DNA from: Bacillota bacterium
GTDB taxonomy: Bacteria > Sysuimicrobiota > Sysuimicrobiia > Sysuimicrobiales > Segetimicrobiaceae
Assembly (NCBI GenBank): GCA_021324975.1
Contig: JAJPIA010000085.1
Span: 122,006 to 186,005 of the forward strand
Direction of reading: 5' to 3'
Length of the DNA: 64,000 nt
This document shows, piece after piece, positions 1 to 64,000 of this stretch. The first letter of the stretch is position 1, and each line of letters begins with the position of its first letter. The position numbers and the translations under genes were made by a program. The notes beneath the pieces were generated by a model. That model saw nothing but the letters and a program-made list of their open reading frames with translations, had not been told where the DNA came from and ran no database searches.

Positions 1-539
1 AAGCCGAGACGCTCGAGCGGAACGATGCGCGGATAGACGACGAGTCGATCCAGGACGCGAACGTCTTGGACCTGGGTCGAGAAACCGAACAGGTCGCCGG
101 CCCGCAGCGTCGCCGGCCCGAATTCCCAGAGCCCGCGGTGAGTACACCGGACACGGTACCGGCGCCGTATGCGCTCGTACCACCGAGGCGAACACAGATG
201 GACGAGCGCGCGCCGCCGGGGCTTGTATGAGCTGGTCAGGTCCGCATCGAGAAATTCGAGTCCTTCTGGGACTTCATCTTCCACCTCCAGCCACGGGAGC
301 GGCAAGAGCTTTCGATTGGTGACCTCGAGCACGAGATCCACTTCCTCGTCAAAAAATGCCCTGCGCTGGCCGAGAATTCGGCGATACGTGACCCCGGTGA
401 AGCACGCCCGCTGCCAGAACCACGAGGCCGATCCGATCAACAGGCCGGTCACCGCGAAGACGAACAGGAGCGCCTGGTGGAACACAGCTCCCAGGACGCA
501 CAGGACCGCCAGGAGCGTCAGCCAGCCTTCGGAAGTCAC
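1..539 (-). CDS. DUF58 family protein, partial (3' end outside window)
   Basis: The frame starts at a GTG that overlaps the moxR stop (GTGA) and runs off the left edge, giving about 179 residues. Two hydrophobic segments lie at residues 6-40, followed by a soluble part with GQRRAFFDEEVDL, VTNRKLLPLPWLEVED and YRVRCTHRGLWEFGPATLRAGDLFGF. These match the beta-rich N-terminal half of DUF58 proteins, which usually carry a vWA-like domain further downstream. DUF58 proteins are typical partners of MoxR ATPases. The 4-bp overlap shows co-translation with moxR, so this gene should also lie under the upstream fluoride riboswitch. The C-terminal half cannot be seen. Confidence 0.82.
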   Translation of the reverse strand, partial: MTSEGWLTLLAVLCVLGAVFHQALLFVFAVTGLLIGSASWFWQRACFTGVTYRRILGQRRAFFDEEVDLVLEVTNRKLLPLPWLEVEDEVPEGLEFLDADLTSSYKPRRRALVHLCSPRWYERIRRRYRVRCTHRGLWEFGPATLRAGDLFGFSTQVQDVRVLDRLVVYPRIVPLERLG

Positions 540-1513
540 GGCCCAAGATGGCCGGAGGGCAGCGGCGCTTCCGCCGGCACTGGAACGCCCGCGATGATCT
601 CACCCATGATCTCCTGGAGGGCGGTCCCACGTAGGCGCGTCTGGCCGGTCGGCAGCAACCGGTGTCCCAGCACCGGGAGCGCGAGTTCCTTGACGTCGTC
701 CGGGAGAACGAACGCCCGGCTCCGCACGGCTGCGAGCGCCTGCGCCGCGCGCCGGAGGGCGAGCGACGCGCGCGGGCTGGCGCCGAGCGCGAGAGAGGCG
801 TGCGACCGCGTCGCCTGCACGAGCCCCACGACGTAGTCGCGCACCGCCGGGGCGACCGTGATGGCGCGCACCGCCTTGACGGCGGCGAGCACGGTCTCTG
901 GATCGGTGCACGGCGCGAGATCGTCGAGCGGCGACGCACGCTCGAAACGATCGAGGATGGCCGCCTCTTCCTCGGCCGTCGGATAGCCGAGCGACAGGCG
1001 CATCAGAAAGCGGTCGAGCTGGGCCTCGGGCAGCGGAAACGTCCCGGCGAACTCGATGGGGTTTTGGGTCGCAAGCACGATAAACGGCCGTGCCAGCGGT
1101 CGCGTTTCGCCTTCGGCGCTGACCTGCCGCTCTTCCATCGCCTCCAGGAGCGCAGATTGCGTGCGCGGCGTCGCGCGGTTGATCTCATCGACCAGCAACA
1201 CTTGGCTGAAGATCGGCCCCGGATGAAACTGGAACGACTGAGTCTCCGGTTGATAGACGGAGACGCCGAGCACGTCGCTCGGCAGGAGGTCGGGCGTGCA
1301 CTGAAGGCGCCGGAACGTTCCGCCGACGCTGCGCGCCAGGGCCTTCGCGAGCACCGTCTTGCCGATGCCGGGCACATCGTCGACCAGGACATGCCCCTCG
1401 CTCAGAAGCGCGGTGAGCAGCAACTCGATTGCCTGCGCCTTGCCCACGATGACGCGGCCGACCTGCTGCTGCACCCGCTGCGCGACGGCGCGCACGTCAA
1501 CGGGCACTTCCAC
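536..1513 (-). CDS. MoxR-family AAA+ ATPase
   Basis: This 325-residue protein is a full-length MoxR AAA+ ATPase. Walker A is DVPGIGKT (46-53), Walker B is LLVDE (106-110), and the sensor-1 region ATQNPIEFAGTFPLPEAQLDRF follows. MoxR proteins act as chaperone-like ATPases that assemble or activate partner complexes, usually with DUF58/vWA proteins such as the one encoded next. The GTG start at 1513 has a GGAGG about 9 nt upstream. The gene begins only 20 nt after an intrinsic terminator that forms the expression platform of a fluoride riboswitch, so expression is predicted to need fluoride. The target of this MoxR-DUF58 pair is unknown. Confidence 0.92.
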   Translation of the reverse strand: MEVPVDVRAVAQRVQQQVGRVIVGKAQAIELLLTALLSEGHVLVDDVPGIGKTVLAKALARSVGGTFRRLQCTPDLLPSDVLGVSVYQPETQSFQFHPGPIFSQVLLVDEINRATPRTQSALLEAMEERQVSAEGETRPLARPFIVLATQNPIEFAGTFPLPEAQLDRFLMRLSLGYPTAEEEAAILDRFERASPLDDLAPCTDPETVLAAVKAVRAITVAPAVRDYVVGLVQATRSHASLALGASPRASLALRRAAQALAAVRSRAFVLPDDVKELALPVLGHRLLPTGQTRLRGTALQEIMGEIIAGVPVPAEAPLPSGHLGP

Positions 1514-1533
1514 CCATCCACCTCCCAGGAACC

Positions 1534-1567
1534 AAAAAGGCTTCTACAGTCGCGTGCTGTAGAAGCC
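1534..1567 (-). terminator. Intrinsic terminator in moxR leader (riboswitch expression platform)
   Basis: On the minus strand a perfect 11-bp stem pairs GGCTTCTACAG (1567-1557) with CTGTAGAAGCC (1549-1539) around a 7-nt loop, followed by TTTTT (1538-1534). It lies between the promoter and the moxR start, so it works as an attenuator. The 5' arm contains GCTTC (1566-1562), which is also the pseudoknot strand of the overlapping aptamer. Aptamer and terminator are therefore mutually exclusive. Confidence 0.88.
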
Positions 1568-1620
1568 ATCGGCCCGCGAGGCATGCGCCTCGGAGGCAGT
1601 TGTGGCGGGCCTCATCGCCC
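1557..1620 (-). ncRNA. Fluoride riboswitch (crcB motif) controlling moxR-DUF58
   Basis: The minus strand starts with GGGCGATGAGGCCCGCC (1620-1604), which matches the 5' half of the Thermotoga-type fluoride aptamer as I remember it. P1 is GGCG/CGCC. The conserved AAC is followed by an extended P2 (GCC 1597-1595 with GGC 1574-1572) that encloses a 6-bp CGAGGC/GCCTCG hairpin with a GCAT loop. Next come CGATG (1571-1567) and GCTTC (1566-1562), which can pair with GAGGC (1613-1609) as the pseudoknot with one G.U pair. A1569 and T1561 match the linchpin A-U pair. The position usually U after P2 is C1571, a deviation. Overlap with the terminator arm predicts fluoride-dependent antitermination. Confidence 0.78.
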
Positions 1621-1649
1621 TCGAGCGCGTTCGACGTCCAGCGTCCCCC

Positions 1650-1679
1650 ATTATAGGAACGCTCGCGACGAAGCGTCAA
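1650..1679 (-). promoter_or_regulatory. Sigma-70-type promoter of the moxR leader
   Basis: TTGACG (1679-1674) and a perfect TATAAT (1655-1650) are separated by 18 bp on the minus strand. Transcription should begin near 1643, about 23 nt before the riboswitch aptamer and 130 nt before the moxR start codon. Confidence 0.82.
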
Positions 1680-1730
1680 TAAACGAGAGCTTCGCCCCTC
1701 CCATCAACCGAAGCGACCGAGGGATAGGGC

Positions 1731-1759
1731 TTGTCGCGGCGTCACTCCGCTGGTATTAT
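1731..1759 (+). promoter_or_regulatory. Sigma-70-type promoter of the Hyf/Ehr-like operon
   Basis: TTGTCG (1731-1736) and TATTAT (1754-1759) are separated by 17 bp. The predicted start is near 1766, about 35 nt upstream of the fluoride aptamer. The -35 box is 51 bp from the divergent moxR -35 box. Confidence 0.72.
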
Positions 1760-1799
1760 TGCCGCGGTAAGAAGCGCGCTCTCATACGGCGCCCGGCTC

Positions 1800-1854
1800 C
1801 TGGCGATGAGGCTCGCCATATAACCGCGTGTTTCGACGCTGATAGCCTCTGCAG
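1800..1854 (+). ncRNA. Fluoride riboswitch (crcB motif) controlling the Hyf/Ehr-like operon
   Basis: The aptamer is close to consensus. P1 is GGCGA (1802-1806) with TCGCC (1813-1817). The conserved AAC (1822-1824) precedes P2, GCGT (1826-1829) with ACGC (1836-1839). TGATA (1840-1844) follows. The pseudoknot pairs GAGGCT (1808-1813) with AGCCTC (1844-1849). The long-range pairs of fluoride aptamers are present: A1806 with T1840, and A1842 with T1850. The pseudoknot strand is also the start of the terminator's 5' arm, so fluoride binding should prevent termination and switch on the downstream genes. Formate-hydrogenlyase-type genes are among those I recall being associated with crcB motifs. Confidence 0.9.
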
Positions 1855-1880
1855 CCTGTTCGGCTCTGCAGAGGCTTTGT
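1844..1880 (+). terminator. Intrinsic terminator, expression platform of the plus-strand fluoride riboswitch
   Basis: AGCCTCTGCAG (1844-1854) pairs perfectly with CTGCAGAGGCT (1866-1876), followed by TTTGTTGCGTTT. The first six bases of the 5' arm are also the pseudoknot strand of the aptamer. From here to the first start codon (1881-2042) I see no ORF or further conserved structure, only the ribosome binding site GGGGAGGTGA just before 2043. Confidence 0.88.
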
Positions 1881-2042
1881 TGCGTTTGGAGAGCGGTACG
1901 CCCGCGGTCACCGAGGCCCTTGGCGGTAGCGTTCGGTGGCCCCCCGAAGCGCAGGTGCAGGTCTATGGCCCTTGCGCGGGAGGGCGCCGCGGGCTCGACG
2001 TCTCCAACGGTCCGACAATGGTGTCCTGAGGGGAGGTGACGG

Positions 2043-2987
2043 GTGGCCGCCCACATGCTCTTCAACGTGATCCAGGCGCTTACGGTCCTGCTCCTATCGC
2101 CGCTCGTCAAGGGAGTTTTGGATCGGTGGAAGGAACGCGTCCAATCGCGCCGCGGGCCGACCATCTGGCAACCGTATCGAGATCTTTGGAAACTTTTCCA
2201 GAAGGACGAGGTGGTTTCTGACCAGAGCTCGTGGATCTTTCGGGCGACGCCCTATGTTGTGTTCACGATGCCGCTCTTCGTGACCCTTCTGATCCCCGCG
2301 CTCACAACATACCCGCTGTTCTTCGCCTTTATGGGGGACATGCTGGGGGCCGGATTTTTGCTCGCGTTCGGCGGATTCTTCGCAGCGCTCGCGGCCGTCG
2401 ACACGACGAATCCCTACGGTGCCATGGGGGCGAGCCGGACCCGAATGGTTGGCTTCCTGGCCGAACCGGTGTTCATCATCGTTTTCTTCACCATCTCGTT
2501 CGTCGCCGGCTCGACGATTCCGTACATCGTCCAACAGCAATGGGTTTCGCCGCCGTCCAACTTCTTTGAGCCTTCGCACGTCCTGATTATGCTGGCCTTT
2601 CTCATGCTCTTACTGGCGGAGGCGGGTCGGATTCCGGTGGACAGCCCGTCCGGCCACTTCGAGCTCGCCATGATCGACGAGTCGAAGAACCTGGAGTACT
2701 CGGGGCGCGGCGCCGCGCTCATGAACTGGGGCGGCGCGATGAAGTTCATGGTACTCCAGCTGGTCTTCCTCAATGTCCTCGTCACGCCGTGGGGTCTGGC
2801 GCAGACTCCGTCACTCGCCGCGGTGATGCTGGCGATTCCGCTCGTATTTTCCAAGATCCTCGTGCTGCTCGCCGTGCTCACGGTCATCGAGTCGTCGCTG
2901 GCGAAGCTGAGGCTTTTCCGCATTACGGAGTTTCTGGGCGCGGCGTTCGTCATCGCGACCGTTGCGATGATCACGCGCATCTTCTAG
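2043..2987 (+). CDS. HyfC/HycD/NuoH-like membrane subunit
   Basis: This 314-residue, multi-helix protein is the NuoH/HycD-type subunit that anchors the peripheral arm to the membrane arm in hydrogenase-like complexes. The family loop is visible as AEAGRIPVDSPSGHFELAMIDE (about 192-213), with E193, D200, H205 and E207, and the N-terminal QSRRGPTIWQPYRDLWKLFQKD is also typical. GTG at 2043 follows GGGGAGGTGA by 4-5 nt. It is the first gene after the riboswitch terminator and heads a tight six-gene operon. It has no redox centre of its own; the family links Fe-S cluster reduction to ion movement. Confidence 0.92.
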   Translation: MAAHMLFNVIQALTVLLLSPLVKGVLDRWKERVQSRRGPTIWQPYRDLWKLFQKDEVVSDQSSWIFRATPYVVFTMPLFVTLLIPALTTYPLFFAFMGDMLGAGFLLAFGGFFAALAAVDTTNPYGAMGASRTRMVGFLAEPVFIIVFFTISFVAGSTIPYIVQQQWVSPPSNFFEPSHVLIMLAFLMLLLAEAGRIPVDSPSGHFELAMIDESKNLEYSGRGAALMNWGGAMKFMVLQLVFLNVLVTPWGLAQTPSLAAVMLAIPLVFSKILVLLAVLTVIESSLAKLRLFRITEFLGAAFVIATVAMITRIF

Positions 2988-3001
2988 TCAAGGAGCGTCG
3001 A

Positions 3002-3679
3002 GTGGTGCAATCAGCGTGGGCGGTGGCGCTCAACGATCTGGCCGGCGGGCTCTTTCTGTTGACAGCCGTCGCACTCGTTGTTGTCCGGCAGGTGCAAGCG
3101 TGCTTGGCGGCGTTCGTGTTGGAGTCCGTGCTGCTCGCCGCTTCGGCGTTCATTCTGGCGGCCGCGTCCGGCATCCCCGACCTCGTCGCCGTCGGCTTGA
3201 TCACGATCGCCGTCAAAGCCGTCCTCCTGCCCTGGCTGCTTCGCGGCACGGTCCCCGAAGAGATCTACACTCGTCGGGAACTGTCACAACTCGTCAATGT
3301 CCCTGCATCGCTCCTGATCGCCCTGGCGCTCACCCTGGCCGCGTATCTCATCGCCGTGCCCCTCGCGCCGGCGCAGGATGCCTTTATCAGGGTCAATCTT
3401 CCCATCGGTCTCGCCGGGCTCTTCATCAGCGCTTTGTCGCTGGTCACGCGTCGCGAGGCCGTCCCGCAGCTCGTCGGGTTGTTGGCCATGGAAAATGGCG
3501 CGTTCCTGGCCGGCGTCTCCATCGCGCCTGACCTCCCGTTGATCGCCGAGTTGGCCGCGTCCTTCGACGTGCTGGTGATCGTCCTCGTCATGGGCATCTT
3601 GACCCGTGCCATTCACGAGCATGTCGGCACGACCGACATCGTCGAGCTTGTGGAGCGAAGCGACGAGGAAGAGCTGTGA
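3002..3679 (+). CDS. HyfE-like (NuoK-type) membrane subunit
   Basis: The protein has about 225 residues, nearly all in hydrophobic helices, with a short acidic tail (ELVERSDEEEL). Length, the motif SGIPDLVAVGLITIAVKAVLLPW and the position between HyfC-like and HyfF-like genes fit HyfE, a fusion related to NuoK/MrpC. AAGGAG at 2990-2995 precedes two in-frame GTG codons at 3002 and 3005, and either could be the start. The next gene overlaps its stop by 4 bp. The role is structural and ion-conducting in the membrane arm. Confidence 0.86.
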   Translation: MVQSAWAVALNDLAGGLFLLTAVALVVVRQVQACLAAFVLESVLLAASAFILAAASGIPDLVAVGLITIAVKAVLLPWLLRGTVPEEIYTRRELSQLVNVPASLLIALALTLAAYLIAVPLAPAQDAFIRVNLPIGLAGLFISALSLVTRREAVPQLVGLLAMENGAFLAGVSIAPDLPLIAELAASFDVLVIVLVMGILTRAIHEHVGTTDIVELVERSDEEEL

Positions 3680-5109
3680 CGCTCATCGTGATCCCGCTCT
3701 TGCCCCTGGCGGCGGCGCTCTGGGCACTGTTCCCGCAGCGAGGGCGCGCTGCCGCCGGAGCGACGATGGCGGCGGCCGCCGCGGCCGCGGGGGCCGCATG
3801 GAGCGTAGCGCTACGGAGCGCCGCCGGCGCTCCCACGGTTGCGATATCTGGATGGATCGCCTGCGACGGTTTGGGCGCGCTCGCGCTCGTGCTCGTGGCC
3901 GGAGTGAACCTCAGCGCCGCGATCTTTTCCTACGGTTACGTGTCGGCCCGCCTTGCGCCCGCGGGATCCCGGGCGGAACGCCGATACTACGTCGACTACA
4001 ATCTCTTCGCCGGCTCACTCCTGCTCGTACCGCTGCTGTCGGAACCCGCGCTCGTCTGGATCGCGATCGAGCTGACGACGCTCCTGTCGGTGTTTCTGGT
4101 CGGGTTCACCCGAACGCGCGGCGCCCTCGAGGCGGCGTGGAAGTACGTCGTCCTTACGCTGATGGGCGCGGCGATCGCTCTCCTCGGGTTTCTCCTCCTC
4201 TATTGGGCGTTGCGGGGCGCGGGAGGCGCCGCGTTCACATGGGATGGGCTCACGGCGGCCGCCCCGCGCATGCCGGCGGGTCTGATGCAGGCGGCCTTCC
4301 TCCTCGTTCTCGTTGGCCTGGGCGCCAAGCTCGGACTCGTCCCGTTGCACACGTGGGTCCCGGATGCGTACCGCCATGCACCGGCTCCGGTCTGCGCGCT
4401 TCTGTCCGGGGCGGAAGCCACGGTCGTGCTCTATGCGATTCTGCGTCTCGTGCCGGTAGCGGCCGGGGTGCCCGGCGCGCACGCTGGGGGCTGGCTCATT
4501 GGCTTTGGACTGCTGTCCGTTGGCGTGGCGGTTTTTCTCATCCTCCAGGCGAGCGACTACAAGCACGTGTTTGCCTACTCGACGATCGAGCACATGGGCA
4601 TCATCCTGGTGGCTGCGGGTCTCGGGGGAGCGCTCGCCTCCTACGGCGCAGCCGCACAGGTGCTTGCGCATTCCGTCACCAAGACATTTTGTTTTCTTGC
4701 CGCGGGGGCGGCCGCGGTGGTGACGCCGCGGCGTGAGATCCAAGGGCTCCTGCGAATCTCGCCGGTTGCCGGCGCGGCGCTGCTGCTCGGAGGGCTCGCG
4801 ATTGCGGGGGCCCCTCCGCTCGCGGTCTTCCTCAGCGAGTTCACGATTTTCCGGGCGGGGTTCGCGGAGCGATACCCGATCGCCGCCGCGCTTCTGGCCG
4901 GGTTTGTCGCCGTTGGATTCTTCGCCGTGATGGCGCATGTGAACCGCGCGGTCTTTGGCCGCGCCGGCGTGCGTAAAGTCATCCCCTTGCCGGGGGCGTG
5001 TGTGTTCGCGCTGGCAGCCGCCTCCGTCCCCGTGTTGTGGCTCGGTGTGTACGTCCCCCGCCCTGTTCTCGGGCTTCTCCATCAGGCGGCGCTGTGGATT
5101 GGGAGGTGA
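3676..5109 (+). CDS. HyfF-like antiporter-type membrane subunit
   Basis: The protein has 477 residues and about 14 predicted helices of the proton_antipo_M family (NuoN/M/L, MrpD, HyfF). The charged residues of the ion path are kept: E132 in IAIELTTLLS, K218 in GLGAKLGLVPLHTWVPDAY, K296 in ASDYKHVFAYSTIEHMG and K336 in AHSVTKTF. The GTG start overlaps the previous stop (GTGA). Retention of these residues shows selection for ion translocation even though the redox subunits of this operon are degenerate. Confidence 0.9.
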   Translation: MTLIVIPLLPLAAALWALFPQRGRAAAGATMAAAAAAAGAAWSVALRSAAGAPTVAISGWIACDGLGALALVLVAGVNLSAAIFSYGYVSARLAPAGSRAERRYYVDYNLFAGSLLLVPLLSEPALVWIAIELTTLLSVFLVGFTRTRGALEAAWKYVVLTLMGAAIALLGFLLLYWALRGAGGAAFTWDGLTAAAPRMPAGLMQAAFLLVLVGLGAKLGLVPLHTWVPDAYRHAPAPVCALLSGAEATVVLYAILRLVPVAAGVPGAHAGGWLIGFGLLSVGVAVFLILQASDYKHVFAYSTIEHMGIILVAAGLGGALASYGAAAQVLAHSVTKTFCFLAAGAAAVVTPRREIQGLLRISPVAGAALLLGGLAIAGAPPLAVFLSEFTIFRAGFAERYPIAAALLAGFVAVGFFAVMAHVNRAVFGRAGVRKVIPLPGACVFALAAASVPVLWLGVYVPRPVLGLLHQAALWIGR

Positions 5110-5116
5110 GAAACGC

Positions 5117-6709
5117 GTGAGCCCTGTAGATCGCGCCGGCGCAAGCCGGACGGGTATCGACGCGCTGGTCAGGGCCGAGTGGCCGGACGTCGCTATTTCG
5201 AGCGACGGCCGCGCGGCGACGATCGCCTGCCCGCCGGAAGCGCTGCGCGGGGTCTGCCGTCGCCTCTTTAGCGACCTCGGATATGCCTTTGGAGGGCTTG
5301 TAGTCGAGGATGCCCAGGCGGTCTGGAGCCTGCGCTACTTGTTCTACAGCCCTCTGGCGGAGCTGGCGCACGTGGTGACCGAGTGCGTCAAGCCCTCCGA
5401 AACGGTGCCGAGCATCAGCGTCGAGGTCCACGCAGCGGACTGGCATGAGCGGGAGGCGGAAGACCTCTTCGGGTTGGGTTTTGAGGGGCATCCACGCCTT
5501 GGGGACTTCGTCCTGCACAACGACGTCTGGCCGGAGAGCGTCGCGCCGATGCGCCGGTCCTTCGACCCCGCGGTGCGTGCGCCGTTGCACCGGCCCGATC
5601 CGAATTGGGCGCCCCTCCGCCTCGTGGATGAACCGGGCGCGTTCCTGATGCCCGTCGGACCCATTTACTCCGATATCACCGAGAGCGCGCTCTTCCTCCT
5701 CGAAACGGTCGGCGAAGACGTCATCCGCGTCTTCCCTCGTCTATTTTACAAATACCGCGCCGTGGAGAAGAACGCCGAAGGACGCAGCGTCGACGACGGG
5801 CTGTTGGTGGCGGAACGATTCGCCGCCACGTCGGCGTTCGCGCACTCGCTCGCCTTCTGCCACGCGGTGGAACAGATCGGCGGGATCGCCGTGCCGCCTC
5901 GCGGGCGCACGCTCCGCATCTTCCTCGCCGAACTCGAGCGGCTGCGGCACCACGTCGCGGCCATCGAAGGGATCTGCGCGTCGACCGCCCTCGCGGTGGC
6001 CGCAAGTCAGGCGGCGATCCTCGAGGAACAACTCTTGCGGCTATCGGGCGCGCTGACGGGCCACCGGTACCTGTTCGGGCTCAACGTGCCTGGGGGACTC
6101 GCACGGGACCTCGAGACGGCGGCGTGCCGGGAAACGGCGGCGTCGGTCGGAACCGTGCTCCACGGATTGTCGCGGCTGCGCGAGATGCTCCGGTTTTCAT
6201 CGAGCTTTCTCGACCGTATCGAAGGCGTCGGCGCGATCGCTGAGCAGGCGGCATTGACGCACGGACTGGTGGGCCCGATTGCCCGCGCGTCGAACGTGGC
6301 GCGCGACCTCCGCCGCGCACAGCCCTACGGAGGCTACGAACAATTCGAGTTTCAGGTGCCGCGGGAGACGACCGGAGACGGCTATGCGCGCCTGCTGGTC
6401 CTCTTCGCGGAGGCGGAGCAATCGACCGGTTTGCTGCGACAGTCGGCGGACCGGTTGTCCGAAGGCCCGGTTCACGTACCGGCGCCGATTCGCGCGGGCG
6501 CCGCCTTCGGATGGTGCGAGGCTCCACTCGGCGCCGCCTTTCACTGGGTGCGGATCGGCGCGGACGGTCGGATCGAGCGATTTCGACCGATCACACCGTC
6601 GTTTGTGAACTGGCACGGCTTTCATCTTGCCGCCGAGAACTTCGCCTTCCAGGATTTCCCGATCATCCTGGCCACCTTCGGCCTCTCGGTCGCGGAGTGC
6701 GATCGCTGA
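5117..6709 (+). CDS. HyfG/HycE-like large subunit lacking NiFe ligands (Ehr-type)
   Basis: The protein has 530 residues. Residues 1-165 form a NuoC-like domain (VHAADWHEREAEDLFGLGFEGHPRL) and 175-530 the hydrogenase large-subunit/NuoD-like domain. The N-terminal motif usually RxCGxCxFAHS reads RFAATSAFAHS, so the two cysteines are A236 and S239. The C-terminal CxxC reads S524-V-A-E527 before CDR. A NiFe site therefore cannot form, as known for Ehr (energy-converting-hydrogenase-related) complexes and NuoD. GTG at 5117 follows GGGAGGTGAG, and longer in-frame starts would lie inside the previous gene. It should pair with the small subunit encoded next. Confidence 0.88.
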   Translation: MSPVDRAGASRTGIDALVRAEWPDVAISSDGRAATIACPPEALRGVCRRLFSDLGYAFGGLVVEDAQAVWSLRYLFYSPLAELAHVVTECVKPSETVPSISVEVHAADWHEREAEDLFGLGFEGHPRLGDFVLHNDVWPESVAPMRRSFDPAVRAPLHRPDPNWAPLRLVDEPGAFLMPVGPIYSDITESALFLLETVGEDVIRVFPRLFYKYRAVEKNAEGRSVDDGLLVAERFAATSAFAHSLAFCHAVEQIGGIAVPPRGRTLRIFLAELERLRHHVAAIEGICASTALAVAASQAAILEEQLLRLSGALTGHRYLFGLNVPGGLARDLETAACRETAASVGTVLHGLSRLREMLRFSSSFLDRIEGVGAIAEQAALTHGLVGPIARASNVARDLRRAQPYGGYEQFEFQVPRETTGDGYARLLVLFAEAEQSTGLLRQSADRLSEGPVHVPAPIRAGAAFGWCEAPLGAAFHWVRIGADGRIERFRPITPSFVNWHGFHLAAENFAFQDFPIILATFGLSVAECDR

Positions 6710-6746
6710 TGCGGCGGCGGCGGCGGTCCCCAAGGAGATATGCGCC

Positions 6747-7508
6747 ATGAGCAACTGGGTGATACGCGGTCTCAGGACGCCGGTTCCCACGACGCGCTTT
6801 CCGGCCGCGCCGGAACGGGCACGGGGGGCGTCTCCAGGTATGCCCCGCGCCACCGTGCTTCCCGAGGAGGTCGCGGCCGATCTCGCGCGCCGCTGCCCCA
6901 CGGGGGCACTCGCGGCGCACGGCGAACGCGTTGTGGTCGATCCGGCACGCTGTGTGCATTCGTTTCGGTGCGTCCGCGGCGTCGCGTCGCCGATGGATTG
7001 GAACCATGGCAACGAATGGGCCGCGCCGCGCGGCACGGACGCACGACCATTCGGCCCGCTCGGGGCGGCCTTCCGTGGGTCGGCGCATATCCTCGTCGTC
7101 GACGCGGGCGACTGCGGCGCGTGCCTCGCCGAGGTGAAGCACCTCAACAACCCCTACTACAACATGCACCGCCTGGGGTTCTTCGTCACACCGACCCCGC
7201 GCAACGCGGATATCCTGCTGGTCGTTGGATCAGGCACCGTGAACATGCGGTGGGCGCTCCGCAAGGCCTACGAGGCGATGCCCGCACCGAAGCGGGTGGT
7301 GGCCGTGGGCACCTGTGCCCTGACCGGGAGCGTGTTTGCGCCGAGCTTCGCGTCGGATGCCGGGATCCACGACCTTCCTGTCGATGTGGCGGTACCGGGA
7401 TCGCCACCGCCCCCCCTCGCGATCCTCCACGGCCTGCTCCTCGTCACCGGACGCGCCCCGGCGGCCCGAAGCGGGTCGGGCCTCGTGGATACAGCTAAGG
7501 CAGACTGA
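6747..7508 (+). CDS. HyfI/HycG/NuoB-like small subunit with degenerate ferredoxin domain
   Basis: The protein has 253 residues. An N-terminal ferredoxin-like part keeps C50 (RCPTGAL), C69 and C75, but the middle cysteine of CxxCxxC is S72 (CVHSFRC). The NuoB-like part has the first two ligands in DCGACLAEV (C123, C126) and the third in VGTCALTG (C190). The fourth, normally VPGCPP, is S219 in VPGSPPPP; the codon is TCG at 7399-7401. The proximal 4Fe-4S cluster is thus short of one cysteine, as is the ferredoxin site. ATG 6747 has AAGGAGAT 7 nt upstream. Serine ligation or altered clusters remain possible. Confidence 0.88.
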   Translation: MSNWVIRGLRTPVPTTRFPAAPERARGASPGMPRATVLPEEVAADLARRCPTGALAAHGERVVVDPARCVHSFRCVRGVASPMDWNHGNEWAAPRGTDARPFGPLGAAFRGSAHILVVDAGDCGACLAEVKHLNNPYYNMHRLGFFVTPTPRNADILLVVGSGTVNMRWALRKAYEAMPAPKRVVAVGTCALTGSVFAPSFASDAGIHDLPVDVAVPGSPPPPLAILHGLLLVTGRAPAARSGSGLVDTAKAD

Positions 7509-9652
7509 TGATGGCGCTCAATGTGCTGGCCGCATCGTTCCTGACCGCGTGCGCAGCCGGGGTGATTGCCAGCGCCACCCTCCCCGATCGGCGTGTTCCG
7601 GCGGTCCTGGCCTGCACCGGGTCCGCGATGGCAATGATGCTCATGGCGATCGGGCTCACGGTGCTCGCGACCGGCCATCTCTGGTCCGCCACGCTGTGGA
7701 CCGTAGCCCCGTTTGGCGCACTGACGCTGGAAGTGGACCGGCTGGCGGCCGTGTTTATCACGGCTATGGGACTGGTATGCCTGCCCGTGTCGCTTTTCTC
7801 CGCCGGTTATTTGCTCCGCTATCTCGGCCGGTACAGCCTCCGATCGTTCGGCATCCTCTACCACGGCCTGCTCGCGGCGATCGCGCTCACGCTCGCCACC
7901 TCCGACGTCCTTGCGTTCCTGCTCGCCTGGGAGGCGATGGCGATCCTGAGCTACTTCCTCGTGAACTATGAACACGAGCAACGCGAGCACACGCACGCAG
8001 GGTACTTAATGCTCGTGATGGGCGAGGCCGGAACGGTCGCAGTGATGGTCGCATTCCTCCTGCTCATCAATGCGGCCGGCGGCCTCCCGTTCGCTGCGCT
8101 GCGACACGCGGCCGCCACAGCGGGCGTTCAGACGCGCTGGGCCGTCTTTCTGTTGTCGTTCTTCGGGTTCGGCGTGAAGGCCGGGCTGTTACCGGGCAGT
8201 TCCTGGCTTCCGCGCGCCCATCCGGCGGCGCCGGCCAACGTGTCGGCCGTGCTGTCCGGCGTGATTCTGAACCTCGGGCTCTACGGCATCATCCGCGTGA
8301 ACCTGGATCTCCTGCCGGCGCACTTGGTCGGCCCCGGCATAGTGGTGTTGGTCGTCGGCAGCCTGTCGGCCCTCGTCGGCATCCTCTACGCAACGACCCA
8401 GAACGACCTCAAGGCGATGCTGGCGCACAGCTCCATCGAAAATATCGGGATTGTGACCGCGGCGTTGGGCGCCGGGCTGGTCTTCGGGGCTTCCGGGGAA
8501 GCGACCCTCGCGAGCATGGCCTACGTCGCCGCGCTGTATCACATGGTGAATCACTCGGCCTATAAAGGACTCTTGTTTCTCGGTGCAGGCGCGGTCGACG
8601 GGGGCGCGGGGGAGCGTCACATGGATCGACTCGGCGGTCTCATCCGACGCATGCCTTGGACAGCCATGTTCTTCCTGGTCGGCGCGCTCGCCATCGCCGC
8701 GATGCCGCCGTTCAACGGGTTTGCCAGCGAATGGCTCACGCTGCAGACCCTGCTGCGCAGCGTCGAGCTCCACGCGACGGCGGTCAAGATCGTCTTCGCA
8801 CTGTGCGGCGCGGCCCTCGCCTTGACGGCGTCGCTCGCGGCGACCTGCTTTGTGAAGACCTTTGCGATGAGCTTCCTGGGGTTGCCCCGTTCAGGCGCCG
8901 CCGGGTCCGCGCACGAAGCGGCCCCTACCGCGCTGGCGGCCATGGGGATCCTGGCGGCGGTGTGCCTCGCGCTCGGCATCCTGCCGACTTACACGATCCC
9001 CGCGCTGAGCGGCGCCGTGGCGCCGCTGACCCACGCGAGCGCCGCGGACGCCCTCGTTCCGTCGTTCTTCGCGCCCGCAACGCCGGGGCACGCCCTGCCC
9101 GCGTCATTCGTAGCCGACTTTCGCACGCTTGGAGCGCAGGTCGGCCGGCACCTGCTGCCGGGCCGCGGGCTCATCGTATTGCTTCGCGGCGGGACCGATA
9201 ACCCGGTCGTCTTCGCGATGTCGACCAGCTACGCGTTCCCAGTGCTTCTGGGGCTGATCGGACTTGTCTACCTGGCCGTCCACGTTGGGACCCGAGCCCG
9301 CACGCTCGCGCGCCGACCGCGATGGGACGGCGGCGTGCCGCGGCTCGACCCGGAAATGACGTATACGGCCACCGGATTCTCCAACCCCGTCCGGGTCGTG
9401 TTCAATGCCGTCTTCCATCCATCCATGGCGGATGACACTACGGAGGTGGTGGCGGAGCACTTTCGGACGGCCGTTCGACGCGCGCGCGTCGAGACATACG
9501 TGGCCGACCGGTTTGTCGCTGATCCCCTCGCCGGTTGGTCACACGGCCTCGCCCGCGCGCTCGCGGCGATGCACCGCGGCGGCCTGAACACGTACGCGGC
9601 GTACGTGCTCCTCACGCTGCTGTTGGTCCTGGTGGCCGCGCGGTTGCTGTAG
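7508..9652 (+). CDS. HyfB-like antiporter-type membrane subunit
   Basis: The protein has 714 residues, about 14 antiporter helices plus a long C-terminal part with a last helix, as in HyfB/HycC/NuoL. Ion-path residues are present: E142 in AWEAMAILSYF, K224 in FGVKAGLLPGSSWLP, K302 in TQNDLKAMLAHSS and K353 in HSAYKGLLF. ATG at 7508 overlaps the previous stop by 1 bp (TGATG), and it is the last gene of the operon. Together with the HyfF-like subunit the complex has two antiporter-type subunits. The following 166 bp (9653-9818) lie between convergent genes and show no clear terminator. Confidence 0.9.
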   Translation: MMALNVLAASFLTACAAGVIASATLPDRRVPAVLACTGSAMAMMLMAIGLTVLATGHLWSATLWTVAPFGALTLEVDRLAAVFITAMGLVCLPVSLFSAGYLLRYLGRYSLRSFGILYHGLLAAIALTLATSDVLAFLLAWEAMAILSYFLVNYEHEQREHTHAGYLMLVMGEAGTVAVMVAFLLLINAAGGLPFAALRHAAATAGVQTRWAVFLLSFFGFGVKAGLLPGSSWLPRAHPAAPANVSAVLSGVILNLGLYGIIRVNLDLLPAHLVGPGIVVLVVGSLSALVGILYATTQNDLKAMLAHSSIENIGIVTAALGAGLVFGASGEATLASMAYVAALYHMVNHSAYKGLLFLGAGAVDGGAGERHMDRLGGLIRRMPWTAMFFLVGALAIAAMPPFNGFASEWLTLQTLLRSVELHATAVKIVFALCGAALALTASLAATCFVKTFAMSFLGLPRSGAAGSAHEAAPTALAAMGILAAVCLALGILPTYTIPALSGAVAPLTHASAADALVPSFFAPATPGHALPASFVADFRTLGAQVGRHLLPGRGLIVLLRGGTDNPVVFAMSTSYAFPVLLGLIGLVYLAVHVGTRARTLARRPRWDGGVPRLDPEMTYTATGFSNPVRVVFNAVFHPSMADDTTEVVAEHFRTAVRRARVETYVADRFVADPLAGWSHGLARALAAMHRGGLNTYAAYVLLTLLLVLVAARLL

Positions 9653-9818
9653 CGACCGCTCTATGGCGCTCGCCGGACGGAGCGTCAGGAGCCGGCGGAT
9701 GCCGTGCCGGCCCGCGGCTGGTTGATCGAGGGCGAACCCGCGCCAGATCTGCCTTGCCGCCCTGGTCGTGCACCAGCTCGACAAGGCCCCCGGAGCTCGA
9801 GCGCGAGCGGCAGGTCGT

Positions 9819-10382
9819 CTAACGCCCTCGGTTTCTTGCCGATCCTGCTACCCCGTAGCCCGTTGGCGGTGAGGAAGTCTCCGTCTCAGCGGCCAGGTAC
9901 CGGTGCAATCCCCGCTCTCCGCTCGCCATCATTACGCGGTGATTCCAAGCGAACAATGGCTTGAAGGCGGGCGCAAACACGTTCAGCAGCAGCTTGCCGG
10001 TGCGAACAGACTCGTCGAAGGTGAGGTGCGTGCCGGACCCCTCGGGCTCGAGTCGCCAGCGCATCTCGCCGTTGAGGTCGCCCCGCACCTTTACGATGGC
10101 GAGCCGGGGACGTTCCTCCACGATCGTCTCGAGATCGAAATACATGTGGTACGGCAGCGCTGCCTTGGCATGCACAGAGACCTGTGACCCGACGCCGTCC
10201 AGTTCGTTGAGGCGCCGTACCTCGACGAACTCCCTCCACCATCGCGGATACGCTTCGAGGTCGCGGATAGCCATCCAGGCGCGGTCGATCGACGCGGCGA
10301 CCTTCCACTCTTCGCAAAAGTAATAGTTCCACAGCCCGCGCGGCAGCGTGCGGCCGGACCGGAGGCCGGCATTCGCCTGCAT
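9819..10382 (-). CDS. SRPBCC-family (polyketide cyclase/START-like) protein
   Basis: The protein has 187 residues. WNYYFCEEWKVAASIDRAWMAIRDLEAYPRWWREFVEVRRL is the usual N-terminal strand-helix of SRPBCC ligand-binding folds, and GEMRWRLEPEGSGTHLTFDESV and a long C-terminal helix complete it. There is no signal peptide and no residue that indicates a substrate. ATG 10382 overlaps the cupin stop (TGATG), so it is the last gene of the DUF4331-sigma-cupin operon. Confidence 0.8.
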   Translation of the reverse strand: MQANAGLRSGRTLPRGLWNYYFCEEWKVAASIDRAWMAIRDLEAYPRWWREFVEVRRLNELDGVGSQVSVHAKAALPYHMYFDLETIVEERPRLAIVKVRGDLNGEMRWRLEPEGSGTHLTFDESVRTGKLLLNVFAPAFKPLFAWNHRVMMASGERGLHRYLAAETETSSPPTGYGVAGSARNRGR

Positions 10383-10855
10383 CAGTCGATCGACGGCTCG
10401 ACGCCGTACTGCCGGGCCAGCGCCGAGAGCGCTTCGAGCGCCGCTGGATCCGGCCCGGACGAAGGGAGCCCGGAACCGAACCGCTCGGCGAGTTTGGCGA
10501 TCAGCGCCTCGTTGTTGGCGCCGGGCGATGGAATGAGCAGCACCTGCCCCTGCTCTTGGCCGACGTTCTGGAACGCGTGCAGCGTACCGCGGGGTACGAA
10601 GAAGACGGCACCGGGCCCGGCCTCATGCGTCTGTGTCCCGAGCATAAAGCTGTACGTGCCGCGCAGTATGATGTGGGTCTCGGATTCTCGGGTGTTCTTG
10701 TGGGGCGGAAGGCCGCCGTTCGGCGGAGAGGTGATCTCGATCACGGAGTACGAGTCGTCGGTGTCGGCGGCCATGACCTTGAACGTGAACGTGTTGCCGA
10801 GCACGCTGAGCGCCCGGCCGTCGCCGGATCGTACCGCCCTTGGCTGTCCAGCCAT
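10382..10855 (-). CDS. Cupin-domain protein
   Basis: The protein has 157 residues with a single cupin barrel: GLPPHKNTRESETHIILRGTYSF (motif 1, with PPH and E..H) and PGAVFFVPRGTLHAFQNVG (motif 2, with P-x-G-x-x-H). The first-motif second histidine is replaced, so the metal set is not certain. ATG 10855 follows GGAGGGGAG. It lies 22 bp downstream of the anti-sigma gene in the same operon. It may be a small-molecule binding or isomerase-type cupin; the function is unknown. Confidence 0.82.
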   Translation of the reverse strand: MAGQPRAVRSGDGRALSVLGNTFTFKVMAADTDDSYSVIEITSPPNGGLPPHKNTRESETHIILRGTYSFMLGTQTHEAGPGAVFFVPRGTLHAFQNVGQEQGQVLLIPSPGANNEALIAKLAERFGSGLPSSGPDPAALEALSALARQYGVEPSID

Positions 10856-10877
10856 AGTACTCCCCTCCTCGATTCTT

Positions 10878-11588
10878 CTATCCTCCCCCGAGCTTGCCCA
10901 CGAGAACCGGAGCGGCCGAGGGACGCGCCGCGCCGTTTGGCCCGCGCTCGACAGAAATCGCCACGGCCTGATACCGCGGGAAATCGGCCCCCACGGCGAC
11001 GATGACCGGAGTCCCGGACGATGGACGAAACACCCCGGCGCTATGCGGCGCGGCCCCGGCCACCAGCCACAACTGATACACGAGGTCGGAACCCGGGTTT
11101 CGCAGGCCCGTGGCGACCAGCGCGCCCCGGCCGGTGGCCGGATCGAACACAAACCGGACGCGGCCGCCGGCGGATCCGCTCAGCGTGACCAGGCGCGAAG
11201 CCGGGTCGGCCAGCAACGCCAGCGCCTGGGTCTCCGAGTCGACGCGGGCCGTGAGCGCTCCGAGCCGCTGCTCGAGCGACAGCGCGACGCCCGCAAGCAC
11301 GACGATGAGCGCCGCGGCGGCCGCGAGCGCCGCGGTCCAGCCCACGCCGAGGGCGCCGGTTCGCCGGCGGGACCGTACGGCGTCGAGAACGCGGCGGCGC
11401 AGCGCCGCTGGCGGCTCCTCGGGGGCGAACCCGATCGCGAGCGACGCGGCGGCGTCTTCGAAGACACCAAGTTCCCGCTGGCATTCGGCGCAGGTCGCCA
11501 GGTGCGCCTCCACGTCCCGCGCGTCCTCGGGCGCAAGCGCGTGGAGAGCGTAACCCGGAATCGATTCCCGAATCTCGTCGTGGGTCAT
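10878..11588 (-). CDS. RskA-like anti-sigma factor
   Basis: The protein has 236 residues. The N-terminal zinc-binding anti-sigma motif is H29-x3-C33-x2-C36 (EAHLATCAECQ), a transmembrane helix spans about 82-104, and the outer C-terminal domain (FDPATGRGALVATGLRN, YQLWLVAGAAPHSAGVF, AVAISVERGPNG) matches RskA, the anti-sigma K family. It should hold the partner ECF sigma factor at the membrane until an outside signal triggers proteolysis. ATG 11588 overlaps the sigma stop (ATGA), showing co-translation. A longer in-frame extension lies within the sigma gene and is rejected. Confidence 0.9.
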   Translation of the reverse strand: MTHDEIRESIPGYALHALAPEDARDVEAHLATCAECQRELGVFEDAAASLAIGFAPEEPPAALRRRVLDAVRSRRRTGALGVGWTAALAAAAALIVVLAGVALSLEQRLGALTARVDSETQALALLADPASRLVTLSGSAGGRVRFVFDPATGRGALVATGLRNPGSDLVYQLWLVAGAAPHSAGVFRPSSGTPVIVAVGADFPRYQAVAISVERGPNGAARPSAAPVLVGKLGGG

Positions 11589-12163
11589 CGCGCGGTCTCC
11601 GGTGCCGGTGCGGGCAGGACGGATCGCAGGCGCAGAAGCCCGTCCCGGATGCGCGTCTTGATGGTGCCGAGCGGAACGCCCAAGCGCTGGGCGATTTCCT
11701 GCTGTGTGTATCCGCCGTAGTAGGCGAGCACGAGGGCGACGCGCTGCTCGGCCGACAGCGCCTCCAGCGCTCGCCGCACGTGGCCGGCGTCCACGCGGGC
11801 CTGGGCCTCTTCGATGACGTCCACGTCGCCCGCGATCGTGTCCGACAGCGGGACGGTCGGGCTTCGCCGGGCCCGCCGGACGGCGTCGACACTCTTGTGG
11901 TGCGCCACGGACAGAATCCAAGTCCGCGCGCTGCCGCGCGCCGGATCAAACGCCCGCGCCCCCCGCCAAATCGCGAGAAAGACGTCCTGGGTGACCTCTT
12001 GGGCCCGTATTGTGTCCCTGAGCATACCCATGGCTATCGAGTACGCGGGGCCGCTGTAGCGTGCGTAGAGCGCTTCAAAGGCCTCCGGGTCCGCCTGTGC
12101 GACCCGCGCCAGAAGCGCCTCATCGTCCCCGGCGTTGAGCAGTGAGACCGTGCTCCCCCTCAT
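11585..12163 (-). CDS. ECF RNA polymerase sigma factor (SigK-like)
   Basis: The protein has 192 residues. The sigma-2 region lies at about 25-93 (FEALYARYSGPAYSIAMGMLRD, VTQDVFLAIWRGARAFDPARG, ARTWILSVAHHKSVDAVRR) and sigma-4 at 128-180 (LSAEQRVALVLAYYGGYTQQEIAQRLGVPLGTIKTRIRDGL). The neighbouring RskA-like anti-sigma gene points to the SigK/ECF19 group. Possible targets are the divergent CAATCC/GCGAAT-type sites at 16195-16262, upstream of the first gene of this operon, which would make it self-reinforcing. Confidence 0.93.
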   Translation of the reverse strand: MRGSTVSLLNAGDDEALLARVAQADPEAFEALYARYSGPAYSIAMGMLRDTIRAQEVTQDVFLAIWRGARAFDPARGSARTWILSVAHHKSVDAVRRARRSPTVPLSDTIAGDVDVIEEAQARVDAGHVRRALEALSAEQRVALVLAYYGGYTQQEIAQRLGVPLGTIKTRIRDGLLRLRSVLPAPAPETAR

Positions 12164-12289
12164 CGACCTCGCCGTGCTGCGGCTGTAATTTGCTGCTTGC
12201 CGGCGGCGCCCTGGTTCTCGCCAGTGGCGGGCGCTCCCTGCCCGGCCGCCCCATCGCGCCGGAGTGATAGCGACCTCCTGCGTGCCTGC

Positions 12290-13456
12290 CTATGCTCCCA
12301 GCATCCGCTGGACGAACCACACGAACCCGGTGAGCGCGGCGGCGGCGGACACCCACCGGCGGAAGGCCGGGCACCAGCCGTACCGGCGGATCCCGTCGAG
12401 CGCCAGGGTCGCGAGGAGAATCACGCACACCTGTCCGATCTCGACGCCAAGGTTGAACCCGACCAGCGAGGCGACGAGGTTGGCGCGCGGCAGGTGCAGT
12501 TCGGTCAGCGCGGAGGCGAAGCCGAGCCCGTGCACCAGCCCGAACCCGAAGACCGCAAGCCACCGCGCGCCCAGCGATGCGCGGCCCCGCCAGATATTCT
12601 CGGCCGCGACGCAGGTGATGCTGAGCGCGATCGCGCTCTCCACCCACCGGGACGGCAGGTCGACGACGCCCAGCACCGCGAGCGACAGCGTGATCGAGTG
12701 CGCCACGGTGAACGCGGTCACGATCTTGAGGAGCTGAGGCAGCGCCGCGCCGACCATGAGCAGGCTGAGCAGGAAGAGCATGTGGTCGTAACCCGTCAGG
12801 ATGTGCTCGATCCCCATGCGCACAAATCCGCTGGCCGCCTGCCACAGGGCCGGCGCGCTGAGCGTAATCACGGCGTCCTCGTGCCCTGGCGCGAAGGCGA
12901 CGGTGTGCACTCGGCTGTCCGCGAGGACCGTCGCCAGGCAGCTGGCCGTAGAGACCCCGGGAGGGAACAGATCGTAGTGGATCATGAGCCGGTCCACCGG
13001 CGCCGGCCAAGTGTACACGAGGGCGAGGGTGGTGTGCGTTGCCGGGGCGAACCCGGCGGGTCCCGAGGCCGCCGGCGTCCCGGCGAACGGCTGGACGGTG
13101 AGGGTGCCCTCGCGGACCTCCGCCGCGGGCGTGCGAAGGCGCGCCGACAGCCGGAAGCGCGCGGCGAGGAACCGGCGGAGGTCCTCGCGGTGGGCCCGGA
13201 TGTCGCCGTCGGTCAGGCGGCCCGCTGGAATAGCATGGTAGCCGCCGCCGGATACGCCCGTACGGGCGTCGTCCGCGAATACGACGAGTCCTGTGGGCAG
13301 GGTAAGCGTCACGCGCGCCTGTCGGCCGGTCACGGCGATCTCCGCGGCGGCCTGATCGGCCCAGTGCGCCTCGACGACTCCCACTGCCGCGACGAGGCAC
13401 TGCGCCAGGAGCGCGGCGGCGAGCACGGCCCGGCGGCTCACACGTCGCCGCATCAT
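12290..13456 (-). CDS. HupE/UreJ-family membrane protein
   Basis: The protein has 388 residues. A signal-like segment (residues 9-30, ending VEA) precedes a soluble domain of about 180 residues and then six to seven helices. GIEHILTGYDHMLFLLSLLM, AFTVAHSITLSLAVLG, ENIW and FGLVHGLGFAS are the histidine-rich helices of the HupE/UreJ_2 family. Members are proposed nickel or metal permeases, but this extended form often sits with DUF4331 genes and its substrate is not known. ATG 13456 follows GAGGAGGGGAGG, 25 bp after the TPR gene. Confidence 0.86.
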   Translation of the reverse strand: MMRRRVSRRAVLAAALLAQCLVAAVGVVEAHWADQAAAEIAVTGRQARVTLTLPTGLVVFADDARTGVSGGGYHAIPAGRLTDGDIRAHREDLRRFLAARFRLSARLRTPAAEVREGTLTVQPFAGTPAASGPAGFAPATHTTLALVYTWPAPVDRLMIHYDLFPPGVSTASCLATVLADSRVHTVAFAPGHEDAVITLSAPALWQAASGFVRMGIEHILTGYDHMLFLLSLLMVGAALPQLLKIVTAFTVAHSITLSLAVLGVVDLPSRWVESAIALSITCVAAENIWRGRASLGARWLAVFGFGLVHGLGFASALTELHLPRANLVASLVGFNLGVEIGQVCVILLATLALDGIRRYGWCPAFRRWVSAAAALTGFVWFVQRMLGA

Positions 13457-13481
13457 GTGCCCTCCCCTCCTCCCCGCCGCC

Positions 13482-14813
13482 TTACAGGCCGATCAGCGAC
13501 ACGTCGAGCGCGCGCGCGTCGAACGTGGGGTCCACCGCCCGCATCAGCGCGAGGTTGGCGCGGGCGTCCCTGGCATCCCCGAGCGCGTTTGCGATCACAG
13601 CCGCGCGATAGTAGAACCGCGCATCCCGTACGCCCCACCGCAGGGCGCGGCGGATCGTCTGCTGCGCCTCCTCCCAGCGGCCGGCGCGGGACAGGGCCCA
13701 CGCCATCGTATCAAGCGTCTCGGCGTCGGCGCGGACGGCGACTTCCTGCCGCATCAACGCGAGCGCCTCCGGCAGATCGGCGGCGCGGCCGCGGGTCAGC
13801 AGCAGACGCGCGAGCTCGCGCCGGTGGCCGTAGGCGCCGGACGCTGCGTCCTGGCGCAGCCGCGCCTCGGCGTCCGCCCAGAACCGCGCCGCTTCCGCGT
13901 GGCGGCCCTCAAGATCGCGCGCCTGCGCGATCCCGCGCAGCACGACGTGGTCGTACACGTTGGGGGCGTCGCGCGTCACCGTCACCACGCGGGTCAGGTG
14001 GTCGACCGCAGCCTCGTACCGGCCCTGGCGTAGATCGAGCACCGCCAGGTCGGTCAGCGCGAGCGGGTACTGCGGCAGGATCCGCAGCGCCTCGGTGAAC
14101 AGGGCGCGCGCCTCGTCGAACCGCCCGTGCTGATAGAGGAACCGCCCGTAGAGGCTGCGCACCCAGGTCGAACTCGCGGTCTCGTCCGGCTCTTCGAGCC
14201 CGAGGGCGCGCCGGTAGTCCGCCTCGGCCGCCGCGTCCTGCCCCTGCGCGATTTCAACCAGCGCCCGCAGCGCGTAGGACCGCAGCGACCGGTCGGCGGC
14301 CAGCAGCGTCCGAACCGCCCGAGATGCCGCCGGCACGTCGCCCCGCGCCAGGTTCGAGGTTACGATGATCGGCACCGCCTCGTCGCTTGGCCCCGCCGCC
14401 CGGGCGAGTCCCAGCGCTTCCTGAAAATCGTGGCGGGCTTCGGCCACGTGCGCCAGCGTCAGGACGGCGCCGTCATTATTCACGGTGAGGCGCGCCAGCG
14501 AGGCCCGCGCCTCCTGCTCGGCCAGCAGGTACCAGCGGAGATCGCCGGTGATGCGAGCTTCCTTGAGGTAGGCGCCGGCGAGTCCCGCGCGGTCGAGAGC
14601 GCCGTCGGGATTGCGGGCGAGCCGGTCCTCGTAAAACGCGATCTCGGCGTGGAGCAGGGTCGAGATCGCACCCGGCGCCGGACGCTCAAAGCGGTACCGG
14701 TAGGGCGAGTCGCCGCGCCCGCCGCGGGCCGCGTGCGCGAGACCGATACCGGCGGCGAGCAGCGCGGCGATGCCGAGCGCAAGGATCCCCGAACGACGCC
14801 GTGTCACATCCAT
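13482..14813 (-). CDS. TPR-repeat protein with N-terminal membrane anchor
   Basis: The protein has 443 residues. An N-terminal hydrophobic segment (GILALGIAALLAAGIGLAHA, about 9-28) is followed by TPR-type helix pairs, for example SLYGRFLYQHGRFDEARALFTEALRILPQYPLALTDLAVLDLRQGRYEAAVDHLTRV. The region outside the membrane is thus a protein-binding scaffold. It sits between DUF4331 and HupE/UreJ-like genes, an arrangement that suggests they act together at the cell surface. ATG 14813 follows a GAGG. Confidence 0.85.
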   Translation of the reverse strand: MDVTRRRSGILALGIAALLAAGIGLAHAARGGRGDSPYRYRFERPAPGAISTLLHAEIAFYEDRLARNPDGALDRAGLAGAYLKEARITGDLRWYLLAEQEARASLARLTVNNDGAVLTLAHVAEARHDFQEALGLARAAGPSDEAVPIIVTSNLARGDVPAASRAVRTLLAADRSLRSYALRALVEIAQGQDAAAEADYRRALGLEEPDETASSTWVRSLYGRFLYQHGRFDEARALFTEALRILPQYPLALTDLAVLDLRQGRYEAAVDHLTRVVTVTRDAPNVYDHVVLRGIAQARDLEGRHAEAARFWADAEARLRQDAASGAYGHRRELARLLLTRGRAADLPEALALMRQEVAVRADAETLDTMAWALSRAGRWEEAQQTIRRALRWGVRDARFYYRAAVIANALGDARDARANLALMRAVDPTFDARALDVSLIGL

Positions 14814-14864
14814 CGTTGTGCCTCCGTCACACGTGATGCCGGCCGGCGAGCGTGGTCGCCCAGC

Positions 14865-14897
14865 CGGGCGCCGGCAGGAGTCGCCTGCCGGCGCCCG
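14865..14897 (-). terminator. Strong 14-bp intergenic hairpin (partial terminator or mRNA stabiliser)
   Basis: CGGGCGCCGGCAGG (14865-14878) and CCTGCCGGCGCCCG (14884-14897) form a perfect GC-rich stem with a 5-nt loop, 12 bp downstream of the DUF4331 stop. No T-run follows, so full termination is doubtful. It could protect the DUF4331 transcript end and lower expression of the downstream genes. Confidence 0.5.
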
Positions 14898-14908
14898 TTG
14901 ACATCCGC

Positions 14909-16108
14909 CTAGTTGGGCTCCGCGAGGTACGGGAACGACGAGAGGAGCGGCTTGTGGCCGGTGCCGCCGCCGTTGGGTCCGGCGTACGTCACGTTGTCGG
15001 TCTTCACCGCGCCGTTCGTGACCACGGAGAGGGTCACGTGAATCACGTCGTCGGTGATCTTGCGGCCGCGGATCGGGCTGCCCTTCGCGTTCAGCGCGGC
15101 AGCGTACCCGCTCGGTCCGCTGGTGTCGATGCGCATCACGTCAGGCAGGAACGCGAGCAGGAGGGCGGTCGCGCGCGCGTCGTCATTGCCGAACGCCATC
15201 AACGTGTGCTTGGCCTCGGCGACGATCGGACCCGCGACCTCCGCCTCCGGCTTGTGGCCGGCGAGCGCGGCCGCCTCGAAGTCCGGTCCCACGCTATTGA
15301 GGGCGTTCTGATAGGCGGTCGTGGTCAGCAGGCCTTCGCCGATAGCCGGCCGGGCCAGACGGGCGATCTGCTTACCGCCGACGCTCACGGTCGTCCAGGC
15401 GTCGTAGGTCGTCGCGGACGTCGAGCCCGCAAGCCACGCGCGGGGCACCCGGACCGCGATGGACAGGATGTTGTAGCCCGCGGTGAAGTCGTAGCCGGGG
15501 GTGCGGAACCCGACTTTGGGTCCCATCCCCAGCGCGCCCGCGCGGACGCGGAAGAATTGCTCCACGTCGAAGAAGAACGGGTCCTCACGCAGCCCCGCGA
15601 ACACCGAGATCGTGCTGCCGGCGAGATTTACCGGCGTCACGATCGGCGCGCCCGCCGCGGCAAGCGGCGTGGTCCGCGCCGCGCCCATGGCGCTCGCACT
15701 GGTGACACCGTTTCGCACGGCCGTCACCTTGATCGGCTGCGAGCCGTCCTTCGCCGGGGCGCCGAACTCGAACCGCAGCATCGCATCGGTCTTTCCGGTC
15801 GGCGTCGCGTCGTTGTTCATGACCCGCGTCACGTGGATGTCGTACCGGGCATTCGTGCTGAAGTTGTACTCCTGCCGTGGCAGCGACCGCGGGTTGACAT
15901 TCATGATGAACACGAGATCGCCGGCGGCCGCGCCAGGATTCTGGTCTTGCTCGCAGAACACGAAGAAATCCGTGGTGTGGAGCGCCCGGCCTTTCATATC
16001 GAGCTCGCCGTCGTCGTGGTTGGAGGCCACGAGCAGCCGGGGTGTCATCACCAACCCCGCCAGCGCCAGGAGCGCAAGGGCGGACAGCCAACACCTGGAT
16101 CGTGCCAT
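14909..16108 (-). CDS. DUF4331 family secreted protein
   Basis: The protein has 399 residues. A signal peptide (WLSALALLALAGLVMTPRLLVAS, to about 28) is followed by SNHDDGELDMKGRALHTTDFFVF, the typical start of DUF4331 proteins, and by DLVFIMNVNPRS, DPFFFDVEQFF, GYNILSIAVRVPRAWL and FLPDVMRID. The family is exported and of unknown function. ATG 16108 was chosen because GGAGGTGG lies just upstream and the signal peptide begins there; the longer frame has no such features. It is the first gene of the sigma/anti-sigma operon and probably its main product. Confidence 0.9.
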   Translation of the reverse strand: MARSRCWLSALALLALAGLVMTPRLLVASNHDDGELDMKGRALHTTDFFVFCEQDQNPGAAAGDLVFIMNVNPRSLPRQEYNFSTNARYDIHVTRVMNNDATPTGKTDAMLRFEFGAPAKDGSQPIKVTAVRNGVTSASAMGAARTTPLAAAGAPIVTPVNLAGSTISVFAGLREDPFFFDVEQFFRVRAGALGMGPKVGFRTPGYDFTAGYNILSIAVRVPRAWLAGSTSATTYDAWTTVSVGGKQIARLARPAIGEGLLTTTAYQNALNSVGPDFEAAALAGHKPEAEVAGPIVAEAKHTLMAFGNDDARATALLLAFLPDVMRIDTSGPSGYAAALNAKGSPIRGRKITDDVIHVTLSVVTNGAVKTDNVTYAGPNGGGTGHKPLLSSFPYLAEPN

Positions 16109-16194
16109 CGAGCCACCTCCCTGTTGTCGTCTCGGAAGCGGCCGCCCCACCCGGGACATCCGCGCGCGCTCGGCAGCTCTTCCGTCACCGCGGT

Positions 16195-16222
16195 ATTCGC
16201 AGCCCGGCGGGGTCGCGGATTG
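16195..16222 (-). promoter_or_regulatory. Candidate ECF (SigK-like) promoter of the DUF4331 operon
   Basis: On the minus strand CAATCC (16222-16217) and GCGAAT (16200-16195) are 16 bp apart. This resembles the SigK pattern I know from mycobacteria (CCATCC, 16-17 bp, CCGAAT). It lies about 85 bp upstream of the DUF4331 start codon. The match is short and needs a genome-wide test. Confidence 0.42.
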
Positions 16223-16235
16223 GCCGCCTCGCGAG

Positions 16236-16262
16236 GCATCCAAATCGTCCGATCGGACGAAT
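16236..16262 (+). promoter_or_regulatory. Candidate divergent ECF promoter toward the GYD gene
   Basis: GCATCC (16236-16241) and ACGAAT (16257-16262) are 15 bp apart on the plus strand, a spacing slightly short for the SigK class. The site points toward the gene at 16385. The spacer overlaps a 16-bp palindrome, so this may instead be an operator. Confidence 0.3.
16245..16260. promoter_or_regulatory. 16-bp perfect palindrome, possible operator
   Basis: TCGTCCGATCGGACGA is a perfect dyad in the 276-bp divergent region between the DUF4331 operon and the GYD gene. It lies between the two candidate promoters, as a dimeric repressor site would. No regulator gene next to it identifies a binding protein. 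Confidence 0.4.
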
Positions 16263-16384
16263 GCACTGGATAGACGCCGGAGGACCGGCCTGGTACATAT
16301 GGTTCGGCCCGGCACTCCGCCGCTCGTGAGAGTGAGCGACTCGCGCGAACGGGCACGAAGACTTCAGCACAAGGGGGCAGAGCA

Positions 16385-16678
16385 ATGGTCACTTACGTGA
16401 TTCTGGGCAGCTACACCGAGCAGGGCATCAAGAATATCAGGCAGCTTCCGCAGCTTCGCCAGTCGGCCGAACAGTTCGTCAGCGCCAAAGGCGGCCGCGT
16501 CGTTGCGAACTACACGACGTTTGGCGGCTACGACTTTGTGTTCATCGCGGAGTTTCCGAACGACGAGGCCGCGCTCGAAGGCGCGTTCCTCTTCGGAAGC
16601 CGGGGCGACGTCCGCACCCAGACGCTACGGGCCTTCAGCCCGCAGGAGGCGGAGGCGGTCACGAAGCGGCTGCCATAA
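16385..16678 (+). CDS. GYD-domain protein
   Basis: The protein has 97 residues. MVTYVILGSYTEQGIKNIRQLPQLRQSAEQFV, the motif TFGGYDFVFIAEFPNDEAALEGAF and RTQTLRAFSPQEA define the GYD family, a ferredoxin-like fold of unknown function often found as a stand-alone small protein. ATG 16385 follows AAGGGGGCAGAGCA. It is monocistronic and diverges from the DUF4331 operon. Confidence 0.88.
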   Translation: MVTYVILGSYTEQGIKNIRQLPQLRQSAEQFVSAKGGRVVANYTTFGGYDFVFIAEFPNDEAALEGAFLFGSRGDVRTQTLRAFSPQEAEAVTKRLP

Positions 16679-16842
16679 CCGGCGCACCATACCTATCTAC
16701 TGACCCTGCAACTCGTGTAGCAGTGTACGCAGGTGGATCACTCTCTTCTCCTGGACGGTTGCCACCGCGACGGCCTTGCCCGATCTCAACGCCGGCCCGA
16801 CGATACAGAAGTGGGCCGATCGTCGCGACGCGAAGCGGCTGA

Positions 16843-17025
16843 CTAACTGACCCGCTTCAAGCCGTGGTTTGCTTGCAGCGCCTCAACTTGGGCCCGGGCC
16901 GCCAGGAGCGCCCGTTCGGCCTCCGCGCGGCGGGTCTCGGCGAGATCGCGTGCGTGGCACGCCCGCCTGTACGCTGCCTCGGCTTGTTCGAGCCGGTACT
17001 CGGCGTCCTTCAACGTCGCGCTCAT
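16843..17025 (-). CDS. Small coiled-coil protein (60 aa), unrecognised
   Basis: The 60-residue ORF begins at an ATG with GGGAGGAATGATT upstream. Nearly all of it is one charged helix (LKDAEYRLEQAEAAYRRACHARDLAETRRAEAERALLAARAQVEALQ) with heptad-like alanine/leucine spacing, so a coiled coil is likely. I do not recognise a family. The good ribosome binding site and helical composition favour a real gene over a chance frame. Confidence 0.5.
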   Translation of the reverse strand: MSATLKDAEYRLEQAEAAYRRACHARDLAETRRAEAERALLAARAQVEALQANHGLKRVS

Positions 17026-17397
17026 AATCATTCCTCCCTGTGGCCTCCCATTGGCTTCCCCTGGCCCGGGTTGCCGCTGGCGCTCCATTCGCCAGTTGCG
17101 CGACCCGATCGCTGGCTCCTGTTCCAAAAGGAACATATCGAATAGCCAAACGGCCATCGCGGCAGGCTCTTCCGGGGGCCGCGGACTCGAGCGATCCTTG
17201 AGCACGTCGAAGCAGCGCAGCGTCCATGGCGGCCGGATGGCCTCGAGCTGGTTCGGATTCGATGCCGCCGCGCTCCGCAACGTCCTGGCCGCCTCTACGG
17301 GCGGCAGGCCGTGACGGTGTTGGGTGGAAATGTCCGTTTCGGCGTCCCTCAAACGTTCATAGGTCGAACAAATCGTACGCGAGGAGGAGGGAGTGCC
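17026..17397. other. Intergenic region without convincing genes
   Basis: About 370 bp lie between the small minus-strand ORF and the DGPF gene. Open frames on both strands lack ribosome binding sites and known motifs. The only signal noted is the candidate ECF42-type site at 17331-17358. A further 160 bp (16679-16842) between the GYD gene and the small ORF show nothing. Confidence 0.5.
17331..17358 (+). promoter_or_regulatory. Weak candidate ECF42 promoter
   Basis: TGTCCG (17331-17336), 17 bp, then CGTTC (17354-17358), ending 39 bp before the DGPF gene. ECF42 factors are known to use a TGTCGA-like -35 and a CGTC-like -10 and to drive their own DGPF partner genes. The match here is partial. 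Confidence 0.28.
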
Positions 17398-17754
17398 ATG
17401 CCGGAATTCGTGTTCTTGTACCGAAACACCCCGGAAGCGATCCGGGAGGCGTCCGGTTCGCCCGAACGGGCGCAGCAGTCGATGCAGAAGTGGCGGGCGT
17501 GGTTCAAGGATCTGGGTGATAAGGGCCACCTCAAGAACATCGGCCAGCCACTCGACCACCCGGGCAAGGTCGTCGCCGGGAAGGCGAAGACGGTGACCGA
17601 CGGGCCCTACGCGGAGACCAAGGACGTCGTCGGCGGCTTCTCCATCGTCGAGGCCAGGGATCTGAACCAGGCGGCCCAACTGGCGTCCGGGTGTCCGGTT
17701 ACCGACAATGGTGGTTCGGTGGAAGTCCGGCCGGTGATGCGGCTGGAGATGTAG
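17398..17754 (+). CDS. YCII/DGPF-domain protein
   Basis: The protein has 118 residues. MPEFVFLYRNTPEAIREASGSPE, WRAWFKDLGDKGHL and the signature VTDGPYAETKDVVGGFSIVEARDLNQAAQLASGCPV mark the DGPF branch of the YCII superfamily. These proteins are the regular genomic partners of ECF42 sigma factors, such as the one 7 bp downstream, and are their usual targets. ATG 17398 follows GAGGAGGAGGGAG. The biochemical function is not known. Confidence 0.9.
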   Translation: MPEFVFLYRNTPEAIREASGSPERAQQSMQKWRAWFKDLGDKGHLKNIGQPLDHPGKVVAGKAKTVTDGPYAETKDVVGGFSIVEARDLNQAAQLASGCPVTDNGGSVEVRPVMRLEM

Positions 17755-17761
17755 CGGACGC

Positions 17762-19036
17762 GTGGAACCCGACGAGGCAGCCGAGCATCTCTTCCGGCGG
17801 GAATCCGGCCGCCTCGTCGCGGTTCTCACGCGCCTCTTCGGCATTCATAATCTCGCCCTGGCAGAAGACGTCGTTCAAGACGCCTTCTGCCGGGCGCTGG
17901 AGACCTGGAAGTTCCACGGCGTGCCGAAGAACCCGTCCGCGTGGCTCATGACCACGGCCAAACACCGGGCGCTCGACGTGCTTCGGCGGGAGGCGACGGC
18001 GCGCAGGTTCGCACCGGATCTCCGACCGTTCCTCGAGTCCGAGTGGACGGTGACCCAAGTCGTCGAGGAGGTCTTCGACGCGGGCGGCATCACGGACATC
18101 CAGCTGCGGATGATGTTCTCCTGCGCGCATCCGCAGTTGCCGGAAGAGACCCGGCTGGCTCTCATCCTCCATCTCGTCTGCGGGTTTGGGATGGACGAAA
18201 CGGCGGCCGCGTTCCTCAAAAACACCGCCGCCATGCAAAAGCGGCTCCGGCGGGCCAAGACGACGCTGGCGCAGTCCAAGGAATTGTTCGATCTGTCGGG
18301 CGCACATGACGTCGCCGCCCGTCTTCCGGCGGTGACGCGCGCGGTGTACCTGCTGTTCAACGAAGGCTACCATGGAGCGTCCGCGGAGTCGCCGGTGCGC
18401 GTCGAGTTGTGCGCCGAGGCGCTACGCCTGGTCTCACTTCTGCTGGCAAATCCCGTGACGTCGACGCCAACCAGCCACGCGCTTGCGGCACTGCTTCACT
18501 TTCTGGCCGCGCGGCTGCCGGGCCGCGTCGACGCCGCCGGAGACCTCGTCCTGCTGGTGGATCAGAACCGGAGCCACTGGGATGCCGCGCTGATCGCGGA
18601 AGGCTGGCGACAGCTTGAGCTCTCGGCAGGCGGGACCGAGGTGACCCCGTACCACATCGAGGCGGCCATCGCCAGCGTGCACGCGGCGGCGCGGCGCACC
18701 GAGGAGACGAATTGGGGCGCCATCGTGTCCCTTTACGACACGCTGATGCGCATTCAGCCGTCGCCGGTCGTGGCCCTGAACCGCGCGGTGGCCGTAGCAC
18801 AGCATGAGGGGCCGGCTCGGGGGCTCGAGGAGATCGAACGGATCGATGACCGCAGGCGCCTCTCGCGGTACCCGTTCTATTACTCGGCGCGCGGGGAGTT
18901 TGAATACCGCCTCGGCCGCCTGCGCGACGCCCGGAGAGACTTTGAGGGCGCCTTGACGCTTGCGCGAAGCCCCGCCGAACGGCGCTTCCTCGAGGGGCGC
19001 ATCCAGGACTGCCACGGTTCAACCCGGACGGCATGA
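17762..19036 (+). CDS. ECF42-type sigma factor with C-terminal TPR-like extension (DUF6596)
   Basis: The protein has 424 residues, twice the usual ECF length. Sigma-2 is at 10-80 (ALAEDVVQDAFCRALETWKFHGVPKNPSAWLMTTAKHRALDVLRRE), sigma-4-like helices at 120-165 (LHLVCGFGMDETAAAFLKNTAAMQKRLRRAK), then an extension of about 230 residues (VYLLFNEGYHGASAESPVRVELCAEALRL; SPVVALNRAVAVAQHEGPARGLEEIE; a final TPR-like pair). This extension replaces an anti-sigma factor as the regulatory part in ECF42. The start is GTG 17762. The DGPF gene just upstream confirms the group. Confidence 0.9.
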   Translation: MEPDEAAEHLFRRESGRLVAVLTRLFGIHNLALAEDVVQDAFCRALETWKFHGVPKNPSAWLMTTAKHRALDVLRREATARRFAPDLRPFLESEWTVTQVVEEVFDAGGITDIQLRMMFSCAHPQLPEETRLALILHLVCGFGMDETAAAFLKNTAAMQKRLRRAKTTLAQSKELFDLSGAHDVAARLPAVTRAVYLLFNEGYHGASAESPVRVELCAEALRLVSLLLANPVTSTPTSHALAALLHFLAARLPGRVDAAGDLVLLVDQNRSHWDAALIAEGWRQLELSAGGTEVTPYHIEAAIASVHAAARRTEETNWGAIVSLYDTLMRIQPSPVVALNRAVAVAQHEGPARGLEEIERIDDRRRLSRYPFYYSARGEFEYRLGRLRDARRDFEGALTLARSPAERRFLEGRIQDCHGSTRTA

Positions 19037-19146
19037 CGCCGACAACGGCACGAGGCTGACGAATGCAAGTTTTTGAGCTGGAGGACCTATTTTCGTCTAA
19101 GGCGCTCGCGAAGGGGGCACGATCCTCGTAAGGGTATCGGACTACG

Positions 19147-21507
19147 GTGCTCGCGGGGGGACTATCGCTGCACGACCAGCGTCGCTCATGGGTATCGTGG
19201 GTGATCGCGTGGGGGCCGCTTGTTTCCGGAGGGTTCCTGGTCGCCGCTGCCCTGCTGCTTGGGCCTCTCCCGCCGCTCCCCGTGTTTGCTGGGTTCCTCC
19301 TGCTCTGCCTCGGTGCTGAGAATCTCAATCTCACCCTCCCTCAAGCGGGCACGGTAGCGTTCGGGCCCGCAGCGTCTCTGCCCGCAGCGCTCATCCTGGG
19401 GCCCGGGTATGCCGCACTCTGCGCCGGCATCGCGCAATTGGCGGTCAACCTGCAGCGCCGGCGCCCGGGTATCACGATTATGTTCAATTCTAGCCAGCGG
19501 GCGTTGAGCGTCGTCCTCGCGGGGGTGGCGTGGACCCTCATCGAGTCCGGCCGCGTGTCGCTCACGCATGCTGCCCCGCTGTGGCATCCCGGCCGAGTGC
19601 TGCCGGCGGCGCTGGGATGCATCGCCGCCTATGCCGCTGTGACCCACGTCGTCGTGAGCCTCTATTCAGCCGTGCGGCGTGAGGTGCCCGTACGGACCGT
19701 GCTGCTCGGGAACGCATCAATCCGGCTGGCCACGACGTGGGCGCTTGGGTCGTTTGGCGTGCTGATGACGTTCGAGTTGCTCCGAGTTCGCACCGCCCCG
19801 CCCAATCTCCAGTACGTGCTTGTGCTACCGATCGTGGCCGGGCTCGCGTTCCTCGTCTACGACTCCCACCGTCAGACGAACCGCGACCTCGGTCGCCTCT
19901 ACGCCGCGGTTACGGATCTCGCGCAGGCCGCCGGCCTCGAGCAGTTATTGGAGCGCCTCGCCGGGCTCATTGCGCGGGTGGCAACGCCGGCTGCCCTATG
20001 GGTCAGCCTGCGGAACACCCGCGGCGGTTTCGACGTGGCTGTGTCGCGCGGACTCGACCCCGCGGCGGCGCAGGGTCTCGCCGACACCGTGACGCTCGAA
20101 CTCTGGCGCCGTCCGGGCGCTTCGGCGGGTCCGGCGCGGGAGAGCGACTGGATGCGCCGCCACCGAGATCCCCTCAGGGCAACCGGCCAACCCGTCCGAA
20201 GCGTGATGCTGGTACCCCTCATGACCGGGACGAACCTGCTGGGATCGCTCGGGCTGATCCACCCGATCCCCGACTACTTCATCCCGGCGCAGGAGCAGGC
20301 CGTCACGATGCTCGCCGCGCAGGCCGCGCTCGTCGTCAACTCCCTGCGCCTCTACGGAGAGTCACAGCGCAACCTCGCGCGCGCCGAAGCGCTCCAGGCG
20401 CGAAATGCCGACCTACTGCGCGAGTCGGAGCGCAGAGCGCATCAGCTCACGCTCTTGAACCGATCCTTCACGCGCGTCGCAACCTCGCTGGCCACGGATG
20501 AGGTCTTCGGCGCGCTCGTGGACGAATTGCGCGATACGCTCGGCTATCCGTTCGTGTCGCTCCAGCTGCTCGAGGGCGACGCGCTTCGGCTCGTGGCGAC
20601 GCGCGGCTACCAAGCCGGTAAGGATCTGTTCCCGGTCTCGCGGGGCATCATCGGCCGCGTCGCCCGCACCGGGCAGTTCGCGCTCGTCCTCGACGTCGGA
20701 TCCGATCCCGACTACGTCGCCTCCGACGCCCGGATCACGCAACAGGTCAGCGTGCCGATCCTGCGCCGCGGTACCGTGGTCGGCGTGATCACGGTCGAGA
20801 CCATCGAGCGGGTGCTGGGAACCGCGGACCTCGAGCTGCTGACCACGCTGGCAGGTTACGCCGCCGTCGCCATCGACAACGCGCGGCACTACGAAGAAAC
20901 GCGCTCCCTGGCGATGACCGACGGGTTGACCGGGCTTGCGAACCGCCGGACACTCTGGGAAGCCCTCGAGCGGGAAATCGCGCGGGCAAGCCGAGCAGGC
21001 ACGCCCTTGTCGGTCGTCATGATCGAGGTCGATCGATTCAAACGTTTCAATGACACGCACGGGCACCTGTTGGGCGACTTCGCGCTGCAGCAGGTCGCGC
21101 GCGTCCTCACGCGCGAGCACCGCGCCCACGTCGACGTCGTGGCGCGCTATGGCGGCGACGAATTTGTCGCGCTTCTCCCCGAAACGCGCAAAGCGGAGGC
21201 TACCGTGTTGGCGGAGCGGATCCGCCACCTCGTGGGAGGTGCGTCGGAGCGCGCCCCGACCGACGGGAGCGAGACGCTCGGCCCGCTGATCACGGTCAGC
21301 CTGGGCGTGGCGAGTTTTCCCGAAGATGGCCGGACCGTCGAGGCGCTTGTTAGGGCTGCGGACCGTGCAATGTACACGGTCAAAGCCGCGGGGGGCGACG
21401 CCGTTGCGGTGGCTTCGCTCGGCAACACGACGGCCCTGGAGCGCTCTCGGGACGGCGCGCCACCGCGCGCGGAACCAACTATCGGGCCCCGAAGGCGCGA
21501 GTCATGA
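19147..21507 (+). CDS. Membrane-bound GAF-GAF-GGDEF diguanylate cyclase
   Basis: The protein has 786 residues. About seven helices fill residues 15-240 (MASE-like sensor with GFLLLCLGAENLNLTLPQAGTVAFGPAA). A first GAF-like domain (about 255-400), a coiled linker, a second GAF domain (about 435-580) and a GGDEF domain (RYGGDEFVALLP; GGDEF at 669-673) follow. The catalytic loop should make cyclic di-GMP. The first metal aspartate is conservatively changed (IEVDRFKRFND instead of DxD), and the product-inhibition RxxD is absent (AHVD). GTG 19147 lies after a weak AAGGG, so the exact start is uncertain. Confidence 0.88.
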   Translation: MLAGGLSLHDQRRSWVSWVIAWGPLVSGGFLVAAALLLGPLPPLPVFAGFLLLCLGAENLNLTLPQAGTVAFGPAASLPAALILGPGYAALCAGIAQLAVNLQRRRPGITIMFNSSQRALSVVLAGVAWTLIESGRVSLTHAAPLWHPGRVLPAALGCIAAYAAVTHVVVSLYSAVRREVPVRTVLLGNASIRLATTWALGSFGVLMTFELLRVRTAPPNLQYVLVLPIVAGLAFLVYDSHRQTNRDLGRLYAAVTDLAQAAGLEQLLERLAGLIARVATPAALWVSLRNTRGGFDVAVSRGLDPAAAQGLADTVTLELWRRPGASAGPARESDWMRRHRDPLRATGQPVRSVMLVPLMTGTNLLGSLGLIHPIPDYFIPAQEQAVTMLAAQAALVVNSLRLYGESQRNLARAEALQARNADLLRESERRAHQLTLLNRSFTRVATSLATDEVFGALVDELRDTLGYPFVSLQLLEGDALRLVATRGYQAGKDLFPVSRGIIGRVARTGQFALVLDVGSDPDYVASDARITQQVSVPILRRGTVVGVITVETIERVLGTADLELLTTLAGYAAVAIDNARHYEETRSLAMTDGLTGLANRRTLWEALEREIARASRAGTPLSVVMIEVDRFKRFNDTHGHLLGDFALQQVARVLTREHRAHVDVVARYGGDEFVALLPETRKAEATVLAERIRHLVGGASERAPTDGSETLGPLITVSLGVASFPEDGRTVEALVRAADRAMYTVKAAGGDAVAVASLGNTTALERSRDGAPPRAEPTIGPRRRES

Positions 21508-21551
21508 CCAGCCGTCGAACTCGAGGAGCGCGCGAACGGATAGACACACGA

Positions 21552-21580
21552 ACGGCCCGGCCGATCGTGCGCCGGGCCGT
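21552..21580. terminator. Hairpin between the GGDEF gene and tRNA-Pro
   Basis: ACGGCCCGGC (21552-21561) and GCCGGGCCGT (21571-21580) form a perfect 10-bp stem with a 9-nt loop. It lies 44 bp after the GGDEF stop and 40 bp after the 3' end of the tRNA on the other strand. T-runs are weak on both sides, so it may end both transcripts or neither fully. Confidence 0.42.
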
Positions 21581-21620
21581 GTCTTGCTGGGTGTTCGTCG
21601 GGTCTAGTAGGTGGTTTGTC

Positions 21621-21697
21621 TGGTCGGGCCGGGCGGATTTGAACCGCCGACCACCTGAACCCCATTCAGGTGCGCTACCAAGCTGCGCTACGGCCCG
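21621..21697 (-). tRNA. tRNA-Pro (GGG anticodon)
   Basis: The minus strand folds as a 77-nt tRNA. The acceptor stem is CGGGCCG with CGGCCCG, the D-arm contains GCGCAGCTTGGTAGCGC, the anticodon stem CCTGA/TCAGG holds a loop reading GGG, and the T-arm contains GGCGGTTCAAATCCGCC. The discriminator A and CCA are encoded (21624-21621). The GGG anticodon reads proline CCC and CCT codons. Confidence 0.96.
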
Positions 21698-21707
21698 TCC
21701 ACGGCTC

Positions 21708-21713
21708 ATTATA
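21708..21713 (-). promoter_or_regulatory. -10 element of the tRNA-Pro promoter
   Basis: A perfect TATAAT (21713-21708 on the minus strand) lies 11 bp upstream of the mature tRNA 5' end, giving a short 5' leader. No good -35 hexamer is seen 16-18 bp upstream. Confidence 0.6.
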
Positions 21714-21741
21714 GCACCGTTGTGCAAAATGATCGGTCGAG

Positions 21742-22110
21742 GTGAGCGAGATGTTTCCGGCGGCTCTGCATCAGGCGAAACTCGTTCAAACGGCGGTCTT
21801 CTTCGCCCTCGGGCTCCTGTTCATCGCTCTCAGCATTCCGCTCATGCTCGAGCGGGTGGGCCCTAACCGCTGGTACGGCTTTCGCGTGGCGAAGACCCTC
21901 TCCGACCCGCGCGTCTGGTATCCTGCCAACCGGATCATGGGCTACGATATGACGGCGGCGGGGGCTCTCGTGTGCATCACGTCCTTCGTACTCTTTGTCT
22001 TCGTCCGGCAGTGTCCGCCCGGTTTTCGCGCGGCGGTCAACTTGGGCGTCCTGCTCGGGGCCGTGGCGGCATCGCTCGTTCACGGATTTCTCGTGCTCCG
22101 GCGTCTGTAG
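21742..22110 (+). CDS. SdpI-family membrane protein
   Basis: The protein has 122 residues with three helices. The signature RVGPNRWYGFRVAKTLSDPRVWYPANRIMGYDM matches the SdpI/YhfL family motif (N-x-W-Y-G-x-R ... W-x-x-A-N-R). In Bacillus, SdpI is the immunity protein against the SdpC toxin, but most family members are stand-alone and of unknown role. No toxin gene is seen nearby. The start is GTG 21742. Confidence 0.82.
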   Translation: MSEMFPAALHQAKLVQTAVFFALGLLFIALSIPLMLERVGPNRWYGFRVAKTLSDPRVWYPANRIMGYDMTAAGALVCITSFVLFVFVRQCPPGFRAAVNLGVLLGAVAASLVHGFLVLRRL

Positions 22111-22168
22111 CCGGAACTCGAGGAGGGGGAAGAAAGTCGTCGCCCCGCCGGCCTGGGCTCGAGCGGCA

Positions 22169-22447
22169 TCACAGGCCGGAAAGGTCTCGCTCCGGGAGGA
22201 GCGCAGAGGCCTGAGGCGCCCCCGCTTCCCGAACCGGCCAGCGGCCCGCCTCCACCAGCGTGAGAAAGTCGCTCACAGCGCGGTGGAATGCCGCGGGTTC
22301 CTCGAGATTGATCGCGTGGCCCGTGGCCGGCAGGACGAGCAAGCCGGCGGACCGTACGCGCTCCTTCAGGAACAGCCCCGGCCTCAGGCACGGCTCGTCC
22401 TCGTCCCCAATCGCGGCTAAGAGCAACTGGGCGGTACACCCGGCCAT
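22169..22447 (-). pseudogene. Remnant of an alpha/beta hydrolase (C-terminal third)
   Basis: Ninety-two residues remain: QLLLAAIGDEDEPCLRPGLFLKERVRSAGLLVLPATGHAINLEEPAAFHRAVSDFLTLVEAG. This matches the end of alpha/beta hydrolases, with the acid residue strand (IGDEDEP) and the catalytic histidine (TGHAINLEEP). The lid, nucleophile serine and first two thirds are missing. The upstream side on the same strand is the intact panE gene 25 bp away, so the 5' part has been deleted. The rest of 22111-22472 shows nothing. Confidence 0.62.
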
Positions 22448-22472
22448 GATGGCACAACCGCGACCCTTTCCG

Positions 22473-23519
22473 CTATGTCGGCACGGGCGCAGCGCGGCAC
22501 GCGGCGATGAGCGCATTTGGGTTGCGGCGGAACTCGTCACGTGGCCGCCGGCCCGCCGCGATGGCCGTGAGAAGCTCCGCGAGGACAGCGTTGATCGGCG
22601 TGGCCAGCCCGACCGCCCTGCCCTCGCGCGCGACGGCGCCATTGAGCACCTCAACCTCGCTCCGCTCGCGGCCGCGCTCCAGGTCCTCGTGGAGCGACGG
22701 CATCTTGCCGCCGCGGCCGGCGCCAAGCCGCGGCCCGACGGTGCGCCGCGCGAACCACGCCGGGGCCCGCATGGCCTTGACGAGCGCGGGCACCGGGTAG
22801 CCCGGCAACGCGACCGGCGCGCGGTCGAGCGCCTGCATGACGCGCACCGCCTCGCGGAACGCGTCGCGCTCGATGCCGAACAACCGCGGATTCCGGACGA
22901 TCTCGGAGGGCGGCAGGTCCAGGATTGCGGACGTCGCGTTCCCCAGCACGTTGAGGAGGAGCTTGCTCCACTTCATCGCCCGGTAGTCCGCCAGCACGTC
23001 CACGCGAAATCCTGAGCGGCGCAGGGCCTCCGCAAAATCCGCCACCGAGGCGTCGCCGCCCACGGGCGCCAGCGCCACGCCGCCGTCGGCCGTATGCTGC
23101 CGGACCGCCCCCGGCCGCAGCAGGCTGACGCTGAGCGTCAGGGTGCCCGCGATCACGCGATCCGCCCCGCCCGCCTCAGCGATGGCTTCTTCGTTGCCAA
23201 CGCCGTTTTGAAGCGTCACCACGCGCGCGCCGCGCCGCAGGAACGGCGCCAGCTCCTCGACGGCCTCGCCGGTCTGATACGCCTTGACGGTGAGGACGAT
23301 CAGGTCCGGCGCCGCGCCGAGGTCGTCGAGCGTCGTGATCGAGTCGAGCCGTTTGCACGTCGCGACGCCCCCCGGGGTCTCCACGTGGAGGCCCCACGTG
23401 CGCACGGCGGCCACGTGCGCCCGCCGCCCCAGGAGGGTGACCTGCGCGGCGCCGCTGCGGGACAGCAACCCGCCGACCAGCGAGCCGACGGCGCCGGCCC
23501 CGTAGCAGAGCACGTGCAT
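22473..23519 (-). CDS. panE: 2-dehydropantoate 2-reductase (PanE/ApbA family)
   Basis: The protein has 348 residues. MHVLCYGAGAVGSLVGGLLSRSG is the NADPH-binding GxGxxG start, LTVKAYQT and LQNGVGNEE line the substrate pocket, and the C-terminal KWSKLLLNVLGNATSAIL carries the conserved lysine and asparagine. The reaction reduces ketopantoate to pantoate for coenzyme A synthesis. ATG 23519 lies 7 bp after plsY. Several bacterial paralogues act on other 2-oxo acids, so pantoate synthesis is likely but not certain. Confidence 0.88.
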   Translation of the reverse strand: MHVLCYGAGAVGSLVGGLLSRSGAAQVTLLGRRAHVAAVRTWGLHVETPGGVATCKRLDSITTLDDLGAAPDLIVLTVKAYQTGEAVEELAPFLRRGARVVTLQNGVGNEEAIAEAGGADRVIAGTLTLSVSLLRPGAVRQHTADGGVALAPVGGDASVADFAEALRRSGFRVDVLADYRAMKWSKLLLNVLGNATSAILDLPPSEIVRNPRLFGIERDAFREAVRVMQALDRAPVALPGYPVPALVKAMRAPAWFARRTVGPRLGAGRGGKMPSLHEDLERGRERSEVEVLNGAVAREGRAVGLATPINAVLAELLTAIAAGRRPRDEFRRNPNALIAACRAAPVPT

Positions 23520-23526
23520 CTCCACG

Positions 23527-24132
23527 CTAGGATTTCGTGCGGCGGTCGTTGATGCGCAACTCCGTGCCGGCCATGAGCCGGCGGATGTTGGCCCGGTGGC
23601 GATAGATCGCAAACACCGCCGCGACGACGCCGAACACCACGTAGGCGGGCGGCTGACCGAGGCGCCACAAGACGAACGGCACGGCGCCGACCCCGAGGAT
23701 CGATCCCAGCGACGAGTATCGCGTCGTCGCCACCACAACGATCCACACCGCGGCGGCGGCAAACGCGGCCACCGGCGAGAGCGCCACGAGCACGCCGAAG
23801 GATGTGGCGATGCCCTTGCCCCCATGGAAGCCCAGAAACACCGACCAGTTGTGCCCGGCGATCGCGGCGAGACCGCACAGCATGGAAACCCACGGTCCCG
23901 TCCCCCACCGGACGGCGAGGAGCACCGGCACGAGGCCCTTGAGGACGTCCACGGCCAGCACGAGGACCGCGATGGGCGTGCCGGCCACGCGAAAGACGTT
24001 CACCGCGCCGACGTTGCCGCTCCCGTGCTGCCGAATATCCTCGCCCTTGAGCAGCCGCACCAACACGAGCCCGGTCGGCACCGACCCGATCAGGTAGCTA
24101 ATCGCAAGAGCGCCGAACGCCACGCCGCTCAT
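23527..24132 (-). CDS. plsY: Glycerol-3-phosphate acyltransferase PlsY
   Basis: The protein has 201 residues and five to six helices. The family motifs are present: SYLIGSVPTGLVLVRLLKGEDIRQHGSGNVGAVNVFRVAG, GHNWSVFLGFHGGKGIATSFGVL and RHRANIRRLMAGTE. PlsY uses acyl-phosphate to make lysophosphatidate at the membrane. ATG 24132 overlaps the der stop (ATGA). Confidence 0.95.
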   Translation of the reverse strand: MSGVAFGALAISYLIGSVPTGLVLVRLLKGEDIRQHGSGNVGAVNVFRVAGTPIAVLVLAVDVLKGLVPVLLAVRWGTGPWVSMLCGLAAIAGHNWSVFLGFHGGKGIATSFGVLVALSPVAAFAAAAVWIVVVATTRYSSLGSILGVGAVPFVLWRLGQPPAYVVFGVVAAVFAIYRHRANIRRLMAGTELRINDRRTKS

Positions 24133-25526
24133 TCGTGTGGCTCGACGCTTCGTGCGGCTGGCGCGGCTCTCCTGCCCCGGACCGACCACCGCACGGGCGT
24201 GCCGCGCAGCGGAAACGCGGCGCGGAGTCGCCGTTCCAGGTAGCGCCGGTACTCCTCCGTCCACAGGGCCGGCTCGTTGACGAACACGACCACATGCGGC
24301 GGGTCCGTCTGCGGTTGGGTCGCGTAATACACGTGGAGCCGCCGGCCGGCCTTGTCGGCGGCGGGCGGCGTCGCCTCGACCGCGCTTTGGATCAGCTTGT
24401 TGAGCGGGCCGGTCGCGATGCGCGTGCTCCGCGCCTCGGCCGCCTCGAACACCGCGCGCATGAGCGCGGCGATCCCTTCGCCCTGGGTCGCGGCGGTCGG
24501 GCACACCGCAACGCCGCCGAGAAATCTGAGGCGATGCTGCGCCACACGCTCCACGTCCGCGCGCGTATACCCTTGAAGCCGGTCCCACTTGTTTACCGCG
24601 ACGACGACGGCCCGGCCGGCCTCGTATGCGTGGCGGGCGATGCGCTGGTCCTGATCCGTGATGCCGGCGGTCGCCTCGACGACGAGGACCGCGACGTCGG
24701 CCCGCGCCAGCGCCTCATAGGACCGGCGCGTGCTGTAGAACTCCACCCGCTCCGATACACGGCTTTGCCGCCTGAGCCCCGCCGTATCGATCAGGATCGC
24801 CGGGCGTCCGGCATAGGTCAGGGCGGTATCGACCGCATCCCGCGTGGTCCCCGGCTCGGCGGTCACGATGACCCGCTCCTCGCCGAGGACCGCGTTCATG
24901 AGGGAGGACTTGCCGACGTTGGGGCGGCCGAGAAGCGCGATGCGCACGCTACGCTCACGGTCCCCCAACCCTTCCGCGACGACACCGCCCGCGCCGGCCG
25001 TCGCCGCCTTCGCGTCCGGCGCGGGAAGGCGCGCGCAGATAGCGTCTAGGAGGTCGCCGATCCCCAGCCCATGAGTCGCCGAGACGGGCGTCGGGTCCCC
25101 GAAGCCGAGGGCGTGGAACTCGTACACGCCGAGGTCCGCTTGCGGGAGGTCCACCTTGTTCGCCACGACGAGCACCAGGCGGCCGCTCTCACGAAGCAAC
25201 TGGGCGATCTGCTCGTCCTCCGGCGTGGGCCCCGCCGCCGCATCCACGAGGAACACAACGAGGTCCGCGCCGGCGATGGCGCGCTCGGTCTGGCGGCGAA
25301 CTTCCCCGGCGAGCGGCTCGCCGGCACGGGACACGAGCCCGCCCGTGTCGATGAGCGTAAAGCGGCGCCCCGCCCATTCGCACGGCGCCTCGACGCGATC
25401 GCGCGTGACCCCCGGGGTCTCCTCCACGATCGCCAGGCGGCGCGCCAGCATGCGGTTGAACAGCGCCGACTTCCCCGCATTCGGGCGGCCTACGATCGCC
25501 ACGGTGGGCATGGCGGCCGCCGTCAT
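24129..25526 (-). CDS. der: GTPase Der (EngA), 50S ribosome assembly
   Basis: The protein has about 465 residues with two tandem G domains: first P-loop GRPNAGKSALF with DTGG and NKVD; second GRPNVGKSSLM with DTAG and NKWD; then the KH-like C-terminal domain (LNKLIQSAVEATPP, YYATQPQTDPPHVVVFVNEPALW). Der helps 50S subunit maturation. The start could be ATG 25526 or ATG 25511; neither has a good Shine-Dalgarno. The longer frame would overlap ispH. plsY follows in overlap. Confidence 0.93.
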   Translation of the reverse strand: MTAAAMPTVAIVGRPNAGKSALFNRMLARRLAIVEETPGVTRDRVEAPCEWAGRRFTLIDTGGLVSRAGEPLAGEVRRQTERAIAGADLVVFLVDAAAGPTPEDEQIAQLLRESGRLVLVVANKVDLPQADLGVYEFHALGFGDPTPVSATHGLGIGDLLDAICARLPAPDAKAATAGAGGVVAEGLGDRERSVRIALLGRPNVGKSSLMNAVLGEERVIVTAEPGTTRDAVDTALTYAGRPAILIDTAGLRRQSRVSERVEFYSTRRSYEALARADVAVLVVEATAGITDQDQRIARHAYEAGRAVVVAVNKWDRLQGYTRADVERVAQHRLRFLGGVAVCPTAATQGEGIAALMRAVFEAAEARSTRIATGPLNKLIQSAVEATPPAADKAGRRLHVYYATQPQTDPPHVVVFVNEPALWTEEYRRYLERRLRAAFPLRGTPVRWSVRGRRAAPAARSVEPHE

Positions 25527-25569
25527 CACACCGGCCGGAGCGGCGGCCGCGGGCCGCGCGCTCGGCGCG

Positions 25570-26427
25570 TCAATGCGCGTTCGGCGATCCGGCGTTCCCG
25601 ATGGCGTCGAGCCGGTGCATGACATCCTGGATGATCCACTCCGGGGTGCTGGCGCCGGAGACGACCCCGAGCGTCTCGACGCCGTGGAACCACTCCGGCG
25701 CGATCTCGCCGGCCGTCTCGACGTGGTACGTCGGCAGGCCGCGCGCGCGGCCGATCTCCGCCAACCGGGTGGTGTTGGAGCTGCCGAGCCCGCCGATGAC
25801 GAGGAGCGCGTCGACCTGCTCGACGATGGCGTCCGTCTCCTCCTGCCGCACCGTGATCGCGGGGCAGAGGGTGTTGAGGACCTTGAGCTCCTTGACTCGC
25901 AACGCGAGGTCGCCGACGATGAGCCGAAGATTTTCCATCGATTGCGTGGTCTGCGTCACCACCCCGAGCTTTTGGGCCACCTTGACCTTGGCCGCCTCTT
26001 CGCGTGTGTGGACGATCGTGACACGATCACCCAGCATTTCCTTGAGCGTGATCATCTCCGGGTGCCCGTGGTCGCCGAGGCAGATGATCTGGTATCCTTC
26101 CGACGCCAGCTTCTCCGCCATCGCGTGCGCCCGGAGCACCACCGGGCAGGTCGCATCCACCACGGCCATGCCCCGCGCACGCACGTCATCCAGCACGGCG
26201 TGCTCCACACCGTACGCCGACACGACGAACGTGCCCGCATCGAGCTCGGTGGACTGGGCCGCCACGCTGACCCCGGTGTGCTGCAGCCGTTCGACGACCT
26301 GAGGATTGTGGATGAGCGGTCCGAGCGTGTGCACGGGGCCGCCGGACCGCGCCGCCTGCTCGGCCATATCCACCGCGCGGCGGACACCGCCGCAGAACCC
26401 CATGTGCTTGGCCATCACGATCTTCAT
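25570..26427 (-). CDS. ispH: 4-hydroxy-3-methylbut-2-enyl diphosphate reductase
   Basis: The protein has 285 residues. The three Fe-S cysteines are C12 (HMGFCGGVRRAV), C94 (DATCPVV) and C188 (NTLCPAI). The substrate residues H40 and H121 (GDHGHPE) and the TTQS motif are in place. It makes IPP and DMAPP in the last step of the MEP pathway. ATG 26427 follows GAGGG by 8 nt. ispA elsewhere in the window uses its products. Confidence 0.95.
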   Translation of the reverse strand: MKIVMAKHMGFCGGVRRAVDMAEQAARSGGPVHTLGPLIHNPQVVERLQHTGVSVAAQSTELDAGTFVVSAYGVEHAVLDDVRARGMAVVDATCPVVLRAHAMAEKLASEGYQIICLGDHGHPEMITLKEMLGDRVTIVHTREEAAKVKVAQKLGVVTQTTQSMENLRLIVGDLALRVKELKVLNTLCPAITVRQEETDAIVEQVDALLVIGGLGSSNTTRLAEIGRARGLPTYHVETAGEIAPEWFHGVETLGVVSGASTPEWIIQDVMHRLDAIGNAGSPNAH

Positions 26428-26551
26428 CGGACAACCCTCGTCCCCGGCCATGCGCGGCCGTGAATATTCCTCACCAATCATAGGCGGGCGGGCGCCCGTT
26501 GTCGAGCCGCGCCTGTGCGAACCGTGCGGCGGCGAATCCGCCCGGGGTCCC

Positions 26552-27175
26552 CTACGGCGGCGAGGCGAGCAGCCGCGCGATCTCCGTCATGTAGCGTCGT
26601 CCCAGCGCCTCGACGTCGTCGCGATCTGGTTTGGCGCCGTTCCCGCCGCTCGGCGGCGGCACGTGGACGGGCTCGCCGATGCGCACGCGGATCGTGCTGC
26701 GCCGCGGCCGATGCGATCCGCGGGGCAACACCACGTCGGTCCCCGTCACGGCGACCGGCAGCAGCGCCGCGCCGGTGCGAAACGCGAGCGAGGCCGCGCC
26801 GGGCTCGGCGGGGCGGAGCTCCCTGCCCGCGCCGCGCGTTCCCTCGGGAAACATCACGAGCACGCCGCCGGCCGTGAGGATGCGGAGCGCCGTGCGGAGC
26901 GCCTGACGGTCGGCCTCGCCCCGGCGCACGGGAAATGCGCCGCAGGCGGTGATCCACCACCGCAGTACCGGCACCCGGAACAGTTCGTGCTTGGCCATAA
27001 AGGTGACCCGCCGGCGCAGTGCCGCGCCGACGACGATCGGATCGAGGTCGCTGCGGTGGTTGCTGACGACGATCACGGGACCGGACGGCGGCTCGCGGTC
27101 GCGGCCGTCCACGCGAAATCCAAATCCCGAGCGCAGCACGGCGAGGACGATGAGCTTGGACAGCCTATAGACCAC
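26552..27175 (-). CDS. plsC: 1-acylglycerol-3-phosphate acyltransferase (PlsC family)
   Basis: The protein has about 207 residues. The catalytic HX4D motif is in VSNHRSDLDPIVV, followed by FMAKHELFRVPVLRWW, GAFPVRRGEAD and MFPEGTRG. It acylates lysophosphatidate to phosphatidate and so continues from PlsY. GTG 27175, overlapping the cmk stop by 11 bp, was preferred to an in-frame TTG further inside cmk. Confidence 0.88.
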   Translation of the reverse strand: MVYRLSKLIVLAVLRSGFGFRVDGRDREPPSGPVIVVSNHRSDLDPIVVGAALRRRVTFMAKHELFRVPVLRWWITACGAFPVRRGEADRQALRTALRILTAGGVLVMFPEGTRGAGRELRPAEPGAASLAFRTGAALLPVAVTGTDVVLPRGSHRPRRSTIRVRIGEPVHVPPPSGGNGAKPDRDDVEALGRRYMTEIARLLASPP

Positions 27176-27851
27176 GCGCGCGTGCGACCGAACCCAGGAT
27201 GCGGTCCACAACCTCGTCCACGGTCAGGTCCGTGCTGTCGATCACCTCCGCATCCGGGGCGATGCGGAGCGGCCCCACGTGGCGTGTCATCGCCGCGCGG
27301 TCGTCCTCGTCCTCGATGCGGCGGACGTCATGGAGCGAGACCTGCTCGCCGGCGGCCGCGAGCTCCGCCTGCCGACGTCGCGCGCGGGCCTCTGGCGACG
27401 CCGTGAGAAAGACCTTGACCTGCGCCCGCGGCAGGATGACGGAGCCGATGTCCCGTCCTTCCATGACCACGCCGCCGGTGGTGCCGAGGTCCCGCTGGAT
27501 CCCGCCGAGGACCGCGCGGACCCCCGGTGCGCCCGCGACCTTCCCGACCACGCGGTTCACGGACACCGTGCGCAGCTCGCCGGTCACGTCCTCGCCGTCG
27601 ACGGCGACGCGCGTGGCGCCGTTCGCACCGAATGTGAGCTCGAGGCGCAGGGCGCGTGCCACGGCCGCCAGGGCGTCGGGATCGTCCACCGCCACGCCCC
27701 GCCGGAGCGCCGCCACGGCGACCGCCCGATACATGGCGCCCGTGTCGACGTAGCGAAAGCCGAGCCGCCGCGCGACCTCTCTCGCCACTGTGCTCTTGCC
27801 GGATCCCATCGGGCCGTCGATCGCGACCGCGATCTCCGAACGCGTCGCCAC
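27165..27851 (-). CDS. cmk: Cytidylate kinase
   Basis: The protein has about 228 residues. P-loop IDGPMGSGKST, YVDTGAMYRAVA, the CMP-binding insert (VMEGRDIGSVILPRAQVKVFLTASPEARARRR) and the C-terminal STDLTVDEVVDRI fit cytidylate kinase, which phosphorylates CMP and dCMP. GTG 27851 gives the usual family length; an ATG at 27905 would add 18 residues. It overlaps plsC, with which it is probably co-translated. Confidence 0.92.
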   Translation of the reverse strand: MATRSEIAVAIDGPMGSGKSTVAREVARRLGFRYVDTGAMYRAVAVAALRRGVAVDDPDALAAVARALRLELTFGANGATRVAVDGEDVTGELRTVSVNRVVGKVAGAPGVRAVLGGIQRDLGTTGGVVMEGRDIGSVILPRAQVKVFLTASPEARARRRQAELAAAGEQVSLHDVRRIEDEDDRAAMTRHVGPLRIAPDAEVIDSTDLTVDEVVDRILGSVARARGL

Positions 27852-27993
27852 GGACAGTCGGATTCGGGACGAGAACCGGGCGCTCCTACGCTGTCGACGC
27901 GTCATCCGACGAACCGCGTCGCCGCGGCGGCGGGGCGGGCAGGCGTCGCGGCGCTCGTTGACGGTCCCGGCGGTCGTTGGGTACGATCGTCGA

Positions 27994-29472
27994 GTGCGGT
28001 CGCTCCCCCGCTCCGTGCTGGCCGGGCTCGTGGTGCTGCTGGCCCTCCGTCTCGCGATCGCGGCTGCCCTCCCGCTCGGCGACGATGAAGCGTACTATTG
28101 GGACTGGTCGCATCATCTGGCCGCCGGGTACGTCGACCACCCGCCCGCCATCGCCATCCTCATCTGGGCGGCGAGGCATCTCGTGGCCGACCCGAGGATC
28201 GCGGTGCACGGCGTCGCAGCCGTCCTGTCGTTCGCGACCTCCATCGCGCTCTTCGCGCTCGCGCGGGAGGTGCTCGGTCGGGACGCTGCGGCTGTGTGGA
28301 GCGTCGTCCTCTTTAACATCGTGCCGGTGTTCGCCGGCGGCGGTCTGCTCGCGGCACCCGACGCCCCCCTGGGATTGTGCTGGGTGCTCACGCTGCTGTG
28401 GACCTGGCGCGCCGTGCGCCGCGGCGGACCGGGGGCGTGGGCCGCTGCGGGCATTACGACCGGCCTCGCCCTCCAGAGCAAGTACACGGGCGCCTTCCTC
28501 CCGGTGTCGATCGGCGCGTGGCTTGCGCTCGCGCCCCGGCATCGCCATTGGCGGCGGCGCTGGGAGCCGTACGGCGGCGTCGCGCTCGCGCTGGCCGTGT
28601 TCGCCCCCGTGCTGTGGTGGAACGGCACCCACCATTGGGTCTCGTTTGCGACGGACGCGACCCGTCCAGGCTGGTCGGGGCACGGCAATTTCCCGACGTT
28701 CCTCGCCTTGGAGCCGGCGTACCTCGGCCCGCTGATGCTGCCCCCGCTCCTCGGCGCCCTCATCGTCGCGGCATGGCGGGGGGTGCGCGGCGACGACGCC
28801 GAGCTCTTCCTGGCCGCAGCGGGCATCCCGATCATCGCCGCGACGTTCGGCGCCAGTCTCGTCGGCCAGGTCAAAGGCCATTGGGCTGCTCCGGGGTATC
28901 TGACCGCGACGATTGCGCTGGCCGGCCTGGCGACGGCGCGTCCGCGACCGGTCCGTGACGCCGTGTGGCGCCCGCTTGCGGCCGCCGTGATCGCCTCCAC
29001 CGCCGGCGTTACGATGCTCGTCTACGCGCTGCCCGTCGTCGGACCGGCATGGTTGCCGCCGCGGCTCGATCCGACCGTGGATTACGCGGGATGGCCGGCC
29101 GCGGCGCCGGCAATCCTCGCCGCGGCCCGGAGCGGCGCGCGTGGCCCGTACTTCATCACGACCGATCGCTATCAAGTGATGGCGCAGTTCGACCTGTACG
29201 CGGGCGGCCGGATCCCGACCACGACGATCACCGATCTAGACCAGTACGGCATCTGGGCCTCCTGGCCGGCGCTGCGCGGTTGGGACGGGCTGTTCGTACG
29301 TGATGGGCGGTACCCGATCCAGGTGGATCTCGGCGCCGGATGCGGCGCCGTGGAGCCCGCGCGCACGATCGCCGTAGTGCGCCGCGGGGTGGTCGTCCGC
29401 ACGCTCGACCTCGTCTGGTGCCGGGACTTTCTCGGGCGGCCGCTCCCGCAGCTCTCGGCCGCGCTGCGGTAG
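27994..29472 (+). CDS. GT39/ArnT-like membrane glycosyltransferase
   Basis: The protein has 492 residues and about ten helices. The first loop reads LGDDEAYYWDWSHHLAAGYVDHPP, the DDE-type catalytic loop of GT-C polyprenyl-phosphate-sugar transferases (PMT_2). A soluble C-terminal domain follows (about 375-492). It should move a sugar from a polyprenyl carrier onto a lipid or protein outside the membrane. The acceptor is unknown. The GTG start 27994 begins just before the first helix; the gene diverges from cmk. Confidence 0.85.
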   Translation: MRSLPRSVLAGLVVLLALRLAIAAALPLGDDEAYYWDWSHHLAAGYVDHPPAIAILIWAARHLVADPRIAVHGVAAVLSFATSIALFALAREVLGRDAAAVWSVVLFNIVPVFAGGGLLAAPDAPLGLCWVLTLLWTWRAVRRGGPGAWAAAGITTGLALQSKYTGAFLPVSIGAWLALAPRHRHWRRRWEPYGGVALALAVFAPVLWWNGTHHWVSFATDATRPGWSGHGNFPTFLALEPAYLGPLMLPPLLGALIVAAWRGVRGDDAELFLAAAGIPIIAATFGASLVGQVKGHWAAPGYLTATIALAGLATARPRPVRDAVWRPLAAAVIASTAGVTMLVYALPVVGPAWLPPRLDPTVDYAGWPAAAPAILAAARSGARGPYFITTDRYQVMAQFDLYAGGRIPTTTITDLDQYGIWASWPALRGWDGLFVRDGRYPIQVDLGAGCGAVEPARTIAVVRRGVVVRTLDLVWCRDFLGRPLPQLSAALR

Positions 29473-29481
29473 GCGCAGCGG

Positions 29482-29886
29482 CTAGCCCGGCTTGGAGCCC
29501 GAGCGCAGCAACAGGAGCACGAGCCCACCGAGGATCAGGACGATCGGAAACACCTGGTCTTGCATGATCGGCAGAAACAACCGCAGGTTGCGAAGCAGCA
29601 GGTAGACGCCGCCGAGGACGAGCAGCCATCCGAGCATCCGCACGCGCCGGTCGTCCCCGCCCTCGTGCGCTCCCGGGGTGCCGGGCGGGACCCCGGCCGG
29701 GCGCGGCTCTTCGGGGACGATCAGCACGGTGACGAGGTACAGCATGACGCCGAGGCCGTTCCATGCGGCGAGCAGAACAAACGCGAGCCGCATCGGATTG
29801 CTGTCGACGCCGTAATACCGGCCCAGCCCGCCGCACACGCCGGCGATCCAGTAGTCCTCACGCGATCGATAGAGCTTTCGCCCCAC
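29482..29886 (-). CDS. PspC-domain membrane protein
   Basis: The protein has about 134 residues. KLYRSREDYWIAGVCGGLGRYYGVDSNPMRLAFVLLAAWNGLGVMLYLVTVLIVPEEP is a complete PspC domain, followed by two further helices (MLGWLLVLGGVYLLL; VFPIVLILGGLVLLLL). PspC proteins take part in envelope stress responses or act as small membrane regulators. GTG 29886 is 20 bp after the carboxypeptidase gene and the ribosome binding site is weak. Confidence 0.85.
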   Translation of the reverse strand: MGRKLYRSREDYWIAGVCGGLGRYYGVDSNPMRLAFVLLAAWNGLGVMLYLVTVLIVPEEPRPAGVPPGTPGAHEGGDDRRVRMLGWLLVLGGVYLLLRNLRLFLPIMQDQVFPIVLILGGLVLLLLRSGSKPG

Positions 29887-29906
29887 GCGCCCGTACCCGG
29901 CGGTAT

Positions 29907-31235
29907 TTAGAAGACCGCGGCCCCCACGACACGCTCGAGCACGCGGCCCATCCATTGCACGACGTACTGCAAATCCGTGCGGGCGGAGAGGCCGCGCGCC
30001 GCGATGAGCGGCGCCGACTGCAGGAGCCGGCCGCCCTCGTAGAAGTCGACCTCGCCCACCTGCGCGCCCTGCCGAATCGGCACGGTGAGATGCGTGTTGA
30101 CGACGACGCGGCGAATCGGCTCCCGTTCGTCACCGTCGCTCAGGACACCGTAGACCGGAGCACCGACCACGCCGAGCACCAGTCCGTCGCCACCGGGCAC
30201 CTCGATCGCCGCCATTTCCTCACCCGGCCGCGCGAGCACGATCGAGCGGTAGTGGCCAAATCCGTAGGACAGGAGGCGGGCCGCGTCCCCCCACATGTCG
30301 CCGCTGTGCAGCAGGACCACGATAAGCCGCCAGCCGTCACGGGTCGCGGACGCCACCAGGGTCTCGCCGGACATGTCGACGTATCCGGTCTTGACGCCGT
30401 CGGCGCCCGAGTACCGCGACAGGAGTCGATTGTGGTTCCACAGACGCCGGACCGGCCCGGCCGGCGGGCGAAACGTCCACGAGCGCGTGCGGACGATCTC
30501 GTCGAACGTCGGATTCCGCATCGCGACGCGCGTGATGAGCGCGAGGTCGTACGCCGTCGTGTAGTGGTCGGGATCGTAGAGGCCATGCGGCGAGGTGAAG
30601 TGACTCTGCCGCGCGCCGAGGCGCTGCGCCTCCTCGTTCATGCGGGCCACGAAGGCCGGGACGGACCCCGCGACCCCCTCGGCGATGGCGAGGGCCACGT
30701 CGTTACCGGACGGGAGCATGAGCGCGTACAGCAGGTCGTGCAGGCTGATCCTCGCCCCGGCCGGCAGGCCGACGACGGAGCCGATACGGAACCGGGCGAC
30801 CTCCGGGCTGATGGTGACCATGGCGTCGAGCGGCGTGCTCTGGAGCGCGACCAACGCCGTCAGGATCTTGGTGGTGCTCGCCGGCGGCCAGATGAGGTGC
30901 GGATTTCGGCTGTAGAGCACGTCGCCCGTGCGCGCGTCCATGAGCAGCGCGGCCGTCGACGTCACCCGGACCGGCACCGCCAAGGGTGCGACGCGCCGGT
31001 ATTGGGCCAGCAGCCACGGCCGTGTGACGGATGGTGCCGCGCCGGCCGGGGCCGGCTGCGCGACAACCGGTTGCCTGCGGACGCTTGCGGTCGTCGGCCG
31101 CACGCCCGCGGTGACCCCGAGCGTACCGACCAGCAGTGCGGCGAGCAACGCGGGCAGCCAACCGCGGCCCGCGACGCGTGTGTGTTGCCGCAGCATGCCC
31201 CGGAGCGCGGCTCCGCCCCGCGTGCGCGGCGTCAC
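29907..31235 (-). CDS. dacF: D-alanyl-D-alanine carboxypeptidase (PBP5/DacF family)
   Basis: The protein has 442 residues. A signal-anchor lies at about 27-45. The penicillin-binding motifs are S120-T-T-K123 (PPASTTK), S176-G-N178 and K282-T-G284, and a C-terminal beta domain (about 335-442) follows, as in PBP5. It trims the terminal D-alanine from peptidoglycan stem peptides. GTG 31235 overlaps the scpB stop by 4 bp. Confidence 0.93.
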   Translation of the reverse strand: MTPRTRGGAALRGMLRQHTRVAGRGWLPALLAALLVGTLGVTAGVRPTTASVRRQPVVAQPAPAGAAPSVTRPWLLAQYRRVAPLAVPVRVTSTAALLMDARTGDVLYSRNPHLIWPPASTTKILTALVALQSTPLDAMVTISPEVARFRIGSVVGLPAGARISLHDLLYALMLPSGNDVALAIAEGVAGSVPAFVARMNEEAQRLGARQSHFTSPHGLYDPDHYTTAYDLALITRVAMRNPTFDEIVRTRSWTFRPPAGPVRRLWNHNRLLSRYSGADGVKTGYVDMSGETLVASATRDGWRLIVVLLHSGDMWGDAARLLSYGFGHYRSIVLARPGEEMAAIEVPGGDGLVLGVVGAPVYGVLSDGDEREPIRRVVVNTHLTVPIRQGAQVGEVDFYEGGRLLQSAPLIAARGLSARTDLQYVVQWMGRVLERVVGAAVF

Positions 31236-31900
31236 GACCGGGGGCCTTGCGGCGCCGGCTCCGGCAGGGAGAGCGCGCGGTCCTGGGTCCCGAGCGCCGG
31301 CAGCGCCTCGAGATCCCTGAGACCAAAGTAGCGGAGGAACCCGTCGGTGGTACCGTAGAGAATCGGCCGGCCCGGGCCCGGGCGCCGGCCGATCTCGCGA
31401 ATCAACCGCCGGTCATAGAGCTTTGTGATGTGGTGCGCTGACTGCACGCCGCGCACCTGGTCCACCTCGGCCCGCGTGATCGGCTGGCGGTACGCGATGA
31501 TCGCGAGCACCTCGAGCGTCGCCCGGCTGAGCGGCTCCAGCTCGCTGAGGTGCAGCATGCGCTGCACGTAGACGCCGTACTCGGGCCGCGTGCACAGCTG
31601 GTATGCGCCCGCGACCTCCTGGATCTGCACCCCCCGCCCCCCATACTCGACCTGAAGCGCGGCGAGCGTCGCGCGAATCTCATCCTCCCCGACCTCCAGC
31701 ACCTTGCGCAGTTCGCCGATGCCGATCGGGCCGCCCTTCGCCAACAGCAGGCACTCGATCGCGTTGCGCACTTCGGTGCTGGCGTCTCGCTTCGGATGCT
31801 CCAGGCGCGCCGGCGCGTTCCACGTCGCCAGGTCGACGTCGTGCCGTGCGCTCCCGGGCAGCACCGAGGCCCCGTGCTCCCACGCGTCTGCGTCGTTCAT
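31232..31900 (-). CDS. scpB: Segregation and condensation protein B
   Basis: The protein has 222 residues. Two winged-helix regions are visible: STEVRNAIECLLLAKGGPIGIGELRKVLE and LSRATLEVLAIIAYRQPITRAEVDQVRGVQSAHHITKLYDRRLIREIGRRPGPGRPILYGTTDGFLRYFGL. ScpB binds ScpA and SMC to form bacterial condensin. ATG 31900 overlaps the scpA stop (ATGA). An N-terminal extension of about 40 residues is less conserved. Confidence 0.95.
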   Translation of the reverse strand: MNDADAWEHGASVLPGSARHDVDLATWNAPARLEHPKRDASTEVRNAIECLLLAKGGPIGIGELRKVLEVGEDEIRATLAALQVEYGGRGVQIQEVAGAYQLCTRPEYGVYVQRMLHLSELEPLSRATLEVLAIIAYRQPITRAEVDQVRGVQSAHHITKLYDRRLIREIGRRPGPGRPILYGTTDGFLRYFGLRDLEALPALGTQDRALSLPEPAPQGPRS

Positions 31901-32625
31901 GACTCCTCCGCGACCATGATCTCGATCTCGGCTAACGTCTGCGGCTGTCGCGCCCGGATCCGGCGCTGCTTGATGAGCTCGAGCAGCGCGAGAAACGTCA
32001 CGATGATCTCCAGCCGGCTTGCGTGGGGGCGAAAGAGCCGGCCGAACGCGAGCCGGCCGCCCGCCGCGCGGAGCGCCGCCACGATGGCCGCCATCTTGTC
32101 GCCGACGGTGAACTGTTCCCCGGCGATCTCCCCCGGGGCCCCCGCCGCCCGCTCCAACACCTCGGCGAACGCGGTGAACAGATCCCGCAGGGTCACGCCC
32201 TCCAGCAGGACGTCGCCCTCGGGGTCGCGGGTGTCGGCCGGCCTGGCGAATACCTTGCTCTGCAGCTCCTCCAGCGCGCGCAGCGCCTGGGCCGCTTCCC
32301 GAAACTGCAGGTACTCCACGAGCTGCGCTTCGAGCCGCTCGCCGAGATCGGAGGATCCTGCCTCCTCCGTCGGCGGCGGGGTCTCGGCAGGCGGGGCTTT
32401 GGGCACCAGCGTACGGGCTTTGAGGTCGGTCAGGACGGCAAGCTGCACGAGCGTCTCCGAGGCATCGTCCACGTCGTGGCCGTCGCGGACGCGCTGGAGG
32501 AACGTGTCGGCGATCTCCCGTAGCGGCACGCGTTGCAGGTCGACCTGACCGCGGTATGCGAGACTGACGAGCAGATCCAGGGGACCTTCGAAGGCGGCGC
32601 ACTGCACCTGATAAGCCACGGTCAT
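31897..32625 (-). CDS. scpA: Segregation and condensation protein A
   Basis: The protein has 242 residues. FEGPLDLLVSLAYRGQVDLQRVPLREIADTFLQRV is the kleisin N-terminal domain, DLKARTLVPK is conserved, and the C-terminal winged helix (IIVTFLALLELIKQRRIRARQPQTLAEIEI) binds the SMC head. ATG 32625 follows GGGGG. The 138 bp before the M50 gene stop (32626-32763) hold no ORF that I can support. Confidence 0.95.
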   Translation of the reverse strand: MTVAYQVQCAAFEGPLDLLVSLAYRGQVDLQRVPLREIADTFLQRVRDGHDVDDASETLVQLAVLTDLKARTLVPKAPPAETPPPTEEAGSSDLGERLEAQLVEYLQFREAAQALRALEELQSKVFARPADTRDPEGDVLLEGVTLRDLFTAFAEVLERAAGAPGEIAGEQFTVGDKMAAIVAALRAAGGRLAFGRLFRPHASRLEIIVTFLALLELIKQRRIRARQPQTLAEIEIMVAEES

Positions 32626-32763
32626 CCCCCGATCGCTGCTGCGACTATGCTGCGGCGGCGCTGCTGCGTTTTCACCCACGGCGATTGCTTGCCCCGTATT
32701 CGGCGCGCCCAGGCGGGTTCCTGCTCCGCGCGGGCCGGCGCCGGCGCGCCGAGGCGCGACGAC

Positions 32764-33387
32764 TCAGGGTCCCGCCAGACCCCCTGTACTCACGGCGTAG
32801 AGCCACCTGGCGGCAGGCAGCATGACCCGTCCCACTACGCCCGTGTACAGCAGCAGGAGCAGGACGACCACCCCGTACGGCTGGAAGCGCGCGTACCCGT
32901 ACGCGTGCCGGGCCGGGAGAAGCGCCTCCAGGATTCGCGATCCGTCGAGGGGTGGGATCGGGATGAGGTTGAAGACGGCCAGGATCACGTTGATCCACGC
33001 CAGCGTGGCGAGGAGCTCTTGCACCAAGGGTGAATCGGCGGGAGCCACAAACCGCGCGATCACGCCGAGCAGAAAGGCGACGGTCACGTTTGCGAGCGGT
33101 CCGGCGAGCGCCACCTGCAGCATCCCCTGACGCGGATTGGCGAAGTTCCCGGGATTGACGGGGACGGGCTTGGCCCATCCAAACCCGAAGAGCACGAAAA
33201 ACAAGGTTCCCAGAACATCCAGGTGCGCGAGCGGATTGAGGCGGAGGCGTCCCAGGTGGCGGGCGGTCGGATCGCCGAGCCGGTCCGCCACGAACGCGTG
33301 CGCAAACTCGTGGCATGTGGTGGCGACGACCACCGCGACGAGGATCAGCGCAAGGGCGAGCGGGTTGGCGCCCAGGCCGCTCAGCAT
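32764..33387 (-). CDS. Site-2-type zinc metalloprotease, M50 family
   Basis: The protein has 207 residues and about six helices. The zinc motif is H26-E27-F-A-H30 (CHEFAHAFVADRLGDPTARHLGRLRLNPLAHLD), and the third ligand is in NLIPIPPLDGSRIL. This short form resembles YwhC-like intramembrane proteases without PDZ domains. A role in regulated intramembrane proteolysis, possibly of the RskA-like or other anti-sigma factors, is inference. Confidence 0.9.
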   Translation of the reverse strand: MLSGLGANPLALALILVAVVVATTCHEFAHAFVADRLGDPTARHLGRLRLNPLAHLDVLGTLFFVLFGFGWAKPVPVNPGNFANPRQGMLQVALAGPLANVTVAFLLGVIARFVAPADSPLVQELLATLAWINVILAVFNLIPIPPLDGSRILEALLPARHAYGYARFQPYGVVVLLLLLYTGVVGRVMLPAARWLYAVSTGGLAGP

Positions 33388-33408
33388 TGGATTCGCGTGG
33401 AGCGTCCG

Positions 33409-34737
33409 TTATGCAGGCGGCACGTCCCGGGCCAGGACGTCGTCGACGGTCTCTCGGAGGACCGCCAGGCGCGCTCGCCCGTCCCCGACGAAGACGACCG
33501 CGGGACGCGGATACCGGTTGTAGTTGCCGGCCATGGAATAGTTGTAGGCGCCGGTGCTGAAGACCGCCAGGAGGTCCCCAGTGCGCGGCGCCGGCAACCG
33601 GGCATCCCGGATCAACACGTCGCCGGACTCGCAGCACCGTCCGGCGATCGTCACGGTGGCCGCGGGGGGCTCGTCGAGCCGGTCCGCGAGCACACTGTGG
33701 TAACGGGCCTGGTACAGCGCCGGCCGGGGGTTTTCGTACATGCCGCCGTCCACGGCGACGTAGGTGCGGACGCCCGGGATGGATTTGATCGATCCCACCG
33801 TGTAGAGCGTTGCGCCCGCGTCGCCGACGATCGACCGTCCGGGCTCGATCAGCAGGCGCGGGAGCGGCAGCCCGGCGGCCCGGGCGCGCCGCTGGACCAC
33901 GTCCGCCACCGCGTCAATGACCTCGTCGATCTCGAGTACGGGGTCGTCCGGCAGGTAGCGCACGCCGGCACCGCCCCCGAGATCGAGGTCGTCGAGCGCG
34001 ATTCCCTGGTCGCGGGCCATCCACGTGGCAAACTCCATCATCGCCTCGGCCGCCTGCACGAACGGCGCACGGTCGCGAACCTGGGATCCGATGTGGCAGT
34101 GGATGCCACGGAGCCTGAGGGTGGCAATCTCGCGCGCGCGCACGACGGCGTCGCGGGCCGTCCCACCGAGGATCCCGAATCCAAACTTGCTGTCCACGCC
34201 GCCCGTCCGGATGGCCTCGTGGGTGTGGGGCTCGATCCCCGGCGTCAGCCGCAGAAGGATATCCGCCGGCGCGCCCGTCTCTCGGGTGAGCGCTTCGAGC
34301 AGCTCGAGATCATAGAAGTTGTCGACGACGATCCGGCCCACGCCCGCCTCGAGCGCGTCGCGGAGCTCGCTCGCCGTCTTGTTGTTCCCGTGCACCAGCA
34401 GGTGCGCCGGGGGGACGCCGGCGCGCAGCGCGGTGGCGAGCTCGCCCGAGGAGACAACGTCGAGATATAGGCCCTCCTCGTGCGCGAGCCGGCACATCGC
34501 CATGCAGCAAAATGCCTTGCTTGCGTAGACGATCTGACCGTGCGGGTAGCGGCGATGGAGCGCGCGGACGTAGGCGCGGCATCGCTCCCGCACGCGGTCC
34601 TCGTCCAAGACGTACAGGGGGGTCCCGAACTCGGCCGCAAGGCGCGAGGCGGGCACGCCGCCGATCACGAGCTTCCCGGCGCGGGCCTCGCCGAGGAGAA
34701 GCTCCTGTCGGGCGTCCACCCGGGGACGTGTTTCCAC
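33409..34737 (-). CDS. lysA: Diaminopimelate decarboxylase
   Basis: The protein has 442 residues, a fold-type III PLP enzyme. K74 binds PLP (IVYASKAFCCM), HIGSQV, the glycine-rich GGGAGVRY, EPGRSIVGDAG, CCESGDVL and the final GAYNYSMAGNYNRYPRPAVVFV are typical of LysA. It makes lysine from meso-DAP. GTG 34737 has GGGGAGGTGGCGG just upstream; the longer frame lacks a better site. The gene diverges from the thiolase. Confidence 0.95.
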   Translation of the reverse strand: METRPRVDARQELLLGEARAGKLVIGGVPASRLAAEFGTPLYVLDEDRVRERCRAYVRALHRRYPHGQIVYASKAFCCMAMCRLAHEEGLYLDVVSSGELATALRAGVPPAHLLVHGNNKTASELRDALEAGVGRIVVDNFYDLELLEALTRETGAPADILLRLTPGIEPHTHEAIRTGGVDSKFGFGILGGTARDAVVRAREIATLRLRGIHCHIGSQVRDRAPFVQAAEAMMEFATWMARDQGIALDDLDLGGGAGVRYLPDDPVLEIDEVIDAVADVVQRRARAAGLPLPRLLIEPGRSIVGDAGATLYTVGSIKSIPGVRTYVAVDGGMYENPRPALYQARYHSVLADRLDEPPAATVTIAGRCCESGDVLIRDARLPAPRTGDLLAVFSTGAYNYSMAGNYNRYPRPAVVFVGDGRARLAVLRETVDDVLARDVPPA

Positions 34738-34886
34738 CCGCCACCTCCCCACGACACGACTGCGCCGGCCGAAGAGCATCGCGGCCGGCACTGCCACGAT
34801 AGCATGGCGGACAAAGCACGCGCAACACGCGGGTGCCGTCAAGGGAATACTCTACGTGCCGTCCAACGTAGGCCCGAGGGGAGGCG

Positions 34887-36071
34887 ATGAGCATGGAACA
34901 GCCGGTCATCCTGAGCGCCACGCGCACGCCGATCGGACGGTTTCAAGGCGGGCTCTCATCCGTACCCGCGCCGCGCCTCGGCAGTGTTGCCATCAAGGAC
35001 GCGCTCCGCCGGGCACACGTGCCGTCGGATCGCGTGGACGAGGTCTACATGGGCATCATCCTCACCGCGGGGTTGGGTCAAGCGCCGGCACGGCAGGCGG
35101 CCATCTACGCCGGGCTGCCCAACACGGTGCCCGCGACCACCATAAACAAGATGTGCGGGTCCGGGCTCAAGGCGGTGATGCTCAGCGCGCAGGCCATCGA
35201 GGCCGGGGACGCCGACGTGATCGTCGCGGGCGGGATGGAGAACATGAGCGCCGCGCCGTACCTGCTGGAGCGCGCGCGCACCGGCTACCGGCTGGGCAAC
35301 GGAGAGATCGTCGACTCCATGGTCCGGGACGGACTCTGGGACGTGTACACGAACCAGCACATGGGAAACTGCGCCGAGCTGCTCGCGCGAGAGTACCACA
35401 TTACCCGCGAAGACCAAGACGCGTTCGCGGAGCGCTCGTACCGGCGGGCGATCGCCGCGATGGAGTCAGGACACTTCGCCCGCGAGATCGTCCCGGTCGC
35501 GGGCCCGGACGGGCGCGCCCCCGCGGTTCACGTGGTGGAGGATGAGGAGCCGCGCCGCTTTGCGCCGGACAAGATGCGCAGCCTGCGCCCGGCGTTCGAG
35601 GACGGGGGCACCGTGACGGTGGCAAACGCGTCCTCGATCAGCGACGGTGCCGCCGCGGTGGTGGTCGCATCCCCGGACGCCGCGCGGCGGCTCGACGCCC
35701 ATCCGATGGCCCGCATCGTCGGCCAGGCGGTTACGGCGACGGCGCCGGAGTGGTTCACGATCGCGCCCGCGGCGGCGATCGAGAAGCTCCTGGCCAAGGT
35801 CGGATGGGCCAAGGACGGCGTGGACCTCTACGAAATCAACGAGGCGTACGCGGCGGTGGTGATCGCGGTCGCGCGCAAGCTCGGGCTGGACCTCGAGCGC
35901 GTCAACGTCCACGGCGGCGCCGTCGCGCTCGGCCACCCTGTCGGCGCAAGCGGCGCGCGCATCCTGACGACGCTGTTGTACGCCATGCAGGAACGCGACG
36001 CACGCCGGGGCGTCGCCGCGGTCTGCCTCGGCGGGGGTGAAGCGGTCGCGGTGGCGGTGGAGCGAACCTAG
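34887..36071 (+). CDS. Acetyl-CoA C-acetyltransferase (thiolase)
   Basis: The protein has 394 residues. Nucleophile C90 ([13 protein letters not shown]), H350 ([17 protein letters not shown]) and C380 ([11 protein letters not shown]) form the thiolase active site. It condenses two acetyl-CoA to acetoacetyl-CoA or runs the reverse cleavage. ATG 34887 follows GAGGGGAGGCG. It stands alone on the plus strand, but the minus-strand dehydrogenases at 42-45 kb would complete a beta-oxidation set. Confidence 0.95.
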
Positions 36072-36079
36072 CCGATCGC

Positions 36080-36937
36080 TTAGGCTTCCGGGTCCTCGGG
36101 CGCCTCGCCGGACTCGTCGGGTGGCTCGGCATCGGCGGGAACCTCGATGGCCGCCGGCGCCGCTCCCCGCTGTACGCGCCGCCCCACGATGAGGAACGCC
36201 GTGTGGGCGACCATGCGATGCGCCGGCCGAACGCTGCGACCGTCTACGTTCCAGGGCCGCATGAGGACCTCCAGCGTCTCGAGCAGCGCGAATGAGCCAG
36301 ACGCCCGCAGCGCGTCCACGGTCTGCATCCCTTGGAGGATCGTCGGGACGTACGCCAGGAAGATCCCGCCCGGCGCGAGCGCCTCGGCCGCGGACGGCAC
36401 GACACGCCAGGGCTCCGGCAGATCCAGGATGATGCGATCGAGTGGGCGATCGTCCGGGAGGATCCCATCGTACACGTCGTGGCGGCGCAGCACGAGGCCC
36501 GGCGGCGATCCCAGGTACCGTTGGATGTTCCGCTCCGCGACGCGGGCGAAGTCGTCCCGCACTTCATACGACGCGACCCGCCCCTCAGGACCCACGGCGC
36601 GCAACAGGGTCATGGTGAGCGCCCCGGAGCCGGTGCCGGCCTCCAGTACCCGTGCGCCGGGGAACACGTCCGCCAGCATGAGAATCGCGCCGAGATCCTT
36701 GGGGTAGATCACCTGGGCGCCGCGCGGCATCTCGAGGACGAACTCGGCGAGCGTCGGCCGCACGACGAGAAAGCGCTCGCCCCGGGTCGACCGCACCGTG
36801 CCGCCGGCGTCCCGGCCCAGCAGCTCGTCGTGCCCGATCTTCCCGCCGCGCAGGTCGCTCTGGCCGCCCGGGCTGAGCGTGATCATGTACCGGCGGCCGC
36901 GCCGGTCGATGAGGAGCACCGGCTCGCCCGCGCGCAA
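36080..36937 (-). CDS. trmI: tRNA (adenine-58-N1)-methyltransferase TrmI
   Basis: The protein has about 285 residues. An N-terminal beta domain (GEPVLLIDRRGRRYMITLSPGG, GRDAGGTVRSTRGERFLVVRPT) precedes YPKDLGAILMLADVFPGARVLEAGTGSGALTMTLLRAVGPEGRV (SAM motif E99-AGTGSG), LDLPEPW and a C-terminal MRPWNVDGRSVRPAHRMVAHTAFL. TrmI makes m1A58 in the tRNA T-loop. The start is uncertain: TTG 36937 or GTG 36919. It lies 29 bp downstream of ttuA, whose product modifies the partner base 54. Confidence 0.9.
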   Translation of the reverse strand: MRAGEPVLLIDRRGRRYMITLSPGGQSDLRGGKIGHDELLGRDAGGTVRSTRGERFLVVRPTLAEFVLEMPRGAQVIYPKDLGAILMLADVFPGARVLEAGTGSGALTMTLLRAVGPEGRVASYEVRDDFARVAERNIQRYLGSPPGLVLRRHDVYDGILPDDRPLDRIILDLPEPWRVVPSAAEALAPGGIFLAYVPTILQGMQTVDALRASGSFALLETLEVLMRPWNVDGRSVRPAHRMVAHTAFLIVGRRVQRGAAPAAIEVPADAEPPDESGEAPEDPEA

Positions 36938-36966
36938 CCCGCCGGACGGTTCGGGGCGCGGAGCGG

Positions 36967-37956
36967 CTATCCGGAGCCCCCCGCGTCCGGCGCGCCTGCC
37001 GCACCCACCGGAGCGGCCGCCGCGGGCGCGCCGGCCCCACCCCCGCGGCGCACGCGCATGCGCTCCGCCGCCCGCTCGGTCATCCGGCAGAACGCGCACA
37101 CTTCCGCCGTGGTGGGCTGGCCGCAGTGCACGCAGGCGCGAAGCGCCACCACGCCCTGCGTCCCGAGCAACGCGCGCCCGCGCTCGAGGAAGCCCCAGTA
37201 CAGGCTCTGCTTGGCGCCGGGCGAGGCCTGTTCCAGCAGGTTCAGGGCCTCCTTGTACAGGAGGCTTTTCGCGCCGACGCTGTTCGGGCACTCGTCGACG
37301 ATGTAGTCGATCCCGCGGACGATGGCGTAGGCTGCCGCCTCCCGCTCGGCGATCCGGTAGAGTGGCTTGACCTTGCGGGCCAGTTTGGGGTGCGTGCTGG
37401 ACAGGACCGGCGACTGGCGCGCGAGATACTCGGTTTGCCAGTGCAGCAGGTTGCCGAGCAGCACCGCCGCCTCGTCGTCGAGGTTGTGCCCGGTGGCGAC
37501 GACCGTGAAGCCGTGATCGATCGCCACGCGGTTGAAGAGATACCGCTTGCTGAGCCCGCAGGCCGAGCAACTGACCCGCCGCGTCGCCCGCGCCAGCTCC
37601 TCCACGCTCATCCCGAACTCCTGCGGAATGTCGGCCACGAGGAGGTCCGCACCATGAGCGTCGGCGTAGGCCACGGTCTTGCGGTGTGAATCGTCCGAGT
37701 AGCCGCCGATGCCGAGGTTGATGTACAGCCCGGTCGCGGCGTAGCCGAGCCGGCGCAGGACGTCCCACAGCGCCAGGCTGTCCTTGCCGCCGGACACCGC
37801 CACCAGCACCCGGTCGTCCCGCGTGAACATGCGCTCATCCTCGATCGCCCGCTGCACCTGGCGGTCGAAGAACTCGATGAAGTGGTCGCTGCAGAACGCG
37901 GCGTGGTGGCGCCGGACCTCCACCACGGCGTCCCCGCGACACCGTTGACAGCGCAT
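36967..37956 (-). CDS. ttuA: tRNA T54 2-thiolation enzyme TtuA-like
   Basis: The protein has 329 residues. An N-terminal zinc finger (C3, C6, C22, H25), the PP-loop SGGKDS (55-60), the Fe-S cysteines C130, C133 (SCSAC) and C223 (DECPNS) and a C-terminal zinc finger (C275, C278, C287, C290) match TtuA of thermophiles in order and spacing. It adenylates U/T54 and adds sulfur received from TtuB, stabilising tRNA at high temperature. ATG 37956 overlaps the ttuB stop (TGATG). A low-complexity alanine/glycine tail (about 303-329) is specific to this protein. Confidence 0.93.
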   Translation of the reverse strand: MRCQRCRGDAVVEVRRHHAAFCSDHFIEFFDRQVQRAIEDERMFTRDDRVLVAVSGGKDSLALWDVLRRLGYAATGLYINLGIGGYSDDSHRKTVAYADAHGADLLVADIPQEFGMSVEELARATRRVSCSACGLSKRYLFNRVAIDHGFTVVATGHNLDDEAAVLLGNLLHWQTEYLARQSPVLSSTHPKLARKVKPLYRIAEREAAAYAIVRGIDYIVDECPNSVGAKSLLYKEALNLLEQASPGAKQSLYWGFLERGRALLGTQGVVALRACVHCGQPTTAEVCAFCRMTERAAERMRVRRGGGAGAPAAAAPVGAAGAPDAGGSG

Positions 37957-38156
37957 CAGTCGATCCCTCCGGACACAACCGGCCGCAACTCGATCGTATC
38001 GTCGTCGCCGAGCTGGGCGTCGTGGGTCAAGAGCTGCGCGCCGCGGATGACCAAGACCGATTCAGGATTGACGCCGAGCTCCACGAGCAGCTCGCGCACC
38101 CGGCGCCGCCCGCGCACCTCGACCTCGCGCCGCTGATGGCGGATCATGACTTTCAC
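37956..38156 (-). CDS. ttuB: Ubiquitin-like sulfur carrier TtuB/MoaD/ThiS-like
   Basis: The protein has 66 residues with a beta-grasp fold: [66 protein letters not shown]. Its position directly before ttuA identifies it as the likely sulfur donor. The C-terminus is unusual: the functional Gly-Gly (63-64) is followed by Ile-Asp, so thiocarboxylation would need removal of two residues. GTG 38156 overlaps the mutase small-subunit stop by 4 bp. Confidence 0.85.
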
Positions 38157-38566
38157 GCCGTCACGCCCCTCGGCTTGACGTTGTCGCGCACCCAGGCCAC
38201 GATCTGCTCCAGCGACGTCCCAGGCGTGAAGACGGCGGCGATGCCGGCCTCGCGGAGCCCGGGGATGTCGGCGTCCGGGATGATGCCGCCGCAAAAGACC
38301 TTGATGTCCCCCGCGCCCTGATCGTGCAGCATCGCGGTGATTCTGGGCAGGAGCACGTTGTGCGCGCCCGACAGGATGCTCAGCCCAATCGCGTCCACGT
38401 CCTCCTGGACCGCGGCCGCCACGATCATCTCCGGGGTCTGGTGCAGCCCGGTGTAGATCACCTCGTATCCCGCGTCCCGCAGCGCCCGGGCGACGATCTT
38501 TGCCCCGCGGTCGTGCCCGTCGAGGCCGGGCTTGGCCACGAGAATCCTGACGTGTGGTTCCACCAT
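38153..38566 (-). CDS. Acyl-CoA mutase small subunit, B12-binding
   Basis: The protein has 137 residues and is a complete cobalamin-binding domain: D16-G-H18-D-R-G21 (DxHxxG, lower-ligand histidine), the SxL motif in GLSILSGAH and the GG motif in [12 protein letters not shown]. It forms the B12 half of a two-subunit mutase with the large subunit encoded 35 bp upstream. It resembles the archaeal/bacterial methylmalonyl-CoA mutase C-terminal subunit. Confidence 0.94.
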
Positions 38567-38601
38567 AACGGTATTATCCCATATCCGCCGGCGATGATGC
38601 G

Positions 38602-40266
<1,665 letters not shown>

Positions 40267-40333
40267 CACGATACCCCACCCCAAGACTAGCATGCAGGCG
40301 TCCGCCCCGCGACCCGGACGGCCGCCCCGGCCT

Positions 40334-41350
40334 CTACTCCTGGCGGGCGGCCTTCAGCCGGCGAACCTCCTCCGTCAGCAGCGGCACGATCTGAAACAGG
40401 TCGCCGACCAGCCCGTACGACGCGATCTGAAAGATCGGCGCCTGGGGGTCGCGGTTGATCGCGACGATCCACCGGGCGCCCGACATCCCCGCTTGATGCT
40501 GAGGTGCGCCGGAGATGCCGCAGGCGATATATAGTTGCGGGTTGACGGTCTTGCCGGTCTGACCGATCTCGTAGTCGTGCGGTACCCATCCGGAATCGAC
40601 CGGCGGCCGGCTCGATCCCACGGCGGCGCCGAGCGCCGCGGCCAGTCCCTCCAGCAGCGCAAAATGCTCCGGCCCCTTGAGCCCGCGGCCGCCGGCGACG
40701 ATGATGTCGGCCTCGGTCAGCGGCACGGTGGCGCGGGTGAGCGGGCGGATCTCCACGACGCGCGTGCGCACCGCGGCGGGATCCACGCTCACCGGCACGG
40801 CCAGCGTCTCCGCGGTCCGTCCAGGCACGGCCGGCGCGGGCGGCATGACGTTCGGCAGCACGACCGCGATGCGCTGTCCATCCCGGGCAAACGCCACGCG
40901 GGCGATCGCCTTGCGCGTCATGACGGGGCGGGTGGCGACCAGGCGGCCGTCCTCGACCTCCACGGCGCTGCAGTCCGTGACGATGCCGGCGCCGGTGCGG
41001 GCGGCGATCCTGGGCGCGAGGTCCCGCCCCCAGGCGCTGCTCCCGATGAGCAGCAGCAGGGGCCGGGCTTCCTCGAGCAACGGCGCCAGCACGGCCGCGT
41101 ACGCGTCGGTGGTGTACCGCTCCAGCACGGGCGCGTCCGCGAGCATCACGCGATCCGCGCCGTGGACCCCGAGGTCTGCGGCAAGACCGCCGATGCCGGC
41201 GCCCAGCGCCACCGCAACGACACGGCCGCCCGCGGCGTCGGCGAGCGCTCGCGCCTTGCCGAGCAGCTCGTACGTGATCTTCCGGACGGCCTGCCCGTCC
41301 ACGTGATCGACCAGCACCCAGACGTCGCGAGGCGCGGAATCCGCGGTCAC
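40334..41350 (-). CDS. etfA: Electron transfer flavoprotein alpha subunit
   Basis: The protein has 338 residues. N-terminal [29 protein letters not shown], then the FAD-binding C-terminal domain: [76 protein letters not shown]. It carries electrons from acyl-CoA dehydrogenases. GTG 41350 overlaps the etfB stop (GTGA). Confidence 0.95.
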
Positions 41351-42129
41351 AGGACCTTGGCCTCCTCGCGGAGCAAGCGCACGAGCTCGCGAACCGCCGC
41401 CTCCGGCTCGCCCGGGATGACACGTCCGGCCTGACGCCGCGGCGGCGGGGTCAAGCCGAGCAACTCGATGTGGTGCGGGCCGCCGGGTCCACCGGGGGCG
41501 AGCCCGAGGTCGGCGAGCGTCTTGGTCGCCACGGGCGTCCGCTTCGCCTTCATGATCCCCGGGAGGGACGGGTAGCGTGGCTCGTTGATGTTGCGCTCCA
41601 CGGTCACGACCGCGGGCAGCGTCACCTCCAGCACCTCCACCGCGCCTTCGACCTCGCGATGCGCCGTGGCCCGCCCATCGCCGAGCTCGAGCGCGGTCAC
41701 CGCCGTCGCCTGGGGCCGCCCGAGGTACTCGGCGAGCGCCGGGCCGACGATCGAGGCGTTGTCGTCCGTGGCGAGCTTGCCGCACAGCACGAGGTCGTGC
41801 GGCAGCGGCGCAATCGCCGCCGCCAGCACCCGCGCGATCCCGAGGTGGTCGAGCGCCTCGAGGCCGGAATCTTGGATATGGATCGCTTGATCCGCGCCCA
41901 TGGCAAGCGCGGCCCGCAGGGCCTCGACGGCGCGCGGCGGGCCGGCGGTGACGACCGTGACCGTGCCGCCGCCGCGCTCCTTGATCCGCAGGCCTTCCTC
42001 CACCGCGTGCTCATCGTAATAGTTCATGACAAAGTTGAGCCCGGATTCCTCGACGCCGTGGCCGTCGCCCCGGATGCGAATGGGCGCCTCGGTGTCCGGA
42101 ACGTGCTTTACGCAGACGACGACGTGCAT
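41347..42129 (-). CDS. etfB: Electron transfer flavoprotein beta subunit
   Basis: The protein has 260 residues. MHVVVCVKHVPDTEAPIRIRGDG, NYYDEHAVEEGLRIKE, CGKLATDDNASIVGPALAEYLGRPQATAVTALEL and NEPRYPSLPGIMKAKR are the ETF-beta signatures. With EtfA it accepts electrons from the acyl-CoA dehydrogenase encoded 130 bp upstream. ATG 42129 was chosen by family alignment; GGGAGG lies about 13 nt upstream. Confidence 0.95.
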   Translation of the reverse strand: MHVVVCVKHVPDTEAPIRIRGDGHGVEESGLNFVMNYYDEHAVEEGLRIKERGGGTVTVVTAGPPRAVEALRAALAMGADQAIHIQDSGLEALDHLGIARVLAAAIAPLPHDLVLCGKLATDDNASIVGPALAEYLGRPQATAVTALELGDGRATAHREVEGAVEVLEVTLPAVVTVERNINEPRYPSLPGIMKAKRTPVATKTLADLGLAPGGPGGPHHIELLGLTPPPRRQAGRVIPGEPEAAVRELVRLLREEAKVL

Positions 42130-42259
42130 GAGCTCACGATGCCTCCCGTGCGTCATACGCGACGCTGTTGATCACACATGTGCGCAGAGGGGCCTGCTCG
42201 AACGCCTGCCGACGCGCCCGGCGGTGACGCGCCCCGCGTCGAGCGCGGGCGACCCGCCG

Positions 42260-43405
42260 CTAGGGCTCGCCCAGGACCTGGCGGGCGATCACGAGGCGCT
42301 GGATCTCCGACGTGCCCTCGTAGATCTCCGTGATTTTGGCGTCCCGGAGGTGCCGCTCCACCGGGTAATCCTGAATATACCCATAGCCGCCGTAGATCTG
42401 CACCGCCTGCGTCGCCGCCCACATGGCCGTCTCCGAGGCGAACAGCTTGGCCATCGAGGCTTCCTGCGTGTGGCGGCGTCCTTGGTCCCGGACCCACGCC
42501 GCGCGATACGTCAGGAGCCGCCCCGCCTGGATGCGCGTCGCCATGTCGGCCAGCTTCCACTGGGTGGCCTGAAACTCCGCGATCGGCCGGTCAAACTGGC
42601 GGCGTTCCTTGGCGTATGCGGTCGCGTCGTCGAACGCCGCGCGCGCGATGCCGAGCGCCTGCGCCGCGATCCCGATGCGGCCGCCGTCCAGCGTCGCCAT
42701 CGCGATCCGGAAGCCCCGGTCTCGCTCACCGAGCAACCGGTCCTTCGGCAGCCGGCAATCTTGTAGCACGATCTCGCACGTGCTGCTGGCGTGGATTCCG
42801 AGCTTGTGCTCGATCTTCCCGACCGACAACCCGCGGTCGCCCTTTTCCGCGATGAACGCGCTGATACCGCGGCTGCGCGCGGGCTCGCCGGTTCTCGCGT
42901 AGATGAGGAGCACGTCGGCCTCGACGCCGTTGGTGACGAAGATCTTGGTGCCGTTGAGTATCCAGCAGTCGCCGTCGTCCCGGGCCGTGGTGCGCAGCGC
43001 TCCGGCGTCGGATCCCGCCGTGGGCTCGGTGAGACAGTAGCATCCGAGCCGGCGGCCGCGCGCCAGGTCGGGCAGGTAGCGGCGCTTTTGCTCCTCCGTG
43101 CCGAAGGCGAGAATCGGATAGCAATCGAGCGAGTTCTGCACGGACAGCACCGCCGCCAGGGCCGCTTCCGCGCGCGCGATCTCCTCGATGACGACCGCGT
43201 AGGAAATCGTGTCCATCCCCCCGCCCCCGTATGTCTCCGGGACGAACACACCGGTGAGGCCGAGATCGCCGAGTTCCCGGATCAGCTCGGGCGGGTACCG
43301 TCCGTTGCGGTCGAGGTCGGACGCGATCGGCAGCAGCCGCGAGGTGGCCCACTCGCGGACGGAGGACTGGACGAGCCGGTGCTCCTCGCCGAGGTCGAAC
43401 TCCAC
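42260..43405 (-). CDS. Acyl-CoA dehydrogenase
   Basis: The protein has 381 residues. FAD and substrate motifs are YCLTEPTAGSDAGALRTTA, KIFVTNG and QIYGGYGYIQDYPVERHLRDAKITEIYEGTSEIQRLVIAR. The catalytic base is E363 in YEGTSE, placing it in the short/branched-chain class. GTG 43405 follows GAGGTGATTCC. It should feed electrons to EtfAB. Confidence 0.95.
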   Translation of the reverse strand: MEFDLGEEHRLVQSSVREWATSRLLPIASDLDRNGRYPPELIRELGDLGLTGVFVPETYGGGGMDTISYAVVIEEIARAEAALAAVLSVQNSLDCYPILAFGTEEQKRRYLPDLARGRRLGCYCLTEPTAGSDAGALRTTARDDGDCWILNGTKIFVTNGVEADVLLIYARTGEPARSRGISAFIAEKGDRGLSVGKIEHKLGIHASSTCEIVLQDCRLPKDRLLGERDRGFRIAMATLDGGRIGIAAQALGIARAAFDDATAYAKERRQFDRPIAEFQATQWKLADMATRIQAGRLLTYRAAWVRDQGRRHTQEASMAKLFASETAMWAATQAVQIYGGYGYIQDYPVERHLRDAKITEIYEGTSEIQRLVIARQVLGEP

Positions 43406-43422
43406 GGAATCACCTCGCGGGG

Positions 43423-44061
43423 CTACTTCGGCCGCGCGCCAAACCGGTCCTGCGGTCCGTGGCGCTCGCCGGCGCGCACGGGGATGCGCAGCCAGTTTTC
43501 CGGCGGCGGCAGCGGGCAGCTCCAGCGGGGATCGTACGCGCACGAGGGGTTGTACGCGAAATTGAAGTCCAGGACGAGGCGGCCGGCGCGGACGCCCAGG
43601 TCGGCGCCCTTGACGGTGTCCAGCACATAGCGGCCGGCCCCGTAGCTTTTGGTGCCGCTCGTCGCGTCCCGGAACGGCACGAGCAGCCCGCCGCCGTATC
43701 CCTCCACCCAGTAGAGCGCGAGCACGACGCGCTCGCGGCGCCACGCGAAGGCGGCCGCCGCAAACCGCGTCACCGCGATCGGGCGTCCGTCGACGTCCGG
43801 GAGATCGATGCGCGCGGGCGTCCGGCGGCGGATCTCGGCCAGCACGCGCGCGGCGGGATCGTAGGGAAAATACGCGAGTCCCGCAAACCGCGCCCGGGCC
43901 CGCCGCGGAATCGGCGACTGCGGGTGCGTGCGGAACAGGACGTCGCGTGCGCGCCGCCACCGCCGCCAGGCATCCCGGCGGCCGCCCGCCGCGCGCACCT
44001 CGCGGTACAGCTCGTGGACGCGGCGTTTCCAGTCGAGGAGCGCGAGATCGGGAGCGGTCAC
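43423..44061 (-). CDS. DUF1684 family protein
   Basis: The protein has 212 residues. FRTHPQSPIPRRARARFAGLAYFPYDPAARVLAEI, PFRDATSGTKSYGAGRYVLDT and LDFNFAYNPSCAYDPRWSCPLPPPENWLRIPVRAGE are the DUF1684 hallmarks; the last is almost invariant in the family. The function is unknown. GTG 44061 overlaps the hydroxyacyl-CoA dehydrogenase stop (GTGA), so it is co-translated with fatty-acid enzymes, which may hint at an acyl-related role. Confidence 0.88.
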   Translation of the reverse strand: MTAPDLALLDWKRRVHELYREVRAAGGRRDAWRRWRRARDVLFRTHPQSPIPRRARARFAGLAYFPYDPAARVLAEIRRRTPARIDLPDVDGRPIAVTRFAAAAFAWRRERVVLALYWVEGYGGGLLVPFRDATSGTKSYGAGRYVLDTVKGADLGVRAGRLVLDFNFAYNPSCAYDPRWSCPLPPPENWLRIPVRAGERHGPQDRFGARPK

Positions 44062-44915
44062 GTGGCCGCGTACTCGTAGAAGCCGCGGCCGGTCTTGCGG
44101 CCGTGCAACCCCGCCAGCACCATCTTGCGCATGAGCGGCGGGGCGGCGTAGCGGGGGTCCTTGAACTCCGTGAACATCGCCTCCGCGATGTAGTACGTCG
44201 TGTCGATGCCGATGAAGTCGAGCAGCGCAAACGGCCCCATCGGATGGTTCAGGCCGAGCGTTACGGCGGTGTCGATGTCTTCCTTGGTCGCCACACCGAC
44301 TTCCAAGGCGCGGATCGCATCCAGCAAGTAGGGCACCAGCAGGAGGTTGACGATGAACCCGGGGTGGTCCTTGCACGCGACGACGGTCTTGCCCAGCTGC
44401 TCCGCGAACGCCCGCGCGGCCGCAAGCGTTTCGTCTGCGGTCTGGAGGCCCCGCACCATCTCCACCGGCTTCATCACCGGCACAGGGTTGAAAAAGTGCA
44501 ACCCCACAAACCGCGCCGGCCGCCGCGTGACCGCCGCCATCTCCGTGATGCTGAGCGAGCTCGTGTTGCTGGCGAACACGGTCTCGGGCGGGCAGACGCC
44601 GTCCAGGTCGCGGTACAGCGCCTTCTTCGCGTCCATGTTCTCGATGATCGCCTCGCAGACGATATCGCAGGCGCCGAGATCCGGGAGCGCGGTCGTGCCG
44701 TGGATCCGCCGGCGCGCCGCGTCGCGGTCCGCGGGGCTCAACCGTCCCCGTTCCACGGCGCGCGCCATCGAGCGGTCGATCCGGCCGAGCCCCTCGGCGA
44801 GCAACGCATCCGAGACCTCGCGCACGATCACGGTCAGGCCTGCCCGCGCCGCCACCTCCGCGATGCCAGAGCCCATCAACCCGCAGCCGACGATGCCCAC
44901 CGTACGCACGGCCAT
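44058..44915 (-). CDS. hbd: 3-hydroxybutyryl-CoA dehydrogenase
   Basis: The protein has 285 residues. The Rossmann motif GIVGCGLMGSGIAEVAARAG, NTSSLSITEMA, the catalytic-histidine segment GLHFFNPVPVMKPVEMVRG, KDHPGFIVNLLLVPYLLDAIRALE and LNHPMGPFALLDFIG match the short-chain HBDH family. It links acetoacetyl-CoA (thiolase) to hydroxybutyryl-CoA. ATG 44915 follows GGAGGCGGGG. Confidence 0.95.
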   Translation of the reverse strand: MAVRTVGIVGCGLMGSGIAEVAARAGLTVIVREVSDALLAEGLGRIDRSMARAVERGRLSPADRDAARRRIHGTTALPDLGACDIVCEAIIENMDAKKALYRDLDGVCPPETVFASNTSSLSITEMAAVTRRPARFVGLHFFNPVPVMKPVEMVRGLQTADETLAAARAFAEQLGKTVVACKDHPGFIVNLLLVPYLLDAIRALEVGVATKEDIDTAVTLGLNHPMGPFALLDFIGIDTTYYIAEAMFTEFKDPRYAAPPLMRKMVLAGLHGRKTGRGFYEYAAT

Positions 44916-45004
44916 CCCCGCCTCCTGCCCGCGTCTCAGCGTTATCCGGGATGGTCGCTTCTCAGCTGGGCGGTGCGATTCCTCGGGCGCGGGCGGGCAG
45001 CGTC

Positions 45005-46324
45005 CTACCCGATCGTCTCGAGCACCACGGGGCCGGGCGCAAACTCCCCGACGCCAATGCGGTAGGCCGCCGTCACCATCGCCGCCGCGCGCTCCAGGCG
45101 GCTCCGGTCGGAGGTGTGGAGGGTCGCGAGCGGTTCGCCCCGGCGCACCGGGTTGCCGATCTTGCGCTCGAGGACCAACCCCGCGCTCGGATCGATCCGG
45201 CCGTGCTCCCCCGTCCGGCCGGCGCCGAGCAGGATCGCCGCGTTCCCCAGCATCTCCGCATCCACACCCTCGACGACGCCGTCGTGCGCCGACGGCACCG
45301 CTTCGACGATGGGGGCCCGCCCGAGCCGCCCGGGATCCCGCACCACGCCGGGATCCCCGCCCTGAGCCGCCACCAGCTCCGCGAACCGCCGCAGCGCATC
45401 GCCCGAGGCGATGCGCTGGCCGAGTATCGTCCGTGCCGCCGCCGCCGTCTCCGCCACGCCGCCCAGCACGGCCATGCGCGCTCCCAACGCCAGGCACAGC
45501 TCCTCGAGATTCTCCGGGCCTTCCCCTCGGAGGGTCCGCACGGCCTCGGCGACCTCGAGCGCGTTGCCGACGGCGCGGCCCAGCGGCTGGTCCATGCGCG
45601 TGAGCACGGCCACCGTGCGACGGCCGGCGGCGCGGCCGATTTCCACCATCGTGCGGCCGAGCGCGCGCGCGTCCGAGAGCGTCTTCATAAAGGCGCCGCT
45701 GCCGACCTTGACGTCGAGCATGATGGCGCTGCTGCCGGCCGCGATCTTCTTGCTCATGACGCTCGAGGCGATGAGCGGCACGCTGTCCACGGTCGCCGTT
45801 TGATCGCGGAGCGCGTACAGCCGCTTATCGGCCGGCACGAGCCGGGCCGACTGGCTCGCAATCGCGCATCCGATGCGGTTGACCTGCGCCACGAGCTCGT
45901 CCGGTGACAGCGTCGTGCGCAGCCCGGGAATCGCCTCGAGCTTGTCGAGCGTGCCGCCGGTGTGGCCGAGCGTGCGGCCGGAGAGCTTGGCCACGCGCAC
46001 GCCCGCGCTCGCGACGAGCGGGACGAGCACGAGCGAGGTCTTATCGCCCACGCCGCCCGTGCTGTGCTTGTCCACCGTGGGCCCCTGGATGCCCGACAGG
46101 TCCAGCGTGTCGCCACTCGCCACCATCGCCATGGTCAGCGCCACGGTCTCCCGGTGGCTCATGCCGCGGAAACAGACGGCCATGAGGAACGCCGCCATCT
46201 GCGCCTCGGACACGCGCCCGTGGAGATAGCCCTCGAGAAACGCCGCGATGACGGCCGGCGCCAGCTCGGCGCCGTCGCGCTTGGCTTTGATGACATCGTA
46301 GGGCTGCAGCTCACGCCCAGGCAT
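45005..46324 (-). CDS. pdp: Pyrimidine-nucleoside (thymidine) phosphorylase
   Basis: The protein has 439 residues. PYDVIKAKRDGAELAPAVIAAFLEGYLHGRVSEAQMAAFLMAV, TVDKHSTGGVGDKTSLVLVPLVAS, KLSGRTLGHTGGTLDKLEAIPG and MLDVKVGSGAFMKTL are the phosphorylase signatures. It cleaves pyrimidine nucleosides with phosphate. ATG 46324 is the likely start. deoB and a purine phosphorylase lie upstream on the same strand, giving a nucleoside salvage group. Confidence 0.94.
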   Translation of the reverse strand: MPGRELQPYDVIKAKRDGAELAPAVIAAFLEGYLHGRVSEAQMAAFLMAVCFRGMSHRETVALTMAMVASGDTLDLSGIQGPTVDKHSTGGVGDKTSLVLVPLVASAGVRVAKLSGRTLGHTGGTLDKLEAIPGLRTTLSPDELVAQVNRIGCAIASQSARLVPADKRLYALRDQTATVDSVPLIASSVMSKKIAAGSSAIMLDVKVGSGAFMKTLSDARALGRTMVEIGRAAGRRTVAVLTRMDQPLGRAVGNALEVAEAVRTLRGEGPENLEELCLALGARMAVLGGVAETAAAARTILGQRIASGDALRRFAELVAAQGGDPGVVRDPGRLGRAPIVEAVPSAHDGVVEGVDAEMLGNAAILLGAGRTGEHGRIDPSAGLVLERKIGNPVRRGEPLATLHTSDRSRLERAAAMVTAAYRIGVGEFAPGPVVLETIG

Positions 46325-46343
46325 GGCCAGGAGGAGTCTTCCC

Positions 46344-46505
46344 GTGACGGCGGCCGGCACTCCTGCGCCGCCTTCTCATTTCGACCGCGATCGCCTGCAG
46401 AGTCACGAGGTGGCGGAGATCGCGGTGGTCGTGACCGGGCTCGGCCGGCGCGAGTTCAAGCGGTGGTTTGGGATCGAGGTCGAGACGCTCGGTTCCGCCC
46501 GGTAG
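46344..46505 (+). CDS. Small ORF (53 aa) on the opposite strand, unrecognised
   Basis: This plus-strand ORF fills the 195-bp gap between two minus-strand genes. GTG 46344 has an excellent AGGAGGAG (46329-46336) 7 nt upstream. The product reads ...SHFDRDRLQSHEVAEIAVVVTGLGRREFKRWFGIEVETLGSAR with a plausible helix-strand pattern. I know no family. The alternative ATG at 46323 would overlap the pdp start codon. Confidence 0.38.
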   Translation: MTAAGTPAPPSHFDRDRLQSHEVAEIAVVVTGLGRREFKRWFGIEVETLGSAR

Positions 46506-46519
46506 GCGCAGGGCCTTCT

Positions 46520-47344
46520 TTACAGCGCGCGCACGACGCGGCGAAGGAGCCGGAGCAGCCGCGGTCCGGCGTCGTTGGCGACGGCGAGGACGTCGTCCTG
46601 GGTCACCGCCGCGGGACCCGCCGCCACCGCGTTGGTGATGACGCTGATCCCGAGCACACGCAGGCCCGCGTGCCGTGCCGCGATCACCTCGGGGACCGTC
46701 GACATCCCAACGGCATCGGCGCCGCAGCGCCTGAGCATCGCCGCTTCCGCCGGCGTCTCGTACGCCGGTCCGAGCACGCCCGCGTACACGCCCTCACGCA
46801 GCCCCAGCTGTTCCGCTCGGGCGGCCTCCATGGCCGTGACGCGCAGGTCCGCATCGTAGGCGGACGACATGTCGGGAAACCGCGGGCCGAGGCCGGCGTC
46901 GTTCGGACCGACCAGCGGATTGGTGCCCATCATATTGATGTGGTCGCCGATGAGCATGAGATCGCCGGCGCGCAGGTCGGGGGCGAGTCCGCCCGCCGCG
47001 TTGGTCACGACGAGCGTGTGCGCACCGAGCGCCCCGAGCACCCGGACCGGAAACGCCACCTGCTCCGCAGTGTACCCTTCATACAGGTGCACCCGCCCCT
47101 GCAGCACCGCCACCCGGCGGCCCTCCCAGCGGCCGAGCACGAGGCGTCCCTGGTGACCCTCGGCGGCCGGGACCGGAAAATGCCGGATCTCTCGGTACGC
47201 CAGCACCGCCGCCGCCTCCGCGGCGTCGGCCACCGCGCCAAGCCCGCTGCCGAGGACCAGTCCGACCTCCCCGCCGGCGTCGTGCCCAACGCGGGCGCGA
47301 ATGCTCGCCACGGCCTCCTCGAGGCGCGCGCGCAGCGGGGTCAC
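46520..47344 (-). CDS. Purine nucleoside phosphorylase
   Basis: The protein has about 274 residues. LVLGSGLGAVADA, QGRVHLYEGYTAEQVAFPVRVLGALGAHTLVVTNAAGGL, GDLMLIGDHINMMGTNPL and AVGMSTVPEVIAARHAGLRVLGISVITNAVAA are the trimeric PNP signatures. It cleaves purine nucleosides to base and ribose-1-phosphate, which DeoB converts. The start may be GTG 47344 or an upstream TTG 47368; neither has a clear ribosome binding site. Confidence 0.93.
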   Translation of the reverse strand: MTPLRARLEEAVASIRARVGHDAGGEVGLVLGSGLGAVADAAEAAAVLAYREIRHFPVPAAEGHQGRLVLGRWEGRRVAVLQGRVHLYEGYTAEQVAFPVRVLGALGAHTLVVTNAAGGLAPDLRAGDLMLIGDHINMMGTNPLVGPNDAGLGPRFPDMSSAYDADLRVTAMEAARAEQLGLREGVYAGVLGPAYETPAEAAMLRRCGADAVGMSTVPEVIAARHAGLRVLGISVITNAVAAGPAAVTQDDVLAVANDAGPRLLRLLRRVVRAL

Positions 47345-47399
47345 GCGCGGACGTGTGCGGCGGGGCAACGCCGGCCCCGAACGGGCAGGCGTGGGCCGC

Positions 47400-48584
47400 T
47401 CATGTGGCCAGCACTTCTCCGAGCAGGCTCGCGCCGATCGGGGGCGGGGCCGCCCCGAGCGACTCCGCCACGGTCGCTCCGACGTCGGCGAAGGTCCGCC
47501 GCACCCCGAGATGCGCCCCGGGCCGTACCCGCGGTCCGGCGACGAGGAGCGGCACGTATTCGCGCGAGTGATCCGTGCTGAGCGTGGTGGGGTCGTTGCC
47601 GTGGTCCGCCGTGATCACGAGCAGATCCTGGGCGTCGAGCGCGTCGACAATCGGCGCCAGGCCCGCATCGATCCGTTCCAAGTTTCGTCCGTACCCTGGG
47701 GCGTCGTTGCGGTGGCCGTAGACCGTGTCCAGGTCCACGAGGTTCGTGAAGATGAACCCGGTGCGGGCGGCCGACAGCGCGCGCCGCGTTTGCGCGAGGC
47801 CATCCGCGTCGTCGTGGGTGTGGACGGCCTCGCTCAGGCCGCGCCCGGCAAACAGGTCCGCAATCTTGCCGATCCCGATGACCGGCAGGCCCGCCTCGCG
47901 CACGCGGTCGAGCACCGTGGGTTCGGGGGGCACGACGGAAAAATCTCGCCGCCGGTCCGTGCGGGTGAACGCGCCCGGCTGCCCCACGAACGGGCGGGCA
48001 ATCACGCGGCTGACGGCGTGGGGCCCGACGAGCACGTCCTCGCGGGCGATCCGGCAGTAGCGGTAGAGCGTGTCCACGGGCACGACCGCCTCGTGCGCGG
48101 CGATCTGAAAGACGCTGTCGGCCGACGTGTACACGATGGGGCGGCCGGTTTCTAGGTGCCGCGCGCCCAACTCGGCGATGATCGCCGTGCCCGACGCGGG
48201 GCGATTGCCCAGCACGGGCCGCCCGATGCGGGCCTCGAACGCGCGGATCACGTCAGGCGGAAACCCGTGCGGGTACGTCGGAAACGGGCGCGCCAGCGCA
48301 AGCCCCATCAGTTCCCAGTGTCCGGTCGTGCTGTCCTTGCCGGCCGCGGTCTCCGCCATCGTGCCGAACGCGCCGGCGGGGATGGGATCCGGCGGCACCC
48401 CCCGGATGGAGCCGAGGCGCCCGAGGCCGAGCCGTCCCATGACGGGCAGCGAGAGCCCGCCGCACGCCGCGGCCGTGTGGACGAGCGTATTGGATCCCGC
48501 GTCGCCGTACCGCTCCGCGTCCGGCAGGGCGCCGACCCCGCAGCCGTCGAGCACGATCACCACCACGCGGGCAAACGACGCCAC
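47400..48584 (-). CDS. deoB: Phosphopentomutase
   Basis: The protein has 394 residues of the alkaline-phosphatase superfamily. [16 protein letters not shown] (metal-binding aspartate), [13 protein letters not shown] (phosphorylated threonine), [18 protein letters not shown] and [25 protein letters not shown] are all present. It interconverts ribose-1- and ribose-5-phosphate. The start is GTG 48584, 10 bp after the Nudix gene. Confidence 0.95.
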
Positions 48585-48594
48585 GCCGACCGTG

Positions 48595-49128
48595 CTAGGA
48601 CGTCACTCCGAGCCGCTCGCAGGCGGCCAGCAGGCCGATGATCGACTTCGCGTCGCAGACCTCGCCGGACGCGACGAGGCGCCGCGCGTCGGCGAGCGGG
48701 CGCGGTTCGATACGCAGGTCTTCCTCCTCGCGCTCCGCGGCGCGCGGGCTCAGGTCCTGGGCGAGGTACACGAACAGCTCCTCGGTCAGGACGCCGGGCG
48801 ACGGGTAGAACGACCGCAGGCGGTCCCACCTCGCCGCGGCGCGGCCGACCTCCTCGGCCAGCTCGCGTCGCGCGCACGCGTCCGGGGCCTCGCCCGGCTC
48901 GATGGTGCCTGCGGGGATCTCCAGGAGCTCGCGACCGACCGGGTACCTGAACTGCCGGACGAGCAGGACCTCAGCGGAGGCCGTGACGGGCACGATCGCC
49001 ACGGCGCCGCGATGCTCGACGATCTCGGCGACCGTGGTGCGACCGCTCGGCCACTCGATCTCGTCGAGCCGCAGCCCGACGACCAGCCCGTTGAAGACCC
49101 TGCGGCTGCTGAGGACGCGCGGCGTCAC
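48595..49128 (-). CDS. Nudix hydrolase, ADP-ribose pyrophosphatase type
   Basis: The protein has 177 residues. The Nudix box is [22 protein letters not shown], preceded by [20 protein letters not shown], and followed by [20 protein letters not shown], which is typical of ADP-ribose pyrophosphatases. It would turn ADP-ribose into AMP and ribose-5-phosphate, fitting the pentose-phosphate salvage genes downstream. GTG 49128 overlaps the ilvE stop (GTGA). Confidence 0.92.
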
Positions 49129-50027
49129 TCTCCGGCCGGGACGCCCGATGCCGCGTACACCGGCGTGCCTCCCCTCGCCGCCAGGTCCCGGAAGGCCTTG
49201 AGAATGCGGTGGGTGATCGGGCCGGGCTTGCCGGACCCGATCGCGCGCCCGTCGACCTGCACGACCGGTCCCAGCTCGGCCCCGGTGCCGGTGAGGAAGC
49301 ATTCGTCCGCCGCGTAGACGTCGTGGAGCGTCAAGACCTGCTCCGCGGCGTGCACGCCGAGCGTCTGGCACAAGTCGAGCACGGTCTGTCGCGTGACGCC
49401 CTGCAGAATGCCCAGGTGCGCGGGCGGTGTGAGCACGCGGCCGTGTCGCACCACGAAGATGTTGTCGGCGGTGCACTCGGCAACGTAGCCGTGGGTCGTC
49501 AGCATCAAGCCCTCATCTGCCCCGGCGAGGTTGACCTCCAGGCGCGCCATGATGTTGCTCAGGTAGTTGCACGTCTTGATCCGCGGGTTGAGCACGTCCA
49601 ACGGCCGCATCCGGGTTGAGGTGGTGACCACCTTCAGGCCGTTCTGATACGCCGCCTCGGGATACAGCTGAATCGTGTCCACGATGATCACGACACTCGG
49701 GCGCGGGCACCGGCGCGGGTCGATGCCGAGATCGCCCCTGCCGCGGGAGATCACGGGCCGGATATACGCGTCCCTGAGGCCGCTGCGGCGCACCGTCTCC
49801 ACGATCGCCTCGGCCATGGCCTCGCGGGTCATGGGGATCTTGATCTGCAGCGTGTGCGCGGACTCGAACAGCCGGTCCACGTGCTCGCGCAGCTTGAAGA
49901 TGCGGCCGTGGTATGCGCGGATCCCCTCGAAGACGCCGTCCCCGTAGAGGAACCCGTGGTCGTACACGGAGACCGACGCCTCTTCCTTAGGGACGAACCG
50001 CCCGTCGACGTATGCCTCGATGCCCAT
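49125..50027 (-). CDS. ilvE: Branched-chain amino-acid aminotransferase (class IV)
   Basis: The protein has 300 residues. VYDHGFLYGDGVFEGIRAYHGRIFKLREHVDRL, the PLP lysine K151 (PRIKTCNYLSNIMA), GYVAECTADNIFVV and GTGAELGPVVQVDGRAIG fit IlvE of the short archaeal/bacterial type. ATG 50027 follows GAGGAGGAGATCGG. D-amino-acid transaminases share the fold but usually differ in the loop after the lysine. Confidence 0.92.
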   Translation of the reverse strand: MGIEAYVDGRFVPKEEASVSVYDHGFLYGDGVFEGIRAYHGRIFKLREHVDRLFESAHTLQIKIPMTREAMAEAIVETVRRSGLRDAYIRPVISRGRGDLGIDPRRCPRPSVVIIVDTIQLYPEAAYQNGLKVVTTSTRMRPLDVLNPRIKTCNYLSNIMARLEVNLAGADEGLMLTTHGYVAECTADNIFVVRHGRVLTPPAHLGILQGVTRQTVLDLCQTLGVHAAEQVLTLHDVYAADECFLTGTGAELGPVVQVDGRAIGSGKPGPITHRILKAFRDLAARGGTPVYAASGVPAGE

Positions 50028-50129
50028 CCGATCTCCTCCTCCGCCGCGCCACCGTGCCGCGCGGGCTCGCGGTAGCGTTCGCGCCACGGTGGACCGGGTC
50101 CTGCGGTCTCCGCGGCCCGCGCCGGGCCG

Positions 50130-51860
50130 CTAGGACGCGCCTCCCGAGGCGCCCTCGTCGGTAGTGCGCGGGGAGGCGGCCGCCGTCCGCCGTCCATCCG
50201 CCGCGAGCACGGGGCCCAACCCGTCGGGCGAGGCATCCGCGCGCGCGTACCGCAGCGCGGCGGCGACGAAATCACGGTACAGCGGGTGCGGGCGGGTGGG
50301 ACGGGAGCGATATTCGGCGTGGAACTGCGTCCCCAGGAACCACGGGTGATCCGCGAGCTCCACGATCTCGACGAGGTTGCGTTCGGGATACAGCCCCGTG
50401 ACCCGGAGACCGTGCCGGGTCAGGACCGCGAGGTAGTCGTTGTTGACCTCGAAGCGATGGCGGTGGCGTTCGTCGACGTCGCCGACGCCGTACGCGCGGT
50501 GCGCGAGCGAGCCGGGCGCCAGCCGGCAGGGGTATAGCCCGAGCCGCATGGTGCCGCCCTTCTCCGTGACCGCGCGCTGCTCCGGGAGCAGGGCAATGAC
50601 GGGATGCGGCGTGTCGGGGTCCACCTCGGTCGTGCTCGCTCCCTCGAGACCGCAGACGTGCCGCGCAAATTCGACGACCGCCCACTGCATCCCGTAGCAC
50701 ACGCCGAAAAACGGCACCCGCCGCTCGCGCGCGTAGCGGACCGCTTTGACCTTGCCCTCCACCCCGCGCCCGCCGAAACCCGGGCAGACGAGGACCCCGT
50801 GGCATCCCGCCAGCCGGTCCGCAACCGTCGCGTCGTCCAGTTCCTCGAGCTCTTCCGAGTCCAGCTTCACGATGCGCACGCTGCACCCGGCGGCGATGCC
50901 GCCGTGACGCAGCGCTTCCTCGATGCTGACGTACGAGTCCTCATTGCCCATGTATTTGCCGACGAGCGCGACGGTGATGGCCGCCTCCGGGTGCTTCAAT
51001 CGATCCACGAGGCGCCGCCACTCCGCCAGCTCGGGCGGCCTCGCGGGGAGGTGCAGCCGGCGTTCCGCCTGTCGCGCGAGGCCTTCCTCCTCCAGAATCA
51101 GCGGCACTTCGTAGATGCTCTGCGCGTCGAGCGCCTGGATGACCGCGTCCGGCTCGACGTCGCAGAACAGCGCCAGCTTCTCGCGCACGCTGCGGCCGAG
51201 CGGCCGCTCCGTCCGGCACACGATCGCGTCGGGATGGATGCCGATGCTGCGCAGTTCCTTGACGCTGTGCTGCGTCGGCTTGGTCTTGAGCTCCCCCGCG
51301 CCGCGCAGGTACGGAATCAGGGAGACGTGGATGTACATCACGTTGGCGTCGCCCATCTGCCGCCGGAACTGCCGGATCGCTTCGAGGAACGGCAGGCTCT
51401 CGATGTCGCCGACGGTCCCGCCCACCTCGACGATGATGATCTCCGCCCCCGCCTCCCGCGCCACCCGGGTGATCTCGTCCCGGATCTCGCTCGTGACGTG
51501 CGGGATGACCTGCACCGTCACGCCGAGATACTCGCCCCGGCGCTCCCGCGCGATCACGGCGCCGTAGATTTTGCCGGTCGTCGTGTTGTTGTCGCGGCAC
51601 AGGTTCTGGTCGATGTACCGCTCATAGTGCCCCAGGTCCATGTCCGTCTCGGCGCCGTCGTCGGTGACGAACACCTCGCCGTGCTGGAACGGGTTCATCG
51701 TCCCGGCGTCGACGTTGACGTACGGGTCGAACTTGAGCAGCGTCACTCGCCAGCCGCGGCTTTTGAGCAGCCGCCCCAGCGACGCCGACGTGATGCCCTT
51801 CCCGAGCGCGGACGTCACGCCCCCGGTCACGAAGATATACTTGGTCCCCTGCTGCGTCAT
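50130..51860 (-). CDS. pyrG: CTP synthase
   Basis: The protein has 576 residues. The synthetase domain begins [30 protein letters not shown], with [38 protein letters not shown] and [12 protein letters not shown]. The glutaminase domain has the nucleophile in FFGVCYGMQ, where most homologues read GICLGMQ, and the histidine-glutamate pair near [14 protein letters not shown]. It converts UTP to CTP. A charged tail of about 30 residues follows the usual end. Confidence 0.96.
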
Positions 51861-51900
51861 CGGCCGCGTCCCCTCCCCTCCCGCCGGCGCGGGCTTCCCG

Positions 51901-52779
51901 TCATCGTTCACCCCACCACAGCTTCGTCCGGAGCACGGTGTAGAAGCCCTCGCGGCCGAGACGGATGAGGCGCGTCCGGTACGGCGACCGGCCGCTGCGG
52001 ACCTCATCGTCCGCGTCGAGCGGAAATCCCGCCTGCCCATCCACCGTCAGCATCGCCGGCGGCGGCGGCGCGCCCACGGGATCCACCCGCACGCCGACGG
52101 TGTCGCCACCGGAGATGACGACGGGGCGCGCGTTCAGGGTGTGCGCGCAGATCGGGGTGAGCACCATGACATCCACCGCCGGGTGGACGATGGGGCCGCC
52201 CGCGGAGAGGGAGTACGCGGTCGACCCCGTCGGCGTGGCCACGATCAGCCCGTCGGCCAGGTGCGTCGCCAGATGCTCGCCGTTGACGAACGTCCGCAGG
52301 CGCAGCATGCGCGCATACCCGCTCTTGGTCACCACGATGTCGTTGAGCGCCAGCACCTCGTGCACCGCACGCCCCGCGCGGATGACCTCGGCGCGCAGCA
52401 TCATGCGCTCGTCCAGGTAGTAGTCACCCGCCAGCAGGCGATGCAGCGCCTCTTCCACGCCCGCGTCGTTGACCTCGGCGAGAAACCCGAAGGCGCCGAG
52501 GTTCACGCCCAGGATAGGAATACCACGCGGCGCGGCCTGGCGCGCCGCGCCGAGGATGGTCCCGTCGCCGCCGAACACCACGAGCACGTCCGCGCGCGCG
52601 GCCAGGTCGCCCTCCGGCACCGCGAGCGCGGGGCAGCCGAGTTCCTCCGCGCTCTCGAGATTCACGACCAAGCCGGCGCGCTGTTCCTCGAGCACCGCCA
52701 CGGCGGCGCGGGCCAGCCGCGTCACCTCGGGATTGGCGCTGAGCTTTTGCGGGTTGACGAGCAGGCCGACCGTGGTCAT
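51901..52779 (-). CDS. nadK: NAD kinase
   Basis: The protein has 292 residues. [47 protein letters not shown] and [25 protein letters not shown] are the NAD kinase motifs, with GGDGT as the catalytic loop. It makes NADP. ATG 52779 overlaps the tlyA stop (ATGA). Confidence 0.95.
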
Positions 52780-53627
52780 CGCGCGCTCCGCCGGTCGGGC
52801 GCCGCGGGGAGCGTGCGGCCGAACGTCGCCTGCGCCTCGGCGACCAGCGCGGCCACGTCGAGCGGCGACGCCGCGGCGCCGTCCCGGCGCAGGTGCACGA
52901 GGTACTCGATATTGCCCGCGGGCCCTTGGAGTGGCGACGGCGACGCCGCCCGCGCCGCGAGGCCGGATGCTTCCGCCGCCGCGAGCACGGCGCGCAGCGC
53001 TGCCGCGTGCGCGGCCGGGTCCCTCACCACGCCGCCGCGGCGCACTTGCTCGCGTCCTGCCTCGAACTGCGGCTTCACGAGCACGACGGCGTCACCGTCC
53101 GGACGGAGGAGCCGGCGCACCGTGTCCCAGACCAGGCGCAGGCTGATGAACGACAGGTCCGCCGTCACGAGATCCCTCGCGCCCCCGACGTGGTCGGGTT
53201 CCAGATAGCGTGCGTTCTGGCCTTCGAGCACGGTGACGCGCGGATCGGTGCGGAGCCGCCAGGCCAGCTGACCCCGGCCTACGTCCACGGCGTAGACGTG
53301 CGCCGCGCCGTGCCGGAGCAGGCAGTCCGTGAACCCGCCCGTGCTCGCCCCGAGATCCACCGCGGTGCGCCCGCGCACCGGGACCGCGAACACCGCGAGG
53401 CCGTGCGCCAGTTTGAGCCCGCCGCGGCTCGCGTACGCGGGCGGGGTATCGCGCACGGCGACGTACGCTTCCCGTCCCACGCGGCGTCCGGGCTTGTCCG
53501 CGGGACGCCCGTCCACGGTCACCACGCCTGCCATGATCAACGCCTGCGCCTGTTCGCGGGTCGCGGCGTGCCCGTGCGTCACGAGCCAGTGATCGAGCCG
53601 GTTCGGGGGCGGCGCGGCGCGGACCAT
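52776..53627 (-). CDS. tlyA: TlyA-family rRNA 2'-O-methyltransferase
   Basis: The protein has 283 residues. An N-terminal S4 RNA-binding domain (RLDHWLVTHGHAATREQAQALIMAGVVTVDGRPADKPG) is followed by SRGGLKLAHGL, the SAM motif VDLGASTGGFTDCLLRHGA, ADLSFISLR and LVKPQFEAGR. TlyA methylates 16S and 23S rRNA cytidines. ATG 53627 overlaps the ispA stop (TGATG), a common neighbourhood. Confidence 0.94.
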   Translation of the reverse strand: MVRAAPPPNRLDHWLVTHGHAATREQAQALIMAGVVTVDGRPADKPGRRVGREAYVAVRDTPPAYASRGGLKLAHGLAVFAVPVRGRTAVDLGASTGGFTDCLLRHGAAHVYAVDVGRGQLAWRLRTDPRVTVLEGQNARYLEPDHVGGARDLVTADLSFISLRLVWDTVRRLLRPDGDAVVLVKPQFEAGREQVRRGGVVRDPAAHAAALRAVLAAAEASGLAARAASPSPLQGPAGNIEYLVHLRRDGAAASPLDVAALVAEAQATFGRTLPAAPDRRSAR

Positions 53628-54541
53628 CAGCGCTCCCGTGCGAGCAACAGCGAGGCGAGCTCACGCAGCCGATCGCCGCGGGCGCCCACGGGCGCCAGCG
53701 CGTCGATGGCCCGTCGCGTGCCCGTCTCGGCCAGCCGCCGCGAGCGCTCCAGTCCGAAGACGGCGGGGAACGTTACTTTCGCGAGGGTCGCGTCGCTCCC
53801 CGTGCGCTTGCCGAGCTTCGACTGCTCGCCGACGACGTCCAGGATGTCGTCCACGATCTGAAACGCCAGTCCCATGTGTTCGCCGTACTGGTCCAGCGCG
53901 GCGAGCGTGAGCGGGTCCGCGCCGCCGAGGACGCCGCCGATCCGGAGCGCCGCGCGGATCAGCGAGCCGGTCTTCAGCCGGTGGATCCGCCGCACCGCCG
54001 TCTCATCGGGCGGGGCGCCCACCGCCAACAGGTCCAGCACCTGGCCGCCGACCATCCCGCCCGTGCCGATGCTCCGCCCCAATTCGGCGATCGCGGCGAG
54101 GACCCGTGACGGGCTGCACCCCTCCACCGCGGCGTTGCGCGCCAACAACTCGAACGCGAGCGCGTGCAGCGCGTCGCCGGCGAGGACCGCCATCGCTTCG
54201 CCGAACGCGACGTGGCACGTGGGGCGCCCGCGGCGCGTCGGCGAGTCGTCCATAGCGGGAAGATCGTCGTGGATCAGGGAGTACGTGTGAATGAGCTCGA
54301 CGGCGCAGGCCGAGGGCAGCACGTCCTGGGCCGCCATGCCGGTGACCTCGGCCGCGGCGATCACCAGGATGGGGCGAAGGCGCTTGCCGCCGGCGAAGAC
54401 GCTGTGGCGCATGGCCGCGTGCACGGCCTGGGGAGAGATCTCGGCCGAGGGGAGATACCGGTCGAGAGCGTCCTCGACGAGCCGGCCGTGCTCGACGAGG
54501 AACACCTCGATGTCGGCCGGGCGCTGCGACGTTCCCTTCAT
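53627..54541 (-). CDS. ispA: Polyprenyl (farnesyl/geranylgeranyl) diphosphate synthase
   Basis: The protein has 304 residues. GGKRLRPILV, the first aspartate-rich motif HDDLPAMDDSPTRRGRPTCH (D92, D93, D98) and the second FQIVDDILDVVG mark a trans-prenyltransferase of the short-chain class. It extends IPP/DMAPP made via IspH. ATG 54541 was kept as start. The exonuclease gene xseB that often precedes ispA is absent; 54542-54649 holds no ORF. Confidence 0.93.
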   Translation of the reverse strand: MKGTSQRPADIEVFLVEHGRLVEDALDRYLPSAEISPQAVHAAMRHSVFAGGKRLRPILVIAAAEVTGMAAQDVLPSACAVELIHTYSLIHDDLPAMDDSPTRRGRPTCHVAFGEAMAVLAGDALHALAFELLARNAAVEGCSPSRVLAAIAELGRSIGTGGMVGGQVLDLLAVGAPPDETAVRRIHRLKTGSLIRAALRIGGVLGGADPLTLAALDQYGEHMGLAFQIVDDILDVVGEQSKLGKRTGSDATLAKVTFPAVFGLERSRRLAETGTRRAIDALAPVGARGDRLRELASLLLARER

Positions 54542-54649
54542 CGTCAGGCTCGGCCGTCGCCTCCCGCACCGCCGCGCGGCCGCGCCGCGGCGCGGAACCG
54601 CACGATCGGCCCCCCGGCATCGTCGGCGGGGATGCGCCGGGGGGTGCCG

Positions 54650-54931
54650 TCAGCGAATGGAAAACTCCACGGCGCCGGCCGGGTGGAGATCCGCGTGATC
54701 GTCGCGCCACTCCACGTGAACATCGCGGACCCAAGCGCCCGGCGGCCCGGCGCGCAACACCGAGACGAGCGACTCGAGCGCCCGCCCTCCCCCGTCGGCC
54801 ACAACCTCCACGCGACCGTCTGGAAGGTTGCGCACGTACCCGCCCACGCCCAGGCGCCGCGCCTCGCGTCTCGTAAACTCTCGAAACCCGACGCCCTGGA
54901 CTCGTCCGGTGACAAACGCGTGGACTCGCAT
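54650..54931 (-). CDS. acyP: Acylphosphatase
   Basis: The protein has 93 residues. VTGRVQGVGFREFTRREARRLGVGGYVRNLPDGRVEVVADG is the full acylphosphatase signature with catalytic arginine (GFREF) and asparagine (RNLPDG). It hydrolyses acyl phosphates. A C-terminal WRDDHADLHPAGAVEFSIR completes the fold. ATG 54931 was chosen over a longer frame that runs into nusB. Confidence 0.95.
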   Translation of the reverse strand: MRVHAFVTGRVQGVGFREFTRREARRLGVGGYVRNLPDGRVEVVADGGGRALESLVSVLRAGPPGAWVRDVHVEWRDDHADLHPAGAVEFSIR

Positions 54932-54965
54932 CGCAGGCGCTCCCGCTCGAGCCGGCCGTGCGGCC

Positions 54966-55388
54966 TCACACGTCGACCGCCTGTTCCACCGAGCCGGGCA
55001 GGCCGGCGCGGACCAGCTTGCCCAGCAGACCGTTGACGAATCGGCCGGACTCTTCCGTGCTGTAGCGCTTCGCCAGTTCGACCGCTTCATTGATGACGAC
55101 GCCGACCGGCGTCGCGCCCGTTTCGAGCTCGAAGACGGCCATGCGCAGGATGTTGCGATCGACGGTCGCCATCCGCTCCAGCGTCCAGTGTTCCGCGGCC
55201 GAGGTGATCAAGGCGTCGATCTGTGCCTGACGCTCGCGCGTGCCGCGGGCCAGCGACTCGATCAGCGACCAATCCTCGGGCGGCCACGCCTGACCGCGGA
55301 CCGTCGCCAGCGCGTCCTCGAGCGACAGCTTGCCCAGGTCCATCTGAAACAGGACCCCGAGAGCCGCCTCGCGTGCCCGTCGTCGCAT
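54966..55388 (-). CDS. nusB: Transcription antitermination factor NusB
   Basis: The protein has 140 residues. RRRAREAALGVLFQMDLG, ERMATVDRNILRMAVFELETGATPVGVVINEAVELAKRYSTEESGRFVNGLLGKLVR is the classic NusB core. It works with NusE (S10) in rRNA antitermination. ATG 55388 gives the usual length. An intrinsic terminator separates it from ribF, so it probably has its own promoter. Confidence 0.95.
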   Translation of the reverse strand: MRRRAREAALGVLFQMDLGKLSLEDALATVRGQAWPPEDWSLIESLARGTRERQAQIDALITSAAEHWTLERMATVDRNILRMAVFELETGATPVGVVINEAVELAKRYSTEESGRFVNGLLGKLVRAGLPGSVEQAVDV

Positions 55389-55421
55389 CGTCACCGGCCG
55401 TGGAGGGCCTCCCAAACAAAT

Positions 55422-55443
55422 TGACCACCCGCAACGGTGGTCA
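55422..55443 (-). terminator. Intrinsic terminator between ribF and nusB
   Basis: On the minus strand TGACCACC (55443-55436) and GGTGGTCA (55429-55422) form a perfect 8-bp stem with a 6-nt loop, followed by ATTTGTTT. It lies 60 bp after the ribF stop and would end the transcript that begins at rimP. Confidence 0.68.
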
Positions 55444-55503
55444 GACACGTCCCCGAGGATTCCATGGCGCGAACCGCCGATGCCCTCGGGTTGCCCTCCA
55501 GCA

Positions 55504-56428
55504 CTATCGTATTATACTCGGCCCGCCGCGGGCAAGCAACTGCTGGGCCTGCGCGACGTCGGTCGCGATCTGCCGGACCAACTCGTGCACCCCTGCAAAC
55601 GCGCGCTCCTCACGGATCCGCTCCACGAACTCCACGGCGATCTCGCGGCCCGTGAGGTCGCCGTCGAAGTCGAGCAAAAACGTCTCCACGGTCACCTCAC
55701 GCGGCCCAAACGTCGGCCGCCGCCCCACGTTCGTGGCGCCGCCGTAGCGGCGCTCCCCGGTCTCGACCGAGGTCGCGTAGACGCCGAGCGCGGGCAGGAC
55801 CTTGCGCGCCGGCGGCGCCAGGTTGGCCGTCGGGAAGCCGATCGTCCGCCCGCGGCCGTCACCCCGGACCACGGGGCCGCGCAGGCTGTACCGCCGCCCG
55901 AGGAGCCGCGTCGCGGCGCCGACCGCGCCGCGACGCACCGCCGTCCGGATGCGGCTGCTGCTCACCGGCTCGCCGTCCACCCGCACTGCCGGAACGAGGT
56001 GCACGGCCAGCCCGCGCTCGCGGCCCCACGCGGCGAGCCGCTCGGTCGTGCCCTCACGCCCGTGCCCAAACGTGTACGACGCCCCGACGACGATCTCGCG
56101 CGCCCGCAGGCGCGCGGCCAGCACCTCGTCCAGCCAGGTCTGCGCCGGCATGCGGGCAAACTGCTCGTCGAACGGCAACACGATCGCGGCGTCCACCCCG
56201 ATCTGGGCGAGGAGCGCGAGGCGCTCGTCGAGCGTCGTGAGCAGCATCGGCTCGCCGCCCGGATAGAGCACCTCCGCGGGGTGCGGCTCGAACGTCACCA
56301 CCGCGGCCTTGCCGTTGATGGCCCGGGCGCGCGCGACGGCGGTGCCGATGACCCGCCGGTGCCCGACGTGCACGCCGTCAAACGTGCCGAGCGCGAGCAC
56401 GACCGGGCCGCCGAGGTCCGGCGGAACC

Positions 56429-56454
<26 letters not shown>
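55504..56454 (-). CDS. ribF: Riboflavin kinase/FAD synthetase
   Basis: The protein has about 316 residues. The nucleotidyltransferase domain has LALGTFDGVHVGHRRVIGTAV, VTFEPHPAEVL and VVGASYTFGHGREGT, and the riboflavin kinase domain has LRGPVVRGDGRGRTIGFPTANLAP and VETFLLDFDGDLTGREIAVEFVERIREER. It makes FMN and FAD. The start is uncertain: TTG 56454 inside the end of truB best fits the family N-terminus. Confidence 0.94.
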
Positions 56455-57379
<925 letters not shown>

Positions 57380-57390
57380 CGGGCGACGCA

Positions 57391-58368
57391 CTAACTCGCG
57401 GCGGCGGTCCGGAGCTCCCGCTCCACGACCTCGAGGGTTTGCCGGATGACCTCGTCGAGAGGCCCGTGCCCGGTAAAGCCGGCGGCCGCGGCGTGGCCGC
57501 CGCCGCCGAACGCCTCCGCGATCGCGTTGGCGCTCACCGCGCCCCGCGCGCGCAGGCTGACGCGGACCCCGTCGGGGTCTTCTTTGAACAGTATCGCCAC
57601 GTCGACCCCCGCGATTTCGCGCAGCGCGCCCACGATCCCCTCCGATTCTTCCATCGCGGCGCCCGTCTCGCGCAGCATCGCTTGCGTCACGGCGGTCCAC
57701 GCCACGCGCCCGTCCGGCGACAGTTTGAGGCGCCCGAGCGCGAGGCCGAGGAGACGCAGCGTCGTCACCGGGCGGTTTTCATAGACCCGGGCGTAGACCT
57801 CGGACGGATGCGCGCCTTGACCGACCAGGTCCGCGGCGATCGCCAACGTCCGCTGCGTCACGGCCCGGTAGCGAAAGCTGCCGGTGTCGGTCAGCAACGC
57901 GCAGAGCAGGCACGTGGCCGTCTGCCTGTCGGGCCCCGGCGCAAGCCGCCGGACAATCGGATAGACGAGCTCCGCCACCGCCGCCGCCGTGGCATCGTAG
58001 GCGATGAGATGGCCGAACCCGGCGTTGTTGAGGTGGTGGTCGATGTTCACCCACAGCGGCACGGCGGCCGCTCTCGCCGCCAGCGCCCCGGCGCGATCGG
58101 GCGTGCTGCATTCCATGAACACCACCGCATCATACACCGCGTCGTCCGGCACCTCCCGCCGGATCCCGTTGGCGCCCGGAAGGAAACGATACACCTCGGG
58201 CACCCCGTCCGCGCTCCCCACGGTGGCGCGCTGCCCGCGCGTCGACAACGCGCGGGCGAGGGCGAGCGTCGACCCGAGACAATCCCCGTCCGGCGAAACG
58301 TGGTTGAGCAGCAGCACGTGCCCGCAGCGGCCGAGCGCGTCCGCGATCTGATCGGCCGGCGTGGTCAC
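57391..58368 (-). CDS. nrnA: DHH/DHHA1 phosphoesterase, NrnA-like
   Basis: The protein has 325 residues. The DHH domain has LLNHVSPDGDCLGSTLALARAL, VFMECSTPDRAG and WVNIDHHLNNAGFGHL, and DHHA1 ends in AFGGGGHAAAAGF. NrnA degrades nano-RNA and 3'-phosphoadenosine phosphate. Its place between rbfA and truB is standard. The GTG start at 58368 overlaps the rbfA stop (GTGA). Confidence 0.93.
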   Translation of the reverse strand: MTTPADQIADALGRCGHVLLLNHVSPDGDCLGSTLALARALSTRGQRATVGSADGVPEVYRFLPGANGIRREVPDDAVYDAVVFMECSTPDRAGALAARAAAVPLWVNIDHHLNNAGFGHLIAYDATAAAVAELVYPIVRRLAPGPDRQTATCLLCALLTDTGSFRYRAVTQRTLAIAADLVGQGAHPSEVYARVYENRPVTTLRLLGLALGRLKLSPDGRVAWTAVTQAMLRETGAAMEESEGIVGALREIAGVDVAILFKEDPDGVRVSLRARGAVSANAIAEAFGGGGHAAAAGFTGHGPLDEVIRQTLEVVERELRTAAAS

Positions 58369-58727
58369 GCGTTCTCCGGATCCTTCGGCGCGACCTGGCG
58401 CAGCAGGCGCTCGACGCGAGCGCCCCGCTCGATCGACTCGTCCATCCGGAACAGGACCTCGGGCGCGTGCCGGAGGCGGATGCGCCGCGCGAGCTCGGTC
58501 CGGATGAAGCCCTGCGCGCTCGCGAGCCCCGCCATGGTCCGGTGTTTGGCCTCGTCGTCCCCGAGCACGCTCACGAAGATCTTGGCGTGCCGGAGATCGG
58601 CGCTCAGCTCCACATCCGTGACCGAGACGAAGCCGATCCGGGGATCCTTCATTTGCCGTTGCAGGATCGTGCTGGTCTCCTCTTTGAACAGTTCCCGCAA
58701 CCGCGCGATCCGGGACGACGATGTCAT
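58365..58727 (-). CDS. rbfA: 30S ribosome-binding factor RbfA
   Basis: The protein has 120 residues with one KH-like domain: RIARLRELFKEETSTILQRQMKDPRIGFVSVTDVELSADLRHAKIFVSVLGDDE and RRIRLRHAPEVLFRMDESIERG. It matures the 16S rRNA 5' end and aids cold adaptation. ATG 58727 is 7 bp after the DUF503 gene. Confidence 0.95.
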   Translation of the reverse strand: MTSSSRIARLRELFKEETSTILQRQMKDPRIGFVSVTDVELSADLRHAKIFVSVLGDDEAKHRTMAGLASAQGFIRTELARRIRLRHAPEVLFRMDESIERGARVERLLRQVAPKDPENA

Positions 58728-58734
58728 CGACCTT

Positions 58735-59016
58735 TCACCGCATCTCGACGTGGTACTCCAGGAGCACCAGCTCGCCGTGCCGGTCGATGGCGCCGGCCAC
58801 GTGCGCCAAAATCTCGTCCGCGTGCCGGCTGTTCGTGCTGACGCAGGCCACCGCGAGCCCCGCGCGGCGCCACGAATCCTGATGGTCGACCTCGGCCGCC
58901 GCCACGTGAAACCGATGGTGCAACTGGTCGAGCAGCGACCGGATGATCCGTCGCTTGTCCTTGATGCTCCGCGTCCCGGGAAGGCTGCACTCCACGTGCA
59001 GCACGCCGACGATCAT
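58735..59016 (-). CDS. DUF503 (YlxP-like) protein
   Basis: The protein has 93 residues. MIVGVLHVECSLPGTRSIKDKRRIIRSLLDQLHHRFHVAAAEVDHQDSWRRAGLAVACVSTNSRHADEILAHVAGAI matches the whole DUF503 family, found between infB and rbfA in many Gram-positive genomes and probably linked to ribosome maturation. No catalytic role is known. Confidence 0.93.
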   Translation of the reverse strand: MIVGVLHVECSLPGTRSIKDKRRIIRSLLDQLHHRFHVAAAEVDHQDSWRRAGLAVACVSTNSRHADEILAHVAGAIDRHGELVLLEYHVEMR

Positions 59017-59043
59017 CCTCGCCAGTCCCTTCGGGGACCAGGA

Positions 59044-61529
<2,486 letters not shown>

Positions 61530-61533
<4 letters not shown>

Positions 61534-61946
61534 GACGATCCCTCCGTTTCAGACCCCAACGGCGCGCGGCCCGACGTCCGATCGGGCCGGTGCCCGCCGC
61601 TCTCGCCCGTTTCGCCCCGTCTGCCCTCCAGCACCTGCTGTAACGATACCCGCCGGACTACGGGGGCGCGTGGCGCCGTGTCCCGCGATGCGGCCTCGGT
61701 CAGCGCGGCCCGCAAACTCTCGGGGAGCGGCCGCTCCAGCGCGCCGGCGAGCCGCCCGTCGCGCAGGGCGCGGTCGATGCAGCCCTCTTCCGGGCACACG
61801 TATGCGCCCCGGCCCGCCAGCTTGCCGGTCACATCCACCCGCACGTCCCCAGGCGGCGTTCGGACGACACGAATCATCTCACGCTTCCCGCGGGTCCGCC
61901 CGCAGGCCACGCACTGCCGCTGCGGAATGCGCCGTACTCTAGGCAC
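61530..61946 (-). CDS. YlxR family (DUF448) RNA-binding protein
   Basis: The protein has 138 residues. RQCVACGRTRGKREMIRVVRTPPGDVRVDVTGKLAGRGAYVCPEEGCIDRAL contains the GRGAY RNA-binding loop of YlxR. A disordered tail of about 55 residues is longer than usual. It sits between nusA and infB as in Bacillus, but the ylxQ (L7Ae-like) gene is missing. The start is GTG 61946, 15 bp after nusA. Confidence 0.92.
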
Positions 61947-61961
61947 TCGCGCGCACCGGCG

Positions 61962-63167
<1,206 letters not shown>

Positions 63168-63250
63168 TCCGGCGTCACCCCCACCGTCCCCGCGCCCCCA
63201 CACACAAGGCCGCGCCGGCCGCCTCCGACGGCCCAGCGCTCGGGACCAGC

Positions 63251-63745
63251 TTACGAGCGCTTCAAATCTTGCCGCAGCTCCTCCGTCTCGACCATGAGGC
63301 GCGCCTGCGCGATCGCGGTGGGATCCAACCGGATCTCCCGTCCATCGTCGAGGCGCACCGTCACCCGGCCGTCTGTCAGCCCAAGGAGCCGACCCCGAAA
63401 CCGCCGCTGCCCGTCGATCGGCGCAAACGCCGTCACCGCGACGTTTCGTCCCGAAAACCGCACGAAGTCCTCTGGCTTCTTGAGCGGCCGGTCGAGCCCG
63501 GGAGACGACACCTCCAGCGTGTACGGCCCCAGCGGTAGATCGTACAGATCCAGCTCCCGGCTCAGCGCCTCGCTCAGGCGCGCGCAGTCTTCCACGCCGA
63601 CGCCGCCGTCGCGGTCCACAAGGACCTGCAGCACCTGGTGCGGCGCCGCGCCGCGCAGCTCCACATCAACGATCTCGATCCCCATGCGGGTCCCGATCGC
63701 CCCGGCCATGCCGGCGACTTGAGCGGCGATCTCCTCGCGTCTCAT
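63251..63745 (-). CDS. rimP: Ribosome maturation factor RimP
   Basis: The protein has 164 residues. GIEIVDVELRGAAPHQVLQVLVDRDGGVGVEDCARLSEALSRELDLYDLPLGPYTLEVSSPGLDRPLKKPEDFVRFSGRNVAV is the RimP core, followed by an SH3-like C-terminus. It aids 30S assembly. ATG 63745 follows AGAGGGG. It is the first gene of the nusA-infB operon, about 130 nt downstream of a good promoter. Confidence 0.96.
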   Translation of the reverse strand: MRREEIAAQVAGMAGAIGTRMGIEIVDVELRGAAPHQVLQVLVDRDGGVGVEDCARLSEALSRELDLYDLPLGPYTLEVSSPGLDRPLKKPEDFVRFSGRNVAVTAFAPIDGQRRFRGRLLGLTDGRVTVRLDDGREIRLDPTAIAQARLMVETEELRQDLKRS

Positions 63746-63802
63746 CGGTTACCCCTCTACACACATGCGCCCCAGCCTTCGGCGCCTCCTGAAGAAGCGA
63801 AA

Positions 63803-63825
63803 GAGTGGGTTACAACGACCCACTC
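63803..63825 (-). terminator. Hairpin in the rimP-nusA leader, possible attenuator
   Basis: On the minus strand GAGTGGGT (63825-63818) and ACCCACTC (63810-63803) form a perfect 8-bp stem with a 7-nt loop, followed by TTTCGCTTCTT. It lies about 50 nt downstream of the predicted start and 57 nt before rimP. It resembles a weak intrinsic terminator, a form known for NusA-dependent autoregulation in Bacillus. Confidence 0.5.
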
Positions 63826-63882
63826 CCCCGAACGCGCCAAGATTGGGGCACCGGCCTACCTGACACCCTTGACTCAGAAGTC

Positions 63883-63911
63883 AGTATAACATAGGCCTGT
63901 TACGAAGACAA
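63883..63911 (-). promoter_or_regulatory. Sigma-70-type promoter of the rimP-nusA-infB operon
   Basis: TTGTCT (63911-63906) and TATACT (63888-63883) are exactly 17 bp apart on the minus strand, with the predicted start near 63876. The remaining 89 bp to the window edge (63912-64000) show no gene. Confidence 0.75.
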
Positions 63912-64000
63912 GAATTCGACGCTGAGACCCATCCGGCTCGTACGCCCTGTGCCGCAATTTGCCGATGCTGTTAAGGATACAGGCGGTTGATCAAGCGAGG

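Follow-up and report, generated by a model that had tools for sequence, protein, structure and literature searches.

A fluoride riboswitch element, predicted to act as a transcriptional ON switch, precedes a moxR-DUF58-DUF4129 operon in Sysuimicrobiota

Operons encoding a MoxR-family AAA+ ATPase together with a DUF58 and a DUF4129 protein are common, and we know of no client for any of them. Control by a riboswitch is strong evidence for the circumstances that call for a gene, and would thus give such an operon a defined inducer and a defined stress. The locus described here raises the question of whether a fluoride riboswitch, a well-known RNA class, controls the moxR operon that starts on the minus strand near one end of the window (the whole stretch of 64,000 nucleotides that was analysed), and what the encoded proteins may do under fluoride. 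The window lies on contig C10 of a 4.4-Mb genome, referred to as G000. A sequence-only reading of the window had proposed a second fluoride riboswitch in front of a MoxR-DUF58 pair, and had named a covariance-model search and a comparison of moxR leaders in related genomes as checks.

The covariance model of the fluoride (crcB) aptamer, RF01734, matched the minus strand at positions 1628-1553 over model positions 1-64 with 32.7 bits (E = 2e-7 in a 401-base search; E = 5.1e-7 genome-wide in the 4.4-Mb G000). The score is 1.3 bits below the Rfam gathering threshold of 34 bits, and the aptamer is therefore missed by a standard Rfam scan. The alignment shows a C in place of the model U preceding GAUG, and an enlarged P3; this is the helix that had been described as an extended P2, so that the enlargement stands and the helix takes another name in the published numbering. 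The 5′ pseudoknot strand GAGGCC (1608-1613, minus strand) forms 6/6 pairs, one of them G-U, with the 3′ strand GGCUUC (1567-1562), one pair more than the five bp GAGGC/GCTTC recognized earlier, all of which are present. The 3′ strand doubles as the base of the 5′ arm of an 11-bp intrinsic terminator hairpin (1539-1567) followed by UUUUU to 1534, which bears out the sharing of GCTTC between the pseudoknot and a perfect 11-bp terminator. The sigma-70-type promoter TTGACG-18-TATAAT, likewise anticipated, was found at 1650-1679 of the minus strand with 11/12 consensus matches, and the distance from the aptamer end to moxR is 39 nt. Shuffled versions of the leader region contained on average 0.1 promoters and 0.4 terminators. 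Minimum-energy folding of the leader (z of -2 against shuffles) was set aside as evidence, because the pseudoknot is invisible to the method and the gain over shuffles is modest. As the 5′ arm of the terminator includes the 3′ pseudoknot strand, the layout is that expected of a transcriptional ON switch. Judged by its sequence, the element at 1628-1553 belongs among the fluoride riboswitches, as one of the transcriptional type; this assignment rests on the model match, the pseudoknot and the overlap with the terminator, with the reservation that the A10-U38 contact is absent.

The strand exchange was examined in 38 aptamers of the phylum with their flanking sequences. The pseudoknot was paired at 6/6 positions in 38/38 aptamers, with changes on both sides: GC occurs 25 times and AT 13 times at pair 2, AT, GC or GU at pair 3, and TA 23 times, CG 12 times and TG three times at pair 6. 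In 35 of the 38, all 10 nt examined of the terminator arm were paired. Pair 6 of the pseudoknot and the terminator base change together, being C-G and G-C in the window and in the related genome G026, and U-A and A-U in a second relative, G028; accordingly, the terminator pair adjoining the U run is G-C in the window and A-U in G028. These counts illustrate the covariation and do not measure its significance, because they are uncorrected for relatedness and the best-scoring segment was chosen as the terminator partner. In the published mechanism of the class, six nucleotides likewise pass from the pseudoknot to the base of the terminator, and covariation of the shared nucleotides has been published for it as well (PMC11077080; PMC13273304). 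The moxR element shares the aptamer core, the 6-bp pseudoknot and the use of the 3′ strand as terminator base with the Bacillus cereus crcB-type transcriptional switch, and differs from it in controlling moxR-DUF58-DUF4129, in carrying C38 and a larger P3, and in having no wobble at pseudoknot position 1. Two plus-strand aptamers, one before an MFS transporter gene in G000 (L009 12215-12320; terminator pairing 9/10) and one at C12:35428 in G028 (L044 11329-11440; 8/10), have poor U runs, and in view of this and their imperfect terminator pairing they may switch by another route.

The gene behind the element, moxR, occupies 536-1513 of the minus strand, starts with GTG at 1513 preceded by GGGAGG, and encodes a 325-aa MoxR-family AAA+ ATPase. 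The product contains the AAA_3 and AAA_lid_2 domains (PF07726, 207.5 bits; PF17863, 74.9 bits), the Walker A motif GIGKT, the Walker B motif LLVDE and the motif ATQN. The DUF58 gene overlaps moxR by 4 bases and runs past the window end; its 5′ part lies at 1-539 of the minus strand (PF01882, 42.8 bits against a cut-off of 23.4), and the whole gene, encoding 410 aa, is at L009 15313-16545. The third gene, for a DUF4129-type membrane protein (L009 14157-15305), lies wholly outside the window. The G000 protein generated no Pfam match of its own and was identified via its relatives, as related third proteins at four other loci matched PF13559 (DUF4129) in 4/4 cases tested. An in-frame TAG lies just before the DUF4129 region of the G000 gene (L009 13900-15305), at a site that encodes glutamate in the third genes of G026 and G028; it may equally reflect an assembly error, a recent truncation or a real shortening.

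Conservation of the arrangement was investigated in 43 genomes of the phylum, 21 of which carry a fluoride aptamer. A MoxR of the close type (E below 1e-200) occurs in 3/43 genomes, namely G000, G026 and G028, metagenome-assembled genomes of three species of one family (f1), and in each of them an aptamer lies some 30-40 nt upstream of moxR. Joining MoxR hits to aptamer hits over the 43 genomes returned only these three cases, and a contig scan matched only the G026 and G028 loci (Centralia_MAG_47, Centralia_MAG_45). MoxR is 93% identical to that of G000 in G026 and 78% in G028, where DUF58 and the third protein are 72% and 51% identical. The two moxR leaders have the same promoter hexamers, 18-nt spacer, aptamer, terminator and spacing, and a GGAGG ribosome-binding site, so that the motif is kept in both relatives. 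The surroundings vary. In G026, a MutS pair with its own aptamer follows downstream, and upstream of moxR lie genes with no relation to the complex-I/hydrogenase-4-like complex that is divergently encoded in the window. G028 has that complex and the moxR operon on a single contig, separated by about 5 kb and not divergent, each behind its own aptamer. Since the neighbourhoods differ and the switch stays, the link is between switch and operon, and is no accident of the divergent layout.

Families f2, f4 and f5 also have moxR-DUF58-third gene operons with the gene order of the G000 operon; they are more distant in sequence (MoxR E about 1e-130, DUF58 E about 1e-110, third proteins approximately 27-30% identical, with DUF4129 at the C-terminus), and several lie directly behind an aroA-like frame, as read from the translation. 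A permissive Rfam scan of 15 such loci, three of which (L062, L068 and L071) lack a full moxR leader, found no aptamer before moxR, and the 13 homologous leaders inspected contain no comparable terminator. One terminator flag, in L066, was rejected as a GC-rich fold inside an apparent upstream coding sequence with no real U run. The switch was therefore either gained in f1 or lost elsewhere. Homologous leaders lacking the motif while keeping the terminator, which the sequence-only reading had named as evidence against a riboswitch, did not occur; as the leaders of other families lack both, that comparison is not applicable here.

Four confident fluoride aptamers were detected genome-wide in G000, and the next-best match, at 14.9 bits, is noise. 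All four lie within 6 kb (C10:117906-123863) as two divergent pairs, and each precedes a gene or operon: a MutS-type pair (minus strand), the MFS transporter (plus), moxR-DUF58-membrane protein (minus) and the hydrogenase-4/complex-I-like operon (plus). The last is the divergent partner of the moxR switch, with an aptamer at 1793-1858 of the plus strand (35.4 bits). In G028, the leader of the MutS genes (L044 10681-11240) apparently still contains the aptamer, interrupted in its P3 region by an insert considerably longer than 100 nt, as seen from the sequence and with no model score.

The base at position 38 sets some of these aptamers apart. U38 is present in 33 of the 38 phylum aptamers, and C38 in five, namely all three moxR leaders and the MutS-pair leaders of G000 and G026. 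The A10-U38 contact is a common feature of the class and is not known as defining it. In the fluoride-bound aptamer, A10 and U38 form a reversed Watson-Crick pair and A40 pairs with U48 (PMC10687018). The moxR aptamers keep A10, with C38 in all three, so that the A10-U38 contact is absent, whereas A40 and U48 of the linchpin pair are both present; because U38 pairs with A10 in the bound state, fluoride affinity could be altered. The conservation of C38 across three species in moxR and MutS-pair leaders might even indicate a variant aptamer with altered affinity or another ligand. We regard such a variant as very unlikely, as the moxR aptamers retain A10, U11, A40, U41 and U48 together with the complete pseudoknot, and C38 and U38 switches are neighbours within the same island. 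It is scarcely credible that the moxR aptamer has decayed and now serves only as a constitutive attenuator or terminator: the score below threshold and the C38 change would fit, but promoter, core, pseudoknot and terminator are kept, with compensating changes, despite a 22% difference in MoxR. The C38 subgroup offers a natural test case for the A10-U38 contact. In published tests of variants, a wobble at the first pseudoknot position proved important for switching (PMC11077080); the moxR-aptamer pseudoknot has none at this position, which may bear on the operating temperature of the switch.

Taken together, a fluoride-responsive, transcription-terminating ON riboswitch very probably controls moxR-DUF58-DUF4129. 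Aptamer match, strand overlap, covariation and promoter are direct observations, as is the conservation ahead of moxR in all three species; from these we infer that fluoride is the ligand, that it turns the switch ON, and what the proteins do. Without fluoride, nascent GGCUUC would quit the pseudoknot and nucleate the 11-bp terminator, and transcription would halt upstream of moxR. With fluoride and magnesium bound, the aptamer would be locked and GGCUUC held in the pseudoknot, the terminator would be blocked, and the operon would be transcribed. The MoxR ring, DUF58 and their membrane partner might then act as a chaperone module that uses ATP to remodel or activate complexes of the envelope or membrane under fluoride or HF stress. 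This is the most likely role of the proteins, held tentatively and at somewhat below an even chance.

The sequence-only reading had suggested a more specific client, the divergently encoded complex. The operon in question, which the plus-strand fluoride switch precedes, lies at 2043-9652 of the window; for its large subunit, Complex1_49kDa (141 bits) is a much better match than NiFe hydrogenase (29 bits), and paired CxxC motifs are absent from it, so that the complex is probably no hydrogenase. MoxR proteins are chaperone-like ATPases, and E. coli RavA (MoxR) with ViaA binds Nuo subunits of complex I and has been proposed to aid Nuo maturation (PMC3893208), which makes the client idea reasonable: MoxR-DUF58 would be a dedicated maturation or repair chaperone of the divergent complex, and the two switches would co-induce client and chaperone, in keeping with the divergent pair in the window and the presence of both operons, each behind its own aptamer, about 5 kb apart in G028. 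Orthologs of the complex were found only in G000 and G028 (E of 0 in both), however; the best hit in G026 (approximately 94% complete assembly) is 3.8e-43, so the operon, with its switch, appears to be kept there without the complex. The moxR-DUF58 operons of other families also occur without an ortholog of the complex, and a divergent layout of moxR operon and complex is seen in neither G026 nor G028. The G000 pair resembles RavA-ViaA, which is linked to respiratory complex I, in combining a MoxR-family ATPase with a partner protein, but its MoxR scores 18.8 bits against the RavA model (cut-off 681) and its partner is DUF58, not ViaA. We know of no link between RavA-ViaA and fluoride. A client role of the divergent complex is therefore decidedly unlikely, and a general membrane role under fluoride stress is favoured.

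Two of the four island switches precede gene types already placed in the fluoride regulon, mutS and formate hydrogenlyase; published members comprise mutS, K+/Cl- transport and formate hydrogenlyase genes (PMC2864571), and the parts consulted of a review add Na+/H+ antiporters, pyrophosphatase and enolase (PMC11139923). MoxR is unmentioned in the main text of the former and was not met in those parts of the latter, and a literature search for MoxR with the fluoride riboswitch returned an unrelated co-mention only, in line with the earlier remark that MoxR is unfamiliar as a regulon member; a listing in the tables of Baker et al. 2012 is possible. What is new is the operon under the switch, and perhaps the C38 subgroup, as the RNA itself belongs to a known family. 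An AAA+ chaperone-type module would thereby take its place in the fluoride regulon beside the known exporters, antiporters, mutS and formate hydrogenlyase.

Despite its four fluoride switches, no CrcB/Fluc gene was detected in the whole G000 genome (PF02537), and CrcB/Fluc occurs in only 3/43 genomes of the phylum. G000 has one CLC-type gene (C76:39762-40790), a candidate only as a fluoride-type transporter. That the operon is a dedicated fluoride-tolerance module, an ATP-driven membrane-complex remodeller turned on by fluoride via an aptamer of a distinct C38 subgroup in a genome without detectable CrcB/Fluc, seems rather unlikely. In several other families of the phylum, fluoride switches are immediately followed by genes for small proteins (L037 319-585, L057 8870-9238, L056 9463-9915 and L047 7814-8332, among others); the one tested, from L037, generated no Pfam match, and these proteins possibly form an undescribed family of the fluoride regulon.

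Follow-up and report, generated by a model that had tools for sequence, protein, structure and literature searches.

What is a fluoride riboswitch doing in front of an operon that looks like a hydrogenase? Within the window (the whole stretch of DNA analyzed, 64,000 nucleotides), a six-gene operon at 2043–9652(+) resembles hydrogenase-4, hyfCEFGIB. The association of such genes with the riboswitch has already been published under the name "formate hydrogenlyase": Weinberg 2010 listed formate hydrogen lyase among the genes downstream of the crcB motif and noted terminators that overlap the motif (PMC2864571). A first-pass annotation of the locus instead took fluoride control to imply a part in fluoride or HF tolerance rather than fermentation. 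We consider it probable that an ON-type transcriptional fluoride riboswitch here controls a nickel-free complex of the Ehr kind, within the complex I superfamily, that serves fluoride/HF tolerance; fluoride induction and ion transport are inferred. The case is built by sequence on the aptamer, the alternative pairing, the operon, the loss of the nickel–iron site, conserved ion-path residues, and cross-phylum linkage.

A Fluoride Riboswitch Precedes the hyf-Like Operon

An Rfam cmscan of the 64 kb matched the fluoride riboswitch model RF01734 at 1793–1858(+) with 35.4 bits (E=4.3e-6), narrowly over the gathering score of 34. P1, P2, and the P1-loop pseudoknot (GAGGC/GCCTC) all form in the window copy, and they covary: 99.3% of cells are paired over 23 copies, with 30 double-changed cells against a shuffled mean of 9.6. 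The near-consensus crcB aptamer proposed by the first-pass annotation was thus borne out, and the Infernal check that it suggested was passed. A chance aptamer is ruled out by the RF01734 score, the covariation, and recurrence in other genomes. As a member of its family, the riboswitch is unremarkable, sharing aptamer, pseudoknot, and terminator overlap; it departs from the typical member in scoring near the cut-off and in belonging to a divergent pair, one of two such pairs inside 6 kb.

The leader also contains an intrinsic terminator stem of 11 perfect pairs at 1844–1876(+), which also appears in the minimum free energy structure. Its arms (1844–1854 and 1866–1876) are exactly complementary, and the 5′ arm overlaps the pseudoknot strand GCCTC, so that the strand AGCCTC doubles as half of the terminator just as first annotated. 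For the full-length leader, the terminator form is the predicted fold (z=−2.9). Distinct perfect hairpins of 11 bp number just five in the 64 kb, and two of them are the terminators of the two window riboswitches. The hairpin, with its loop of 11, was not among the terminator-scan listings, and the T tract 3′ of the stem is weak (TTGTTGCGTTT), which leaves the termination efficiency uncertain. The promoter claimed upstream has a counterpart in a promoter-like site, TTGTCG-17-TATTAT with an extended −10 TG, at 1731–1759(+) (9/12 matches), and the claimed six-gene operon follows; a pattern-scan match of this kind is by itself no evidence of function. In the absence of fluoride, the AGCCTC strand would form part of the terminator; binding of Mg-fluoride would keep it in the pseudoknot and let transcription go on. 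This "full switching logic," like fluoride binding and fluoride-dependent expression, is inferred from the leader's sequence.

Loss of the Nickel–Iron Site and Conservation of Membrane Charges

In the operon, a HyfC/HycD/NuoH-like membrane subunit (2043–2987(+); Pfam NADHdh, 7.3e-32) is followed by a HyfE-like membrane subunit with an approximate start (2987–3679(+); NCBIfam hydrogenase 4 membrane subunit, 8e-18, under the equivalog cut-off). Proton_antipo_M was found in two operon subunits. The HyfF-like antiporter-type subunit (3676–5109(+); Pfam Proton_antipo_M, 4.4e-43) retains K156, K218, K296, and K336, and the HyfB-like antiporter-type subunit (7508–9652(+); NCBIfam hydrogenase 4 subunit B, 2.8e-173, under the equivalog cut-off) retains K224, H349, and K353. 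Between them are a HyfG/HycE-like large subunit (5117–6709(+)) and a HyfI/HycG-like small subunit with an N-terminal ferredoxin-like stretch (6747–7508(+); Pfam Oxidored_q6), both with approximate starts. No counterparts of hyfA, hyfD, or hyfH were found in the six-gene operon.

Although the best solved relative of the large subunit is HycE of the E. coli formate hydrogenlyase (7z0s, 1.6e-50), the window protein lacks the nickel–iron cysteines: their four columns read A, S, S, and E. The loss is family-wide, with the CxxC pair kept in 0/81 large subunits (the window copy and 80 relatives) and the C-terminal nickel–iron positions occupied by Ser in 79/81 and by Glu in 80/81. HypD had no match in the ~96%-complete genome in a search that detected E. 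coli HypD as a control. In an HMMER alignment of the large subunit, the column of the complex I quinone-site Tyr, whose position in the 49-kDa subunit we take from general knowledge, reads A/G.

The iron–sulfur ligands are altered more unevenly. A 4-Cys ferredoxin-like site is still present in most relatives; of the N2 cysteines, three are retained in about 76/80 small-subunit rows and the fourth (PGCP) in 35/80 only. In 31 small subunits, the PGCP Cys gives way to N/D/Q/H/S (PGxP), and a Cys stands ~17 columns earlier; judged from the alignment, this earlier Cys looks like a relocated N2 ligand. Both of the likely Fe-S sites in the window small subunit are short of one ligand, with Ser (S72 and S219) where Cys would be expected: Ser replaces one ferredoxin-site cysteine, and neither the PGCP Cys nor the earlier Cys is present. 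In two relatives (L141 and L142), the remaining N2 cysteines are replaced as well (GASGAL, GDDA) while the membrane subunits are still present, and these complexes are possibly redox-dead versions. In HyfB, HyfF, and HyfC, in contrast, the charged membrane residues vary little or not at all across the family, HyfB E173, K224, and K353 being among the invariant ones. The ion path, therefore, is strongly constrained, whereas the redox path has been rebuilt or is eroding.

Linkage of Riboswitch and Operon Across Relatives

A one-genome-per-species scan for relatives turned up 80 loci, whose NCBI labels span at least 13 phyla, although labels of metagenome-assembled genomes can be wrong. Many are from metagenomes of mines, bogs, and springs (as judged by record names), and Acidithiobacillus is also represented. 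Linkage was counted in the 67 loci with 350 or more bases upstream of the first gene. Using our own model, R1, built from the window's phylum, we found a same-strand riboswitch within 1.2 kb in 53/67. R1 missed copies with a GGCAUU-type pseudoknot (L078, L106, and L142) that Rfam recovered, so its counts are lower bounds. The Rfam re-check added nine loci, some of them under the cut-off (L105, L107, L110, L112, and L138), bringing the loci with a riboswitch before the operon to 62/67. A dynamin-like GTPase gene stands between riboswitch and hyfC in three further loci (L081, L096, and L098); in L131, the riboswitch lies 2.6 kb upstream with other frames between, and in L137, none was found upstream of the operon. 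A more distant relative, L151, was left unjudged, the upstream part of its locus being too short. Within the window's phylum, the complex occurs in 2/43 genomes, both with a riboswitch, and the copy in the second (G028) scores 33.9 bits, barely under the cut-off. Dynamin-like GTPase genes stand directly behind fluoride riboswitches in L098 (4983–6752), L081, L096, L079, and L100.

The search for relatives used motifs conserved between two fluoride-linked copies, and the 62/67 is biased accordingly. Less affected is a class-wide contrast, for which 369 genomes of Acidithiobacillus' class were ranked by large-subunit match. Among the 12 best matches (at least 236 bits), 11 have a same-strand riboswitch 3.2–3.9 kb upstream, whereas none of the 42 weaker matches in these genomes has one nearby (Fisher p=1.3e-10, nominal since the rows are related). 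In a quick tree search, the fluoride-linked subtypes A (LSxxE) and B (SGVGS) formed one clade (SH-aLRT 97), separate from the nickel-free, riboswitch-lacking subtype C, from hydrogenases, and from complex I. Three genomes (G044, G117, and G311) hold both subtypes, with a riboswitch of its own before each copy. The weaker rows that were aligned make up a second nickel-free hydrogenase-like family (L161–L181; SGDSTVAHAW...NKSVNGSYSG), present in many genomes of the class without a riboswitch nearby.

CrcB homologues occur in 24/80 loci, in three of them (L069, L086, and L142) between riboswitch and hyfC. Riboswitches in related loci also precede genes for enolase, pyrophosphatase, phosphofructokinase, an Na/H exchanger, DUF190, a metallophosphoesterase, and MutS. 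A number of these genes belong to the classic fluoride response (PMC11139923, PMC2864571).

Divergent Riboswitches and a Genomic Fluoride Island

The first-pass annotation overlooked a second, divergent fluoride riboswitch in the window, at 1628–1553(−), as well as two more ~6 kb to the left, outside it. The divergent copy scores 32.7 bits, slightly under the gathering score (E=3.2e-6 in 6.5 kb). It has a near-consensus promoter-like site, TTGACG-18-TATAAT (1650–1679(−); 11/12 matches), and a terminator with an exact stem of 11 pairs followed by TTTTTGG (1539–1567(−)). The first gene behind it encodes a MoxR-type AAA ATPase (536–1513(−); Pfam AAA_3, 7.5e-62); DUF58, a 382-aa membrane protein, and DUF4129 follow in an operon that extends leftward beyond the window. 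In the genome as a whole (4.43 Mb, 144 contigs, ~96% complete), there are four RF01734 matches, all inside 6 kb of one contig (C10) and arranged as two divergent pairs. One pair sets two MutS-like genes and a Nudix gene against an MFS transporter; the other sets the MoxR-DUF58-membrane-DUF4129 genes against the hyf-like operon.

Several features of this island stand beside the main question. MoxR/DUF58 genes recur in L065 and L123 and are absent from the usual fluoride gene lists in the literature found. In the coordinates of locus L005, riboswitch 13977–13907(−) is followed by genes at 13886–10756, which encode two MutS-like ATPases in a row, with MutS domain V only, and a Nudix hydrolase; the MutS pair recurs in 11–13 related loci. 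The MFS gene (L005, 14298–15746) lies behind the genome's best fluoride riboswitch (14215–14278(+), 40.6 bits); MFS homologues are present in 19/80 related loci, and the riboswitch-linked transporter is a candidate fluoride exporter. No known fluoride exporter, whether CrcB or a fluoride-type CLC, was found in this ~96%-complete genome, in which an exporter could be missed; its one CLC carries, by inspection, the canonical GSGGS/GREGP motifs. Elsewhere in the window, an ordinary tRNA gene lies at 21624–21697(−) (RF00005, 63.2 bits).

Proposed Function of the Complex Under Fluoride

That the complex serves fluoride/HF tolerance rather than fermentation, as first proposed, gains support from the family-wide loss of nickel–iron ligands, the lack of HypD, and the cross-phylum pairing with the riboswitch, and further from the 11/12 versus 0/42 contrast and from CrcB, enolase, pyrophosphatase, and MutS neighbors, several with riboswitches of their own. 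We infer that HF entry would acidify the cell while loading it with fluoride. The induced complex might then use its HyfB/HyfF/HyfC-like subunits to move H+ (or Na+/K+ in exchange for H+), restoring the pH and the proton motive force needed for fluoride export, and would act alongside exporters and replacement enzymes. The Fe-S clusters of most relatives could still carry electrons to an unidentified acceptor; in the window copy and some others, the ligands are thinned and redox coupling may be altered or lost.

A real formate hydrogenlyase or hydrogenase-4, which would consume protons as H2 or support fermentation when fluoride blocks glycolysis, agrees with the gene set and with the best solved relative, and a 2024 review calls the riboswitch-linked genes formate hydrogenlyase and interprets them as anaerobic formate metabolism (PMC11139923). 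However, a functional hydrogenase has to be rejected: all four nickel–iron cysteines are replaced, no family member has a CxxC pair, the genome lacks HypD, and the operon lacks hyfA, hyfD, and hyfH counterparts, so the sequence contradicts this account and leaves it hardly any credence. It is also quite improbable that the complex itself exports fluoride or HF. The absence of a detected CrcB and the canonical GSGGS reading of the only CLC would leave room for such a role, but an exporter may have been missed in a ~96%-complete genome, the riboswitch-linked MFS gene in the island is an equally good candidate, many relatives also have CrcB, some in the same operon, and no anion path is known in subunits of these types.

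The tolerance complex that we prefer could take two forms. In one, a redox-driven ion pump, ferredoxin or another donor would pass electrons through the Fe-S clusters to the unidentified acceptor, and the energy would pump H+ or Na+ under fluoride stress. The 4-Cys ferredoxin-like site and three N2 cysteines of most relatives, with an apparently relocated ligand in 31, speak for this form, which we regard as a serious possibility of somewhat less than even chance: there is no hydrogen site, A/G stands where complex I has its quinone Tyr, both alternatives for the N2 Cys are missing from the window copy, which carries S72 besides, and L141/L142 lack the other N2 cysteines. We lean toward a redox drive in those members whose ligands are complete and are doubtful of it in the window copy. 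The other form, a redox-independent, Mrp-like cation/proton antiporter with the hydrogenase-like arm only as scaffold, would account for eroding Fe-S ligands in several members beside invariant membrane charges, and fluoride regulons often include Na/H antiporters (PMC11139923). Yet the soluble subunits, most cysteines, and the Ser/Glu pair at the old active site are well conserved, and this form seems unlikely, though not one to dismiss.

Transport direction, ion, and energy source are not fixed by sequence, and ion movement and its energy source remain inferences. Fluoride regulation alone is no proof of protection; the complex could compensate for a fluoride-inhibited enzyme. A bolder and rather doubtful extension is that a nickel-free clade of hydrogenase relatives turned into a fluoride-defense machine and spread between phyla of mostly acidic habitats, with some lineages, including that of the window, losing the Fe-S chain and running the complex as a non-redox transporter of ions, possibly fluoride/HF.

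Discussion

The complex sits among several known systems. With the E. coli formate hydrogenlyase and hydrogenase-4 (Hyc, Hyf), it has homologous membrane and soluble subunits and a similar gene set in common; unlike them, it lacks nickel–iron ligands and, in the operon, genes for formate dehydrogenase or ferredoxin, and it is under fluoride control. With respiratory complex I, it shares NuoH/L/N/B/CD-like subunits and proton-path residues, without the NADH module or the quinone-site Tyr. Antiporter-type subunits are common to it and the Mrp cation/proton antiporters, to which it adds hydrogenase-like soluble subunits. Another such system is the Ehr complexes, which are group-4-related and NiFe-free and occur, for example, in Nitrospira and Margulisbacteria: the features that define them (group-4-like subunits, a large subunit without CxxC, and antiporter-like membrane subunits) are all present here, with the key lysines invariant. 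In contrast, fluoride is not mentioned in the published Ehr reports that we found, and the nickel-free subtype C has no riboswitch.

The function of the Nitrospira Ehr complexes has been described as unknown (PMC10284858), and the hyf cluster of A. caldus has been read as H2-evolving pH control (PMC3826726). In the literature readable without a subscription, which does not include the 2012 article on the fluoride riboswitch, we found no paper linking that riboswitch to Ehr, hydrogenase-4, or NADH dehydrogenase; within the same limits, the nickel-free, Ehr-type identity of the riboswitch-linked genes was not found stated. The real interest lies in the controlled complex and in the breadth of the riboswitch–operon pairing. 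Joining the Ehr and fluoride literatures gives one Ehr clade a testable physiological setting. It also corrects the fermentation reading of these genes and indicates an unstudied layer of fluoride tolerance beyond the Fluc and CLC-F exporters.

Follow-up and report, generated by a model that had tools for sequence, protein, structure and literature searches.

Ehr complexes, described in the available excerpt of PMC10284858 as being of unknown function, have membrane and peripheral subunits like those of group 4 hydrogenases and complex I, and their large subunit lacks the NiFe cysteines. Genes of the fluoride riboswitch regulon (crcB motif) are controlled by an ON-switch composed of an aptamer and a terminator, and a 2010 paper (PMC2864571) already named genes for formate hydrogen lyase among those preceded by crcB RNAs. 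The excerpted text of that paper mentions neither a missing hydrogenase site nor a separate clade, both of which are described here, and no earlier report of a fluoride-dedicated, NiFe-less complex was found in open-licence papers.

At positions 2043-9652 (+) of the window (the whole 64,000-nucleotide stretch that was analyzed), six closely packed genes resembling those of Hyf and complex I were found in the order H-E-F-CD-I-B, behind a riboswitch of this aptamer-terminator type (Table 1). Their products gave matches to NADHdh, a hydrogenase-4 membrane subunit, Proton_antipo_M (twice), Complex1_30kDa with 49kDa, and Oxidored_q6. The complex shares its subunit set and the NiFe-less large subunit with the Ehr complexes, whose genes are mostly in the order B-H-E-F-CD-I. 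It differs from them in its fluoride riboswitch, in a small subunit that carries a fused one-cluster ferredoxin domain, in the variable fourth proximal ligand, and in apparently forming its own deep clade. The nearest solved structure for CD, H, and B is E. coli formate hydrogenlyase 1/hydrogenase 4 (Hyc/Hyf). The AF2 model of the CD product (pLDDT 88.6) had chain 7z0s_E as its top Foldseek match (TM 0.92), whereas gene H matched the chain of FHL subunit 4 (7z0s_D, 1.8e-42) and the B product matched 7z0s_C (3.8e-56). In contrast to Hyc/Hyf, the NiFe site is absent here, and the operon has neither a formate dehydrogenase nor a HycB-like gene. Respiratory complex I shares the NuoH, NuoN, and NuoL-type subunits and the C-terminal E..DR end that CD retains as in NuoD, but the NADH module (NuoE, F, G) and a two-cluster NuoI are missing here, and the position of the quinone-site His is mostly occupied by Tyr or Phe. 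Unlike the Mrp antiporter, the membrane part does not stand alone, as CD and I are present in the operon and in its relatives, among which the gene order is near-constant.

Table 1. Features of the fluoride-switched operon and its upstream region (window positions).
Feature	Position	Strand	Description	Evidence
Second fluoride aptamer	1553..1628	-	divergent, ahead of MoxR (536-1513 -)	RF01734 32.7 bits, slightly below cut-off 34; R1 37.9 bits
Terminator of minus-strand aptamer	1567-1539	-		predicted
Promoter-like site, minus strand	1679-1650	-	TTGACG-18-TATAAT, ahead of divergent aptamer	predicted
Promoter-like site, operon	1731..1759	+	TTGTCG-17-TATTAT, TG before -10 (extended -10)	consensus match only
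Fluoride riboswitch aptamer	1793..1858	+	ahead of gene H	RF01734 35.4 bits, cut-off 34
Terminator hairpin	1845..1875	+	5' arm shared with the pseudoknot arm at the aptamer 3' end, then TTTGTT	-21.2 kcal/mol, z -3.43
Gene H	2043..2987	+	NuoH/HyfC-like membrane subunit, 314 aa	PF00146 7.3e-32
Gene E	3002..3679	+	HyfE-like membrane subunit, 225 aa	NF008556 7.3e-18, under the model's cut-off
Gene F	3676..5109	+	HyfF/NuoN-type antiporter-like subunit, 477 aa	PF00361 4.4e-43; NF005045 2.9e-84; channel residues
Gene CD	5117..6709	+	fused NuoC+NuoD/HyfG-like large subunit, 530 aa, without NiFe ligands	PF00346, PF00329
Gene I	6747..7508	+	NuoB/HyfI-like small subunit with a fused one-cluster ferredoxin domain, 253 aa	PF01058 2e-21; Cys columns
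Ser72 codon (TCG), gene I	6960..6962	+	Cys in 76/78 relatives
Ser219 codon (TCG), gene I	7401..7403	+	variable fourth N2-type ligand position
Gene B	7508..9652	+	HyfB/NuoL-type antiporter-like subunit, 714 aa	NF005086 2.8e-173; channel residues

A riboswitch in front of the operon, which an earlier note had claimed from the window alone, was confirmed. The plus-strand aptamer scored above the RF01734 cut-off and was recovered at the same site when the entire genome was searched; this genome has four fluoride aptamers inside 6 kb. The overlap between the predicted hairpin and the aptamer is the architecture of an ON-switch. Among the members that were folded, terminators downstream of the aptamer were found in the window (both strands) and in locus L054. 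The pseudoknot was paired in 96.7% of the cells across 25 aptamers, with both sides changed in 5 of its 6 pairs. Over all 129 hits, 92% pairing was observed compared to 76% with shuffled partners; in view of these shuffles, little weight attaches to the retention of 5 or 6 of the 6 pairs in 35/39 hits that were not used for training. A chance match was rejected because of the above-threshold score, the genome-wide searches, and the pseudoknot covariation.

The same switch was found in the relatives, of which the best 80 of 139 were analyzed. A fluoride aptamer lay directly ahead of gene H in 60 of the 64 testable loci, the other 16 of the 80 being untestable owing to contig ends or because no H was found. 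Hits were accepted to a distance of about 1.65 kb upstream of the start of H, with the limit on the best E-value set at 0.05, and some of the 60 are weak (14.5-29 bits). The count is also partly circular, as the covariance model used (R1) was built from 25 aptamers, 19 of them from tested loci, and the tested loci L082, L098, and L074 duplicate trained sequences. As an independent check, the curated Rfam model RF01734 was present in 43/43 family genomes searched, genome-wide and not by position. No aptamer was found upstream of the operon in the 17 outgroup loci. Fluoride control, as judged from these aptamers, is therefore strongly supported, and much more widely than in the window. Because almost all of the relatives identified, across many phyla, have the same switch in front, the complex appears to be a dedicated component of bacterial defence against fluoride.

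In the tree, the window complex falls within a deep clade that appears to be split from the other NiFe-less Ehr complexes and from group 4 hydrogenases. The separating branch is single and long (2.14 changes/site, SH-aLRT 100) and parts the clade from 16 mixed outgroup rows of Ehr and NiFe types, with midpoint rooting only; the 17th outgroup row, L068, was left out as too short. After removal of short rows, the alignments retained 66/69 (H), 72/73 (E), 74/82 (F), 82/82 (CD), 79/82 (I), and 65/81 (B) sequences. L098 was swapped for the same contig read as L055, and the CD rows of L080 and L082 are identical. The relatives are scattered over many phyla. Carriage on plasmids was rejected, as the only such matches were two from Caballeronia (34%, outgroup type).

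The nickel site is gone throughout the clade. Both CxxC nickel motifs of group 4 hydrogenases are absent from every one of the 82 CD rows, and the nickel-ligand positions hold no Cys out of four in 78 rows and two at most in any row. Identity as a hydrogenase or formate hydrogenlyase was therefore rejected. The iron-sulphur ligands of the small subunit are mostly kept. Its ferredoxin domain has four Cys only, of which C50, C69, and C75 are Cys in 78/78 and C72 in 76/78 sequences, and the N2-like C123, C126, and C190 are Cys in 79/79. The fourth N2-type ligand (position 219) is variable (N, C, D, H, Q, S and others) and is not Cys in 51/78. The window copy has lost one Cys per cluster, with Ser at C72 and at position 219. 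The description of the redox arm as degenerate thus fits the absent nickel ligands in all rows and the window copy, but as a reading of the family from the window alone it was rejected by the alignment of the 79 small subunits. Likewise, redox uncoupling finds no support for the family, in which these cysteines are near-invariant in 78-79 aligned small subunits.

The charged channel residues claimed for both antiporter-type subunits are near-invariant among aligned rows, with E132 in 70/74 and K218, K296, and K336 each in 74/74 for subunit F, and E142, K224, and K353 each in 65/65 and K302 in 63/65 for subunit B. The claimed acidic loop of the NuoH-like subunit was also confirmed, with its acidic residues kept in 64-66 of 66 rows. 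The earlier proposal could have fallen on poor conservation in close homologues and survived this comparison. At positions 224 and 302, subunit B has Lys, whereas E. coli HycC has Leu and Gln. By their conservation, intact ion channels are strongly supported. Such channels, together with the missing nickel ligands, the variable fourth ligand, and the cysteines lost from both clusters of the window copy, would suit an Mrp-like ion exchanger in which the CD/I arm is structural only, and Na+/H+ antiporters are a common partner of fluoride riboswitches (PMC11139923, in excerpt). However, a structural arm would hardly need seven near-invariant cysteines for two clusters in many phyla. In CD, 149 columns are conserved at ≥93%, and we consider a redox-uncoupled antiporter quite unlikely.

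We propose that the nickel-free group 4 hydrogenase relative described here is induced by fluoride and works as an electron-driven ion pump, most likely for protons, a reading in which our confidence and our doubt are about evenly balanced. Fluoride binding to the aptamer would relieve termination. Electrons would be taken up by the single ferredoxin-type cluster in subunit I, move on to the N2-like cluster with its three fixed cysteines and variable ligand, and reduce a final acceptor in the CD cavity where relatives place NiFe or quinone. This redox step would drive H+ outward via H, E, F, and B. The islands, where CrcB, enolase, DUF190, MutS-like, dynamin-like, and MFS genes accompany additional fluoride aptamers, are in keeping with this reading. 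According to the excerpted review PMC11139923, HF lowers the cytoplasmic pH and fluoride export depends on the proton-motive force. Under fluoride, the pump could sustain the membrane potential, which F- efflux requires and HF entry lowers, along an energizing route that would employ no Mg-nucleotide enzyme. By the weak-acid principle, a rise in cytoplasmic pH would trap more fluoride; upholding the membrane potential is therefore a more plausible benefit than restoring the pH. The missing cysteines of the window copy count against an electron-driven pump, as does the quinone-site histidine position of CD, which is Tyr, Phe, or His (His in only 3/82). A recurrent donor or acceptor gene, which was looked for in the neighbourhoods of the relatives and not found, would also have been expected.

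The neighbourhoods also bear on a metabolic role. With enolase and other Mg enzymes blocked by fluoride, the complex would serve as an electron sink and bring the redox state back into balance, with pumping secondary. Enolase lies in 9 of the islands, and the same review, as excerpted, ties fluoride to metabolic shifts and lists formate hydrogen lyase among the common riboswitch-associated enzymes. Such a bypass is nevertheless unlikely, given that the H2-forming site is absent, the channel residues are all retained, and neither formate dehydrogenase nor any other catalytic partner is a recurrent neighbour. Formate dehydrogenase was found neither in the window operon nor among the named recurrent neighbour clusters, and a simple, heuristic FeS motif matched none of 56 long neighbour ORFs.

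Export of F- (or HF) by the complex itself was considered in view of the exporters that the family genomes lack. CrcB was missing from 23/44 family genomes, including the window genome; the GREGT/V fluoride signature occurred in 0/30 CLC loci examined (GREGP in the window genome); and 4/44 genomes had neither CrcB nor a CLC family member. However, MAGs are incomplete, and MFS or other proteins could export fluoride. Moreover, CrcB was present in 21/44 genomes, sometimes inside the same island, and the channel residues resemble those of proton channels, which makes a primary fluoride pump highly improbable. Very doubtful, too, is the wider notion of a new class of respiratory-type complex for fluoride, driven by electrons through a site-differentiated Fe-S cluster (three cysteines and a variable ligand) and in some lineages expelling fluoride or replacing the Fluc and CLC-F exporters.

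These results give the brief 2010 remark on crcB RNAs and 'formate hydrogen lyase' a well-defined subject that can be tested, namely a complex that is widespread, cannot act as a hydrogenase, and is linked to fluoride by regulation in essentially the entire clade. They provide a first physiological cue for one branch of Ehr complexes and suggest that fluoride defence may extend beyond export to energizing the membrane.

The window copy itself is divergent, ranking first of 66 for H, above most relatives for E, F, and I, and less so for CD (rank 16/82), whereas B does not stand out. This per-subunit pattern corresponds to a divergent lineage, and general decay of the operon was not seen. With the Cys at C72 and position 219 gone, redox uncoupling may apply to the window's own lineage, in which electron transfer could be impaired or changed.

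A fluoride role for the clade to which the operon belongs appears close to certain from its regulation, conservation, and neighbours. With a covariance model built on 25 aptamers, an aptamer was found before gene H in 60 of the 64 testable loci (16 of 80 were untestable), a test that is partly circular because the training aptamers include those of 19 tested loci. In the other four loci (L081, L097, L115, and L117), the aptamers were farther upstream, at about 2 to 3.4 kb. The curated fluoride riboswitch model RF01734 had matches in 43/43 family genomes, 41 of them above the cut-off. Five of the six pseudoknot pairs showed changes on both sides, with 96.7% of cells paired, and this covariation supports the predicted aptamers. 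No aptamer was found at 17 outgroup loci, which comprise NiFe complexes and Ehr complexes (group 4 hydrogenase-like, without NiFe cysteines); RF01734 was present somewhere in 9 of these 17 genomes.

When 386 genomes were searched with CD, four, including that of the window, grouped at at least 57% identity, and the next match was at 36%. A scan of 84,980 species, one genome each, yielded 139 relatives. The best 80 of these showed 52–67% identity, were almost all MAGs, and bore labels from 13–14 phyla, which MAG binning can misassign. The gene order H-E-F-CD-I-B was near-constant. In the tree, 82 family rows were split from 16 outgroup rows by one branch (length 2.14, support 100).

The genes of the operon are separated by 7–37 bases or overlap by a few bases. 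The nearest solved relatives of CD, H, and B were chains of E. coli formate hydrogenlyase, whereas subunit I was closest to MbhJ of an archaeal membrane-bound hydrogenase, with a formate hydrogenlyase chain ranking second. AlphaFold2 models of CD (pLDDT 88.6) and I (pLDDT 83.9) were confident, and the CD model matched HycE over its full length (TM 0.92).

Features of the operon, its surroundings, and recurrent neighbours in fluoride islands (gene products from family searches; L005, locus of the window's own genome; L095 and L138, loci of relatives)
Feature	Position	Strand	Remark
Operon	2043-9652	+	six genes
Gene H		+	NuoH
Gene E		+	hydrogenase-4 membrane subunit
Genes F, B		+	both Proton_antipo_M proteins
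Gene CD		+	NuoC-NuoD fusion
Gene I		+	NuoB-type small subunit
Operon aptamer	1793-1858		35.4 bits (cut-off 34)
Second aptamer	1553-1628	-	32.7 bits, below cut-off
MoxR-type AAA ATPase	536-1513	-	behind second aptamer
DUF58 protein	1-539	-	same operon as MoxR
Third aptamer	L005:11907-11977	-	
Two tandem MutS-domain-V proteins, NUDIX protein	L005:8234-11886	-	behind third aptamer
Fourth aptamer	L005:12215-12278		
MFS transporter	L005:12298-13746	+	behind fourth aptamer
Dynamin-like GTPases	25 loci, e.g. L095:907-2676	-	7/31 directly after aptamer
DUF190	16 loci, e.g. L138:1085-1693	+	11/19 first gene after aptamer
MFS	12 islands		
MutS-like	11 islands		
Enolase	9 loci		
Metallophosphoesterase	9 loci		
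CrcB	7 loci		
SAM synthetase	4 loci		

The earlier note had proposed a redox-uncoupled complex with a degenerate redox arm. The degeneracy holds for the nickel site and shows in the window's own copy, which lost two cysteines of subunit I, but does not extend to the Fe-S cysteines of the family; uncoupling is not supported for the family and may apply to the window's lineage alone. In CD, the four nickel-ligand sites held no Cys in 78/82 rows and at most two in any row; position 527 was Glu in 82/82 and position 524 Ser in 80/82. The position corresponding to the quinone-site His, placed by alignment, carried Tyr or Phe and only rarely His. Subunit I had Cys 50, 69, and 75 each in 78/78 rows and Cys 72 in 76/78 (Ser in the window, Ala in L106); by ferredoxin chemistry, these four would ligate a single [4Fe-4S] cluster, the remainder of a domain with two clusters. 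Cys 123, 126, and 190 were each present in 79/79 rows, whereas the fourth N2-type position, 219, varied (n = 78: N 29, C 27, D 8, H 4, S 3, Q 3, A 2, T 1, F 1), with at least five Cys/non-Cys switches on the tree. The Fe-S wiring of the family was therefore kept and reshaped, not abandoned. Both losses in the window are TCG (Ser) codons, two changes from a Cys codon, and are thus unlikely to stem from a single sequencing error. Separately, the small subunits of outgroup loci L070, L071, and L072 lack the N2-type cysteines and keep N-terminal ferredoxin-domain cysteine motifs; these complexes are candidates for a partly redox-free complex.

The key channel residues, conserved according to the same note, were indeed kept in 94–100% of family rows. 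When the two were aligned pairwise, Lys 224 and Lys 302 of subunit B faced Leu and Gln in E. coli HycC, so that the channel set of the fluoride complex is the fuller one; MbhH retains both Lys, like subunit B. Intact Fe-S cysteines together with intact channels would be read most simply as a redox-driven proton pump. PMC10284858 calls the function of Ehr complexes unknown, and PMC6349859 suspects them of being redox-coupled charge movers. The label 'formate hydrogen lyase' (2010, PMC2864571; again 2024, PMC11139923) would not fit these complexes, if the relevant passages mean this clade. Formate dehydrogenase formed no cluster among the named recurrent neighbours.

The operon aptamer and a terminator hairpin (-21.2 kcal/mol) share an arm, 3' in the aptamer and 5' in the hairpin, which is the layout of a fluoride ON switch. 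The second aptamer, on the opposite strand, is accompanied by a promoter-like site and a terminator of its own; the MoxR/DUF58 pair behind it was missing from the neighbour clusters that recur in other islands. Two further aptamers lie 5.6–5.9 kb upstream. With neighbouring aptamers in front of genes of their own, the operon is therefore part of a fluoride island. No other Pfam domain was found in the tandem MutS-domain-V proteins.

CrcB was present in 21/44 family genomes, GREGT/V was absent from all 30 CLC loci inspected (a single locus for each genome; 40 genomes with a CLC match), and 4/44 had neither a CrcB nor a CLC match. The window's genome (96% complete) gave no CrcB match, and its single CLC carries GREGP rather than GREGT/V, which PMC11139923 gives as the signatures of fluoride-type CLC. 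In this genome, lacking a CrcB match or fluoride-type CLC, the MFS transporter behind the fourth aptamer is a candidate fluoride exporter.

Follow-up and report, generated by a model that had tools for sequence, protein, structure and literature searches.

The window, by which we mean the whole 64,000-nucleotide stretch of DNA that was analysed, contains an ehr operon of six genes (2043-9652, plus strand), all of them open and arranged in the order C-E-F-L-S-B (Table 1). Ehr complexes (Coppi 2005; Marreiros 2013) share a common set of subunits (L, S, HycD-like, and antiporter-like) and have no NiFe ligands; they are known in the literature, where their function is stated to be unknown (PMC6349859, PMC10284858, PMC6688271, and PMC6728331).

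Table 1. Features of the ehr operon and of the divergent operon beside it, in window positions
Feature	Position	Strand	Evidence
DUF58 protein, truncated at the window edge, the rest lying at L110 11313-12545 in the same genome	1..539	-	PF01882
MoxR-family AAA ATPase, leading gene of the divergent operon behind the second fluoride riboswitch	536..1513	-	PF07726
Intrinsic terminator overlapping the second aptamer, TTTTT tail	1539..1567	-	fold z -5.1
Second, divergent fluoride riboswitch, heading the MoxR-DUF58-DUF4129 operon	1553..1628	-	32.7 bits, just below gathering; R1 model 48.8
Sigma-70-like promoter TTGTCG-17-TATTAT for the ehr operon	1731..1759	+	pattern match only, 9/12, extended -10
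Fluoride riboswitch aptamer RF01734 heading the ehr operon	1793..1858	+	Rfam 35.4 bits (gathering 34); R1 model 49.4 bits
Terminator-like hairpin, putative expression platform (fluoride = ON)	1844..1876	+	fold of 1838-1886, -24.7 kcal/mol, z -3.6
ehrC, HycD/NuoH-like membrane subunit, GTG start	2043..2987	+	PF00146, 111 bits
HyfE-like membrane subunit, start uncertain	3038..3679	+	NF008556, 63.6 bits, under its cut-off
HyfF-like antiporter-type subunit; E132, K218, H332, K336, E388 conserved	3676..5109	+	PF00361, residue conservation
ehrL, large subunit resembling NuoC-NuoD/HycE, lacking NiFe and quinone ligands	5117..6709	+	translation, alignment, domain search, AlphaFold model mf7201a308033
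ehrS, half-ferredoxin domain fused to NuoB-like subunit; C72S, C219S	6747..7508	+	domains, alignment
HyfB-like antiporter-type subunit; E142, K224, H349, K353, E408 conserved	7508..9652	+	domains, residue conservation

The aptamer that heads the ehr operon ends 185 nt upstream of ehrC, and inspection revealed the pseudoknot GAGGCT/AGCCTC within it. The 3' strand of the pseudoknot, AGCCTC, doubles as the 5' arm of the terminator-like hairpin, which is followed by the T-rich stretch TTTGTTGCGTTT. With a score over the gathering threshold, the pseudoknot, and the overlap with the terminator, the element meets the criteria for RF01734. Such an overlap is the layout of a transcriptional switch predicted to be turned on by fluoride; fluoride binding and the effect on expression are both inferred from sequence alone. 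When 22 aptamers were compared, the three aptamer helices, including the pseudoknot, were 94% paired, and both sides changed in 11 of 13 pairs, far more than in shuffles and slid controls. The 4.4 Mb host genome contains just four fluoride riboswitches, all of them within a 6 kb island next to the ehr operon (C10:117906-123863), where they head MutS-like, MFS, MoxR, and ehr units.

Two of these units are recorded here as side observations. The operon coding for MoxR, DUF58, a membrane protein, and DUF4129 (window 536-1628, minus strand; L110 9743-13519) lies behind its own riboswitch with a textbook terminator; the literature on fluoride riboswitches that we consulted does not list operons of this type among the fluoride-response genes. 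A tandem pair of ATPases with MutS domain V (MutS-like; L110 4756-7886, minus strand) also lies behind a fluoride riboswitch, and similar pairs recur in other fluoride islands.

Ligand sites and channel residues of the subunits

EhrL is 530 amino acids long, translated from a GTG start, and consists of a NuoC-like N-terminal domain (PF00329, 58 bits) fused to a Complex1_49kDa domain (PF00346, 142 bits). Among solved structures, its closest relative is E. coli HycE (7z0s_E, E = 1.6e-50), which was also the best match of the AlphaFold model (pLDDT 86, TM 0.86); 6u8y_L was another of the PDB matches. In architecture and fold, EhrL is like the large subunits of formate hydrogenlyase (FHL) and hydrogenase-4 (HycE, HyfG). 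In the alignment with HycE, the four ligand positions C241, C244, C531, and C534 correspond to A236, S239, S524, and E527. Among 73 aligned family members, cysteine occurs at these positions in 2, 1, 1, and 0 sequences, respectively, and the usual residues are A/S/N, T/S/A, S, and E. The replacements are themselves conserved, S524 in 72/73 members and E527 in 73/73. Since cysteine is nearly absent and S524 and E527 are conserved across the family, a sequencing error in the ligand codons, which would have refuted the prediction, is excluded. No alternative NiFe-binding cysteines were visible in the EhrL alignment: C528, which adjoins E527, is unconserved and is mostly asparagine in relatives, and C287 is conserved but is a cysteine in HycE too, and both were therefore rejected as replacement ligands. 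The original prediction, that a full-length large subunit with a fused NuoC-like domain has all four NiFe cysteines replaced (A236, S239, S524, E527), thus held exactly, and neither of its refuting conditions (alternative cysteines, sequencing errors) was borne out.

The quinone ligands of complex I are missing as well, the binding histidine and tyrosine being replaced by T188 and A237. The canopy aspartate (canopy residues are described in PMC9474812), D529 in HycE, is G522 in EhrL and glycine in 43/73 members. E189, the equivalent of the HycE proton donor E193, is present in 68/73. Hydrogenases have a C-terminal extension that is cut off in maturation; according to the alignment, EhrL ends at R530 without one. 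HypD was not found in a search of the host genome. The same genome keeps two other NuoD genes, and complex I respiration is therefore supplied elsewhere. We conclude that EhrL cannot bind NiFe through the known ligands and is without the quinone ligands of complex I. It is not a group 4 [NiFe] hydrogenase or FHL subunit (both CxxC motifs, the maturation extension, and HypD are missing), nor is it a complex I NuoD.

The small subunit has lost ligands too, a point that the original prediction had missed. The N-terminal half-ferredoxin of EhrS contains a CP cysteine and a CxxCxxC motif, a known ferredoxin topology that suffices for one 4Fe-4S cluster. In the window protein, C72S (CVHSFRC) and C219S (VPGSPPPP) leave three cysteines at each of the two cluster sites. 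The half-ferredoxin cysteines are complete in 73/76 fluoride-type EhrS proteins, the exceptions being the window protein (C72S), L048 (Cys to Ala), and L090 (domain missing from the alignment). The fourth cysteine of the N2-type site is replaced in 43/76 (25 Asn, 6 His, 4 Ala, 3 Ser, 2 Gln, 2 Phe, and 1 Gly); of the four N2 cysteines, none is left in Mycobacterium branderi and one in L090. A complete N2-type cluster, as found in ordinary Ehr, is accordingly not present in the window (S219). Thus, the cluster sites of the window EhrS are incomplete, and the N2 site is eroded in the clade.

A glutamate at EhrL position 288 occurs in 39/41 members without the fourth N2 cysteine versus 1/29 members with it; the residue is Asp in M. 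branderi, which has no N2 cysteines, and Ala (A288) in the window. The association is strong, but it is uncorrected for descent and largely one lineage, and the window has A288, so Glu288 as a replacement N2 ligand is no more than noted here.

The membrane subunits present a different picture. The proton-channel residues of HyfF and HyfB (Table 1) are 93-100% conserved in the fluoride Ehr family, and 92-100% conserved when the EhrC acidic residues E141, E193, and E218 are included. The antiporter-type proton-channel residues are thus intact in fluoride Ehr, as in antiporter-like subunits of Mrp or complex I. H179 of EhrC is invariant in a 65-sequence family and is found in both divergent fluoride members checked; the position is not His in any of four non-fluoride sequences checked. 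Relative to complex I (NuoCD, NuoB, NuoH, NuoL/M), fluoride Ehr consists of homologous modules with conserved proton-channel residues, but it has no NADH module and carries T188/A237 in place of the quinone His/Tyr.

Riboswitch linkage and phylogeny of the clade

A set of 79 related loci was fetched by EhrL protein similarity alone; most of them are metagenome bins, and taxon names are those given with the records. The upstream region was present, and a riboswitch could be assessed, in 62 loci but not in the other 17. A local covariance model, built from 22 aptamers taken partly from these same loci, gave 114 matches in 1.2 Mb of fetched loci, and a fluoride riboswitch was found ahead of the ehr operon in all 62 assessable cases. 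In 58 operons, the aptamer was located on the same strand no more than 1 kb upstream of ehrC; the remaining four (L041, L055, L056, and L088) have it ca. 1.9-2.1 kb upstream, with a dynamin-like gene (three loci) or phosphoesterase and enolase genes (one locus) in between. The unmodified Rfam model, applied at its gathering score, detected an aptamer in 15 of 16 scanned loci that held the upstream region, and the sole exception, L022, scored 45.5 bits with the local model. From the density in the window's own genome (four per 4.4 Mb), a match in a given 1 kb is expected by chance about once per thousand. We conclude that a predicted fluoride riboswitch accompanies the ehr transcription unit in the whole clade. 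The genes that recur nearby, those for enolase, Fluc, DUF190, and PPase, are known to belong to the fluoride response. As a side observation, dynamin-family GTPases were repeatedly found behind fluoride riboswitches (L041, L055, L056, and others), sometimes in one operon with ehr.

Relatives from plasmid records with ca. 27-36% EhrL identity served as controls. A fluoride riboswitch was present in all four plasmid loci with the gene order C-E-F-L-S-B (M. branderi, L112; Burkholderia multivorans, L113; B. cenocepacia, L117; and Caballeronia, L125), and the annotated neighbours in the first three include enolase, inorganic diphosphatase, DUF190, dynamin, and MFS genes. No riboswitch was found in nine ordinary Ehr loci with other gene orders (L115, L116, L118-L122, L126, and L127), in three true FHL/Hyf loci (L114, L123, and L124), or in the one outlying Ehr locus (L128).

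In a maximum-likelihood tree, the fluoride Ehr proteins formed a single clade (support 99/98; recovered in 100% of 200 bootstrap trees) whose sister group was ordinary Ehr; FHL and NuoD fell on the opposite side. The branch uniting fluoride and ordinary Ehr was supported at 98/94; the root was placed by midpoint only, and the position of M. branderi depends on a long branch. The clade covers about 12 phyla. With L and S subunits, HycD- and antiporter-like subunits, no NiFe ligands, and a position among Ehr proteins, the complex is a member of Ehr. It differs from ordinary Ehr in forming a separate clade, in the order C-E-F-L-S-B, in the small subunit fused to a half-ferredoxin, in the degenerate N2 site, and in the riboswitch; the nine ordinary loci examined keep all four N2 cysteines and have no riboswitch. 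The original assignment of EhrL as an Ehr-type large subunit was therefore upheld by domain, alignment, and tree evidence, as was the warning against annotating it as FHL subunit 5 or NiFe hydrogenase, but that reading was incomplete, having missed a distinct Ehr clade under fluoride-riboswitch control.

Two control loci call for separate mention. The outlying Ehr L128 (G057:C116) has a half-ferredoxin small subunit in which the N2 cysteines are all gone (STGDNAADLEI, VGAGA, IPGDPP); as it has no riboswitch, cluster loss is not limited to the fluoride clade. In L121 (Variovorax sp. PBL-E5 plasmid 3), there are two adjoining Ehr-type operons; the small subunit of one is of the 4Fe-4S type, and the other operon is ordinary.

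Weinberg 2010 (PMC2864571) reported that the crcB motif precedes "formate hydrogen lyase" genes, and a 2024 review citing Baker 2012 (PMC11139923) read fluoride-linked FHL as a shift towards anaerobic fermentation. These are, in all likelihood, the same genes as those of fluoride Ehr. On the literature's reading, fluoride would induce a genuine formate hydrogenlyase or hydrogenase for anaerobic fermentation, and the naming of FHL among crcB-motif genes in both papers and the relationship to HycE speak for this. Against it, the NiFe ligands are lost across the 73-member alignment, and, unlike in FHL and hydrogenase-4, there is no maturation extension, formate dehydrogenase, or Hyp gene; fdhF, HycB, HycH, and HycI are absent from the ehr operon, and the three true FHL/Hyf loci examined are without the riboswitch. 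This explanation can be all but ruled out. The label "formate hydrogen lyase", in use since 2010, is wrong for the fluoride Ehr clade, which has no NiFe site. That fluoride Ehr is neither a hydrogenase nor a step of formate fermentation is shown as far as the missing site is concerned; its activity is inferred.

A second alternative is that the operon is a relic, drifting towards a pseudogene after loss of the active site. Ligands are indeed lost at several sites, and Geobacter Ehr is treated as nonfunctional in PMC13194489. However, the six genes are open, EhrL retains 46-67% identity and many invariant residues between distant phyla, and regulation by the riboswitch is strictly kept. We consider decay highly improbable.

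Proposed function of fluoride Ehr

According to PMC11139923, HF entering the cell lowers its pH and depletes the proton-motive force that fluoride export requires; an induced H+ or F- pump would therefore make physiological sense. By a modest margin, and by inference without any experiment, we favour the view that fluoride Ehr is an ion translocator, induced by fluoride, that counters fluoride/HF stress by moving H+ and/or F-. In this view, rising cytoplasmic fluoride would stabilise the aptamer and keep the overlapping terminator from forming, which would switch on production of a membrane complex of six subunits with the build of FHL or complex I. HF diffusing into the cell would release H+ and F- in the cytoplasm, and the complex would move H+ and/or F- outward, restoring pH and proton-motive force. 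The drive is undecided: it may be provided by electrons passing via the small-subunit clusters to a non-H2, non-canonical site, or by an ion gradient already in place, with no redox chemistry. The retained half-ferredoxin speaks for electrons, and the N2 losses speak for a gradient. There is no direct sequence evidence for F- transport by the complex.

One concrete version of the translocator view is a redox-driven proton pump, in which reduced ferredoxin or another soluble donor would feed the half-ferredoxin cluster and then the N2-type site, an unknown acceptor would occupy the old NiFe/quinone cavity, and H+ export would rebuild the force lost to HF influx. It is supported by the near-universal half-ferredoxin cysteines, by the new conserved cavity residues S524 and E527 together with E189, and by the intact channel residues. 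Since the half-ferredoxin cluster is kept in 73/76 proteins, redox or cluster chemistry probably still plays a part in most of the clade. On the other side stand the replacement of the fourth N2 ligand in 43/76 proteins and the more extensive losses in M. branderi and L090, the three cysteines at each site of the window EhrS, and the change of the canopy Asp to Gly. In addition, clustering of the neighbourhoods of related loci revealed no conserved electron-donor or formate dehydrogenase gene beside the operon. On balance, we lean slightly against this version.

In a redox-free or redox-gated transporter, the old catalytic arm would be structural or regulatory, and H+ or Na+ would be exchanged for F- (or HF/cations). 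Mrp antiporters exchange ions on an existing gradient without redox chemistry. Both Mrp and the Mbs/Mbx complexes of Pyrococcus (group-4-type without hydrogenase function, or antiport) were compared with fluoride Ehr only via 6u8y_L. Repeated N2 decay and NiFe/quinone loss alongside intact antiporter subunits favour such a transporter, as do the lack of Fluc and of a fluoride-type CLC in the host (below) and the invariant H179 of EhrC, absent from the four non-fluoride sequences. The nearly always retained half-ferredoxin cluster, the presence of Fluc in about half of hosts, and the MFS protein behind another of the genome's fluoride riboswitches, which is just as good a candidate for the exporter, count against it, and we regard it as no more than possible. 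The same caution applies to a bolder reading, a complex I-superfamily machine without any redox reaction that acts as a fluoride (or HF/H+) exporter. If true, this would be a new class of fluoride transport, and the ion-translocating arm of complex I would be naturally separated from electron transfer.

The link between Ehr and fluoride, of which no published account was found in the open-access literature searched (one elsewhere is not excluded, and priority is uncertain), joins two puzzles: Ehr complexes, which are widespread and of unknown function, and "formate hydrogen lyase" as a major target of fluoride riboswitches. If it is true, one Ehr clade gains a testable physiological role in fluoride/HF resistance, the shift-to-fermentation reading of the fluoride literature needs correcting, and a naturally redox-depleted relative of complex I becomes available for asking what drives the antiporter arm.

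A search of the host genome revealed no Fluc (PF02537), and its only CLC has the chloride-type motif GREGP rather than GREGT/V; a recognised fluoride exporter, either of the Fluc fold or a CLC with GREGT/V, is thus missing. Fluc is present in 26/50 genomes that host fluoride Ehr. The complex is therefore not simply the missing fluoride exporter, and the proposal that fluoride Ehr replaces Fluc is unsupported.

An MFS transporter (L110 8215-9746), ca. 2.3-3.8 kb upstream of the window start, lies directly behind the genome's strongest fluoride riboswitch, and similar MFS genes recur in islands L041, L055, L077, L098, L112, and L113. It is a candidate for a fluoride exporter in a genome without Fluc or a fluoride-type CLC. 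Finally, judged only by inspection of the sequence, the window at 10878-12163 (minus strand) carries a gene for an ECF-type sigma factor (11585-12163) followed by a zinc-finger anti-sigma-like gene.
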